Assembly: GCA_021297895.1 (NCBI GenBank)
Contig: JAJTHN010000007.1
Location: 1-44,902, forward strand
Direction of reading: 5' to 3'
DNA: 44,902 nucleotides
Origin: Phycisphaeraceae bacterium
GTDB lineage: Bacteria; Planctomycetota; Phycisphaerae; Phycisphaerales; UBA1924
Position numbers and translations under genes: made by a program. Positions 1-44,902 of this stretch are shown one piece after another. Below the pieces are notes generated by a model. That model searched no databases. It was not told the origin of the DNA and saw only the letters and a program-made list of their open reading frames with translations. The first letter of the stretch is position 1, and each line of letters starts with the position of its first letter.

Positions 1-55
1 GGCCCCGCCAGCGTCATTCCCCACAGCCCCTATCCTCACCCCCAGACTCTCATAG

Positions 56-1606
56 CACCTGGTACAGAAACTGGGGGCAGGTCAATCCACTCTCGCCCAG
101 ACCTCCGTCGATCCGCGCCTGCGCATCGAGACCGCGGCCACGAACCTCTCCACGGGATTCGCCAACCTCATCAGTGCCGCGTGCTTCGTCGATGCGGACA
201 CGCTGCTCATCGCGCGGCGGTCCGACGGCGTGATTCGTCGGCTGGATCTTTCCGCCGGCGCGGTCGCTCAGCCCGGGGCGGTTGTGCACGATCTGGACAT
301 TCTCGCGCCGACGCCGACGGACTCGCAGTCGGAGTACGGCGTGCAGTCGATCACACTTCATCCGCAATTCGCATCGAATGGATGGGTCTACATCCGCTAC
401 AGCAAGCGGCTGGCAAGCACGCCCGCGGGGCAGGACACGCCGCAGAGCCAGACCAGCGAGTTCGCCTCGCCCATGGACAACGTGACGGAGCGGTACATCT
501 GGAACCCCGCGGGCAACGGCGGCGCGGGCTCGCTCACGTTCGACGCGTCGATCCGCACAGCGCGCACGCAGACCCGCTACCACCACGGCGGGCCCAGCGC
601 GTTCACGCACGACGGCAAGCTCATCACGCTCCACGGCGACCAGCGCCTGACCAACGACATCGCCTTCAACGGCGGGACGCAGTCGTTCTTCCCGGATGTC
701 TCGGTCATCACGCGGCTGAACGACGACGGGTCGATTCCACCGGACAACCCGTTCGTGATCAGCGGCGCACCGGCGTTCGCGCACGCGTGGTACGCGTACG
801 GCTTCCGCAATCCGTTCGGCGTGGCGATCGATCCGCTCTCCGGACGGCTGTGGGTCACCGACAACGGCGAGGCATCGTTCGACGAGATCAACCGCGTCCC
901 CGCCGGCGCCAACGGCGGAGCCAACGACTTTGCCGGCCCGAGCACCGATCCGAGGCAGAGCCCGCCCGCCAGCATCGCGGGGCTGAACATGATCGCCGCC
1001 GCGTCGTATGTCGAGCCGCAGTTCTCGTTCCTGCAGACCTGCGGCATCACGGGCATCGCGTTCCTCGCCGGAACATCGCTCGGACCCGCATTCGAGCGCG
1101 ATGTGCTGATCGGCAACTACAACAGCGGGTTGCTGTGGCGCATGCGCGTGAACGCGGATCGAACCGCGCTCGTGTTCCAGAACGCCACGCTCGAGAGCAC
1201 CCGCGTCGATAGCCGACAGCCGTTCTCACGAAATCCCGTGGGCACGCCGGCGGAGGAGAACCTTCTGGCGACCGGTGTCGGCGGTGCGTTTACGGGGGCG
1301 CTGAGCATCCTCACCTCGCCCGGCCCGGCGGCCCTGCCGTACGTGCTTTGCGCCAACGGGAGGTTGTACCGCATCACGCGTGCGTGCTGGAGCGATGTGG
1401 CGAACACCGACGGCCAGCCGGGCGCCGACGGCGCGATCGACAACGGGGACTTTGCGCTGTTCTTCGTCGCGTTCTTTGCCACCGAGGGCTCGCCGGAGCG
1501 GCGGTTTGCGGACATCGCGAGCACCGACGGCGATCCGGGGCCGGATGGCGCGGCGGACAACGGGGACTTTTCGCTGTTCTTCCAGCAGTTCTTCGGCGGG
1601 TGCTAA
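56..1606 (+). CDS. PQQ-type sugar dehydrogenase-like secreted protein with C-terminal dockerin modules; 5' end missing or damaged
   Basis: The protein resembles the glucose/sorbosone dehydrogenase beta-propeller family: N-terminal blade text about reading values and rules (LIARRSDGVIRRLD), HHGGPSAFTHDGKL, and YAYGFRNPFGVAIDP followed by LWVTDNGE, a hallmark stretch. Such enzymes oxidise sugars or aldoses in the periplasm using PQQ. The last 75 residues hold two copies of a dockerin-like calcium motif (DGAIDNGDF then FF-x-x-FF) ending in GGC, the type found on secreted Phycisphaerae proteins. The frame opens at 56 after a TAG at 53-55. There is no ATG, GTG or TTG before GTG 230, yet homologous-looking sequence (ETAATNL...) starts well before 230 and follows LAQ, which resembles a signal-peptide end. 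So the true start is lost, non-canonical or misassembled. Family call fairly sure; substrate unknown. Confidence 0.75.
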   Translation, partial: HLVQKLGAGQSTLAQTSVDPRLRIETAATNLSTGFANLISAACFVDADTLLIARRSDGVIRRLDLSAGAVAQPGAVVHDLDILAPTPTDSQSEYGVQSITLHPQFASNGWVYIRYSKRLASTPAGQDTPQSQTSEFASPMDNVTERYIWNPAGNGGAGSLTFDASIRTARTQTRYHHGGPSAFTHDGKLITLHGDQRLTNDIAFNGGTQSFFPDVSVITRLNDDGSIPPDNPFVISGAPAFAHAWYAYGFRNPFGVAIDPLSGRLWVTDNGEASFDEINRVPAGANGGANDFAGPSTDPRQSPPASIAGLNMIAAASYVEPQFSFLQTCGITGIAFLAGTSLGPAFERDVLIGNYNSGLLWRMRVNADRTALVFQNATLESTRVDSRQPFSRNPVGTPAEENLLATGVGGAFTGALSILTSPGPAALPYVLCANGRLYRITRACWSDVANTDGQPGADGAIDNGDFALFFVAFFATEGSPERRFADIASTDGDPGPDGAADNGDFSLFFQQFFGGC

Positions 1607-1637
1607 CTCCGAGGCGGAGCGGGTACCCGCCGCGGAG
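1607..1637. terminator. Imperfect hairpin between convergent genes
   Basis: CTCCG (1607-1611) pairs with CGGAG (1633-1637) and GGCGG (1613-1617) pairs with CCGCC (1627-1631), separated by one A-G mismatch. It fills the 35-bp gap between the converging sugar dehydrogenase-like gene and yajQ, so it could end transcription from both sides. There is no T-run. Confidence 0.4.
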
Positions 1638-1641
1638 ATGG

Positions 1642-2133
1642 TCAGCTCTTCATGTTCACGAACTGGAACGGGATGCCGAACTTGCCGCCTTCGACGAGTT
1701 TGATCACGGCCTGGAGGTCGTCGATCTGCTTGCCGGTGACGCGGAGTTCTTCGCCCTGGATGCTGGCCTGAACCTTGAGTTTGCTGTCCTTGATGAAGCG
1801 GACGATCTGCTTGGCCAGTTCCTGCTCGATGCCATCCTGAATCTTGACCTCGCACTTGAGGCGGCCGAGCGCGGTGCCCTCGTTCTCGCCCCACTTGAAC
1901 GACTTGATGTCGATGCCCCGCTTGTGCGCGGCGGACTCGAACATCTCGCGCACGCCGCGCATCTTGGTCGCGTCTTCGGCAACGATCTTGATCTTCTTTT
2001 CCTTGCGGTCGACCGTGATCTCCACCGGCGAGCCGCGGAAGTCGAAACGGCCGGCGATCGCCTTGTTGGCGTTGTTGATCGCGTTGTCGAGTTCGGAGAA
2101 GTTGAACCGGGAGACGATATCGAAACTTGGCAT
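1642..2133 (-). CDS. yajQ: YajQ family nucleotide-binding protein
   Basis: A 163-residue protein, the usual length for the YajQ/DUF520 family, starting MPSFDIVSRFNF and continuing ELDNAINNANKAI and SPVEITVDRKEKKIKI, all family signatures. It ends in the typical GKFGIPFQFVNMKS tail. Members fold into two RNA-binding-like domains; some bind cyclic di-GMP and act as effectors, and others bind nucleotides or RNA. The ATG at 2133 is chosen because the conserved N-terminus begins there; the frame stays open upstream but without family-like sequence. The gene stands 95 bp downstream of the bcp gene on the same strand. Function in this organism is inferred only from the family. Confidence 0.93.
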   Translation of the reverse strand: MPSFDIVSRFNFSELDNAINNANKAIAGRFDFRGSPVEITVDRKEKKIKIVAEDATKMRGVREMFESAAHKRGIDIKSFKWGENEGTALGRLKCEVKIQDGIEQELAKQIVRFIKDSKLKVQASIQGEELRVTGKQIDDLQAVIKLVEGGKFGIPFQFVNMKS

Positions 2134-2228
2134 GGCGCGAGGATAGCCGCGGGCACGCCCCGCGCCAAGGCGAGTGATCGTGCGCGTCGAGATGGAGCGT
2201 CGGGGCTCCTTGCGGCGCGATCGCGCGC

Positions 2229-2714
2229 TCAGAGGTCCTTCAGCGCCTCGAGCACCTCTTCGGCGTGGCCCGGAACCTTCACGTTGTCGAACCGCTTGGC
2301 GACCTTGCCCGCGGCGTCGATGATGTACGTGGTGCGGATCACACCCATGTACTTCTTGCCGTACATGGACTTCTCGCCCCAAACGCCGAACTTGTCGATG
2401 GTCTTGGGCGTGCCGTCTTCACCGGGCTCTTCGCCGAGAAGGGTGAAGCTGAGCTGGTGCTTCTTGGCGAACTTGGCGATGGCGCCGGTGGGGTCGGGCG
2501 ACACGCCGACCACCTGAACTCCGCCGAGCTTCTTGAACGTCGGCAACTCGTCGTTGAATGCGCAGGCCTGCGTCGTGCAGCCGGATGTGTCGGCCTTGGG
2601 ATAGAAGTACAGGACCAGCGGCTTGCCGAGGAACTCCTTGAGACTCCGCTTGGTGCCGGTATGGTCGACGAGGGTGAACGCGGGGGCTTTCTTGCCGGGC
2701 TCGATCAGGGGCAT
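2229..2714 (-). CDS. bcp: Thiol peroxidase, Bcp/PrxQ-type peroxiredoxin
   Basis: A 161-residue peroxiredoxin that reduces hydrogen peroxide and organic peroxides in the cytoplasm. The motif YPKADTSGCTTQACAFND carries the peroxidatic Cys (about residue 46) and a second Cys five residues later, the atypical two-Cys arrangement of Bcp/PrxQ. VQVVGVSPD and LLGEEPGEDG follow as in the family. ATG 2714 has GAGG five bases upstream; an in-frame GTG at 2720 is possible but has no ribosome-binding site. It lies between yajQ and a pilin-like gene on the same strand. Electron donor unknown. Confidence 0.93.
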   Translation of the reverse strand: MPLIEPGKKAPAFTLVDHTGTKRSLKEFLGKPLVLYFYPKADTSGCTTQACAFNDELPTFKKLGGVQVVGVSPDPTGAIAKFAKKHQLSFTLLGEEPGEDGTPKTIDKFGVWGEKSMYGKKYMGVIRTTYIIDAAGKVAKRFDNVKVPGHAEEVLEALKDL

Positions 2715-2808
2715 ACTCACCTCGATGGTGCACGCGACGGGACGCGCGCGGGTTGGGATGAACGGATGCGAATTGTGGCGGGCAAGTCGATCAAGAGCGT
2801 ACGCGCGA

Positions 2809-3510
2809 TCACTCTGAACCGGGCGGCGGCGCGAGATCCTGCTCCCAGTTCCGCATTTCGCGGCCGTGCCAGGTCATCTGCTGCGGCTCATACCGGGTGA
2901 ATGTCGCGGCGTGCCCATCGTGAAACGCGAGGTTGTTGCTCCCCTTGTGCCCGACGAGTTCGCCCTGAAAGAAGACCGATGGCCAGCGGGCATCATCGGG
3001 ATCACAGTTGGGTGCCTTGGGCGAATCGCCGTGCGGCGCGGAAAAGAGGATCGGCTGATTCGCATCTCCCGTGAGCACGTACTGGCTGCTCAAGAGGATC
3101 TGCGGCGTGCGGATGCTCGTGCGCATGCGTCCGTTGTTCAGGATCGACGCGTAGCGCGACTGCAGGAAGTACGCGAACGGTACCTCCGGGCGGTTGCGGC
3201 CCGGGCAGACGAACACTTCGCGCGAATCGAGATACTCCGCGGCCATTTCGCACCAGCCCGGGCCCGGCGTGTCATCGCCCGTGCCATCGCCCTGCCAGGT
3301 GTGCCACGCGGACCAGTACGGGTACGTCTCGCGGTTGGAGTCGCTGTACATCGTCAGCGCTTGAGCGATCGAGCGTGTATTGGCCAGGCAGCGCGTCAGG
3401 CGGCCGGCTTCGCGAGCCGAGGCGAGGGCGGGGAGCAGGATCGCGATCAGCGTCGCGATAATCGCGATGACCACGAGCAGCTCGATCAGCGTGAACGCGC
3501 GCCGGGACAT
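2809..3510 (-). CDS. Prepilin-type N-terminal domain protein, H-x9-DG type
   Basis: The protein has 233 residues. Residues 1-30 form a type IV prepilin/pseudopilin leader: SRRA, then [21 protein letters not shown], with the Glu at +5 after the cleavage site. An Ala replaces the usual Gly before the cut. Residues after about 200 contain [13 protein letters not shown], matching the H-x9-DG signature found on the large planctomycete family of pseudopilin-like proteins. The body carries Cys residues ([17 protein letters not shown]) typical of such secreted pilin-like proteins. It is presumably processed by a prepilin peptidase and exported by a type II secretion or pilus-like machine, neither encoded here. 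Exact role unknown. Confidence 0.88.
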
Positions 3511-3590
3511 GTGCCGAGTCTACCACGGGCGGCGTTGTCGGCTGCGGGAGGATCGGGTGAACCTGCGATGCCCGCCGCGTTCGCCCCTGA

Positions 3591-4601
3591 TCATCGGCGA
3601 CGCACGCCCTCAAGGGCGCTCGGGAGAAGGTCGGCCAGCTCCATCGCCAGCAGGCCCGCGGATGCACCGGCGGTGTCGCACCATCGCCTGGCCGCATCGG
3701 CGTGGGCATGAGCGGCAAGACCGGCCATGTCCTGCGCGAGGGCGGTCGTCCGCGTTGGCTCATCAGGCCGGGCGAAGGACTGGGCCAGAAGGCCCGCGAT
3801 CGCGCCGGCGAGCACATCGCCGGTGCCGGCGGTCGCCAGTGCTGGGTTGGGACGGGACACGATGTTCACTCGGTCCGGACCGGCGACAATCGTGGCCGCG
3901 CCCTTGAGCAGCACGATGCACGGCATGCCAAGGTCGGCGAGCGCTGCCTGCAACGCGACGGCCGATCGGCGGGCATCCGCAACGGCAATGGGCCGGCGTG
4001 ACGGCAAGGCGTCGGCGATCTCGGGCCGGATCGCCGCAGCAAGGGCGCGGAACTCGCCCACGTGCGGCGTGAGGATGATGTGAGCGTGCGGGCTGATGAC
4101 CAGCGGCCGTCGGCGGCCAGCACGCGAGCCGGCTCGGGGCACTCTCGCGCCGAGCATCGCGGCCAGCGCGTGAATGCCATCGGCGTCGATGACCACACCG
4201 AGCGGGCGCGATCGGGGTGCCGCGAGCAGGACTTTCAGCGCCGCCAACGTTGCGGGCGATCGGCCCATGCCCGGGCCGAAGACAACGGCATTCGCCTCGG
4301 GGAGATTCACGCTGGCAAAGGCCTGGCGATAGTCGGCGGATGAACGGGTCGTGAGAGTCGCCGCGGTCGCTGAGGGACAGAGCGTCAGTGCCGCGAGGGC
4401 GATCTCTCGCGGCACGATGAGCTTGGCCAAGCCCGCGCCGACGCGAAGGGCCGCGCGGGCGCTGAGTGCCGGTGCGCCGAGCATGAGCGATGTGCCGTCG
4501 GCACAGCCGCCGACGACTATAACGGTGCCGAAGGTGCCCTTGTGGCCGTCTTTCGGGCGGACGGGCGGACGGGGCACGGTGGTGCTCGACGAACGGCTCA
4601 C
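3591..4601 (-). CDS. nnrD: ADP/ATP-dependent NAD(P)H-hydrate dehydratase
   Basis: A 336-residue YjeF C-terminal domain protein that repairs damaged NAD(P)H hydrates using ADP or ATP, in the cytoplasm. Visible motifs are GTFGTVIVVGG near the N-terminus, GPGMGRS, TPHVGEF, and ATAGTGDVLAGAIAGLL, the nucleotide- and catalysis-site loop with its GTGD Asp. The epimerase half (YjeF_N/NnrE) found fused in many bacteria is absent, so this is the stand-alone form. Start GTG 4601 overlaps the TGA stop of the upstream transglutaminase gene as GTGA, which decides the start and implies translational coupling. An insert of basic residues around 190-200 (SRAGRRR) is unusual. Confident call. Confidence 0.9.
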   Translation of the reverse strand: MSRSSSTTVPRPPVRPKDGHKGTFGTVIVVGGCADGTSLMLGAPALSARAALRVGAGLAKLIVPREIALAALTLCPSATAATLTTRSSADYRQAFASVNLPEANAVVFGPGMGRSPATLAALKVLLAAPRSRPLGVVIDADGIHALAAMLGARVPRAGSRAGRRRPLVISPHAHIILTPHVGEFRALAAAIRPEIADALPSRRPIAVADARRSAVALQAALADLGMPCIVLLKGAATIVAGPDRVNIVSRPNPALATAGTGDVLAGAIAGLLAQSFARPDEPTRTTALAQDMAGLAAHAHADAARRWCDTAGASAGLLAMELADLLPSALEGVRRR

Positions 4602-6286
4602 GGCGCGCGATCCTGGCTCGGGGCGGGCGTCGCGGCGGGTTCGGCGGGTTCGGCGGCCGCGGTCTCTTCGATCTCGATCGCGAGCCGCCCGATGATCGGC
4701 GCGAGCGTGACGAGGAAGTTCTGCGTGTCGTCGTCGTTGAGGTTCGACAGGCTCAGGGCGATGTGCGTGCCGTCGTAGGCGGTGTCCGGGAGCGTCGCGT
4801 CGAGGTGGATCCAGCGCGGTCCTTCGGGCGTGCGGACGAGGGCCTGGGCCCACATATGGAACCCGAAGACTTCGCGCTTGGCGTCGGGGAAGTACAGGTA
4901 CACGAGACCCGAGACAACGCGCGCGGGGATCTTGGCGCTGCGCAACGCCGCGGCCAGAAGCACCGCGTGCTCCGTGCAATCGCCGGTGCGTGTGCGGACG
5001 GTTTCGGAAGCCGTCGCGAAGCCGACGGAAAAGTCCTTGTTCTCGATGAAGCTGTGAACGCGCCGACGGAGCCGCTCGGCTTTGTCCTCGTCGGTGGCCT
5101 CCGGCGGAAGGCGCTTGATCGCATCGGCGGCGAAGGCCGCGACTTCCGGATCGTCCGCTCGCAGGCTCACGCTCGAGTCCAGCAGCGGCGCGAGCGACGC
5201 CGGGTCGGCGAGCAACTCCGCCGGTGCGGCATCGACCGCTCCGGGATCGACCGTCACGCGGGCGCTGGTCGCGTCGAGGCGCTGGACCTGCTGCGTAGGC
5301 GATGACGGAAGGTCCGGCAGGTCGCCCTCTTTGGCTCGCAGCACATAGGTGCGACGCTTTGGCGTACGCGGATCATCGATCTTGCCGGTGGGGATGACCA
5401 GCGTGGAGTTGAGCAACTCCGGCGGCGAAAGACGCGAGCGGGCCAGATCCCGATCAGCCTGGATCATGGTCATCTTCAGGAAGCCCATGTTCATCTCGGT
5501 GCGGATCGGTACGCCCGTATCGGGCGCGACCAGTTCGACAGCCTTGAGCCCGCCGAAAGTGTCGACCACGCTCTCCCACTTGACGGCGGGAACGGTCCGC
5601 CCCAGAGCCTCGGCCGTGGTGCGTTCCAGGATCTTGCGCGAGATGGTGAGCACCTTTGTGCCCGAACTGGGGTCGAGCGTGCGCGTGTTGATGGTCTGGT
5701 CGCCACGGCGGAGCGCATCGGCAATCTGACGGCGTGCGGCGTCTGGCGTGAGCCACTCGCCTTCCGGTCGCGGGGCTGTGCGGGTGCGTGTGACCTTGCC
5801 CTGCGTGTTGGTGATGGTGATGCCCTCGGCGGTGAAGCGGCCTTCTTCGACCTGCTCGCTTGTGCCGGTGTTCATGACCTTTCGGGTTGAGACGGGCGTG
5901 CCGTCGGGCGTTTCGACGAACTCGGTGTTCATGGAGATCTTCACGCTGTCTCGGCCGCGCTTGACCTCCATGTTCATGTCCATGCCGGTGACGATGTTGC
6001 CGTCGCGCAGGATCGACCAGGCGCGGGCGTGGCCTGCTCGCTGGCCCAGAAGTTCGAGGACGTACCAGTGCTCGCTGGGTTCGAACGCGGCCGGGGCAGC
6101 CGCGGGCATCGCTGCCATTGGCGTGGATGATGGCGTTGATGGCTGGATCGGGCCCGGTTCGCGCGCGAGGGTTGGCTGTGCGAGCGCACCGAGCGCAACG
6201 GCGATGATCGAGAGGAGTGGCCGGGCTCCGGGCCGCGGAAAGACGAGGCTGGCCACCGGGCACGCGAGCAGGGTGCGGAGGTTCAT
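4598..6286 (-). CDS. Exported transglutaminase-like (papain fold) protein
   Basis: A 562-residue protein with a hydrophobic N-terminal segment (about 22-41) that looks like a signal peptide or anchor. An Ala/Pro-rich linker and a long middle region with no family I recognise follow. Near the C-terminus is a transglutaminase-like core: Cys437 in RTRTGDCTEHAV, His477 in FGFHMWAQ, and Asp496 in WIHLDATLPD, forming an intact catalytic triad. Such bacterial proteins usually act as proteases or cross-linkers in the periplasm; the substrate is unknown. The ATG at 6286 begins the signal-like segment. The stop overlaps the nnrD start by 4 nt, though no functional link to NAD repair is obvious. Confidence 0.85.
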   Translation of the reverse strand: MNLRTLLACPVASLVFPRPGARPLLSIIAVALGALAQPTLAREPGPIQPSTPSSTPMAAMPAAAPAAFEPSEHWYVLELLGQRAGHARAWSILRDGNIVTGMDMNMEVKRGRDSVKISMNTEFVETPDGTPVSTRKVMNTGTSEQVEEGRFTAEGITITNTQGKVTRTRTAPRPEGEWLTPDAARRQIADALRRGDQTINTRTLDPSSGTKVLTISRKILERTTAEALGRTVPAVKWESVVDTFGGLKAVELVAPDTGVPIRTEMNMGFLKMTMIQADRDLARSRLSPPELLNSTLVIPTGKIDDPRTPKRRTYVLRAKEGDLPDLPSSPTQQVQRLDATSARVTVDPGAVDAAPAELLADPASLAPLLDSSVSLRADDPEVAAFAADAIKRLPPEATDEDKAERLRRRVHSFIENKDFSVGFATASETVRTRTGDCTEHAVLLAAALRSAKIPARVVSGLVYLYFPDAKREVFGFHMWAQALVRTPEGPRWIHLDATLPDTAYDGTHIALSLSNLNDDDTQNFLVTLAPIIGRLAIEIEETAAAEPAEPAATPAPSQDRAP

Positions 6287-6362
6287 GATGTGTTGAGCGT
6301 ACCGCCATCGGGCTCGAGAGGGCGCTGCCGCGGTCGGCGGCATCGCGAGAACTGGAAATGAC

Positions 6363-6388
6363 AACGGCCCGCCAGAAGGCGGGCCGTT
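6363..6388 (-). terminator. Strong hairpin after the 6415-7365 gene
   Basis: An 11-bp perfect stem AACGGCCCGCC / GGCGGGCCGTT with an AGAA loop lies just beyond the stop of the leftward gene ending at 6415 and before the transglutaminase gene. Read leftward it is followed by a short T-rich stretch. It probably separates the two transcription units. Confidence 0.75.
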
Positions 6389-6414
6389 GAGGGTTCGCAA
6401 GAACGTTCGCGGGC

Positions 6415-7365
6415 TCAGTTGCCGGCGGTGCCGCCACCAGCGATGGCCGTCACGGGAATCTGCGTGATGCCCGTCAGGATGGTGTTGGAGGTATCGAGAT
6501 TCATCGACACGAAACGCTGGGTTGCACGACCGGCGGGGATGGTGCGCTGCGAGCTGGGCAGCCAGGAGTAGCCATCCAGAGCGCGGTGCACATAGTCCGG
6601 GGCGTCGACGATGATGTGACCTTCGTAGTAGCGGGGGTCGGGCAGCGGGCCGCCGCCGCTGGTCCACTGCTTGTCCTCGGCGTGCTGCGTGATGATGCCG
6701 ATGATCTCGGTAGCGCGCTCGCGGCGGTCCTCTTCGAACTGCTCCGGCGTGCGGGGCTGCTGGTTGCCGGTGTTGCGGAAGGGCGAGCCCTGCGAGCCGC
6801 CGTCGCCACCCTGCAGCACGCGGTCGAGGTCGATCTCGGGAGCCTGCGTGAAGAAGGGGGTCTCGAAGAGGAGCTGATTGATGTCGTACAGCTCAACGCG
6901 GCGGAAGGTGTTCAGAATGGCCTTGGGGCCGATCTGGATCCTGCCGTTGGGAGTCAACTGCCACGTGACGACGAGGTACGGATCCGCCGGGTCACCAACC
7001 TGAGCCAGCACCTTCGTCAGGAAGGTCATGGGGTCGATTTCCTTGGCGTTGAGCGAGACGGGCGCGTCCTTGGCCATGCCGTCGGGCTGCTTATCGGAGC
7101 GCCAGATGGGCTCGAACTCGGCCTTGGTCTCGCGCTCGATGTACTCCAGAACGCTCGAGAGCGGGGTGCCCTCGTTGAGTTCGATGGTGATGGGCTTGCC
7201 AGTGAGCAGACGCATGACGTTGTCACGACCGGGGTTGTCGGACACGCGGCGCATCTCGCCACCGGCGGGCTGGGCCGACTGAGCGACGACCGTGCCAGCG
7301 CAAACGGCCAGCGAGGCCAAGCCGAGGATCAACATCGAACGATTGAACGGACGGACGGTGCTCAT
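6415..7365 (-). CDS. Exported protein with secretin N-domain-like segment, unknown function
   Basis: A 316-residue protein with a clear signal peptide (SMLILGLASLAVCAGTVVAQ, cut after about residue 29). Residues about 55-125 (KPITIELNEGTPLSSVLEYIERE, then VSLNAKEIDPMTFLTKVL) resemble the small beta-alpha STN/secretin N-terminal domains that mediate contacts in outer-membrane complexes; this is a weak resemblance. The rest has a low-complexity Gly/Gln segment and HIIVDAPDYVHRALDGY. ATG 7365 has AGGAG six bases upstream, a good ribosome-binding site. It forms its own transcription unit, with a terminator hairpin behind it. I do not recognise a specific function. Confidence 0.8.
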   Translation of the reverse strand: MSTVRPFNRSMLILGLASLAVCAGTVVAQSAQPAGGEMRRVSDNPGRDNVMRLLTGKPITIELNEGTPLSSVLEYIERETKAEFEPIWRSDKQPDGMAKDAPVSLNAKEIDPMTFLTKVLAQVGDPADPYLVVTWQLTPNGRIQIGPKAILNTFRRVELYDINQLLFETPFFTQAPEIDLDRVLQGGDGGSQGSPFRNTGNQQPRTPEQFEEDRRERATEIIGIITQHAEDKQWTSGGGPLPDPRYYEGHIIVDAPDYVHRALDGYSWLPSSQRTIPAGRATQRFVSMNLDTSNTILTGITQIPVTAIAGGGTAGN

Positions 7366-7725
7366 GACTGGCTCCTGCGAGGGATGGGCCGCGGTTGAGA
7401 GCCGCTGGCCCGAGAATCCATCCCCAGAGTGTATCGTCTTTTCCGCTGGCGGGCTTTGGAAGCGACCGGGATATGGGGAAAAGTTGTTCCCCAAAGCCCA
7501 ACCGCCAGACCCGCCGCCGGCGTCACCCGAGCGTGCAGCCGACGCGACGTTGGACGTTGGTCCGCCATGGTTGGTTCCCGAACTTCGCGCAGACGGCATC
7601 ATCCGCGGCACTCGGATGCCTCACACGACCAATACGGGATATTGAAGACACTCCGCCCCGCGTTCGGGCCACGGGGGCCGAACTGACCGCGGGCCTCGGC
7701 GAATTTGCCGTGCAGGAGGCGAAAA
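7366..7725. other. Gene-free stretch upstream of the 7365 gene
   Basis: No convincing gene. It should contain the promoter and leader of the leftward gene starting at 7365, but I could not identify convincing -35/-10 boxes. It holds the nested inverted repeats listed at 7451-7499. Confidence 0.5.
7451..7499. repeat. Two mutually exclusive inverted repeats
   Basis: GGGCTTTGG (7451-7459) is the exact reverse complement of CCAAAGCCC (7491-7499). Between them GGGGAA (7475-7480) pairs with TTCCCC (7487-7492), sharing two bases with the outer arm. The two stems compete, and both lie in the probable 5' region of the leftward gene starting at 7365. Confidence 0.5.
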
Positions 7726-7797
7726 AGCCACTTCAGGGATTTGAACCCTGGACCTATGCTTTACGAAAGCATCGCTCTACCGCTGAGCTAAAGTGGC
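7726..7797 (-). tRNA. tRNA-Thr (anticodon CGT)
   Basis: A 72-nt cloverleaf on the minus strand: acceptor GCCACTT/AAGTGGC, D-arm with GCTC/GAGC, anticodon stem ATGCT/AGCAT around loop TTCGTAA, T-arm CAGGG-TTCAAAT-CCCTG, discriminator U. The anticodon CGT reads ACG. No CCA is encoded. Confidence 0.97.
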
Positions 7798-8108
7798 GTC
7801 TTAGCGGCCGTCCGCCAAGGGTCGAAAGTATCTGCAAGTGATCGGCCCGAGTCCACTGCCCAATCGTCGGAAACCAAAATCGGGACGCACGCCGGTATCG
7901 GCCTGTGCCGCGAGGTCCGCCAATCTCGATGGTGGAATGGGCGGATTCGGCTCTGGTTCGCTATGATAACTTGACGTTCGCCGATGCTCTCGATCTGGGC
8001 TGATTTTCGGCTTTTGATCGCATGGCGTGGCGGGCTTGGCCCGCGGGTTGATTCTGCACGCGGGCGAATCGCGAGGCTTCCGGCAGCGCCGGGAAGGACG
8101 TACTGACT
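7798..8108 (+). promoter_or_regulatory. gyrA upstream region, weak promoter candidate
   Basis: A 311-bp gap between the leftward tRNA-Thr and gyrA, with no gene visible. TATGAT at 7962-7967 is a reasonable -10 box but has no matching -35 box 16-18 bp upstream. TTGACG at 7971 has no -10 partner. A gyrA promoter must lie here or upstream, but I cannot place it with confidence. Confidence 0.25.
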
Positions 8109-10889
8109 ATGGCCGACGAATTGCCACCACCCGCATCATCGAACCAACCCGGCGACTCCAACGGTCCGCAGGGCTCGGGCACCGGCGATGGTCACGGCGG
8201 CTCCTCCGTCGGCCTCGGTCGCGTTCAGGAACTGCAGATCGAACGCGAACTGCAGGACAGCTACCTCACGTACGCGATGAGCACGATCATGGATCGGGCT
8301 CTGCCCGATGTCCGCGACGGGCTTAAGCCCAGCCAGCGTCGGCTCCTCTATGCGATGCAGGAACTCCGCGTGTTGCCCAATCGCAAGCACATCAAGTCCG
8401 CCAAGATCGTCGGCGAGACGATGGCCAACTACCACCCCCACGGCGACAGCGCCCTGTACGGCACGATGGTCGGCATGGCACAGGACTGGCGCATCCGCGT
8501 GCCCATGGTTGATCCCCAGGGCAACTTCGGCTCCATCGATCCCGATCCGCCCGCGGCCATGCGCTACACCGAGGCACGCATGGCACCCGCCGCGGCGGAC
8601 ATGCTCGAGGATCTGCACCTGGGCACGGTCGACATGCAGCCCAACTACGACGACTCGCGCGTCGAACCCACGGTTCTGCCGGGCAAGTTCCCGAACCTGA
8701 TGATCAACGGCGCCGTGGGCATCGCGGTCGGCATGGCCACAAGCATGGCCCCGAACAACCCGGTGGAGGTGCTCGACTCGATCATCCGCACGATCGACAA
8801 CCCGAACATCTCGCTGGCCGAACTCATGCAGGATGTCCGCGCCAAGGTCGACGGCAAGGACGTGCTCGTTCACGCGGGAATCAAGGGCCCGGACTTCCCC
8901 ACCGGCGGCGTGATCCTCGGGCGCCGGGGCATTCTCGAGGGGTACGAACTCGGACGGGGCAAAGTCACGGTCCGCGGCAACGTGCGCATCGAGCCCGTGC
9001 CCGGCAGCAAGGACCGCCAGCAGATCATCATCGACAGCATCCCGTACAACCTCGGCCTGCGCACGCTGACCGAGCGCATCGTTGAAGCGGTCAAGGAAGA
9101 GCAGATCAGCGACGTCGCCGATGTCCGCAACGAGAGCGGTCGCGAGGCGCAGGTCCGCGTGGTGATCGAATTGAAGAAGAACGCCGACCCCGGCGTGGTC
9201 GAGAAGCAGCTCTACGCCCAGACCCCGCTGCAGCAGACCTTCAGCATCAACAACATCGCGCTGGTCAACCGCCAGCCCCGCACGCTGAGCCTGCGGGAGA
9301 TGATCCGCTGCTACATCGATCACCGCATCGATGTGATCCGCCGCCGCACGCGGCACCTGCTCAACGAGGCCCGCCGTAAGGCCCACATCCTCGAGGGCAT
9401 GATCTACGCGGTCTGCGATATCGACGAGGTCATCCGTCTCATCCGCTCCAGCCGGACGCGCCAGGAGGCGATCGACAAACTCATGGCGCGGCGGTTCCGC
9501 ATCCCCGAGGGCCATCCGTACGCGGCGCAGATTCCCCAGCGGCTGCTGGACACCGTCCGGCGGTCGGGCGACGGCGTCGCTCTCTCGCGGCTTCAGGCCG
9601 AGACCATCGGCAACATGCGCCTGATCCAGCTCACGGGCCTGGAGATCGAGAAACTCGTTGGTGAGTACGCCGAACTGGTCAAGCAGATCGAGGAGTACGA
9701 GCGGATCCTCGCGGATTCGAAACTGGTCCTGGCCATCATCCGCGCCGACTGCGTCGCGATGAAGCTGCGGTTCAACTCCCCTCGCCAGACGCCGATCATG
9801 GAAGGCGGCGATGAGGATCTGAACATCGAAGCGCTGATCCCCGTGCAGGACATGGCGGTGACGATCAGCCACAAGGGCTACGCCAAGCGCGTCGCGCTGG
9901 AGACCTACAGGAGCCAGAGCCGCGGCGGCAAGGGGATCATCGGCGGTCGCGCCCGCGACGACGACTACAACGAGCATCTCTTCGTCGCCAGCACGCACGA
10001 TCACCTGCTCTGCTTCACGGATACGGGCCGGGTCTTCAAGATGAAGGTCTACGAACTGCCCGAGATGGACCGCACCGCCCGCGGGCAGGCCATCGTGAAC
10101 CTGCTCGAACTCAAGCCCGGCGAGACCGTCCGGGCGTTCCTGGCGGTACGGAACTTCGAGGAGAGCAGCAGTTACCTCACGTTCATCAGCAAGCTCGGCG
10201 TCGTCAAGCGCACGGCGCTGAAGGCGTACATGAACGTCAATCGATCGGGCATCATCGCGGTGGATATCCGAGAGGGCGATGCGCTGCTCGATGTGGTGCA
10301 GACCACCGGCAACGACGACCTGCTCCTGGTGACCGCACGCGGCATGGCCATCCGCTTCCACGAGAGCGACGCGCGGGACATGGGCCGCAACGCCGCGGGC
10401 GTCAAGGGCATCGAACTCGAAGACGGCGATGAGGTCGTCGGCGGTGCGGTCGTGCCCATGACCACCGACAGCGACGGCGACACCGTCACGACCGACCCGA
10501 CCCTCTCGCTCCTGACCATCACCGAGAACGGCTACGGCAAGCGCACGAGCGTCGATGAGTATCGCGTTCAGCCCGAGCAGGGCAAGATGCGCTCACAATC
10601 CCGCGGCGGCAAAGGCCGGGTGGATATCAAGACCGTCGACCGAAACGGTCGCTCCGTCGCGGCGTTGCTGGTCCACGAGGCTGACGATCTGGTCGTTGCG
10701 ACCATGCAGGGCCAACTGGTGCGGATGCCTGTCGGCTCGATCAGCCTCTACGGCCGCGGCACGCAGGGCGTGCGGATCACGAAACTCAACGACGGCGACA
10801 AGGTCGCCGCGGCCAGCCGAGCCCCGCGCGGAGCGGCGGATGACGGCGAGCCGGCGGATCAGGGCACGCCGGGCCCCGCGGCGGAGTAA
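8109..10889 (+). CDS. gyrA: DNA gyrase subunit A
   Basis: A 926-residue type IIA topoisomerase subunit; with GyrB it introduces negative supercoils using ATP. A 40-residue low-complexity N-terminal extension precedes the breakage-reunion domain. The quinolone region reads [11 protein letters not shown], with Ser114 at the Ser83 position of E. coli and Gly118 at the Asp87 position. The catalytic Tyr153 lies in [10 protein letters not shown]. The C-terminal beta-pinwheel carries QSRGGKG twice, at 603-609 and 830-836; the canonical GyrA box is QRRGGKG, so both have Ser for Arg at the second position. The presence of the box argues for gyrase over topoisomerase IV. A purine-rich GGAAGGA lies about 10 bases before ATG 8109. 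gyrB is not in the window. Confidence 0.96.
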
Positions 10890-10961
10890 CCCGCCGGGGC
10901 AGCCCCGTCGGCGATGATTCACCCGCCACCCCGGTCCGGGTCACGGGTACACTGGAGTCCC

Positions 10962-11324
10962 ATGCTTACCGAATGGTCGGACAGTATTCTGGTCAGCGAA
11001 CTGGCCGATGAGCCCTCGCTCAGCGGCGAGCTCTCCAACCTGCACGAGCGTTACGCCGGCGGAATCTCCAACCCCGGACGCGCCCACAAGCACCTTGTGC
11101 TGAATCTCTCGGGCGTGACGTACGTCTCGTCGTCGCACCTGGCCCAGTTGCTCCGCCTTCGCAAGCAGGTTGCCGATCACCATCGGATCATGATCCTCTG
11201 CGCGCTCACCGACCATGTCTGGTCGGTCATGCTGCTGACCGGACTGGATCGCGTTTTCCGGTTCGCGCAGGATCCCTCCAGCGCACTGACCGCGATCCAG
11301 CTCGAGTGCAACGAGAACGCCTGA
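10962..11324 (+). CDS. STAS domain protein (anti-sigma factor antagonist-like)
   Basis: A 120-residue single-domain protein. KHLVLNLSGVTYVSSSHLAQLLRLRKQV matches the STAS core, where a beta-strand ends at Ser residues that partner kinases phosphorylate in SpoIIAA/RsbV-like proteins. RIMILCALTDHVWSVMLLTGLDRVFRF is the following strand-helix-strand with the usual LxxTGLDxxF ending. These proteins switch anti-sigma factors or other partners in the cytoplasm. ATG 10962 is chosen because GGAG lies five bases upstream. The ABC ATPase gene starts 41 bp later on the same strand. No anti-sigma factor or phosphatase lies nearby, so the partner is unknown. Confidence 0.85.
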   Translation: MLTEWSDSILVSELADEPSLSGELSNLHERYAGGISNPGRAHKHLVLNLSGVTYVSSSHLAQLLRLRKQVADHHRIMILCALTDHVWSVMLLTGLDRVFRFAQDPSSALTAIQLECNENA

Positions 11325-11365
11325 GCCCGCACGGGGCACGCTCCCCGGAGAAGGACGCACCCGCG

Positions 11366-12175
11366 ATGAGCATGGACTCGGCACAGGCCCCGCATCCCGC
11401 GCCGCACGCTCACGCCGGCGAGGGCGCTTTGCCCTCGAGTACCGCCCCTCATGCCGTCGTCGAACTCCGCGGCGTCCGACGCGTCTACTACAAGCCCGAC
11501 GGATCCGTGCTCGTCGAGGCGCTGCGCGGCGTTGACCTGTCCATTCCCAAAGGCCAGTACGTCGCCATCATGGGCTCCAGCGGCTCGGGCAAGAGCACCA
11601 TGATGAACATCCTCGGCTGCCTCGATCGCCCCACCAAGGGCCAGTACTTCGTCGACGGCGAGAACGTCTCGACGATGAGCGATGAGGCCCTCTCGGCCTT
11701 CCGCGGCCGCAAGATCGGTTTTATCTTTCAGGCCTTCAACCTCATCCCCGAACTGACGGTCGCAGAGAACGTCGAAGTCCCGCTTTTCTATCAGGGCGTC
11801 GCGCCGGCTCAGCGCCATGCTCGCGCCGTCGAGGCTCTGGGCATGGTCGGCCTGAGCGAACGGCTCTGGCACCGGCCCAGCGAACTCTCCGGCGGGCAGC
11901 AGCAGCGCTGCGCCATCGCCCGGGCGCTGGTGACCAACCCCGTTGTCCTCATGGCCGACGAGCCCACGGGCAACCTGGATTCGGCGACCGGCCGGTCCGT
12001 CCTGCGTCTCTTTGCCAGACTCCACGAGCAGGGCAAGACCATCATCGTCGTGACGCATGACCCCTTCGTGGCGTCGCTTTGCCAGCGCGTCGTGCGGCTT
12101 CGCGACGGCGAGATCGAGTACGACCGCCTGCAGACGCCCGAACGCCTCCCCGAAGAGGCCGCGACGCCCGCGTGA
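11366..12175 (+). CDS. ABC transporter ATP-binding protein, LolD/MacB type
   Basis: A 269-residue ATPase with Walker [11 protein letters not shown]-loop [18 protein letters not shown], signature LSGGQQQR, Walker [14 protein letters not shown] and the H-loop VVTHDP. The [12 protein letters not shown] and DEPTGNLD text places it in the LolD/MacB/FtsE-type group that works with FtsX-like permeases in lipoprotein or peptide export. A His/Ala/Pro-rich N-terminal extension of about 35 residues precedes the domain. ATG 11366 is preferred over the upstream in-frame ATG 11306, which lies inside the STAS gene; AAGGA lies about 10 bases upstream. No permease gene is adjacent, so its membrane partner must be encoded elsewhere. 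Confidence 0.92.
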
Positions 12176-12314
12176 TCGAGTTCCCGTTTCGCGGGTGCTG
12201 CACGGGTATCCTACAAACTCGGCGCTCGATCGCCGGGACGGCCGACGCCATCGCCCCGCAGGGTGGGCTTTGCGACGTCGCTCGCCGGGGTTCTCGTGCT
12301 GATCTGGAGCGATC

Positions 12315-13826
12315 ATGGGCCACGCCAAGTCATCGGATCCGAACGTCTTCATCCTGCCCGACCTTGGCGAAGGCGTGCACGAGGCCGAACTGCTCAAGTG
12401 GCGTGTGAGCGTCGGGCAGACCGTCGAAGAGCACCAGATCCTCGCGGAGATGAACACCGACAAAGCGCAGGTCGAGGTTCCTTCCCCGCGCGCCGGCACG
12501 ATCGCGATCCTGCACGGCAAGGAGGGCGAGATCCTCCACGTCGGCAACCCGCTGGTTTCGTACGTTGCCGAAGGCGCGTCCGCCGCGGCACCCGCCGCAG
12601 CGCCGAGCGATACCGCCGCCTGCGGCACGGGCTCGCAGATCGCCGCGAATCTGCCGACGCACACGGCGGGCACCAACGGCGCGCACGCGTCGGGCAACGC
12701 CGAGAAGCGCGAAGACGCGGGCACGGTTGTCGGCGCAGTCGGCGGCGAACTGGGCGGGATCTCCGCCGCGCCCGGCAAGGCCCTTGCGACCCCCGCGGTC
12801 CGGCGGCTGGCTCGGGACCTTGGCGTGAACATCGACAGCATCGGCGGCACCGGTCTGGCCGGCCGCGTGACGGAGAAGGACGTCCGCGCCGCGGCCAGCG
12901 GCACGAGCAAGCCCGCCGCGAGCACCGCCCGACCCGCTCAGGCCTCCGCTCCGGCAACGATGCCGGCGCCGACACCGAGCGCGCGGCCTTCGACGCCGAG
13001 TGCTGCCCCCGCGCCCAAGCCCGGCAAGATCGACGACCTGGCGATGCTCGCCGCGGCGAGCGGCTCGCGCGGCACGGCCCCGAGCGCGGGCGACGGACCC
13101 TTGCCCCCGGGTCAGGACACGCAGCGGATCCCGGTCCGCGGCGTGCGCCGCACGATCGCCAATCGCCTTCGCGAGAGCATGAACTCCGCGGTTCACTTCA
13201 CGGTCATGGATGAGGCCGATGTGTCGGCGCTGGACAACCTCCGCCGCAAGCTGGCCTCGGCCAGCGGCGAGAAGGTCTCGTTCCTGCCGTTCGTCGCCAG
13301 CGCCGTCTGCCGGGCGCTGAGCGGCCAGTTCGCCGCGCTCAACGCGCACGCGAACTTCGACTCCTCCAGCGGCGAGGGCGAAATCGTGCGCCATCGCGCG
13401 GTGCACCTGGGCATCGCCACCGACACCGACACGGGCCTGATGGTCCCGGTGGTCCGCGATGCGGACAAACTGGGCGTGCTGGAGATCGGGCGTCACATCA
13501 CGCACGTCGCCGAGGCAGCGCGGAGCAAGAGCGCCTCGCGCGAGATGCTCATGGGCTCGACGTTCACCATCAGCAACGTCGGCTCGCACGCCGGCCGCTT
13601 CGCGACGCCGGTGATCAACGTGCCCGAGGTGGCGATCATCGCCGTCGGTCGTGCGCGTGACGGTGTCGTCGTGCGCAACGGCGCGATCGCGGTCGGCAAG
13701 ATGCTGCCCCTTTCGCTGGCGTGTGATCACCGCGTGATCGACGGCGCGATGGCGGCCCTGGCGCTGGCGTCGATCATCGACATGCTGCAGAACCCCGAGC
13801 AGTTACTCGGTCCGGCCCGGGCCTGA
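12315..13826 (+). CDS. Dihydrolipoamide acyltransferase (2-oxoacid dehydrogenase E2)
   Basis: A 503-residue E2 core protein. The N-terminal lipoyl domain (about 8-85) has the lipoylated Lys50 in EMNTDKAQVEVPS. A long Ala/Gly/Thr-rich linker leads to a peripheral subunit-binding domain (about 157-195; ATPAVRRLARDLGVN, then GRVTEKDV), and a second Ala/Pro linker leads to the catalytic domain, whose active site is DHRVIDG with His472 and Asp476. It moves acyl groups from lipoate to CoA. GGAG lies five bases before ATG 12315. With pdhB 5.7 kb away, a pyruvate dehydrogenase role is most likely, but a branched-chain or 2-oxoglutarate complex cannot be ruled out. E1 alpha and E3 are not in the window. 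Confidence 0.93.
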   Translation: MGHAKSSDPNVFILPDLGEGVHEAELLKWRVSVGQTVEEHQILAEMNTDKAQVEVPSPRAGTIAILHGKEGEILHVGNPLVSYVAEGASAAAPAAAPSDTAACGTGSQIAANLPTHTAGTNGAHASGNAEKREDAGTVVGAVGGELGGISAAPGKALATPAVRRLARDLGVNIDSIGGTGLAGRVTEKDVRAAASGTSKPAASTARPAQASAPATMPAPTPSARPSTPSAAPAPKPGKIDDLAMLAAASGSRGTAPSAGDGPLPPGQDTQRIPVRGVRRTIANRLRESMNSAVHFTVMDEADVSALDNLRRKLASASGEKVSFLPFVASAVCRALSGQFAALNAHANFDSSSGEGEIVRHRAVHLGIATDTDTGLMVPVVRDADKLGVLEIGRHITHVAEAARSKSASREMLMGSTFTISNVGSHAGRFATPVINVPEVAIIAVGRARDGVVVRNGAIAVGKMLPLSLACDHRVIDGAMAALALASIIDMLQNPEQLLGPARA

Positions 13827-13881
13827 GAGCCTCCGCACTTCACCCGCTCCGCGCACCCCCGAGCCCGCTTCGGAATCACCC

Positions 13882-14265
13882 ATGCGCATCGTTGGTCACG
13901 GCGTGGACATCGTGGAGGTTTCACGCATCGCTCGGCTGCTCCGCGAGCACGGCGAGCGGTTCATCGAGCGCACGTACACGCCCGACGAGGCCTCCCTGTG
14001 CCGCGACACGCGCCGCAGCGATGAGCGCTTCGCCAGCAGATTCGCGATGAAGGAAGCGGTCGTCAAGGCCCTGGGCACGGGCTTTGCGCAGGGCGTGGCT
14101 CACACGGACGTGCAGACGCTCAACGACAGCGTCGGGCGTCCGGTCGTGACACTCACAGGCGGCGCAGCACGCGTTGCACGCGAACTCGGCATCACGCAGT
14201 GGCAGGTCTCACTGTCCGACAGCGAGGCATACTGCATCGCCAGCGCGATCGCCATCGCGACCTGA
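13882..14265 (+). CDS. acpS: Holo-acyl-carrier-protein synthase
   Basis: A 127-residue enzyme of normal length that transfers 4'-phosphopantetheine from CoA to apo-ACP, activating fatty acid synthesis. The magnesium-binding Asp9 is in IVGHGVDIVEV and Glu58 in RFAMKEAVVKALGTGF; both are intact. The gene follows the E2 gene by 55 bp on the same strand, so the two may be co-transcribed; both act in acyl-CoA/pantetheine chemistry. A weak GGAA precedes ATG 13882. It converges with the gene ending at 14286. Confidence 0.94.
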   Translation: MRIVGHGVDIVEVSRIARLLREHGERFIERTYTPDEASLCRDTRRSDERFASRFAMKEAVVKALGTGFAQGVAHTDVQTLNDSVGRPVVTLTGGAARVARELGITQWQVSLSDSEAYCIASAIAIAT

Positions 14266-14285
14266 GCTCGCTCGTTATCGCCGCG

Positions 14286-15602
14286 TCAGTGCACACGCTG
14301 GCCGGGGGCCGGACCGATCGCCGGGTCGGTCGCCGGCGCGGTCGTCGCGGGTGCTGGTGCGGGCGTCGGTGCGGGCGTGCCCTGCATCGGCTGCGTTACG
14401 GGCGAGACAGACGCGGGCACCGTGCGGACCGTCGCCTGGTCCCGCGGCGGCATCGCGTACTCGGGCGTCTTGTGATAAGCGACCTCGTCCTCCAGTCGCC
14501 GCTGCTCGGCGATCTGCGCATCGAGTTGCTCGCGATACGGCACGAAGTCGTGCACATACCAGTTTGCCCACGCTATCGGATCCTGACCCAGGTGCGACGT
14601 GTCCTGCCCGCCCCACGCGCCGGAACTCAGCGACACCAGCGATGTGGAAATCTGAGGGCGAGAGACCGTCACCACAGCATCGAGCACACGCAGAATCGCG
14701 CCGTAACTGGCAACGCTCACCGTCGGATCGAAGCCGACCGCGCCGTCGCCGACGACGGGCGTCAGGTCGGACACAAACGCTGTCTGCGTGACGATCCAGA
14801 TCTGCCCACGCGCCGGGATCAGCCCGCTCCCCCCACCGCCGCCACCGCCACCGCCGCTGGCCTGGCGATTGAGCGCCTGGATCATCATCGGGATCGCCTC
14901 GTGCACGCCGAAGCGGTCGGCGATCGCGGCGGAGGTCTCGACCGCCGCGGTCGATGTGCTCCGCAGGCCCATGGCCATGACTTCCTGCACCATTGACGAC
15001 GGACGGATCGGGTCACGCGGGTCGCGTTCCTCCGCGTGCCACGCCTCGACGATCCGGGCGTTGAGCAGGGCCGTGGCGAGCGCGCGGGCCTTGTCGTTGC
15101 GGTCAAAGATCGCGATCGCCGCGAGAGCCGCATCGGCCTGCTCGGCCTTGAGCGAGGCAAAGTGCTGCGCGAGCGCCGCGCGGATATCCGGCCTCTCCTC
15201 CGCCAGTTCCTTGATCAGCAGCGAGAACGTCCGCGGGTCGGTGAACTGCGCCAGTTTGCGCACACCGATCTCGCGAGACTCAAGGCTCGGCACATAGCCG
15301 AAGTGCAACCGACGGATCTCATCGAGATCCGCCTTCGCCCGCGCGCGGACGACGTCCGTGGGCTGGTCATCGCTCGACGGCTCGGCCAGTGCCGCCTCGT
15401 CGACGCTCGTCTGCTGCTCGGCAACCAGAAGCGTCGGCGCCCGCTCGCCGCCGGGCTGTCCGCAGCCGCGGGAGCCGCACGTTCCGCGTGGAGCCGCCGC
15501 CGCGATGCTCCCGCCCAGCAGCAGGAGCGACACGGCCGCACCGAGCGAGCGAACGCTCTGGCGACTCACCATCTGCGACATGCGGAAATCGTTGGCGGGC
15601 AT
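14286..15602 (-). CDS. Exported HEAT-like repeat protein, unknown function
   Basis: A 438-residue protein with a signal peptide (SVRSLGAAVSLLLLGGSIAAAAP, cut near residue 38). Residues about 75-240 look like HEAT-type helical repeats (ESREIGVRKLAQFTDPRTFSLLIKEL; PDIRAALAQHFASL). A run of nine Gly then a predicted beta-rich part (GQIWIVTQTAFVSDLTPVVGDG) follow, and the tail is Ala/Thr/Pro-rich. ATG 15602 has AAGGAG six bases upstream, an excellent ribosome-binding site. The gene is alone on its strand between acpS (convergent) and hpnD. I do not recognise a family; the repeats suggest a protein-binding scaffold outside the inner membrane. Confidence 0.8.
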   Translation of the reverse strand: MPANDFRMSQMVSRQSVRSLGAAVSLLLLGGSIAAAAPRGTCGSRGCGQPGGERAPTLLVAEQQTSVDEAALAEPSSDDQPTDVVRARAKADLDEIRRLHFGYVPSLESREIGVRKLAQFTDPRTFSLLIKELAEERPDIRAALAQHFASLKAEQADAALAAIAIFDRNDKARALATALLNARIVEAWHAEERDPRDPIRPSSMVQEVMAMGLRSTSTAAVETSAAIADRFGVHEAIPMMIQALNRQASGGGGGGGGGSGLIPARGQIWIVTQTAFVSDLTPVVGDGAVGFDPTVSVASYGAILRVLDAVVTVSRPQISTSLVSLSSGAWGGQDTSHLGQDPIAWANWYVHDFVPYREQLDAQIAEQRRLEDEVAYHKTPEYAMPPRDQATVRTVPASVSPVTQPMQGTPAPTPAPAPATTAPATDPAIGPAPGQRVH

Positions 15603-15774
15603 GGTCGGCTCCTTGCTCTGCGTCGGCCCCGCAGGACCACACGCACCCTGCCACGAGACCATAAGCATACACCCATTCGCCCCGCGCACAAGGGTGGCCC
15701 GCTCGGCGGATGTTTGGTTATCTGCCCGACGGGCCCGACACGCCCAGCCGGGATTCTCCCCGCCCGGCGGTGCA

Positions 15775-16749
15775 TCATCGCAGCAAACTCGCCCGCAGCG
15801 CGATGTAGACCTTCTGATATCCGGAGAGGCGGATGCGCTTGCTGCCAACAACCCGCGACGGGTCATCGAGCACGATGTCCAGCAGCCCGCGATAGATCCG
15901 CGTCATCGCCCAGAGCGTCGGTCGGCAACCGGGTTCGATCAGGTCTTCGAGCCCCGCCGATGCCGCGTAGTGATCGCTCGCTCGCGTGGCCAACTCCAGC
16001 ACCGCCGCGCGGCACTTTGCCGCGTCGCTCCACGCGCGCAGATCTCCGGCCGTCAGGCCGTGACGCGCGAGCATGTCCGCGGGCACGTACACGCGGCGCG
16101 GGCTGGCGTCGTAGTCCTGCCCGACATCGCGAAGGATGTTGGTCAACTGGAACGCGAGACCGCGTCTGCGCGCCATTTCCGCCGCGGCGCTTTCCTCCAC
16201 ACCCGGCCGGAGCCCCCAGATCCGCACGCACACAAGGCCCACGGTGCTCGCGACCCTGTAGCAGTATCGCTCGAGCTGCTCGAGCGTGTCATAGCCCGTG
16301 TGCCCGATGTCTTCATCCATGCCGTCGAGCATGTCGTGCAGGTATTCGTGCGGCACGTTGTAAGTTCGAACGGTGTGGGCAAGGGCGGGCCAGAAGCCGT
16401 CGCGTGTCTGGTGACCGGAGGCACCCGTCCCGTGTTGTCGATCGTCATCGCCGCGCAGCGCCGCGAAGGTCAACTCGCGAAACGCATCGAGTTCCCGGCG
16501 CTGCACGACCGGGTCCGCGTGAGCGTCGACGCGGTCATCGGCCTCTCGCATCCATGCGTAGATCGCGTAAACCGCCGATCGTCTCGGCTCGGGCGTCAGC
16601 TTCAGCCCGTAGTAAAAGTTCCGCGCCCGCGTGCGGACAACATCAACACAGCCCGCGTACGACGCCGCGAGCCGAGGATCCATCGCTCCGCCGGCATCAA
16701 CGACGACCCCGGCGACGGGGCGTTCGACCAATCTCGGTCCTGCGGTCAT
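15775..16749 (-). CDS. hpnD: Squalene synthesis protein HpnD-type (presqualene diphosphate synthase)
   Basis: A 324-residue trans-isoprenyl diphosphate synthase. The two Asp-rich motifs that hold magnesium and diphosphate are present: D71-D72-x-x-D75 (WMREADDRVD) and LTNILRDVGQDYD with Asp208 and Asp212. FYYGLKLTP and RRVYVPADML are family text. HpnD condenses two farnesyl diphosphates to presqualene diphosphate, the first step of the HpnCDE route to squalene for hopanoids or sterols. The ATG at 16749 overlaps the hpnC stop as ATGA, fixing the start and implying coupling. The FAD-dependent HpnE that completes the route is not visible here. Assignment of D rather than C rests on gene order and similarity. 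Confidence 0.87.
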   Translation of the reverse strand: MTAGPRLVERPVAGVVVDAGGAMDPRLAASYAGCVDVVRTRARNFYYGLKLTPEPRRSAVYAIYAWMREADDRVDAHADPVVQRRELDAFRELTFAALRGDDDRQHGTGASGHQTRDGFWPALAHTVRTYNVPHEYLHDMLDGMDEDIGHTGYDTLEQLERYCYRVASTVGLVCVRIWGLRPGVEESAAAEMARRRGLAFQLTNILRDVGQDYDASPRRVYVPADMLARHGLTAGDLRAWSDAAKCRAAVLELATRASDHYAASAGLEDLIEPGCRPTLWAMTRIYRGLLDIVLDDPSRVVGSKRIRLSGYQKVYIALRASLLR

Positions 16750-17864
16750 CGCTGGCCCCCCTGCGCTCCGGCGAGCGCAACGCGGCCGGAGTCGCCCGCC
16801 GATCGCCCAGCGAACCCTCCCGTGCGGACCATCAACCACGCGCGGGCCACGAGCGAGGCCTTCGTGAACTTCGACAACCGGGGCCGCTGCCAAAGCGTGG
16901 TGCAGCCGATGGCCTCGACGCGACTCAGCACCGCGCGCCCACCGGCACCAAAGAGCCAGATCACGGGCCGGATCTCCGGCGCAACCAGTCCCGGCAGCGG
17001 CGCGCCCTCGTCGAACAGCAGCCGAGTGCGCTCGACCAGCGGGCGAACCGCGCGGATGTAGCGCAGCCGAACATCGGGCGTTCGACCGGCCTCGGGTGTC
17101 ATCCACGCGCGGAGCATCTCCGGCGTGATGCCCGTATCCAGCGCCGGCAGGTACACGCGGTCGCGCTCGATCAGGTCGCGCCGGACATCCTGCCAGAAGT
17201 TGATCAGTTGCAACGCCGTGCAGGTCGCATCGCTCATCGCGAAGCGGTGGCGGTCGTCGGTCTCCGGTCGGTGCCCGGCCATCATCAGCACGATCCGGCC
17301 CACCGGGTTGGCGGAGCGCGTGCAATAGTCCAGGACCTGCGCCCAAGTCGCGTACGCGCGGACCTTCTGGTCCTGCACGAACGCGTCGATCAGATCGGAG
17401 AACGGTCGGTCGGGCAGGTGATGGCGATCGATCGTCTCGCGCAGAGCGATGAACACCGGGTGCCTGGGGCTCCCGGCGTATGCCGCGTGCAGTTCACTGC
17501 GCCACCACTCCAGTAACTCCAGCGAGCGGGCCCGTGCCGCCTCGTCGCTGCCGGTCTCGTCGCCAAGATCGTCCGCCCATCGGCAGAACGCGTAGACGCT
17601 CGCAAAGTCGTCCCGCAGCCGCTCTGGGACCAGCGACGAGAGCACGCTGAAGTTCTCGTAGTGCGATGACGCGAGCCCACGCACGTATCGCCACGCCTCA
17701 TCGCGCGAGACGCTCGGCGCAGCGCCCGGTCCGAGCGTGGCGAGAAGGTCGAGAATCGGCGTGCGGGGGTCGATCACCAAGGCAGAGCATATCTGCCCAA
17801 CCGCACGGGTGAGCCCGCCCCGAACAATCCGCGAGCGAAAACGCCGCTCCACCCCCCTGCTCAT
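16746..17864 (-). CDS. hpnC: Squalene synthesis protein HpnC-type (hydroxysqualene synthase)
   Basis: A 372-residue squalene/phytoene synthase family protein. It has the family text SSHYENFSVLSSLVP and YAFCRWADDLGDE with Asp98, Asp99 and Asp102. The second Asp-rich motif is LINFWQDVRRDLIERDRVYLP, with Asp227 and Asp231. HpnC converts presqualene diphosphate to hydroxysqualene. It is longer than usual: about 50 residues precede the domain and about 60 basic/hydrophobic residues follow it. ATG 17864 overlaps the stop of the GNAT gene as ATGA, so the long N-terminus is probably real, although GTG at residue 30 is an alternative. The order GNAT-hpnC-hpnD forms one operon. Confidence 0.87.
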   Translation of the reverse strand: MSRGVERRFRSRIVRGGLTRAVGQICSALVIDPRTPILDLLATLGPGAAPSVSRDEAWRYVRGLASSHYENFSVLSSLVPERLRDDFASVYAFCRWADDLGDETGSDEAARARSLELLEWWRSELHAAYAGSPRHPVFIALRETIDRHHLPDRPFSDLIDAFVQDQKVRAYATWAQVLDYCTRSANPVGRIVLMMAGHRPETDDRHRFAMSDATCTALQLINFWQDVRRDLIERDRVYLPALDTGITPEMLRAWMTPEAGRTPDVRLRYIRAVRPLVERTRLLFDEGAPLPGLVAPEIRPVIWLFGAGGRAVLSRVEAIGCTTLWQRPRLSKFTKASLVARAWLMVRTGGFAGRSAGDSGRVALAGAQGGQR

Positions 17865-18373
17865 CTTGCCCGCAAGTCCATCCTCATCAGCGTCTCGGCG
17901 TAACTCACGCCATCAACCCGAATCGCGTCGCGCTCGGTCGCCCACGCCACGAACCCGAGCCGCTCGTACAGCCGGCGGGCCGCGGCCGCCCGTTCGCTCA
18001 CGCCCAAATACAGGCTGTCGACCCCGCCCAGGTCCCGCGACGCGGCGATCAGCATCGCCATGACACGCTCACCCAGCCCCCGCCCGCGGTGCTCCCGATG
18101 CGTGTACACACTCATGATCCATGCGATGTGCCGCCGCTTGAGCTTGCTCTCGCGCATGAGCATCGCCACGCTGACCAGCGAAACCTCGGCCGTAAAGGCA
18201 CCGAACAGTGCGAATGTTCCGGCCGCCAGGGACCTCGCCACCCCTTCGGCATCCCGCCCGCGATCGTCCTCGATGCTTGATGCGAAGGCCCAGGGGGTGT
18301 CGGCGAGCATGATGGTGCGGAGCTCCGCATATGCCAACGCATCGGCCGGCGCGAGGGGTCGGATCGTGTCCAT
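17861..18373 (-). CDS. GNAT family N-acetyltransferase
   Basis: A 170-residue acetyl-CoA-dependent acyltransferase of the Gcn5 family. The acetyl-CoA pyrophosphate loop is seen in HREHRGRGLGERVMAML (Q/R-x-x-G-x-G/A), preceded by IAWIMSVYTH and followed by LYLGVSERAAAARRLYERLGF, a standard GNAT C-terminal half. The substrate cannot be read from sequence. It is the first gene of the GNAT-hpnC-hpnD operon and is divergent from ispH with an 87-bp gap, which must carry promoters for both directions. Confidence 0.9.
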   Translation of the reverse strand: MDTIRPLAPADALAYAELRTIMLADTPWAFASSIEDDRGRDAEGVARSLAAGTFALFGAFTAEVSLVSVAMLMRESKLKRRHIAWIMSVYTHREHRGRGLGERVMAMLIAASRDLGGVDSLYLGVSERAAAARRLYERLGFVAWATERDAIRVDGVSYAETLMRMDLRAR

Positions 18374-18460
18374 AGGCACGAGCCTACGGCCGAAGCCGCT
18401 CGTCGGATGCCCGTCGGCCATCCCTCGGCCCGCGGACAAATCGGTTCCTAAAGTCGGGGC

Positions 18461-19528
18461 GTGAAGATCATCCTTGCCAATCCTCGGGGTTTCTGCGCCG
18501 GCGTCCACATGGCCGTCGACGTGGTCGACCAGTTGCTCGAACTCTGCAAAGACCTGCCGATTTACGTCTATCACGAAATCGTGCACAACAAGCACGTCGT
18601 GCAGCGTTTCATTGACCGCGGCGCGATCTTCGTTGAAGATCTCAACGATGTCCCGCCGGGGAGCATCATGGTCTTCAGCGCTCACGGGGTTTCGCCCGCG
18701 ACGCGCGAACTGGCCCGTCAGCGGAACCTCACCGCCGTCGACGCGACCTGCCCGCTGGTGACCAAGGTCCACTCCGAGGCAATCCGCTACGCCAAGCAGG
18801 GCTACCAGATCCTGCTGGTCGGACACGCCGACCATCAGGAAATCATCGGCACCCGCGGCGAGGCTCCCGAGGCAACCCAGGTCGTCGAGAGCCCCGAGGA
18901 CATCCCGGGCCTGACGATCAAGGACCCCAACAAACTCGTCTACCTCACGCAGACCACGCTCAGCACCGACGACGCCGCGGTGATCATCGATGCGCTCAAG
19001 CGTGCGTTCCCGAACATCAAGGAGCCGCCGGGCTCGGACATCTGCTACGCCACCACCAACCGCCAGCACGCGGTCCGCCAGATCGCCCCCGAGTGCGACT
19101 TGGTGCTCGTCGTCGGCAGCAAGAACAGCAGCAACTCGGTGCGCCTGACGGAAATCAGCCAGAACGTCGGCGTCCGCGCGTACCTGCTCGATGATGTGAC
19201 CGAACTGCGCGATGAGTGGTTCACCAACGCGCCCGGAGCGGGCCGCGACGCGACGATCCTCCTGACCGCCGGCGCCAGCGCGCCGGAGGACCTGGTCGCC
19301 GAGATCTGCAAGACGCTCCTGAGCCGCTTCGGCGGATCGATCGAGCAGCGCGACATCGTTCCCGAGGACGTGGAATTCGGCCTTCCCGCGACGCTCAAGA
19401 AGATCATGCGCGACAAGGGCATCGATCCCGACGGCCGAAAGATCCGCGTCGGCAACTGGCAGATCACCGCGGAGGCGTACGGGTACGCACCAGGGATGGT
19501 GCCCGTGACGGTCAGCGCACGCGGCTAA
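18461..19528 (+). CDS. ispH: 4-hydroxy-3-methylbut-2-enyl diphosphate reductase
   Basis: A 355-residue iron-sulfur enzyme, the last step of the MEP pathway, giving IPP and DMAPP. The three cluster-binding Cys are present: Cys12 (RGFCAGV), Cys97 (VDATCPLVTKVH) and Cys195 (GSDICYATTNRQ). YHEIVHNKHVV, SAHGVSP, VGHADHQEIIGTRGE and TQTTLS are family motifs. GTG 18461 is the only sensible start. The divergent neighbours hpnC/hpnD consume farnesyl diphosphate made from these products, so supply and use of isoprenoids sit back to back. pdhB follows 33 bp later. Confidence 0.96.
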   Translation: MKIILANPRGFCAGVHMAVDVVDQLLELCKDLPIYVYHEIVHNKHVVQRFIDRGAIFVEDLNDVPPGSIMVFSAHGVSPATRELARQRNLTAVDATCPLVTKVHSEAIRYAKQGYQILLVGHADHQEIIGTRGEAPEATQVVESPEDIPGLTIKDPNKLVYLTQTTLSTDDAAVIIDALKRAFPNIKEPPGSDICYATTNRQHAVRQIAPECDLVLVVGSKNSSNSVRLTEISQNVGVRAYLLDDVTELRDEWFTNAPGAGRDATILLTAGASAPEDLVAEICKTLLSRFGGSIEQRDIVPEDVEFGLPATLKKIMRDKGIDPDGRKIRVGNWQITAEAYGYAPGMVPVTVSARG

Positions 19529-19561
19529 GCTCAAATCCGAACTTCACCGAGGTCCTTTGCT

Positions 19562-20539
19562 ATGCCCCAACTCACCCTCGTCCAGGCCATCAACTCCGCC
19601 CTCGATCAGGAAATGGCCCGCGATCCTCGCGTGGTCTGTCTCGGCGAGGACGTCGGTCTCAACGGCGGCGTCTTCCGCGTGACCGAAGGCCTCCAGAAGA
19701 AGTACGGCGCCGATCGCGTCATCGACACGCCACTGAGCGAGTCCGGCATCATGGGCTCCTCCATCGGCCTTGCCATGGGCGGCATGCGGCCCATCCCCGA
19801 GATCCAGTTCGAGGGCTTCATGGGCCCCGCGTACGACCAACTCGTCAACCACGCCGCACGCTTCCGCAACCGCACCCGCGGCAGCATGACCGTGCCGCTG
19901 ACCGTCCGCGTCCCGTGGGGAGGCGGCATTCACGCGCCGGAGTTCCACTCCGATTCGCCCGAGGCCATATACATCCACAACCCCGGCCTGAAGGTGCTCT
20001 GCCCCAGCACCCCTTCCGACGCCAAGGGTCTGCTCCTGGCGGCCATCCGCGACCCCGACCCGGTCATCTTCTTCGAGCCCAAGCGCGTCTACCGCTCCTT
20101 CCGCGAGGAAGTTTCCGATGAGGACTACACCATCCCCATCGGCAAGGCCAAGCTCGTCTCCGAGGGCGCCGACATCACGGTCATCACCTGGGGCGCCATG
20201 GTCTTCCAGTGCCTGGAGGCCCTGGACAAGCACGTGCCCGAGGACGCGAGCGTCGAACTCATCGACTTGCGCACGCTGCACCCGATGGACACCGACGCCT
20301 TCATCGAGAGCGTCAACAAGACCGGCCGCGCCGTCGTCGTTCAGGAAGCGCCGAAGACCTGCGGCTTGGCCAGCGAGATCACCACGATCATTCAGGAACA
20401 CTGCTTCCTGAACCTCAAGGCCCCCGTCCAGCGCGTCTGCGGGTTCGATGTCGTCATGCCCTACGCCAAGCTCGAGCTCGACTATCTGCCTGATGCCAAG
20501 CGCATCGCCGAAGCGATCATGCAAACGCTCGCGTATTGA
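19562..20539 (+). CDS. pdhB: Pyruvate (2-oxoacid) dehydrogenase E1 component, beta subunit
   Basis: A 325-residue transketolase-like E1 beta subunit. Family text includes LVQAINSALDQEMARDPRVVCLGEDVG, DTPLSESGIMGSSIGLAMGG, VPWGGGIHAPEFHSDSPEA and VELIDLRTLHPMD. Together with E1 alpha it uses thiamine diphosphate to decarboxylate pyruvate and load the lipoyl arm of E2. The alpha subunit is not in the window, so it must lie elsewhere or be unlinked. The E2 gene at 12315-13826 is on the same strand 5.7 kb upstream, with unrelated genes between. A pyruvate rather than branched-chain substrate is the likelier reading, not proven. The gene begins 33 bp after ispH and converges with coaE. Confidence 0.92.
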   Translation: MPQLTLVQAINSALDQEMARDPRVVCLGEDVGLNGGVFRVTEGLQKKYGADRVIDTPLSESGIMGSSIGLAMGGMRPIPEIQFEGFMGPAYDQLVNHAARFRNRTRGSMTVPLTVRVPWGGGIHAPEFHSDSPEAIYIHNPGLKVLCPSTPSDAKGLLLAAIRDPDPVIFFEPKRVYRSFREEVSDEDYTIPIGKAKLVSEGADITVITWGAMVFQCLEALDKHVPEDASVELIDLRTLHPMDTDAFIESVNKTGRAVVVQEAPKTCGLASEITTIIQEHCFLNLKAPVQRVCGFDVVMPYAKLELDYLPDAKRIAEAIMQTLAY

Positions 20540-20588
20540 CCCGGTCGCCGATCGACCACGCCGCACACACGTCGTCCGCTCCGCGCGA

Positions 20589-21254
20589 TCACTGCGCGTG
20601 CGTCGCTCTCGCGAGCCAGCCGTGCACCATCCTCGCCGCACGCTCGCTCAACGCCGCTTCGTCCGAATCGTTGATGAGCACGTCCGAGCATCGCCGCCGC
20701 TTCTCTTCCAGGGGCACCTGCGCCGCCTCGCGCCGCGTCAGGTCCGCTTCCGTCCAGCCGCGCTTGGCGATCACGCGGGCCAGTCGCTGTTCGCGGGGCG
20801 CATCGACGAACACCACGCGGTCGCACTCCCGGTCGACGCCCGCTTCAAACAGCAGCGGAGCGTCGATGATCAGAAGCCGCGCCCCGCGTGCCCGTGCCTG
20901 CGCGAAAAGGGCACCACGCAGCGCGTGAACCCGCGGATGAATCAGTCCCTCCAGCCGCTTGCGGGCCGCCTCATCGGCGAAGACCACCTGCGCGACCTTC
21001 GCACGATCCACCACGCCCGCATCATTCAGCACACCGCCCCCCCACCACGCGCGCAGTTGCTCAACAACCTCCGGCTGCGCCAGCACCTCGCGCACGTGCG
21101 CATCGCTATCGGCGATCACGCACTCACCCGGCGGCAGCGCATTCGCCATCGCCCTGGCCGCGGCGGACTTGCCCGCACCCACGCCGCCGACAATTCCGGC
21201 AACAACGGCACCGACAGCGCCCGGGCCGCCGAACTGGGCGTGCGCAACGCTCAT
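20589..21254 (-). CDS. coaE: Dephospho-CoA kinase
   Basis: A 221-residue P-loop kinase, the final step of coenzyme A synthesis. The P-loop GIVGGVGAGKS lies at about 20-30. IADSDAHVREVL, the DVLINDSDEAALS end and LIIDAPLLFEAGVDRECDRVVFVDAP match CoaE closely. An N-terminal extension of about 15 residues is present. The ATG at 21254 overlaps the stop of the PH-domain gene (ATGA), which fixes the start. It is the last gene of a leftward operon and meets pdhB head to head on its 3' side. Confidence 0.95.
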   Translation of the reverse strand: MSVAHAQFGGPGAVGAVVAGIVGGVGAGKSAAARAMANALPPGECVIADSDAHVREVLAQPEVVEQLRAWWGGGVLNDAGVVDRAKVAQVVFADEAARKRLEGLIHPRVHALRGALFAQARARGARLLIIDAPLLFEAGVDRECDRVVFVDAPREQRLARVIAKRGWTEADLTRREAAQVPLEEKRRRCSDVLINDSDEAALSERAARMVHGWLARATHAQ

Positions 21255-21856
21255 GGCTCCTGCTCCGGCATCGGCACCCTCGCCGCGGCACGCGCTCGAT
21301 CCACTTCCCGCCGCAGCGCGTGCAGCGTGTCGCTGGGCCGCTCGATCATGGTCCAGGCCATCGCTCCTGCCTCGCTCCCGGCGGTGGCGATAATCGGCGT
21401 GCCGAGCCCCAGCGCGCGCTCGCGTGCCCGCGCCGTCAGCGCCACACTCTGAACGCGCGCCAGCGGCGCATCGATGACGACCTGACGGATGATCCCGCTG
21501 ACACGCATCGCCCGCTGATCCGTGAGCAGGTACAGCCGCGTGGCCCGGTCGATCGCGTTGTACACCGCCACCAGCGTGATCGGCAGCAGCCACGCGAGGA
21601 TGACCATTCGGAGCGACATGGACATCGTGCCGAGGTCGCCGCGGATCGCCGCATCGACCCAGCACCACGCGCCGCCCGCGGCGCCCAGCCCCGCCATCAC
21701 ACGCCACCGCGAAAGCAGCACGAAGAGCACACTCGGCCGCATCGCGATGATCACCCGCTCACCCTTGGGCACGTGTCGACGGACCATCGCTGCTTCGAGC
21801 GCGTGGCGATCGATCAGCGGTTCTGCCGGCGCGGTGTTGTCGATCCGCTCAGGCAT
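21251..21856 (-). CDS. PH domain-containing membrane protein (YdbS-like)
   Basis: A 201-residue protein. Two hydrophobic segments (about 42-66, and 82-100 including MVILAWLLPITLVAVY) form a hairpin anchor. They are followed by a bacterial PH domain: TRLYLLTDQRAMRVSGIIRQVVIDAPLARVQSV, then LGTPIIATAG and a final TMIERPSDTLHALRREVD helix. Such bPH2 proteins sit in the membrane with the PH fold in the cytoplasm; their role is generally unknown. GGAGG lies four bases before ATG 21856. It is 10 bp downstream of hpt and coupled to coaE by an ATGA overlap. Confidence 0.85.
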   Translation of the reverse strand: MPERIDNTAPAEPLIDRHALEAAMVRRHVPKGERVIIAMRPSVLFVLLSRWRVMAGLGAAGGAWCWVDAAIRGDLGTMSMSLRMVILAWLLPITLVAVYNAIDRATRLYLLTDQRAMRVSGIIRQVVIDAPLARVQSVALTARARERALGLGTPIIATAGSEAGAMAWTMIERPSDTLHALRREVDRARAAARVPMPEQEP

Positions 21857-21866
21857 TTCCCCTCCG

Positions 21867-22448
21867 TCAAGCCTCGGGCTTGCCGTCGTCGTGCATGGTG
21901 CAGATGTCCGGCAAGTTGCGGTAATAGCCGTCGAAGTCCAGCCCGTACCCCACCACGAACTCGTCGGCGATGACGAACCCGGCGTACTCCACGCTCACAT
22001 CCTCATCGCGGCCGGCCGCCTTCTGCTTATCCAGCAGCACCGCCAGCCGGACACTTTGCGGGTTCTGCGCCGAGATGAGCCGGCGCAGCAGCCCGAGCGT
22101 CCTTCCAGAATCGAGAATGTCATCGACGATCACCACCCGCGCACCGGCCAGATCGGTCGGCACGCCGCCCTGCACCGTCACGCCCTGGCTCGTCGTGGAC
22201 TTGCCCGGGTAACTCGACAGCGTCACCGGACGGATCGACATCTTCACGCCCATGGCTCGGATCAGGTCCGCCGTGAATACCAGCGCGCCCGTCAGCACCG
22301 GCACCATCACGATCGGGCCCGGAGCCTGCCCGCGTGCCTGGAGTCGATCACCCTCAGCCTGCAAATCCGCGGCGATCTGCCGCCCCAGCGCCTCAACACG
22401 CTGAGCAATAGCCTGTCGCTCCAGAAGCACGCCGCGAATCGTGAGCAT
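21867..22448 (-). CDS. hpt: Hypoxanthine phosphoribosyltransferase
   Basis: A 193-residue purine salvage enzyme converting hypoxanthine (and usually guanine) plus PRPP to IMP/GMP. The PRPP-binding loop VVIVDDILDSGRT is at about 105-117. PVLTGALVFTADLIR, the flexible-loop SSYPGKSTTSQG and VVGYGLDFDGYYRNLPDI, which contacts the base, are all present. The start ATG 22448 has no clear ribosome-binding site. The membrane-protein gene upstream ends 46 bp earlier on the same strand, so it probably belongs to the long leftward operon. Confidence 0.95.
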   Translation of the reverse strand: MLTIRGVLLERQAIAQRVEALGRQIAADLQAEGDRLQARGQAPGPIVMVPVLTGALVFTADLIRAMGVKMSIRPVTLSSYPGKSTTSQGVTVQGGVPTDLAGARVVIVDDILDSGRTLGLLRRLISAQNPQSVRLAVLLDKQKAAGRDEDVSVEYAGFVIADEFVVGYGLDFDGYYRNLPDICTMHDDGKPEA

Positions 22449-22494
22449 GTCAGGAGCGTACGCCGTCGTGCCGCTGGCCAGCCTTCTCCCCCCG

Positions 22495-23520
22495 TCACGC
22501 CGCCGAACGTGCGTTGCGAGCAGCCAGGCGCCGCGCGACCAGCATCGAGCACACCAGGCCGATCGGCACCGCTACGACCAGCTCGGCCGCCCGGCTGAGC
22601 ACCCCCGCCGCGAGCCCGAGCGCCAGGGCCTGCTGGGTCGTCAGGCCAGCGACCCCGGCCGCGCCGCTCATCGCCAGCACCGCCACCGCGCCCCCGGCCA
22701 TCCACTCCATCGCGCCGATCGGGATCGGCAGCAGATTGGCCAGCATCATCGCCGCGACCACCGCCGCCAGCACCGTCGGCGGCAGCGGCGTGCCCAGCAC
22801 CACAAACACCAGCGCCAGCCGCATCGCCCAGACCAGCACATCCGCCAGCCGCAGACTCACGCCCAGCACCAGCATCGCCGTCGCCGGTCCTCGCCCCCCG
22901 CTCCGCGCGGCGATCACCGACGCCAGCGCCACCAGCCCCGCCACCGGCGCAACCGTCGCCGTGATGAACCCCATCCACCCGCGCACGCTCCCCGCGTCCC
23001 CCGGCTCCGCCACCACTGCGACCAGCGCCTGCACCGCCACAAAGACAGTCACCGCCGCCAGCGTGCACACCACCGACCAGACCTGCGCCGCGACGCTGTC
23101 ACGCACATCGATCCCGTTGATCATCTTGTGATACGCGATTCGCCCCACCAACCCGGGCTTGAGCGGCAGAAGATTCAGCAGCCACGCCGAGCCGACCAGC
23201 GCGACCATCTCCGAAAAGCCGACCCGCCCTGCAGAGCCGGACACCGCGCACTGTCGCCGCATCAGCACCGCGAACAGCCCCGCCGTCAGCAGCCAATTGA
23301 CCAACGGCATAACCACCAGCAGCGTCAGCACCGCGATCGATGCGGACCTCGCCTGCTCCATCGCACCGTCGAACACCGCACGCTCGCGCACAACAGCGAC
23401 GACCGCGGCGATGAGCATCGCCAGACCCAGCACCCACGCCGCCGCACGCAGCGCACGAGACCACCGCCCACGGGCCTCGGGCCCCGCCGAAGATTCGGCT
23501 TCGTAGCGCTCATCGCTCAC
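22495..23520 (-). CDS. UPF0104/flippase-like multi-pass membrane protein
   Basis: A 341-residue protein with about eight or nine hydrophobic helices (AAWVLGLAMLIAAVVAVV; LTLLVVMPLVNWLLTAGLF and so on). The stretch LNLLPLKPGLVGRIAYHKMINGI and the later MMLANLLPIPIGAMEWMAGGAV resemble the lysylphosphatidylglycerol synthase transmembrane region (UPF0104/AglD-like), a group linked to moving lipids or lipid-linked groups across the membrane. Start GTG 23520 overlaps the upstream gene stop as GTGA. The match is by pattern only and the transported lipid is unknown. Confidence 0.68.
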   Translation of the reverse strand: MSDERYEAESSAGPEARGRWSRALRAAAWVLGLAMLIAAVVAVVRERAVFDGAMEQARSASIAVLTLLVVMPLVNWLLTAGLFAVLMRRQCAVSGSAGRVGFSEMVALVGSAWLLNLLPLKPGLVGRIAYHKMINGIDVRDSVAAQVWSVVCTLAAVTVFVAVQALVAVVAEPGDAGSVRGWMGFITATVAPVAGLVALASVIAARSGGRGPATAMLVLGVSLRLADVLVWAMRLALVFVVLGTPLPPTVLAAVVAAMMLANLLPIPIGAMEWMAGGAVAVLAMSGAAGVAGLTTQQALALGLAAGVLSRAAELVVAVPIGLVCSMLVARRLAARNARSAA

Positions 23521-26156
23521 GGTCTGCTCGGCGTGCCCGGCGAGGCTGACGGCCGCGCGGGCGCAGCACCCGCCCTGTCATCCGGCAGCGTGAATCGGTC
23601 CATCGTCGCGTATGACCGCACACCCTCGCGCAGCCGCCGTTGCACAGTCTCAGCGGACGCCTTGACACCCGCATCCTCCGAGGCCAGCCAAGCAACAAGA
23701 GACGGGTCGTCCGGGCTTACGACGCGCGTCAACAGCCGGAGCACGATCACGCCGGGGTCCGTCTCGGCGACCTCGGCGATCTTCGAGTCCAGCGCCGCCA
23801 GCGCGGGCACCACTCGCCCCGTCGGCAGCCGCGCGAGCATCGCGCGCCGCACCCCCGCGTCGCCCTGCGCATACCTGATCGCCAGTGCCGCGATCACGCG
23901 CTCGACATCCGCCGGCGGCATCACGCGGTCGCCGCTGTCGATCGCAAGCCGCAGCGCGGCCAGTGACAGCGCATCGATAAACACCGCCGGGCTCGTGCTG
24001 GCAATGCCCGCTTCGAGCGCCGCAACATCGATCGCCCCCGGCGCGCCCGCGCCGGTGATGGGCGAACGCTCGTACGTCGGAGAATTGGTGCTCAGACTGA
24101 ACGGCCCCGGCTCCGTCGCCCCGCCGGAGGACATCCGGAAGCCCTGCAACACGCGGTACCGCGTGGTCGTGCGTCGCCCGGTGGTGTGCTCGAGGGCCCA
24201 ACCCGTGTAGCCCGGATCGATCCACACATCGGCCACCAGATCCTGCCGCGGCTCCAGCCGGAGACGGCGATCGAGCCGCAGCACCATCGCCGAAACGATC
24301 TCATCCAGCCGCTGATCGCCCGCCTCGATCAGCGGGCTCAGCAGCAGTCGCGAGTTGATCGGGCCGTCCGGCCCGAAGCCCATCGCCACCGGCGCAAGGT
24401 TCCGCACACGCACGCGGAGCATCGCCGGATCGGCGCTGGCCAGCCGCGTGTTGGTGGCCTCGACCGTCAGCCCCTGAAGCGACCGCGGCGTGGTGATCAT
24501 CTCATCGAGCCACTTGGGCACGCCCATGCCCACCTTCGCGGGTCCCTGCCCCTGTGCGGGCACCGGCGGCACCGCCGGACCACCGGGCTCACGCAGCCGG
24601 GCCAGCCGCGAGCCCGCGAGCGCACCGATCGACGAGGCCGGCATCGCATCGTTAATCTGGGCATAAATCGCCGCGGCGCCCTTGGCATCACCGGCCTTTT
24701 CACCGAGCATCGTAAGCCCCAGAGACGCGAGCGGGTCGGTCGCATCGAGCGCGGCCAGCGCCGCGCGGGCCTCTTCGAGCTTGTCCCGCCGGAACAGCAG
24801 CCACGCGTTGAGCCGCGCGAGTGTCGCCTCGTCGGGCCGGTCGTCGCCCTGAGCCGCCGACAGCGCCTCAAGGAGCGTCGCCGCCTGATCGACCTGCTGC
24901 CCGCTGAGCAGCCGCATCCACACGCCATCGACCCGCCATTGCACCCGCTCGCGCGCAACCTCATCGGCCGAGATCGACGCCGGACGCGTTTCGGGGGCCT
25001 CGGACCAGCGATCGAGCTGCTCGATCGACGCGGCCATATCGACCATCGACGCCGCGACTTCCGTTTCGTTGCCCTCGGCCAGCGCCGCGCTCATCCGCAG
25101 CCGCTCGGACTCGAGCCGGAGCCTCGCATCGGTGCCCTTGGGCATCGCGTCCGTCGGCCGCCCCGCGTCCTCGGCTTCCTTCACCGCGGCGTCGAGCTGC
25201 CGACGCGTCTCCTTCAAGTCCGAGAGCAGTTCGCGCATCATCGCCGCGGGGCCCTTGCTCCGCCACAGCGCGATCAGCGCTTCCTGACGCAGCGCCGTGT
25301 CGACCGTTTCCAGTCGCCGCTCGCTGAGCATCCGGGCGTTGGCGTAGAACCGCACCGCGGGCTCCGCCGCGCCGACTTCCAGCAGTTCGCGCGCCAGCGT
25401 CGCGTGCGTGCGCGGGTCCAGCGGATCGGCCCGCAGCAGGTTCACCAACAGCTCCAGCCGCCCCGACGCATCACGCGATCGCTGAGCAAAGAACGTGTAC
25501 GCCAGCGATGCCGCCTCGCGATTGGTCGAATCCAGACTCGCGGCCATCGAGAGCCTCGATGCGAAGGCCTCGATCTCCCCCCGCTCGCGGTGCAGCAGCG
25601 CCGCATCCATTGCCAGCCGCGACCGCACCGCCACCGGCAGGCTCTGCCCGCGCGGGCCGAGCAAGTTGTCATACGCCGCCAGCCGCGCTGTGACGCTCTG
25701 CAGCCGGGAGATGTTCGCCGAGATCAGCCGCAACTGCGCCGGCTCATCATCGGGCGCGATCTTGAGCAGTTCACGCGTCAGACCCTCCGCAGCACCCGCG
25801 TCGCCCGCCTGATCCGCCGCGTCGATCGCCAGCCGCAGGATGTCCTGGTTCTTCGGGTCCAACGCCGCCGCCTGCCGGAGCACCTGCAACGCCAGTCGAT
25901 AGTCGTCGATCCCCGGCGACGGATTCACCCGCAGATCCACCGAAGCGACCCGCACCATCGCGATCGCGGTCGCCTGCTCGAGCGTCAACGTGGACGCACG
26001 GGAACCGGCCTCCGCGGCGACCGCCGCGGCCGCTTCGGCCGCGCCCTTGGTCTGGGCCGTCGCGACACCAACGCCCGTGCCGGCAAGCGCCACCAGGGCC
26101 ATCGCCGCGGCAACAACCACCCGGCCAGGAATCGACACGCGACGTTGATCGATCAT
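23517..26156 (-). CDS. Large exported helical-repeat (TPR-like) protein
   Basis: An 879-residue protein. A signal peptide or anchor (VVVAAAMALVALAGTGVGVATAQ) ends near residue 35. The first two thirds are Ala-rich helical pairs with TPR-like spacing, for example YRLALQVLRQAAALDPKNQDILRLAI and SLAYTFFAQRSRDASGRLELLVNLLRADPLDPRTHATLAREL. A beta-rich segment at about 575-690 (LRVRVRNLAPVAMGFGPDG, VADVWIDPG) and more helices (about 700-830) follow. It looks like an assembly scaffold in the periplasm. The ATG at 26156 overlaps the upstream stop and its own stop overlaps the next start, so it is translated within the operon. No specific family recognised. Confidence 0.82.
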   Translation of the reverse strand: MIDQRRVSIPGRVVVAAAMALVALAGTGVGVATAQTKGAAEAAAAVAAEAGSRASTLTLEQATAIAMVRVASVDLRVNPSPGIDDYRLALQVLRQAAALDPKNQDILRLAIDAADQAGDAGAAEGLTRELLKIAPDDEPAQLRLISANISRLQSVTARLAAYDNLLGPRGQSLPVAVRSRLAMDAALLHRERGEIEAFASRLSMAASLDSTNREAASLAYTFFAQRSRDASGRLELLVNLLRADPLDPRTHATLARELLEVGAAEPAVRFYANARMLSERRLETVDTALRQEALIALWRSKGPAAMMRELLSDLKETRRQLDAAVKEAEDAGRPTDAMPKGTDARLRLESERLRMSAALAEGNETEVAASMVDMAASIEQLDRWSEAPETRPASISADEVARERVQWRVDGVWMRLLSGQQVDQAATLLEALSAAQGDDRPDEATLARLNAWLLFRRDKLEEARAALAALDATDPLASLGLTMLGEKAGDAKGAAAIYAQINDAMPASSIGALAGSRLARLREPGGPAVPPVPAQGQGPAKVGMGVPKWLDEMITTPRSLQGLTVEATNTRLASADPAMLRVRVRNLAPVAMGFGPDGPINSRLLLSPLIEAGDQRLDEIVSAMVLRLDRRLRLEPRQDLVADVWIDPGYTGWALEHTTGRRTTTRYRVLQGFRMSSGGATEPGPFSLSTNSPTYERSPITGAGAPGAIDVAALEAGIASTSPAVFIDALSLAALRLAIDSGDRVMPPADVERVIAALAIRYAQGDAGVRRAMLARLPTGRVVPALAALDSKIAEVAETDPGVIVLRLLTRVVSPDDPSLVAWLASEDAGVKASAETVQRRLREGVRSYATMDRFTLPDDRAGAAPARPSASPGTPSRP

Positions 26157-26614
26157 TGACGAATCACTCCGGCGAGCATCAGCAGCAGCAACACGAGTCC
26201 AACAAGATAGGTCGCCCCGGCGATCACCTGTGTCGGCGTGCGCACCCACGCGCTCGCGCCGGGGCACAGCCGATCCGCAACCACCGCCGCGAATACGAAC
26301 TGCCCCATCGCGATCAACGTCAGGCCCATCACACGGCACAGCCCCGCTGCCGTCGGCAGCCGCCCGCTCAGATCCGACCAGCACCAAACCCCCGCCAGCA
26401 CCAGCAGCCCCGCCCACGCACTGGCCACCAGCACACGCAGCACGAGCCGCAGCGTCCAAGTGACACGCGGTGCGGCATCGCCGCGCGCTGAGAGTCCGAC
26501 CGAGACCGTCTCCGTTGAGCCGCCCGCGCCACCGCGTCCGTCGGCAAGATGGATGACTCCGGCCACACCGACAACATACCCGGAATCGGGTCCCGCCGCA
26601 CACCGCAAACACAC
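26153..26614 (-). CDS. Small multi-pass membrane protein, unknown
   Basis: Up to 153 residues with three hydrophobic helices near 57-78, 90-112 and 128-150 (LVLRVLVASAWAGLLVLAG; GLTLIAMGQFVFAAVV; YLVGLVLLLLMLAG). The N-terminal 45 residues are Gly/Ser-rich. The start is uncertain: GTG 26614 gives the longest frame and GTG 26566 is an alternative; neither has a good ribosome-binding site. The stop overlaps the start of the large exported repeat protein as ATGA, so this is the first gene of the leftward operon and the two proteins may work together. No family recognised. Confidence 0.65.
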   Translation of the reverse strand: MCLRCAAGPDSGYVVGVAGVIHLADGRGGAGGSTETVSVGLSARGDAAPRVTWTLRLVLRVLVASAWAGLLVLAGVWCWSDLSGRLPTAAGLCRVMGLTLIAMGQFVFAAVVADRLCPGASAWVRTPTQVIAGATYLVGLVLLLLMLAGVIRQ

Positions 26615-26709
26615 ACATACACCGCGTCAGCCGCAGCCGGGCGGGCCGTCAACAAGCCATCAAAGTCACTTCGGGGGGCCGACGCCGGGAGTCCCGGAAT
26701 CATCAGCAA

Positions 26710-26782
26710 TGGCTGGGGCCGGACTTGAACCGGCGACACCCGCATTTTCAGTGCGGTGCTCTACCAACTGAGCTACCCAGCC
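26710..26782 (-). tRNA. tRNA-Phe (anticodon GAA)
   Basis: A 73-nt cloverleaf on the minus strand: acceptor GGCTGGG/CCCAGCC with discriminator A, D-arm GCTC/GAGC, anticodon stem CCGCA/TGCGG around CTGAAAA, variable loop GTGTC, T-arm GCCGG-TTCAAGT-CCGGC. No CCA is encoded. Confidence 0.97.
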
Positions 26783-27000
26783 GACAGGCCAAAACGATAA
26801 GGCCGTTCCCCTCTCGGGTCAACGCCCGCGCTCGCACGATTCCACCAGGTGGCCCGGTCCACAGCCCAGCCGCGGCCCGGGACGGAGTTTTTCGGCATTC
26901 GGGCACGCGTTCATCACACCGGGGAAGAACCCAACCGGGTTCTCGGCCCTGCGTAACGTTCAGAGCGTCGATCCGACCGCACAATCTTCAGGAGCCACCC

Positions 27001-28260
27001 ATGGCCGCCGTCCCCCCCGCCGCTCCGTCGCCCGCCGCCTCGCACACCAACGGCTCCAAGGCCGGCCCGTCCAAGGCCGACCAGCTCGCCAGCCTGGCCA
27101 AGGGTCTCGAAGGCGTCATCGGCGGCACAACCGCGGTCTGCTCCATCGAGCAGGACAAGCTCATCTACCGCGGCTATGAGATCCACGATCTCGCCGAGCA
27201 CGCCACCTTCGAAGAGGTCGCGTACCTCCTGCTCGAAGGCCATCGCCCGGATGTCCCGTCGCTCCGCCGCTTTAAGGCCGAGGTCGTTGCCGAGCGCGCG
27301 TTGCCCTCCGCCGTGGTCTCGTTCCTTGAGAGCATCGCCGGCTGGCTGGCCAGCGGCCGGGCCGTGCCGATGGATGTCCTCCGCACCGCTGTGAGCATCC
27401 TGGGCCACACCGATCCGGACTGCCAGGACAACTCCCGCGCCGCGGAACTCCGCAAGGCCAAGCGCCTGCTCGCCAAGATCCCCACGATCATCGGGCACAT
27501 GCAGAACATCATCGACGGCCGCGGCATCGTCGGCCGCGAACTCGGCGGCGACCCCAGCCTTGGCCACGCCGCCAACATGCTCTACATGATGACCGGCCGC
27601 CGCCCGACCGAGAAGGAGGCCCGCGTCATGGACGTGAGCCTCATCCTGTACGCCGAGCACGAGTTCAACGCTTCGACCTTCACCAGCCGCGTGATCTCCG
27701 GCACCCTCAGCGACATGCACGGCGCGGTCACCGGAGCCATCGCCGCGCTCAAGGGCCCGCTCCACGGCGGCGCCAACGAAGCGGCCATGGACATGCTCAA
27801 GGAAATCCTCGCCACCGTCGGTGAGAAGGGCATCGGCACGCCGGCCGTCGACGCGTGGATGGAGCAGGCCTTCACCTCCAAGCGCAAACTCATGGGCTTC
27901 GGCCACCGCGTGTACAAGAACGGCGACCATCGCGCCGGCATCCTCCACAAGCTCGGCCGCGACATGGCCAGCAAGCTCGAGGGCACCTTCGGCGGCATCC
28001 CCGCCCCGCGCTGGTTCGACCTTGGCGAGCAGGTCCAGAAGATCATGCTCACCAAGAAGAACATCCACCCCAACGTCGACTTCCCCTGCGGCATGACGTA
28101 CTTCATCATGGGCATCCCCGTGCCGCAGTACACCCCCATCTTCGTCGCCGCCCGCATCACCGGGTGGAGCGCGCACATCATCGAGCAGCACTCCGACAAC
28201 CGCCTCATCCGCCCGCTGAGCATTTACACGGGCGAAGCCGAGCGGAAGTGGAACGGGTGA
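27001..28260 (+). CDS. gltA: Citrate synthase
   Basis: A 419-residue enzyme condensing acetyl-CoA and oxaloacetate, the entry to the TCA cycle. Active-site residues are visible: His220 in LYAEHEFNASTFTSR, His255 in GPLHGGANE, His302 in GFGHRVYKNGDHR, and Asp360 in NVDFPCGMTY. About 35 Ala/Pro-rich residues precede the conserved LEGVIGGTTAVCSIEQ. AGGAG lies six bases before ATG 27001, deciding the start. The short AEHEF type also includes 2-methylcitrate synthases, which sequence alone does not fully exclude; no methylcitrate genes are nearby. PDH subunits in the same window supply its acetyl-CoA. Confidence 0.93.
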   Translation: MAAVPPAAPSPAASHTNGSKAGPSKADQLASLAKGLEGVIGGTTAVCSIEQDKLIYRGYEIHDLAEHATFEEVAYLLLEGHRPDVPSLRRFKAEVVAERALPSAVVSFLESIAGWLASGRAVPMDVLRTAVSILGHTDPDCQDNSRAAELRKAKRLLAKIPTIIGHMQNIIDGRGIVGRELGGDPSLGHAANMLYMMTGRRPTEKEARVMDVSLILYAEHEFNASTFTSRVISGTLSDMHGAVTGAIAALKGPLHGGANEAAMDMLKEILATVGEKGIGTPAVDAWMEQAFTSKRKLMGFGHRVYKNGDHRAGILHKLGRDMASKLEGTFGGIPAPRWFDLGEQVQKIMLTKKNIHPNVDFPCGMTYFIMGIPVPQYTPIFVAARITGWSAHIIEQHSDNRLIRPLSIYTGEAERKWNG

Positions 28261-28293
28261 TCTGACTGAGTGGCAAGGGCAGGAAGTTCGCAC

Positions 28294-28986
28294 GTGAAGT
28301 ACATCGCCCGCATCGCGAAGTCCAGGGTCGCAAGGAGGCTTCTCCTAGCCGGAGCGGTGTGCGCAGGCCTTGGCGTCGCTGGCCTGTTTGCGTGCGACCA
28401 ATGGATCGAGTCTTCGACGGCCGATCGCCTCTACTCCGTCGCCAACCCGCCACCGCAGGTCCCCGTGGGCCTCGTGCTCGGCACGAGCCCGACGCTTCCA
28501 AACGGTCGTAAAAACCTCTTCTTTTCGGCTCGCATCGAGGCGGCTGCGCAGCTCTACCGCGACGGACGCGTCCAGCATCTTCTGGTCAGCGGCGACAACC
28601 GACACCACGCGTACGACGAGCCGACCGCCATGAGGGATGCACTCATTGCCCTCGGTGTTCCCGCTGGGGACATAACGCTCGACTTCGCGGGATTCCGCAC
28701 GCTCGACTCTGTCGTGCGTGCCAGAAGTGTCTTTGGACAAAGCAAGTTCATCGTCGTCTCGCAGCAGTTCCACTGCCAGCGTGCCATCTTTCTCGCCAGG
28801 GCTCACGGTATCGACGCGATCGGATACTGTGCCGCCGAGCCAACCGGGGCCGCGGCCACCCGGGTCCGTCTTCGGGAGGTCCTTGCTCGCGCCACCGCGA
28901 TTCTCGACGTCCACGTTCTCAACACCGGGCCCCACTTCCCCGGTCCGCCCGAGCCGATCGTTCTCGCAGATGCTCATGCGAAGTGA
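28294..28986 (+). CDS. sanA: SanA/YdcF family DUF218 envelope protein
   Basis: A 230-residue protein closely following the SanA pattern: an N-terminal membrane helix (LLLAGAVCAGLGVAGLFAC), then VGLVLGTSP, LLVSGDN, DFAGFRTLDSVVRAR, VVSQQFHCQRAIFLAR and REVLARATAILDVH. SanA-type DUF218 proteins sit in the inner membrane and affect envelope barrier function; the reaction is not established. GTG 28294 is chosen because AGGAAG lies about seven bases upstream; an in-frame GTG at 28270 has no such site. Slightly lower GC and less codon bias than gltA beside it. The stop falls inside a hairpin shared with the converging peptidase gene. Confidence 0.88.
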   Translation: MKYIARIAKSRVARRLLLAGAVCAGLGVAGLFACDQWIESSTADRLYSVANPPPQVPVGLVLGTSPTLPNGRKNLFFSARIEAAAQLYRDGRVQHLLVSGDNRHHAYDEPTAMRDALIALGVPAGDITLDFAGFRTLDSVVRARSVFGQSKFIVVSQQFHCQRAIFLARAHGIDAIGYCAAEPTGAAATRVRLREVLARATAILDVHVLNTGPHFPGPPEPIVLADAHAK

Positions 28987-29004
28987 CTCGTCGTTCCGTC
29001 ACTT
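28981..29004. terminator. Hairpin containing both stop codons of convergent genes
   Basis: AAGTGAC (28981-28987) pairs with GTCACTT (28998-29004) around a 10-nt loop. The sanA TGA lies in one arm and the M20 peptidase stop (TCA on the plus strand) in the other. There is no T-run, so it may serve as a weak bidirectional end or as mRNA 3' protection. Confidence 0.45.
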
Positions 29005-30285
29005 CGTCGCGTCAGCCCCCGCCATCACCATCGCCAGCACCTGCGCCCGCTCAACGAGGCTCGCGATCTCGATCCACTCCGTCGGCGTGTGCAGCCCGCC
29101 GCCGCGCACGCCCAGCGTGTCGATCGTCGCCAGCCCCGCGGCCTGCAGGTTGTTGCCGTCGCACACGCCCGCCGTGGATGCGAAGGGCAGTGACTGCCCA
29201 AGGCTCTCGCACACGCGCCGCGCCCGCTCGGCCAGCGTTCGCGTGCCGTCGGTCGTCGGCTTGGCCGGACGATTAAAGACCCGCCGCACGCGCACCCCGC
29301 CGGTCGCCGAGCCGGGCGGCGCCTGACCGAACTCCAGTGCCGCAAGGCCCGCCTCCAGAACCGCCGCGCCCTCGGGCGTGGGGTACCGCACGTTGCCCCA
29401 CGCGCGTGCGTAATCCGGCACGACATTGGGCGGCTGGTCGCAGCGCATCGGCCCGACATTCACCGCCAGCCCCTTGCTCAGGTCCGTCAGGCTCGTCGCC
29501 TTTAGCACCGCCTCGCTGAGCAACCGCGTCGCCGACACGCCGCTGGCAAAGTCGCGCCCGACGTGCGCATTCTTGCCGAAGGCCTCGATCATGAACTGCC
29601 CGCTCCCGCCGCGAGCGATCGCCAGTTCCCCCTTGCTCATCGCCGGTTCCAGCGCGATGCCCACGCCGTACGCACGCGCGCCGCCCTCGAGCGTTCTCGA
29701 AGCCTCGGCACGCAGCGCCGCGTCCGAGTGAAACGAGCCGGTCTCCTCATCGCTGTTGAGGATCCAGCCCCATCCGCCGGGCACCTCCACGCCGACCTCC
29801 GCCAGCGCCTCCAGCGCGTGCATCGCGATCACGAGCCCGCCCTTCATGTCGACCACGCCCGGCCCCGTCGCCGTCGCGTGATCGGCCGCGAGTTTCAACT
29901 CTCGGAACGGCCCATCGGTCGCGTGAACCGTGTCCAGGTGCCCGCTCAGCAGCACGCCGCCGCCCTCGCGTCCGTCTCGGCCCCCGCCGGACCTGCGGCA
30001 CACCAGCGTCGGCGGCGCATCCGCCGATGCCCCGTCGCCCGCGCGGTCCGCCTCGTTCCACGCCAGCCACGCCGGCCGCGGCGTCCCCGGCACCAACTCC
30101 ACGCTCGCGCCGAGTTTCACGCACCGCTCGGCGATGTGCTGGCGCAACCTGGCCAGCCCATCGCTCATCCCCGGCCCCGGCCCCGTCGGCGTCTCGACGA
30201 ACAGCCGAAGATCATGCAGCATCGCCGCTCGGCGCTGCGAGAGATTCACGAGCACCCGCTCACGCCGCGCCGCATCCATCTTCAT
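28999..30285 (-). CDS. M20 family metallopeptidase
   Basis: A 428-residue zinc aminoacylase/carboxypeptidase-type enzyme. Metal ligands and catalytic residues are in place: SGHLDTVH (His116, Asp118), GPGVVDMKGG (Asp146), LNSDEETGS (catalytic Glu180 and ligand Glu181), ALEPA, and a final HTPTEWIE His. The dimerisation insert runs from about 235 to 345. It resembles the glutamate carboxypeptidase (CPG2)/ArgE/DapE group; the substrate is unknown. ATG 30285 is preferred with AGAGG about seven bases upstream; a GTG at 30303 is possible. It has no signal peptide, so it is probably cytoplasmic. Confidence 0.9.
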   Translation of the reverse strand: MKMDAARRERVLVNLSQRRAAMLHDLRLFVETPTGPGPGMSDGLARLRQHIAERCVKLGASVELVPGTPRPAWLAWNEADRAGDGASADAPPTLVCRRSGGGRDGREGGGVLLSGHLDTVHATDGPFRELKLAADHATATGPGVVDMKGGLVIAMHALEALAEVGVEVPGGWGWILNSDEETGSFHSDAALRAEASRTLEGGARAYGVGIALEPAMSKGELAIARGGSGQFMIEAFGKNAHVGRDFASGVSATRLLSEAVLKATSLTDLSKGLAVNVGPMRCDQPPNVVPDYARAWGNVRYPTPEGAAVLEAGLAALEFGQAPPGSATGGVRVRRVFNRPAKPTTDGTRTLAERARRVCESLGQSLPFASTAGVCDGNNLQAAGLATIDTLGVRGGGLHTPTEWIEIASLVERAQVLAMVMAGADATK

Positions 30286-30332
30286 GCTCGCCCTCTCAGG
30301 CACGTCGCCACTCTGCGCCGACTCCGCTTCCT

Positions 30333-30372
30333 TCTACTCTGCCACTGCGTCACTCTGCCACTTTGCCACTCT
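30333..30372. repeat. 8-bp tandem repeat, five units (GYCACTSY)
   Basis: Five consecutive octamers (TCTACTCT, GCCACTGC, GTCACTCT, GCCACTTT, GCCACTCT) end one base before the stop of the UDP-sugar pyrophosphorylase gene. The same octamer array recurs at 34417-34472, again just beyond the stop of a leftward gene. Confidence 0.75.
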
Positions 30373-30373
30373 C

Positions 30374-31867
30374 TCAGATCACCACCTTCGCCCCCGACGG
30401 GATCGCCGCGGGAACCTTCGCCGCCCCGGCGCCTCCGGCACGCATCTCGCCCGCATCCATCGCCGTCCGCGGGGAAATCTCGATCACCGCATCCACCGCG
30501 CCGCAGTTCTTGTACGGCACCCTGCACCCGGCCCCGCCCAGCCACCGCGCCGCCCGACGCGTCTGGATCTCGGCGCACGACGCCGGCGAGTCGCTCCCCG
30601 TCGCATTCTTGATCGGCGCGAACTCATCCAGCCGCTGCGTCTCCAGCACGATCGACCGCGCCGCCATGGGCAGCGCATCGAACACGAACGCCTCCAGCTT
30701 CACCGCGTTGTTGCTCGTCGGCTCGACCCGCTGGCCCGTCGACAGATCCACGAACGGAACCTTCTTCTCCGCTCGATGGAACGGCAGCGTGAAGCCGCCC
30801 CCCGCGCCCCCCGCACCCGCGTTCAACCGACGCACAAACTCCACGCCGATCATGTGCACCGCGATCGATCCGGCCGAATACGTCAGCCCGCCGTCCGCAT
30901 CGCGCGCCTGCGCCAACTCGGCCGGCAGATCGCTGTACTCGATCACGCCGACCCGCCCATTGACCTTGCACAGCACGCCGACTTTTTCGCCCGGGTCGCT
31001 CTTGGCGACCATCTTGCTGCTCATCTCCCCGCTGCTCTGCGGGCTGGCCGCGTGCAGGCCGATGAACGCCGGATCGATCACGCGCACCAGCGGGTTGTCG
31101 ATCTGCGTGTACGAGATGTGCTCCACGCCGCGCTTGGCCATGTCGTCGATCGCGCCGCTGGTGTACAGCGCCTTGAGCGATCCGCCGTGCCCATCGGGGT
31201 TCAGCGCCACCTCGTGCTTCTGGCTCAGCAGCACCCTGCCGGTCTTGAGATCGAGCGACGGCATCACGCCCTGCGGGAAGAACATCACGTCGGTCGACTT
31301 GAGCCCGAAGTAACCGTTGGCCTTGAAGAACGCCACGGTCGCTTCGTGATTCAGCGGGCTGGTCATGATGTACCACGGAATGCTCCCCGTCGCCGGGCGA
31401 TACCGCTCCTGCGCCGCAAGGATCCAATCCGCCAGGCACGCAAACAACGGCTTGCCCGTCACCGCGCCGCCGGGATAGCACCCCTTGGGCCCGTCGTATC
31501 CCAGACGCGAACCCTGTCCGCCGGCAACGGTGAACGCCGCGATCTTCCCCGCGCCGATCAGTTCGCGGCCCTTGCGGGCGTACGCCTCGCGGTCCCAGCC
31601 GCGATCCTTGCTCGTGTGGTCCGCCGCGAAATACGGCACCGGCTCGATCTTCGCCGATGAGCCCTTGGCAGCATCCGACGACGCCCGGACATACCGCTCG
31701 ATCAGCCCCGGCAGCGACCGAAGGTCCAGCGACGCGATCTGCGCCAGCAACGCCGAGCGCTGCTCCGGCGTGATCTGATCCACAAACGTCAGCAGGTGCT
31801 CCTGTCCGGCTTGCCGGAGTTGTTCACGAATCGCGTCGATCGCTGGCTGGGCATGGGCGGTGGTCAT
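30374..31867 (-). CDS. UDP-sugar pyrophosphorylase (UDPGP type 1 family)
   Basis: A 497-residue eukaryote-like uridylyltransferase. The nucleotide-binding loop AGGQGSRLGYDGPKG is at 115-129, and IPWYIMTSPLNHEATVAFF, LLSQKHEVALNPDGHGG and the later TSNNAVKLEAFVFD match UDP-N-acetylglucosamine pyrophosphorylase/UAP1 proteins. It makes UDP-GlcNAc or UDP-glucose from UTP and the sugar 1-phosphate; the exact sugar cannot be read from motifs. ATG 31867 fits the family N-terminus and lies 63 bp from the divergent rpe start. The stop abuts an octamer repeat. Confidence 0.88.
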   Translation of the reverse strand: MTTAHAQPAIDAIREQLRQAGQEHLLTFVDQITPEQRSALLAQIASLDLRSLPGLIERYVRASSDAAKGSSAKIEPVPYFAADHTSKDRGWDREAYARKGRELIGAGKIAAFTVAGGQGSRLGYDGPKGCYPGGAVTGKPLFACLADWILAAQERYRPATGSIPWYIMTSPLNHEATVAFFKANGYFGLKSTDVMFFPQGVMPSLDLKTGRVLLSQKHEVALNPDGHGGSLKALYTSGAIDDMAKRGVEHISYTQIDNPLVRVIDPAFIGLHAASPQSSGEMSSKMVAKSDPGEKVGVLCKVNGRVGVIEYSDLPAELAQARDADGGLTYSAGSIAVHMIGVEFVRRLNAGAGGAGGGFTLPFHRAEKKVPFVDLSTGQRVEPTSNNAVKLEAFVFDALPMAARSIVLETQRLDEFAPIKNATGSDSPASCAEIQTRRAARWLGGAGCRVPYKNCGAVDAVIEISPRTAMDAGEMRAGGAGAAKVPAAIPSGAKVVI

Positions 31868-31930
31868 GCCCGCAGGGTAACGCCCGGCCGCGCCCGCGTG
31901 GCGTGCACGCCCGTCCGCTATTCTCCTGCC

Positions 31931-32617
31931 GTGCGAAGCCTTCTGAAAAACCCCCGACGCCTCCCGCTCATCGCCCCGTCCATCCTCTCGGCGGACTTCG
32001 CCCGCATGGCCGAAGACTGCCAGCAGGTCTTCGCGGCCGGCGCCGACCTGCTCCACCTGGATGTCATGGACGGCCACTTCGTCCCCAACCTGACCATGGG
32101 CCCGGACCTGTGCCGCTGCCTCCGCCGCGCCCTGCCAAGCGCCTTCCTCGATGTCCACCTCATGGTCACCGACCCCGCTCGGTTCATCGAGCCCTTCGCC
32201 GAGGCCGGAGCCAACCACGTCACCTTCCATGCCGAGGTGCTTTCACCCGAACAGGTGGATGGCCTGGCCACAAGGTCCAGAGAACTCGGCATGACCGCCG
32301 GAATTGCGCTCAACCCCCCGACCCCGGTTGAGGTGGTTCTGCCCCTGGTCTCCATGGTCGATCTGGTCCTGGTCATGAGCGTCAATCCCGGCTTCAGCGG
32401 CCAGTCCTTCATGCCCGAAGTCCTGACGAAGGTCGAGGCCATCGCCGATGTCCTCCAGCCCACCCAGCGGCTGCAAATGGACGGCGGGATCAAGCCCGCC
32501 AATGCCGAACTGGTTCGGCAGGCCGGGTGCGATGTTCTCGTCGCCGCCTCGGCGATCTTCGGCAGCAAGCCCGCCGCATGGCCCGCCATCATCGCCGACC
32601 TCCGCGGCCAGCCGTGA
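31931..32617 (+). CDS. rpe: Ribulose-phosphate 3-epimerase
   Basis: A 228-residue TIM-barrel enzyme of the pentose phosphate pathway interconverting ribulose 5-phosphate and xylulose 5-phosphate. The metal ligands are intact: His42 and Asp44 in LLHLDVMDGHFVPN, His76 in DVHLMV, Asp184 in LQMDGGIKP. VMSVNPGFSGQSF is the phosphate-contact signature. It starts at GTG 31931 because conserved IAPSILSADFARM begins soon after and no ATG precedes it in frame; there is no clear ribosome-binding site. It is divergent from the UDP-sugar pyrophosphorylase gene. Confidence 0.94.
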   Translation: MRSLLKNPRRLPLIAPSILSADFARMAEDCQQVFAAGADLLHLDVMDGHFVPNLTMGPDLCRCLRRALPSAFLDVHLMVTDPARFIEPFAEAGANHVTFHAEVLSPEQVDGLATRSRELGMTAGIALNPPTPVEVVLPLVSMVDLVLVMSVNPGFSGQSFMPEVLTKVEAIADVLQPTQRLQMDGGIKPANAELVRQAGCDVLVAASAIFGSKPAAWPAIIADLRGQP

Positions 32618-32970
32618 CCCCGCCCCGACCGCCCGTTCGGATCAAGTTCGGCATTGCAGCCGCCCGACCCCTCGCGGTCTACACTCCCCATCGCCCCCGG
32701 CACCTTCTGGAGCCCATCGGCCGGACCGCCGATGTCTCCACAGAACGTCAACATCGCACTTGGGGGGCGTTTGGTGCACTGTTGACGGGCGAGCACCGGA
32801 ATCGGCAGGATGCCGGTTCCCAATGAGCGGGTGCTCGGGCGTCTGGGCCTCTGGCGGGCCCGGAACACGGTTTGGAGCAGGCCGCGGCCCGTCGGACGGG
32901 CAGGCGACATAGTCCCCCCAGTCGGCCAAGGACGGCCGAGTCGACGCTCGACGCCTCACGGAAGGATCGC
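32618..32970 (+). promoter_or_regulatory. Gene-free accD upstream region
   Basis: A 353-bp gap with no gene visible. Besides the structured element at 32790-32837 it has a 7-bp hairpin (CATCGGC/GCCGATG, 32715-32734) that might end the rpe transcript, though no T-run follows. TTGCAG (32654) and TACACT (32680) are spaced 20 bp, too far for a good sigma-70 promoter. Confidence 0.3.
32790..32837 (+). promoter_or_regulatory. Two-stage stem-loop in the accD leader
   Basis: CGAGCACC (32790-32797) pairs with GGTGCTCG (32830-32837), eight pairs. Inside, 32798-32807 pairs with 32811-32820, ten pairs with one G-U, leaving GGA as the loop. A 9-nt bulge lies on the 3' side. The loop context AGGAUG matches the core of CsrA-binding sites, where GGA is displayed in a loop. 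The element ends 133 bases before the accD start. Function is inferred. Confidence 0.5.
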
Positions 32971-33813
32971 ATGACGCAGACTGCCAATCGGACGTGGACC
33001 GAAGTCAAGACCCCCCGCCGCGCCGTCATTCCTGAGGGCCTGTGGCTCCGCTGCCCCTCGTGCGCGAGCATGGTCTACCGCAAGCAGATGGAGCTGAACC
33101 TCCACTGCTGCCCCGAGTGCAACCACCACTTCCGCATCGGCGCCGATGAGCGCATCCGCCAACTGGTGGATCAGGACACGTTCGAGCCCATGTTCCAGAA
33201 CCTGGCCCCGAGCGATCCGCTGAACTTTGTCGACCTCAAGGGCTACCCGGAGCGACTGGCCGCCGAGCAGAAGCGGGCCAAGGCCCTCGACGGCTGCCGC
33301 GCGGGCACGGGCTTCATCAAGGGCCGCGCCGCGGTGCTGGCCTGCCTCGATCTGCACTTCATGATGGGCTCGATGGGCAGCGTGGTGGGCGAGATCGTCA
33401 CCCGGTCGATCGAACTGGCCACGGAGCGCGACCTGCCGCTGATCGTCGTTTCCTGCTCCGGCGGCGCCCGCATGCAGGAATCGGGCCTCTCGCTCATGCA
33501 GATGGCCAAGACCTCCGCCGCGCTGGCCCGCTTTGACCGCAAGGGCGGCCTGTACATCAGCGTCCTGACCGACCCGACCACGGGCGGCGTGACCGCCTCG
33601 TTCGCGATGCTGGGCGATGTCATCATCGCCGAGCCCAAGGCGCTCATCGGCTTCGCCGGCCCGCGCGTGATCCAGCAGACCATCCGCCAGGAACTGCCCG
33701 AGGGCTTCCAGCGGAGCGAGTACGTGCAGGAGTCGGGCTTCGTCGACCGCGTGGTGCCGCGGAGCCAGCTCCGCAACGAACTGGCCCGCGTGATCGACTA
33801 CGCCGGCAAGTAA
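32971..33813 (+). CDS. accD: Acetyl-CoA carboxylase carboxyltransferase beta subunit
   Basis: A 280-residue carboxyltransferase beta subunit for the first committed step of fatty acid synthesis, malonyl-CoA formation. The N-terminal zinc ribbon has Cys28, Cys31, Cys47 and Cys50 (CPSC...CPEC). The crotonase-fold core shows FMMGSMGSVVGEIVTRSIELA, VSCSGGARMQESGLSLMQMAKTSAAL and the oxyanion region TDPTTGGVTASFAMLGDV. GGAAGGA about five bases before ATG 32971 decides the start. accA is not adjacent. AcpS in the same window serves the same pathway. Confidence 0.96.
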   Translation: MTQTANRTWTEVKTPRRAVIPEGLWLRCPSCASMVYRKQMELNLHCCPECNHHFRIGADERIRQLVDQDTFEPMFQNLAPSDPLNFVDLKGYPERLAAEQKRAKALDGCRAGTGFIKGRAAVLACLDLHFMMGSMGSVVGEIVTRSIELATERDLPLIVVSCSGGARMQESGLSLMQMAKTSAALARFDRKGGLYISVLTDPTTGGVTASFAMLGDVIIAEPKALIGFAGPRVIQQTIRQELPEGFQRSEYVQESGFVDRVVPRSQLRNELARVIDYAGK

Positions 33814-33846
33814 GGGCTGCGCGACGCACCAAAGGGCAAAGGCAAG

Positions 33847-33867
33847 GGCCATCGGCCATCGGCCATC
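33847..33867. repeat. 7-bp tandem repeat GGCCATC x3
   Basis: Three perfect GGCCATC heptamers just after the accD stop. The same heptamer or its complement recurs at 37674-37708, 38169-38196 and 38225-38238. Confidence 0.75.
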
Positions 33868-33911
33868 GGTGCGCCATGTCCGGCCCGTGCCGCGCGTGGC
33901 GCGTGCTCCGT

Positions 33912-34316
33912 TCAGCCGCGCAGAGTGAACATCGCCATCATCGCCAACTCCGCCGCGACCAGTGCCGACGCGGACGCGATGATCGTCAATCGCACCCACG
34001 ACGCCGACCACAGCCCGCCCCGGATGCAGACCCAAATCAGCGAGCCCATCGCCGCGGCAAACGCGGCGATGATTCCGAGCATGACACCACGATCGATACC
34101 GCCGGGAGACAGCCAGAACATCACCGCCACACGCGTGAACGCGGCCAGCACGCCGACCGAAATCGCCAAGCCCACCGTCGCCCCGCGCCAGGCCTGCTCG
34201 CGAGCATTCGACCGGAACGTGCGAGGCCACTACGTCAAGAACGCACCACACTCCGGACAGCGGCGGGTGCCGACCTCCAGGTCATGCCGACAATCCGGAC
34301 ACCGGTCATAGGTCAT
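33912..34316 (-). pseudogene. Zinc-ribbon membrane protein split by an in-frame TAG
   Basis: Reading leftward from ATG 34316 (GGAGG seven bases upstream, a strong site) gives MTYDRCPDCRHDLEVGT, then RRCPECGAFLT: a two-knuckle zinc ribbon (CPDC...CPEC). A TAG at 34230-34232 then interrupts the frame. The same frame stays open for another 106 codons to TGA at 33912-33914 and encodes three hydrophobic helices (LAISVGVLAAFTRVAVMF; VMLGIIAAFAAAMGSLIWVC; LTIIASASALVAAELAMMAMF). A zinc ribbon followed by a few membrane helices is a common small-protein layout, so this looks like one gene with a premature stop. It may be a recent pseudogene, a sequencing error, or two separate peptides (28 aa, and 87 aa from GTG 34175). 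Confidence 0.6.
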
Positions 34317-34416
34317 CAGCCACCCTCCCAGCCTCAGCCGCCACTCGCCCCCTGGGCCAACGGCGACCGTCACACACCCCACGCTCAAAATCAGGGCAGA
34401 TCTTCACAGCGCTTTC

Positions 34417-34472
34417 GCCACTGCTTCACTGTTCCACTCCGCCACTCCGTCACTGCGCCACTCTGCCCCTGC
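34417..34472. repeat. 8-bp tandem repeat, seven units (GYCACTSY)
   Basis: Seven octamers in a row (GCCACTGC, TTCACTGT, TCCACTCC, GCCACTCC, GTCACTGC, GCCACTCT, GCCCCTGC) lie 8 bp beyond the stop of the dockerin protein gene, matching the array at 30333-30372 in sequence and position. Confidence 0.75.
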
Positions 34473-34480
34473 ATCAACCC

Positions 34481-37378
34481 TCACGCCCCCCCGCACCCCT
34501 CAAAGAACAACGCAAAGAACGCGGCGAAGTCGGCGCCGTTGACCGCGCCATCCGGCCCGCCGCCGTCGAGCGTTGTCGCGCCGTCGGCGTTGGCGATGTC
34601 CGCCGCGGCCCGTGACGGGTCGCCATCGCCCGCGAAGAACGCCGCGAAGAACGCGACGAAGTCGCCGTTGTCGATCGCCCCGTCGGGCCCGCCATCGGCG
34701 AAGGCCGTCTGGCCGTCGGTCGTCGCGATATCCGCCGGCGAGCACGCGGCGGGGTTCACGCGGACCGCGACATCCTGGCTGGTCGCCTGGCCGCAGGCGC
34801 TGACGAGCGTCACGGCGTATCGGCCCGAGTCCGACGGCTGGGCGCCGGTGATCAGCAGCGAAACAGGCGAACCATCGGTCGGCGTGATGATGTCGGTCGC
34901 GCCGCCGATGACCGTGCCGCCATCGGGCGATGCGCCGCCGGGGCCGTTGAAGATCGGCACGCCGTCTCGCGACCACCGCACATACTGCACGCTGTACCCC
35001 GGCGAAGGCGTGAAGGTCACCTCGATGGTCTGGCCCGCGCTGATGGTCGGAGCGGCCGCCGTCGGCTGCCGCGCGATCGTCGGGATGCCGGTGAAGGTGT
35101 AGCGGGCCAGCATCGTGGAGACACGACCGCCAGCCATCCCGAGGCGACCCGCGGCCAAAAGCTCACCCCCGGGCAGGCGGCTCACGCCGTTGATCGTTGC
35201 TCTGTTGGGCAATGATCGAGAGCCCATGGTCGCACCCCCGCGGAGGTTCGACCATGCGCCTTCGCGAAAGCGGGCGATGCTCTGGAATCTGTCGATCGGA
35301 GCAAGCACTCCGGATGAGAACCCACCAAAGGCGATGAAGTCGAGTTCGCCCGTGGTCCTCGCGTTGGTCGCCAGATGCAAGAGATTAATGATCCGACCGG
35401 AGAAGGACGGCCCCGGATTGGTCAGGAATGGCTCCCACGAAACATCGTTCCAAACACGCATTGCGGGGGCCGATCCCGTCGAAACAAGCGTAATGAACCG
35501 CCCATCGGGCAATTGTGTGAAGTTCGTGATCTCGCCAGCGATCGTGCCGCCCAGCCGCTTCCACACGCCGCCGTCGGCGATCTGGACCGACATCCGCAGA
35601 GCGGTGCCGCTGGCCGACTCCTGTCGCCCGACAAGCACCTGGCCGCAGGGCAGCGCCACGCGGTTGAGCATCAGCGCCTCGAACGCCGGGCTCAGGGGGA
35701 GGTAGTCGATGCCGTTGAATCGTGCCATCGCGTCAAACTGTGCGCCGTCGCTGCCCGTAAAAGCCGCGATGGCGATCGGCTCACCCGCCGCCGTGGTGGT
35801 GCCGGTGAACACACCCGACTTCAACGGCCGCCACTCGTCGCCGTCGAGCATGAACGCCCTGCTCTCCGGGCTGGCCTGCTCTGTCGGCCTGATCAGTCGC
35901 GTCGCGACGATCCGCCCGTCCGGCAGCGTCGCCGCACCAGAGATCGGTCCGCCGATGTTCGGCGCGACATACCGCAGTTCAATCCCGTCCCACGCGGCGA
36001 TGTTGAAGATCCGACGATCCGCCGTGGTGCGGAAGTTCCCCGCCACCAGCAGCCGCCCGTCGGGCATCGATGACATCGTGCTCACCGTGCCGACAACCCC
36101 GGGCGACGCCGGCTCGAAGGTGTCGTTGACGATCCGCGCCACGTTGATCAACGGCAGGTCGTTCGGCGTGTACCGCCCGCCGAAGTACACCTCGCCCGTC
36201 GGCAGGATCGCCAGGCTCGCCGGCGGCGCGGTCTCGCCCAAGAAGAACGGCGTATACGACGTCAGCGTCAACAGTCCAACCTCCGGCGGCGTGTACGCCG
36301 GGCCGATGGGAAACAGCACGCCGTTGCTGATGCGTGCCACCAGGTACCGCTTGCCCCTGATCACCAGCGATCCAGCGAAGTACAGGTCGCCGCTCGGATG
36401 CTGCGCGATCGACGCGAACGTCGTCCCGGCCTCGAACGCGTTTCCCACGACAGGAACGAACGTTTGTCCGTTGTAGATCGCCACGCCGTTGAGACCATCG
36501 ACCTCACCACTGGACGTGAACCGCCCCGCCAAAATCGTCCGCCCGTCGCTCAGCGTCGCGGCAGCGCTCACAGCGGCGTTGAGTTCCTTCTCGATCTTCT
36601 CGGGGCCGTCGGAGGTGATGCGCATGACATTGCGAGAAACGATCGATTCGCCGTCTCGACTGTGGACATACTGAAAGTCCCCGGCCAGGATCAGGTTTCC
36701 GTCGGCCAACGGCAGCAGGGCATACGAGGGAGAGGTCACCAGGGCGTTCGCGCTCAGGGACCCGCTCAGGAACTCCGGCGTGAACTCGAGCGTGTTCATC
36801 GCCGCAGTGCCGCGTAGGCGCTGACCCGAAAGCGGGGCGTGAGCGCCGATACTCAGCACGTCACCATTCGCAGCCTGCGTTAGGGACGTCACACGCGGGA
36901 ATGCGCTGCTGACCACCGAGGGCACCTGCACCGTCTTCCATTGGCGGGCCTCATACACAGCGATGCAATTTCCGATATACACCCCTTCGATGATGCTGGC
37001 GTCAAATGGGGTGCCGACGTACAGCCGCCCGTCGGCCGCCCCGAGTACATGCGTCAGGGGCCCATCGCTCGTAACTGCCGCCGCTGAAGTGACATCCACG
37101 CCCGACCACCGCTGCGTCCGCGGATCGAGCACCGCGATGTTCGGAGCGATGCTGCTGCCCGCAATCATGAAGTCCCCAACCGCCACGAGCCGCGCATGCT
37201 CCGGCCCCGGACCATCAGGGTCCCACGCCGAGATCGCGTTGATCTGGCCATTCACCCCCGCCAGAGGCGGCCCGGGCAGCCACTGATCACACTGGCCGAA
37301 CGCCGCTCCGCCATAAACCGCCACGCCCACCAACGCCATTACCGCCGCCCGAAATGCAACCCGTGAGCACATCTGCAT
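34481..37378 (-). CDS. Large secreted protein with delta-60-like repeats, an Ig-like domain and dockerin modules
   Basis: A 965-residue protein. A signal peptide (VAFRAAVMALVGVAVYGGAAFGQ) ends near residue 29. Residues about 35-780 consist of repeated units built on LPDGR-x3-AG-x-F (for example LSDGRTILAGRF, MPDGRLLVAGNF, LPGGELLAAGRL), similar to delta-60/kelch-like beta-propeller repeats. An Ig-like domain (about 800-890; VRWSRDGVPIFNG, then DSGRYAVTLVSACG) follows. The end carries two dockerin-like calcium motifs (DGAIDNGDFVAFFAAFF; DGAVNGADFAAFFALFF) and EGCGGA. GGAGG five bases before ATG 37378 supports the start. Probably secreted or cell-surface; ligand unknown. The same C-terminal modules end the unrelated sugar dehydrogenase-like protein at the window start. 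Confidence 0.88.
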   Translation of the reverse strand: MQMCSRVAFRAAVMALVGVAVYGGAAFGQCDQWLPGPPLAGVNGQINAISAWDPDGPGPEHARLVAVGDFMIAGSSIAPNIAVLDPRTQRWSGVDVTSAAAVTSDGPLTHVLGAADGRLYVGTPFDASIIEGVYIGNCIAVYEARQWKTVQVPSVVSSAFPRVTSLTQAANGDVLSIGAHAPLSGQRLRGTAAMNTLEFTPEFLSGSLSANALVTSPSYALLPLADGNLILAGDFQYVHSRDGESIVSRNVMRITSDGPEKIEKELNAAVSAAATLSDGRTILAGRFTSSGEVDGLNGVAIYNGQTFVPVVGNAFEAGTTFASIAQHPSGDLYFAGSLVIRGKRYLVARISNGVLFPIGPAYTPPEVGLLTLTSYTPFFLGETAPPASLAILPTGEVYFGGRYTPNDLPLINVARIVNDTFEPASPGVVGTVSTMSSMPDGRLLVAGNFRTTADRRIFNIAAWDGIELRYVAPNIGGPISGAATLPDGRIVATRLIRPTEQASPESRAFMLDGDEWRPLKSGVFTGTTTAAGEPIAIAAFTGSDGAQFDAMARFNGIDYLPLSPAFEALMLNRVALPCGQVLVGRQESASGTALRMSVQIADGGVWKRLGGTIAGEITNFTQLPDGRFITLVSTGSAPAMRVWNDVSWEPFLTNPGPSFSGRIINLLHLATNARTTGELDFIAFGGFSSGVLAPIDRFQSIARFREGAWSNLRGGATMGSRSLPNRATINGVSRLPGGELLAAGRLGMAGGRVSTMLARYTFTGIPTIARQPTAAAPTISAGQTIEVTFTPSPGYSVQYVRWSRDGVPIFNGPGGASPDGGTVIGGATDIITPTDGSPVSLLITGAQPSDSGRYAVTLVSACGQATSQDVAVRVNPAACSPADIATTDGQTAFADGGPDGAIDNGDFVAFFAAFFAGDGDPSRAAADIANADGATTLDGGGPDGAVNGADFAAFFALFFEGCGGA

Positions 37379-37673
37379 GTTCGCCTCCCTGCTGATCAAT
37401 CGAACCCCCACACTCGTTCTCCACGCCCCGCACGCCCCCCGAACGCCCGCGCCCTTCCCGCCATCACGTCCAACCAGCCGCCAAGCGGCCATGCCGACCT
37501 CCACGCCGAACCGGACCGACTCTTTGCTATATCGACCAACCCCCCGCCGCAACGCCAAGACATCCACACGCAGACCTCGGGACTTACAGATCGGCAGAAG
37601 ACCACGCGGAACAAGTGGTGGACTGGCGGAGCGGCGCAGAAGCGTTGCAACCGCGAGGCGGACGGGGGCCTTC

Positions 37674-37708
37674 GGCATTCGGCCATAGGCCATGGGCCAT
37701 CGACCATG
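37674..37708. repeat. 7-bp tandem repeat, five units (GGCCATN)
   Basis: GGCATTC, GGCCATA, GGCCATG, GGCCATC and GACCATG in a row, directly followed by a poly-G run. Same heptamer family as 33847-33867. Confidence 0.7.
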
Positions 37709-37739
37709 GGGGGGGGCGGGGTCCGGGAGGCGAGTTGGG

Positions 37740-37886
37740 GAGTCCAGCTCGCGAATTGGGGACCTCAGCATGCGAGTTGAGGAGCTCAGGACGCGTGGTG
37801 AAGAGCTCAGCATGCGAGTTGGAGAGCTCAGCATGCGTGCTGAGGAGCTCAGCACGCGAGTTGGAGAGCCCAACTCGAAGATTGTG
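37740..37886. repeat. 21-bp tandem repeat, seven units
   Basis: Seven consecutive 21-bp units start at 37740, 37761, 37782, 37803, 37824, 37845 and 37866; the consensus is close to GAGCTCAGCATGCGAGTTGG plus one A. Outer units are more diverged than the central ones. Because 21 is a multiple of three, each reading frame repeats every seven codons; one rightward frame reads as ELSMRVG/EELSTRV heptads like a coiled coil. There are no spacers, so this is not a CRISPR. Confidence 0.85.
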
Positions 37887-37941
37887 CTCCTCATTTTCGA
37901 TGCGGGACTCTTCAATTCGCCGCCGGAACGCCAAAAATCGG

Positions 37942-37960
37942 CGATTCTGCGCCAGAATCG
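37942..37960. repeat. Perfect 8-bp inverted repeat
   Basis: CGATTCTG, loop CGC, CAGAATCG. It lies between the 21-bp array and the hairpin pair, in non-coding DNA. Confidence 0.5.
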
Positions 37961-38084
37961 GCGGGTGATGGGGTGGCGAGCAGGACGGAATGCGAACGCG
38001 GGAGGGGTGTGTTTGTGGAGACAAGGGGGCGGGGGGGATGGGTGGTGGCCTCGGGGCGGCGGGGGTCCGACGCCCCCTCCGCCT

Positions 38085-38155
38085 CGAAGACTCGGCACCT
38101 CCCCCGTTGGAAACGGGGGAGGATCAAGGCGAAGAGTCGGCACGGGAGTGCCGAC
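38085..38155. repeat. Paired-hairpin REP-like element
   Basis: Hairpin one: CCTCCCCCGTT/AACGGGGGAGG (38098-38122, 3-nt loop). Hairpin two: GTCGGCAC/GTGCCGAC (38136-38155, GGGA loop). Each is introduced by a near-identical 14-mer, CGAAGA-S-TCGGCAC, at 38085 and 38130. Two strong palindromes with a short spacer resemble REP/BIME-type interspersed elements. No RAYT transposase is in the window. Confidence 0.6.
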
Positions 38156-38168
38156 CTACTCAGAGCCC

Positions 38169-38196
38169 GATGGCCGATGGCCCAAGGCCGATGGCC
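38169..38196. repeat. 7-bp tandem repeat GATGGCC, four units
   Basis: GATGGCC, GATGGCC, CAAGGCC, GATGGCC: the reverse complement of the GGCCATC heptamer. Two further heptamers in forward orientation (GCCCATC, GGCCATG) follow the lnt start codon at 38225-38238. Confidence 0.7.
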
Positions 38197-38222
38197 TTCC
38201 CCACTTCGAACTACCCTGCCCC

Positions 38223-40109
38223 ATGCCCATCGGCCATGACCGCCCCAGCCCGCCTCCCGTTGTTCGGTCGCTGCGCTGGTGGCAGTGTCTGCTGGCCGGG
38301 GTGCTCTTCGGGCTGGCGCTGGTCTTCGCGTTTCCGCCGGGGTCTTTGGCGATCGCCGGGCCGCTGGCGATCGTGCCGCTGGTGCTGGTTGCGGCGCGCG
38401 TCGGCACGGGTGGCCCGCGCGGCAGGCTGCGCCGGGCGGCCCTGCTGGTCGGTCTGGGCGCGCTGCCCTCCCTGGCGTACCTGCACGCGTTCATCATCGA
38501 CATCACCGCGCCGGGCTATCCGCTGCTGTGCCTGTACCTCAGCGCGTATCCCGCGGCGTTCGTGCTGCTGCTGGGGCTCTGGCTGCGACGCATCGGCCCG
38601 CGGGCCATCGGCCGTCGCGTGCCCGTGGCGATGGTCGCCGCGACGCTCTGGGTCGGTATGGAGATGCTCCGCGGCGAGTGGATGCTCGGGGGCTATCCGT
38701 GGTACTTCATCGGGCACCCGCTGATCGACTTCTGGCCCATCGCCGTCGCCGCCAGCGGGTTCGGGGCCATCGGCGTGTCGCTCATGGCCGCGATGCCCGC
38801 GGGGCTCATCGCCGAGCACCTCTCGCCCGGGCCGGTCTCGCGTCGCATCGGGTCGTGGGTGGTCGCGGGGCTCGTGTGCGTGGGCATGCCCGTCGTCGCC
38901 TCGATGACCCGCACGCCGGTCGCTCCGCCCGCCGCCGCGGCGACGGCCGCGGCCGGGACCTTCCGCGTCGGCGTGATCCAGACCGATGTGCCCCAGAGCA
39001 ACAAGGGTTCCGGCACGGGCGCCGACCGTATCGTCCGCATGCTCAGGTGGCTCGACCTGACGCGTCAGGCCGCCGCGCCCGATGCGCAGGGAAGGCGCCC
39101 CGGCGTGATCCTCTGGCCCGAGACGATGTTCCCCGGCACGGCGCTGAACCCCGAGGCCGTGCGCGTAGCGCGCGAGAACGACCTGTCGTACGCGCTGGCC
39201 AATGGCCGGCGCGCCCTCGTGCACGAGTTCGCCGATCTGCTCACACGCCAGCAGGCGGAACTCGACGTGCCCATGATCGTCGGCGCGATCGCCATCGACG
39301 GCTGGAAGATCACCGTGCGGCCCGATGGCTCGATCGACGATTCGTTCGATGGCAAGTTCAACAGCGCGATGCTCATCCGCGGCGGGCAGGTCGAGCCGAT
39401 GCGCTACGACAAGCGCCGCCTCGCCCCCTTCGGCGAAACGCTGCCGCTGGTCGGCGCGTTCCCCACGCTCAAGCGCTGGATCATGGCCGTCGGGGCGCGC
39501 GGGATGAGCTTCGAACTCTCCGAGGGCACGAAGAACACGCGCTTCGAACTCAGCGCGACCGGCCCGAGCACGCCCGCAAACACGCCGGACTCCGCCGCCG
39601 CGGCAAGCCCGACCGTCCGCATCGCCACGCCGATCTGCTTCGAGATCGCCTACCCCGAGAGTTGCCGATCGCTCGCGTACGAGCGCGGGCGGCACGCGGC
39701 GGATCTGCTGGTGAACCTCAGCAACGACGGCTGGTTCGGTGCCTATGCCGTGGGACGCCCGGGGCACATGCTCCTGTGCCGCTGGCGCTGCGTCGAGCTC
39801 GGCCTGCCGATGGTGCGCTCGGTGAACACGGGCATCAGCGGCGTGATCGATTCGCGCGGCCGGATCATCGCCACCGCCTTGCCCACCCCCGCACCGACCC
39901 CCGCCGAACCCGGCCCCGGGTACACGCCGCAGGAACGGATCCTCGTGCACGATGTGCCGATGAACGAGAACGCACGGACGCTCTTTGGCATCATCGGCGA
40001 CATCACCGGGTGGCTGTGCGTGGGTCTGGCGGCGGTCTGGTGCGTGCTGCTGATGGTCCTTCGCCCCGAGCCGACGCCGAGCGCGCACGCGGGGGATAAT
40101 CACCCATGA
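38223..40109 (+). CDS. lnt: Apolipoprotein N-acyltransferase
   Basis: A 628-residue inner-membrane enzyme that adds the third acyl chain to lipoproteins. About seven to eight membrane helices (residues 19-230) precede the nitrilase-like periplasmic domain. The catalytic triad is visible: Glu300 (ILWPETMFPG), Lys397 (YDKRRLAPFGE) and Cys472 (TPICFEIAYPE). A low-complexity Ala/Pro/Thr insert lies at about 448-463. The protein is about 100 residues longer than typical Lnt, mainly from inserts. ATG 38223 has no ribosome-binding site and sits next to heptamer repeats, so the start is provisional. The stop overlaps the next gene start as ATGA; that gene encodes a lipoprotein. Confidence 0.92.
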   Translation: MPIGHDRPSPPPVVRSLRWWQCLLAGVLFGLALVFAFPPGSLAIAGPLAIVPLVLVAARVGTGGPRGRLRRAALLVGLGALPSLAYLHAFIIDITAPGYPLLCLYLSAYPAAFVLLLGLWLRRIGPRAIGRRVPVAMVAATLWVGMEMLRGEWMLGGYPWYFIGHPLIDFWPIAVAASGFGAIGVSLMAAMPAGLIAEHLSPGPVSRRIGSWVVAGLVCVGMPVVASMTRTPVAPPAAAATAAAGTFRVGVIQTDVPQSNKGSGTGADRIVRMLRWLDLTRQAAAPDAQGRRPGVILWPETMFPGTALNPEAVRVARENDLSYALANGRRALVHEFADLLTRQQAELDVPMIVGAIAIDGWKITVRPDGSIDDSFDGKFNSAMLIRGGQVEPMRYDKRRLAPFGETLPLVGAFPTLKRWIMAVGARGMSFELSEGTKNTRFELSATGPSTPANTPDSAAAASPTVRIATPICFEIAYPESCRSLAYERGRHAADLLVNLSNDGWFGAYAVGRPGHMLLCRWRCVELGLPMVRSVNTGISGVIDSRGRIIATALPTPAPTPAEPGPGYTPQERILVHDVPMNENARTLFGIIGDITGWLCVGLAAVWCVLLMVLRPEPTPSAHAGDNHP

Positions 40110-41299
40110 GCCTCCCCCGCCGCCGCATCTCCCGAACCATCTCCGGCCCCGCCCTGAGCGTCGCCGCCCTCGCCGCGTTCGCCGGAATGCTCAGCGCGTG
40201 CGCGGGCGAGACCAAGACCGTCGGTCGGGGCGGCTCGGCCCAGTGGCCCCCGGCCTCGGCCATCGCCGAGCGCCAGAACACCCCGCGCACCACCACCGCC
40301 ACCCGGGCGCCCGAGCCCGCGGCCGCCGCCTCCGGGCCCGTTGACCCGAGCGACCCCGTCGCCGTCTCCCGCGTCCGCGAACGCGCCCTGGAGGTGCTGG
40401 GCAAGGCCGTCGATCAGGGCAGCCCCGAGGAGCGAGCCAACGGCATCGAGGGCCTGACCCAGGTCCCCAGCCGCCTGCCGCCGGTCCTGCGTCGCGCGCT
40501 GTTCGATCAGAACCCCGGCGTCCGGGCCGTCGCGAGTATGGCCATCGCGCGCCTGCGCATCGCCTCGCTTGCCGATGAGGTCCGCCCGCTGCTGAGCGAC
40601 CCCTCGCCGATGGTCCAGTCCGCGGCGATCTGGGCCATGGCCGCCAACGGCCAGCCGGTGGACCAGTCGCCCCTGGCCGGGATGCTGCGTCAGGCCGAGC
40701 CGCGGCTGCGGGCGCAGGCCGCGTTCATCATGGGGGAAATCGGCAACCGTTCGGCGGTCGGCCCGCTGAAGGACGCCGCCAGCAGCCCGCTCCCTCGGGC
40801 CAACCCCGCCGAGGTCCGGCTGATGAGCCTGCAAATCGCCGAAGCGCTGGTGAAGCTGGGCGAAGAGGACGCGGTCCACGAGATCCGTGCGGCCCTGTAC
40901 CCGTCGCGACCGGAAGACCTTGAGGCCACGGCCCTTGCCTGCCAGATTCTGGGGCAGGTCCGCGACCGACCGTCAACTTCACAATTGGTCTACCTGACGG
41001 CCTGGAACGAGCGTCAGGAGGGCCGCATGCCCGCGGAGGTGCGTCTGGCCGCGGCCGGGGCACTTGCGAAGCTGGGAAACCCCCGGGGCGGGTTTATCGC
41101 CGATGAATTCGCCCGGAGCGACCAGCCGACGCTGCGTGCTCAGAGCGCGCTGGTGTATGGCGAAACGGGGAGGTTTGAGCACCTGCCGGCGCTGAGCGTG
41201 CTGGTGAACGACACGAACCGGCTGGTGCAGATCTCCGCCGCGACGGCGATTCTGAAGATCGTTGAAGGTGACACTGGGGCCCGGACGGGCGTACGCTAA
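40106..41299 (+). CDS. HEAT-repeat lipoprotein
   Basis: A 397-residue protein. A signal peptide ends in a lipobox LSAC with Cys32, so it should be lipid-anchored. After an Ala/Pro/Thr-rich linker, residues about 85-390 form HEAT/PBS-lyase-like repeats (VRAVASMAIARLRIASLADEVRPLLSDPSPMVQSAAIWAM; LRAQSALVYGETGRFEHLPAL), a protein-binding solenoid. It overlaps lnt by 4 nt and is probably co-translated with it; Lnt would acylate Cys32. No enzymatic motif. Binding partner unknown. Confidence 0.88.
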   Translation: MSLPRRRISRTISGPALSVAALAAFAGMLSACAGETKTVGRGGSAQWPPASAIAERQNTPRTTTATRAPEPAAAASGPVDPSDPVAVSRVRERALEVLGKAVDQGSPEERANGIEGLTQVPSRLPPVLRRALFDQNPGVRAVASMAIARLRIASLADEVRPLLSDPSPMVQSAAIWAMAANGQPVDQSPLAGMLRQAEPRLRAQAAFIMGEIGNRSAVGPLKDAASSPLPRANPAEVRLMSLQIAEALVKLGEEDAVHEIRAALYPSRPEDLEATALACQILGQVRDRPSTSQLVYLTAWNERQEGRMPAEVRLAAAGALAKLGNPRGGFIADEFARSDQPTLRAQSALVYGETGRFEHLPALSVLVNDTNRLVQISAATAILKIVEGDTGARTGVR

Positions 41300-41324
41300 G
41301 GCCCGGTTTCGGTATCGACACCGG

Positions 41325-41349
41325 GTCCGCTCGCACGGCGCGAGCGGGC
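41325..41349 (+). terminator. Hairpin after the HEAT lipoprotein gene
   Basis: CCGCTCGC (41327-41334) pairs with GCGAGCGG (41340-41347), extended by a G-U and a G-C pair; the loop is ACGGC. It is followed by CATTTG, only a short T stretch. It lies just upstream of the next promoter and probably separates the lnt unit from the next gene. Confidence 0.55.
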
Positions 41350-41351
41350 AT

Positions 41352-41380
41352 TTGACAGCAACGTCGGCTCGCGACATACT
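41352..41380 (+). promoter_or_regulatory. Sigma-70-type promoter for the 41474 gene
   Basis: A perfect -35 box TTGACA (41352-41357) is followed after exactly 17 bp by CATACT (41375-41380), four of six matches to TATAAT. Transcription would start near 41387, giving a leader of about 87 bases. Confidence 0.65.
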
Positions 41381-41473
41381 CGCGACCCTCAATGATGCCC
41401 GGGATGTGGGCCGGTCGTCAGGACAGTTTCGGAGCCGAGTCGGCCCCGGAGCGAAGGAACTCAGGAGCAGCCT

Positions 41474-42322
41474 GTGCACACCGTTACGAAGATTTTGGTC
41501 GTCCTTGCCACCCTGTTCGCGGTCGCGCTGTCGGCGCTGACCATCGCCTTCGCCTCCAACGCTCAGGCGTTGCGTGACGCCGTCGGCAACGAGCGCAGCC
41601 TGCGTCAGGGCGCCCAGAACGATGCCGCCGCCGCCAACGCCAAGGCCGCCGCCGAGGAGAGCAAGTGGCGCGAGGTCTACTCGACCGCGACCGCCCGCGC
41701 TCTTGAGCTGGAGGGCCTGGTGAACTCGCTTCAGGCCGAGCGCAAGACGCTCCAGGACGAGAAGCGCGCCGCCCAGCAGGACGCCGAGCGCAACAAGAAC
41801 GAGATCGCCGAGCTCCGCGTCGCCACGCAGACGCAGGCGACGGTGATCAAGAGCACGACGGAGGAGCTCACGGCCCTTCGCAAGAACGTGGCCGACGCCG
41901 CCCGCCGCGAGACGGAACTGGTCGACCGCCTCAACGAGCTCGACGGCCAGCGCCAGGTTCTCGCCCAGAACGTGCGTGCTCTGCAGGAGCAGTTGGCCGA
42001 GGCGAAGCTCGCCGTTGAGGCCGCGGCCCAGGGCCGCACCGTCGGCAGCACCGATCGCCCGATCGAGGCCAGCCAGTTCATCTCGACGCGTGTCAGCCGC
42101 GTGATGAAGGACGCCGCGGGCAACGACGTCGCGGTGATCGCCGAGGGCAGCCGCGCGGGCCTGAAGCCCAACATGCGTCTGACCATCTCCCGCGACGGCG
42201 CGTTCGTCGCGAACCTGATCCTGACCAGCGTCGATACGGGCGAGGCCGTCGGCCGCGTCGAGAAGCTCGGCCGCGAGGTGAGCGTCAGCGTGAACGACAC
42301 CGTTCTCTCCCGCGTGAACTGA
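41474..42322 (+). CDS. Membrane-anchored coiled-coil protein
   Basis: A 282-residue protein with one N-terminal hydrophobic helix (ILVVLATLFAVALSALTIAFA, about 7-27), a signal anchor or signal peptide. A long coiled coil follows from about 30 to 185, rich in Ala/Glu/Lys/Gln (ELEGLVNSLQAERKTLQDEKRAAQQ; RRETELVDRLNELDGQRQVLAQNV). The C-terminal 90 residues form a small beta-rich domain (VAVIAEGSRAGLKPNMRLTISRDGAFVANLILTSVD). GTG 41474 has AGGAG six bases upstream. A likely guess is a periplasmic structural or envelope protein; no family is recognised. It is driven by the promoter at 41352 and followed by a small membrane protein. Confidence 0.85.
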   Translation: MHTVTKILVVLATLFAVALSALTIAFASNAQALRDAVGNERSLRQGAQNDAAAANAKAAAEESKWREVYSTATARALELEGLVNSLQAERKTLQDEKRAAQQDAERNKNEIAELRVATQTQATVIKSTTEELTALRKNVADAARRETELVDRLNELDGQRQVLAQNVRALQEQLAEAKLAVEAAAQGRTVGSTDRPIEASQFISTRVSRVMKDAAGNDVAVIAEGSRAGLKPNMRLTISRDGAFVANLILTSVDTGEAVGRVEKLGREVSVSVNDTVLSRVN

Positions 42323-42445
42323 GCGTTCGCCGGCAGGTCCTGGTCCCGTTCCTCCCGCTCAATAGGCCACTCATCCGCCTTTCCCCGTGAATCGACCTCC
42401 GCCCGGGACGCTCTTGGCCCCGCGCGTGAGACGAAGGAGCTTCCG

Positions 42446-42676
42446 ATGGGTCAGTTTGGCATGAATCTTCCCGGTGGTCGCCGCATGGTCGGCTCGGCAG
42501 GCCCCGGCGTGTACGACGGCCTGCTCGCCGCCGCCGTCGTCGCCCTCGCCGCGGCGTGCGTCGTGGTCTGGATGCAGGGCTCAATCATCGGCCCCGATGG
42601 CAGCGCCATCGGCACCCACCCGCGCGACGCCAGCACCGGGGAACTCAACCCCAAAGAGCCCAAGCTCGCCAACTGA
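42446..42676 (+). CDS. Small single-pass membrane protein
   Basis: A 76-residue protein: a Gly-rich N-terminus, one hydrophobic helix (GLLAAAVVALAAACVVVWM, about 25-43) and a polar tail with PDGSAIGTHPRD. AAGGAG lies five bases before ATG 42446, a good ribosome-binding site. It lies 123 bp after the coiled-coil protein gene, so the two may be co-expressed. A short hairpin (CGGTCC/GGACCG, 42677-42691) follows the stop. Function unknown. Confidence 0.75.
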   Translation: MGQFGMNLPGGRRMVGSAGPGVYDGLLAAAVVALAAACVVVWMQGSIIGPDGSAIGTHPRDASTGELNPKEPKLAN

Positions 42677-42833
42677 CGGTCCGCGGGACCGCGGCAACCG
42701 GGCTTCGAAATCCGGCCCATCCGCCCCGCTGATCTCCCGCTCGGACTTGACCTTGGCCGCTGCCGGCCTAGATTTCCCTCCCCCTCTCGGCACGCCTCGA
42801 AGGCCGCGGGGACCGCATGATTCAGACACTTCC

Positions 42834-42907
42834 GGGGCGATAGCTCAATTGGTTAGAGCACCGGCCTGTCACGCCGGAGGTTGCGGGTTCGAGCCCCGTT
42901 CGCCTCG
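42834..42907 (+). tRNA. tRNA-Asp (anticodon GTC)
   Basis: A 74-nt cloverleaf: acceptor GGGGCGA/TCGCCTC with one G-U pair, D-arm GCTC/GAGC, anticodon stem CCGGC/GCCGG around CTGTCAC, variable loop AGGTT, T-arm GCGGG-TTCGAGC-CCCGT, discriminator G. No CCA is encoded. A strong terminator follows 4 nt later. Confidence 0.97.
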
Positions 42908-42911
42908 TTTG

Positions 42912-42936
42912 AAACGGCCCCGTCGGGGCCGTTTTT
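42912..42936 (+). terminator. Rho-independent terminator of tRNA-Asp
   Basis: Stem AAACGGCCCC/GGGGCCGTTT with loop GTC, followed by further T residues (TTTTT in total from 42932). Confidence 0.9.
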
Positions 42937-43115
42937 CATTTCGCGTGACTCTCGCCCGGACACGCGGCCATCTCTCCCGGCACGGCTCGTCCACCCGCGC
43001 TCGTTCTTGCCTGCGACCCGACGCAGCGTCCATGACCCCTCGCGGCTTTCGCCACGCGAAGGTCAACTCGCCAGCGGTCCACATCACCACGATCCTTCGG
43101 AGCTCTGGCCCGCCC

Positions 43116-44375
43116 TCACTGCCCCAGCGCCCGCAGCACCACCGTCGCGTAGCTGCCGCGGGGCAGCGCAAATCGCAGCGTGCGCTTGCCCGCTCGCGCC
43201 GAGCCAAGTTCGTCTCGCTCCGGCGGCGACATCGCAAAGCCTCTCGCCAACGTGAGCAGCGGCCGATTCGCCGAACCGAAAGTCGGCCTCCGGACATGCT
43301 CGATCCGCAACTCGCCCGTGTCGGCGAGCCCTTCATCGCGCAGGGCCGCGACCGCCGCGGCGTGCCACGCCGACGAACACCCCGCAAGACGAACCTCCGG
43401 CGAAAGCGTCGGAACTTCCAGCCCGTTCCAGGCCTCGGGCACATCCGCGGCGGAGAGGAAGAGCATCTCGCCGAACTCATCATCCGCACGCAGGAACGCC
43501 TCAGCCTTGCCCTCGACGGGCTTCATGCTCGCGGCGTGCGCCTCGACCATCCGCCGCGCCGTCGCGTTCCACAGGTGGCTCTGGAACGCCTCGACGTGCA
43601 TCTGCGTCAGCGCGTGGGGCAGCGCGGCGTAGGCCTCCCACATCGCCCCGCCCCGGGCGAGCACCTCGATCGCCCGCCGCTCGGGCATCGCCGGCAGCTC
43701 GCGCGCGAGAACCTCCCACTGCCCCCACTTGGTCGCCGCCGCGCGGGTGAACTCGCGCTGCCGGCCCATGTCTTTCCGCGCCGGCGTCGCGATCGAAAGC
43801 CGAAGCGCCCGCTCGAACTCGCCCGCGATCAATGCCCGAGCGACAAAGCCCTGCCCGTGACGCGCCGAGCCGAATCGCTGCGCGCCGAAGTAGTTCACAA
43901 TGCGCAGCGTCGCCTCGCTCCGGCTGGGGCCGATGTTGAGCAGATCCGCTCGGGCGTTGAGCGTGTCCACATCCGCCGGGCGAAGGTCGCGAACGACGAT
44001 CACAAACTCGTTGCCCTCGATCATCGACGCATCGAGCGCCCGCCCGCTCCACCCGATGCGTTCGGCCGACCAACCTTGCCCCTGAACCTTGGCGCTCAGC
44101 GACCGCACGCGCCCGGCTTGTTCGGGCCGGAGCGACACGTGCTGAGTCGTGCACGCGTGTTTGTCCTTCAGCCCCCCGTGCTCGATCAACCCCGCACGCG
44201 TGCCCAGCGCCTTGGCCAGATGCGACACGGCTTCCGGCGTGGTCAGCGATCGCTTCTCCAGCCGATACACCGCGTGCGGCGTCTCCTCGCCGGGCGCATC
44301 GCGCCAGCCCGCCATCGCCGACGCGAGCAGCCGCTCGATCACCACAAAGTCCTCGGGCTGTCGGCGAATCGTCAT
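43116..44375 (-). CDS. truD: tRNA pseudouridine synthase D
   Basis: A 419-residue TruD-family enzyme that makes pseudouridine at position 13 of some tRNAs. The catalytic Asp71 is in the family motif GGLKDKHACTTQ. NEFVIVVRDL, NYFGAQRFG and FQSHLWN are other family signatures. It is longer than the typical bacterial TruD (about 350), mainly in the C-terminal half. ATG 44375 fits the family N-terminus (MTIRRQPEDFVVIE). It stands alone: the flagellin terminator lies upstream and tRNA-Asp's terminator beyond its 3' end. Confidence 0.92.
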   Translation of the reverse strand: MTIRRQPEDFVVIERLLASAMAGWRDAPGEETPHAVYRLEKRSLTTPEAVSHLAKALGTRAGLIEHGGLKDKHACTTQHVSLRPEQAGRVRSLSAKVQGQGWSAERIGWSGRALDASMIEGNEFVIVVRDLRPADVDTLNARADLLNIGPSRSEATLRIVNYFGAQRFGSARHGQGFVARALIAGEFERALRLSIATPARKDMGRQREFTRAAATKWGQWEVLARELPAMPERRAIEVLARGGAMWEAYAALPHALTQMHVEAFQSHLWNATARRMVEAHAASMKPVEGKAEAFLRADDEFGEMLFLSAADVPEAWNGLEVPTLSPEVRLAGCSSAWHAAAVAALRDEGLADTGELRIEHVRRPTFGSANRPLLTLARGFAMSPPERDELGSARAGKRTLRFALPRGSYATVVLRALGQ

Positions 44376-44406
44376 CGCGGCTCATGCTACGCCCGCCGAA
44401 ATGAAA

Positions 44407-44434
44407 GCCGCCCGGGCCAATCGGCCCGGGCGGC
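44407..44434 (-). terminator. Terminator after the flagellin gene
   Basis: A 12-bp perfect stem GCCGCCCGGGCC/GGCCCGGGCGGC with loop AATC. Read leftward it follows the flagellin stop (44465) and leads into a TTTCATTT stretch. Confidence 0.85.
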
Positions 44435-44464
44435 GAAGAGTCACTCAGACTGTCTCACCGGGGA

Positions 44465-44902
44465 TTAGCCTCGGAGCAACTGCAGCGCCGACTGGGGCTG
44501 CGAGTTGGCCAGGCCCAGCGAGTTCTGCGCCGCGGCCGAGAGGATCTGGCTGCGGGTAAGGCTCGCGGTCTCACGGGCGAAGTCGGCGTCGCGGATGACG
44601 CTCTCGGCCGCGGCCGAGTTCTCGAGCGACACGCCGAGGTTACGGATCGTCGCGCCGACGGTGTTCTTCTGGAACGCGCCCAGTCGGCCGCGGAGAGAAG
44701 AAACCTGACGGATCGACTCATCGACCGCCTTGCCGGCCTTGACCAGGTCGCCGTCGACCAAGTTGAAGGCCTTGCCCGACGCCAGGCTGCTCAGGAAGCC
44801 CGTGTCGCTGTTGCCTAGCTTGCGCGTCGCGATGTTCTGCACACCGAGGGCGACCTTGCCCGCGATGTCCACGCGGCTGGCCAGCTGGAACTCGGCACCG
44901 CC
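44465..44902 (-). CDS. fliC: Flagellin, C-terminal part (cut by window end)
   Basis: The last 145 residues of a flagellin; the frame runs open to the end of the window, so the gene continues beyond 44902. The C-terminal D0/D1 helix signature is clear: SSLRGRLGAFQKNTVGATIRNLGVSLENSAAAESVIRDADFA, then ETASLTRSQILSAAAQ, and the terminal ANSQPQSALQLLRG. It is the filament subunit, secreted by the flagellar export system. A strong terminator follows. It shows that the organism carries flagellar genes. Confidence 0.95.
   Translation of the reverse strand, partial: GGAEFQLASRVDIAGKVALGVQNIATRKLGNSDTGFLSSLASGKAFNLVDGDLVKAGKAVDESIRQVSSLRGRLGAFQKNTVGATIRNLGVSLENSAAAESVIRDADFARETASLTRSQILSAAAQNSLGLANSQPQSALQLLRG

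Follow-up and report, generated by a model that had tools for sequence, protein, structure and literature searches.

An intergenic palindromic 21-bp array in a Phycisphaeraceae bacterium and its relation to other period-21 arrays of the genome

Minisatellites elsewhere have mixed periods, and the iterons of plasmid origins are direct repeats of ~20–22 bp in helical phase. Integron attC sites keep the shape of a folded strand while their sequence varies, with one site per gene cassette, and the small dispersed repeats of cyanobacteria are 21–27 nt long, intergenic, able to fold and associated with short tandem repeats. Palindromic repeats tagged with GTAG or CGTC (REP/BIME clusters) have been reported from Planctomycetes (PMC3733652). 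No description of palindromic 21-mer arrays was found in the titles and abstract openings among the literature matches listed. Here we describe an array of 21-bp units in a 44,902-nt contig of a Phycisphaeraceae bacterium (the window, i.e. the whole stretch of DNA that was analysed; contig C66), and compare it with other tandem repeats of the same genome and of related genomes.

The 21-bp array and its intergenic surroundings

The array sits in an 844-bp gap with a divergent minus-strand gene on one side and lnt on the other, which bears out its earlier description as intergenic. The gap and its bordering genes comprise the following features.

34481–37378, minus strand: divergent gene, N-terminus signal-peptide-like by sight, with weak beta-propeller matches (DUF5122, Rax2), both below cut-off
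37667–37710, plus strand: array of GGCCATC-type 7-mers, left of the 21-bp array, with an inverted counterpart at 38166–38196
37730–37876, plus strand: 21-bp array of seven units, consensus GCGAGTTGGGGAGCTCAGCAC, dyad symmetry at p = 0.017 against column-permuted units
37731–37877, plus strand: large imperfect inverted repeat formed by the array, arms 37731–37781 and 37827–37877, 51 nt, 73% complementary
37877–37918, plus strand: two possible degenerate units, weak, with 9/21 and 7/21 matches, ending where flank A begins
37918–38070, plus strand: flank A, common to C71:139411–139562 (91%), C22:69570–69699 (88%) and C1:18363–18413 (51 bases, 86%)
38071–38125, plus strand: hp, a 55-bp interspersed hairpin repeat with stem CCTCCCCCGTT / AACGGGGGAGG, 26 matches in a 724-kb sample
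38136–38159, minus strand: GTAG-tagged stem-loop, GTAG GTCGGCAC TCCC GTGCCGAC, REP-like by sight
38223–40109, plus strand: lnt, apolipoprotein N-acyltransferase, with LNT_N and CN_hydrolase domains

TRF placed the array at 37730–37869 (period 21, 6.7 copies, 76% matches, 0% indels, score 147) and also called a 63-bp higher period. The best score for periods of at least 15 in 20 block-shuffled windows was 78, compared with 147 for the real array; as in minisatellites, units of more than 10 bp are repeated head to tail beyond chance. The sequence-only reading had put seven 21-bp units at 37740–37886. Seven units were indeed recovered and the array length agrees, while the placement is offset by 10, to 37730–37876 in the present phase. 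The GAGCTC and GCATGC palindromes named in that reading are present in the array, and 37730–37876 is without stops in four of the six frames, in line with its description there as open in several frames. Its statement that outer copies are more diverged than inner ones was contradicted: the successive copies match the consensus at 18, 18, 19, 16, 19, 18 and 17 of 21 positions, and the most diverged (16/21) is an inner one. One copy in module phase reads CTCAGC ATGCGT GCTGAG GAG, the others having mismatches or G.U pairs. The units are contiguous, whereas the repeats of a CRISPR are separated by unique spacers. Together with the two possible degenerate units the array would fill 37730–37918, exactly 9 x 21 bp; consensus matching in the gap background averages 5.8/21, and 8% of background positions reach 9. 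The lnt frame is open upstream through the array as far as 37692.

At the gathering score, Rfam returned three tRNAs and nothing else in the window. The five window proteins that were scanned contained no replication or partition domain, and two of them had no match at all. The two 7-mer stretches are mutually inverted around the 21-bp array (37667–37710 and 38166–38196; 31 nt, 87% complementary). Arrays of 7-mers (GGCCATN) and 8-mers (CAGTGGCN) also lie near hp and near some 21-bp arrays (window, C71, C22 and others).

An exact 20-mer of the window array occurs once in its genome (84 contigs, 3.48 Mb), and at an E value of 0.001 the 231-bp array region had no match in 40 relatives, a set that holds no genome of the same genus. 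With the gap as BLAST query, 84 matches at E ≤10 were found in its own genome, most of them on or around 38071–38125. The matches on C71 and C22 begin at 37918 and extend through hp with 89% and 81% identity, and at both places a 21-bp array adjoins flank A on the same side as in the window. The array units of C71 and C22 are alike, and both are unlike the window unit; between the window and L004/L005, flank A is the same and the array is different. Among 162 other genomes of the family, flank A had weak partial matches in 4, and the flank of array L079 had short matches in 21. Fifteen loci from these two sets of matches had no TRF row of period 21; one had a period-42 row, inside a 15-mer/57-mer repeat (L197). 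At the end of C1 (L044), an inverted duplication of ~100 bp is visible by eye, with its centre inside a TTCAGGAGCGCTCCTGAAGAG unit that adjoins flank A; it may have arisen when a palindromic array was assembled.

Period-21 arrays in the genome and its relatives

Tandem repeats were counted in 723,849 bp, made up of the window and six complete or almost complete contigs, each of which was already known to contain hp matches at the time of its selection. At a TRF score of ≥80 and ≥2.5 copies, with overlapping rows allowed, period 21 accounted for 22 rows, followed by periods 42 (8), 16 (5), 63 (4) and 8 (4), and every other period had one or two rows. Rows whose periods are multiples of 21 can be grouped into 25 loci, the unit sequences of which are mostly unlike, and several loci fetched through hp also had 21-bp arrays of other units. 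Near-perfect two-copy duplications showed no marked excess at 21 bp (2 rows, equal to 13, 17 and 18), and no general bias toward 21-bp duplications was found. Because period-21 rows dominate the census, isolation of the window array is unlikely, and treating it as a single curiosity was incomplete. The search of the genome and its relatives proposed earlier thus found the sequence only here, but the 21-bp layout is not confined to this place. The window array has the look of an ordinary minisatellite but appears to be a member of an unusual class. A longer repeat, L064:12578–14367 (C33), has a 141-bp period, 12.5 copies and 47 codons per unit, and lies perhaps inside a coding gene.

Dyad symmetry was assessed by scoring all 21 axes per array and comparing the best with 300 column-permuted versions, in 30 arrays hand-picked from TRF rows (28 from this genome and two from relatives) with some weaker rows omitted; L038, L043 and L087 in this set are paralogues of L079, L080 and L058. 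Thirteen of the 30 arrays were symmetric at p ≤0.017, among them 12 of the 28 own arrays, with ~0.5 expected; the 12 include the window array (p = 0.017) and L038, the paralogue of L079. The remaining 17 (16 of 28 own), including purine-rich arrays and L058/L087, failed the test. The best dyad axis was also the basis for unit layout and for the covariation and arm/centre counts given below. Laid out in this way for 15 hand-picked arrays, units follow a plan of arm 6, centre 6, arm 6 and spacer 3, as in CACCTT CGCGCG AAGGTG GAG or TTCTGC ATCGAT GCAGAA CAC at other loci. Arms are mostly unlike between loci, with the exception of L024 and L042, which share TTCTGC/GCAGAA, and spacers are often GAG or CTC. 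In L056, L079 and L080, units of two or three types occur together; the arms of the different types are unrelated, and every type is an approximate palindrome. Purine-rich 21-bp arrays occur at L086:3827–3955 and 6735–6963 (C22) and at L073:18248–18358 and 19256–19324 (C79); the three of these four that were tested have no dyad symmetry and combine the same 21-bp step with a very different sequence type.

Two pairs of paralogous cassettes could be aligned, L079/L038 over 929 positions with 89% identity and L080/L043 over 663 positions with 94% identity; because they are positioned near contig ends, they may be strain variants or assembly effects. L058 and L087, also a paralogous pair, are located within long contigs and are one unit apart in copy number. 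With alignment ends trimmed, arrays had 3 gap events per 45 substitutions compared with 9 per 68 outside (p 0.37); an apparent scarcity of indels in arrays relative to flanks (p 0.03) was due to untrimmed alignment ends and was rejected.

An hp match lies within 2 kb of 13 of the 25 array loci, or of 11 of 23 without two loci made of hp itself, compared with 6.4% of 20,000 random positions, a binomial comparison that treats the array loci as independent despite their clustering. The arrays of L052, L056, L057, L079 and L080 lie between two hp matches, one of these ten matches being 22 bases long. The hp repeat is itself duplicated at L062:635–876 and L057:13891–13951, with periods of 126 (6 x 21) and 21 bp. 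A 243-base query containing hp found matches, mostly via hp, in 23 of 100 genomes of the family, the present one among them, and hp-bearing records of other organisms are titled Phycisphaerales or Planctomycetota. Of the relatives' loci fetched by a flank or hp query, 2 of 28 had 21-bp arrays, and rows of period 21, 42 or 63 were absent from 17 named stretches of relatives; the two period-126 rows in these stretches are likely 42-residue coding repeats. As an obligatory partner of the arrays hp was therefore rejected outside its own genome (2/28 loci, 0/17 stretches); since relatives' hp loci are mostly without 21-bp arrays, hp does not carry the array along.

G098 (240 kb sampled) and G023 (93.5 kb), which belong to one other genus, have 21-bp arrays in stretches partly chosen around hp matches; at the same threshold none were found in G002, G013, G017, G052 and G082 (460 kb together). 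At a TRF score of 36 and ≥2.6 copies, these five genomes had 3 period-21 rows, G098 and G023 had 9 and the own sample had 32. The genome encodes a single full-length Y1 (RAYT/IS200-like) transposase domain at C71:143723–144067 (L059, L159), with a partial second match on C16; no reverse transcriptase was found in it. The full-length domain lies 4 kb from the L004 array, and its flanking repeats include GTAGCCACGGGTGGAGC. It adjoins GTAG-type repeats of its own that differ from hp, and was rejected as the mover of hp.

Explanations for the arrays

The typical self-complementary unit is an 18-bp imperfect palindrome followed by a 3-bp spacer. The reading we favour, with middling confidence, is that the window array is one of a class of apparently non-coding palindromic 21-mer arrays, a minisatellite family of REP-rich gaps in which hairpins assist expansion. 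Intergenic cassettes would be copied around by recombination or REP-type mobility; the self-complementary unit would let one DNA strand fold back during replication, which could lead to gain and loss of whole 21-nt units, and arm-to-arm copying may hold the units roughly palindromic. Layout, not sequence, would then persist, and any function would depend on strand folding or on the even spacing of the dyads and not on an encoded protein. The strict 21-bp step is neither predicted by simple slippage nor explained by hairpin-assisted expansion. It is conceivable, if rather doubtful, that a dedicated process in some Phycisphaerales builds and rebuilds the arrays between genes with a conserved 6-6-6-3 layout and 21-bp step, and that a protein or polymerase activity reading both shape and spacing maintains them while sequence is free to vary by locus, much like sites elsewhere that are recognised by their structure.

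That the arrays are transcribed and act as hairpin strings with 21-nt units, in the role of leader RNAs, decoys or stability elements and with shape counting over sequence, seems unlikely. The region 37725–37920 folds strongly relative to dinucleotide shuffles (z −6.5 on the plus and −6.0 on the minus strand), which is not telling alone, because any tandem self-complementary unit beats such shuffles. The seven units also beat column shuffles (plus strand, z −2.3, 6/200 as good; minus strand, z −1.8, 10/200 as good), and L057 and L017 are among several further arrays that do so, the range over 17 hand-picked arrays at their own period being about −5 to +0.7; but the two strands are about equal against shuffles, and the longer span 37730–37918 folds no better than column shuffles (z −0.5 and −1.0). 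Change is somewhat less frequent in arms than in centres over 12 hand-picked arrays (123/1193, 10.3%, vs 129/967, 13.3%; p 0.03), as it is between L079 and L038 (arms 4/158, centres 13/123; p 0.01), with 0/65 and 1/56 changed between L080 and L043. Arms change as much as or more than centres in 4 of the 12, namely the window (12/70 vs 9/56), L086, L024 and L058, and arm conservation is at most weak support for a maintained structure. No covariation within units was seen in the window array (p 0.50, six units). Across 14 hand-picked arrays, 805 paired arm positions compare with 733 in arm shuffles, an excess that is strong only because unit types differ within arrays; with unit types separated the expectation is 797 and compensatory change is not significant (p 0.08). 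On the plus strand of the window, G.U pairs (0.17) exceed A.C pairs (0.06), but the asymmetry is inconsistent across arrays and was rejected as a pointer to the transcribed strand. To the tRNAs of the window, Rfam adds six matches at four related loci, all below gathering score. The RNA-structure array suggested earlier is partly supported, by the strong folding and by the column-shuffle comparison of the seven units, set against the result for the longer span, the covariation not seen and the arms that vary as much as the centre in the window array. Tandem candidate dyad sites on one face of the DNA, bound by a dimeric protein or by several, as at operators, iterons or centromere sites, would suit a step of 21 bp (two turns of B-DNA), dyad-symmetric units in 12 of 28 own arrays, the recurrent GAG or CTC spacers and the position of the window array between divergent genes. 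This is nevertheless distinctly unlikely, as arms are mostly unlike between loci (L024/L042 excepted), so that one sequence-specific protein could hardly serve all; the domain scan of the five window proteins, two of them without any match, adds no replication or partition candidate, and indel suppression in arrays was not upheld.

A period of 21 bp is also seven codons, and the arrays might encode heptad, coiled-coil-like peptides such as ELSMRVG and ELRLTPE, for which we see little likelihood. At least one frame is open in each of 21 hand-picked arrays, the L004/L005 arrays begin after an ATG in shared context, and synonymous excess in one frame occurs in L073 (z 3.1), L052 (2.5), L058 (2.5) and L056 (2.4). 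A z above 2 in single arrays is, however, expected because six frames are tested per array; no frame is consistently favoured over 14 hand-picked arrays, and among the window copies the best z in six frames is 0.6, so the nascent coiled-coil segment considered in the sequence-only reading finds no backing. In L058/L087, variation is greatest at the second position of heptad-frame codons (by our mapping of the counts), in L004 the fibronectin-like C-terminus and the heptads are in different frames, and the palindromes would be left unexplained. Fourteen of 17 arrays checked have no overlapping selected coding-like ORF (for two, no ORF qualified); the three that do are the window, by upstream read-through of lnt, L086, where the array is the upstream part of the ORF of a putative ArgK-like gene, and L178 of a relative, and in the first two the open frame continues into the next gene. 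The window repeat probably does not code for protein, and GC-rich palindromic arrays can pass for genes on account of their open frames and heptad-like peptides. Least probable of all, with a slender chance, is an isolated and neutral local minisatellite with a dyad by chance: its single genomic 20-mer, its absence from the 40 relatives, a dyad p of only 0.017 and arms kept no better than the centre would fit, but period 21 dominates the arrays of the genome, flank A stands beside other 21-bp arrays too, and dyads recur in 12 of 28 own arrays.

Comparison with described repeat systems

A single repeat length dominates the tandem arrays of this genome; most of them are unlike in sequence, and many have palindromic units. 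Should a machine (a polymerase in a fold-back step, a recombinase or a bound protein) dictate the 21-bp step, many separate natural products of its action would be present in the genome. REP/BIME elements are similar as short palindromic intergenic units that are sometimes tandem (PMC3733652), and a GTAG-tagged stem-loop near the array and a Y1 transposase domain in the genome add to the likeness. REP families, however, consist of one sequence at many loci, whereas here the units are mostly locus-specific in sequence and follow one another in tandem at exactly 21 bp. Dispersal of a single palindromic sequence in many copies is seen for hp and not for the window 20-mer, and no GTAG/CGTC tag stands beside the stem in the way of REPs: by sight, GTAG is absent from the window units and CGTC occurs in them once, on the minus strand, at one junction. 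Iterons share direct repeats of ~20–22 bp in helical phase; they have an adjacent replication initiator gene, for which the five window proteins scanned offer no replication domain, and the arrays differ further in occupying many loci with mostly no shared sequence. With attC sites the arrays share a folded-strand shape kept while sequence varies, but attC sites are longer, come one per gene cassette and are not tandem at 21 bp. The small dispersed repeats of cyanobacteria are likewise small, intergenic and folding, with short tandem repeats nearby, but are dispersed copies of one sequence, as opposed to tandem arrays of differing sequence. Minisatellites or VNTRs resemble the arrays in their tandem units of >10 bp with diverged copies, and one paralogous pair differs by one unit; what sets the arrays apart from them is that 21 bp (with 42 and 63) dominates and that many units are palindromic.
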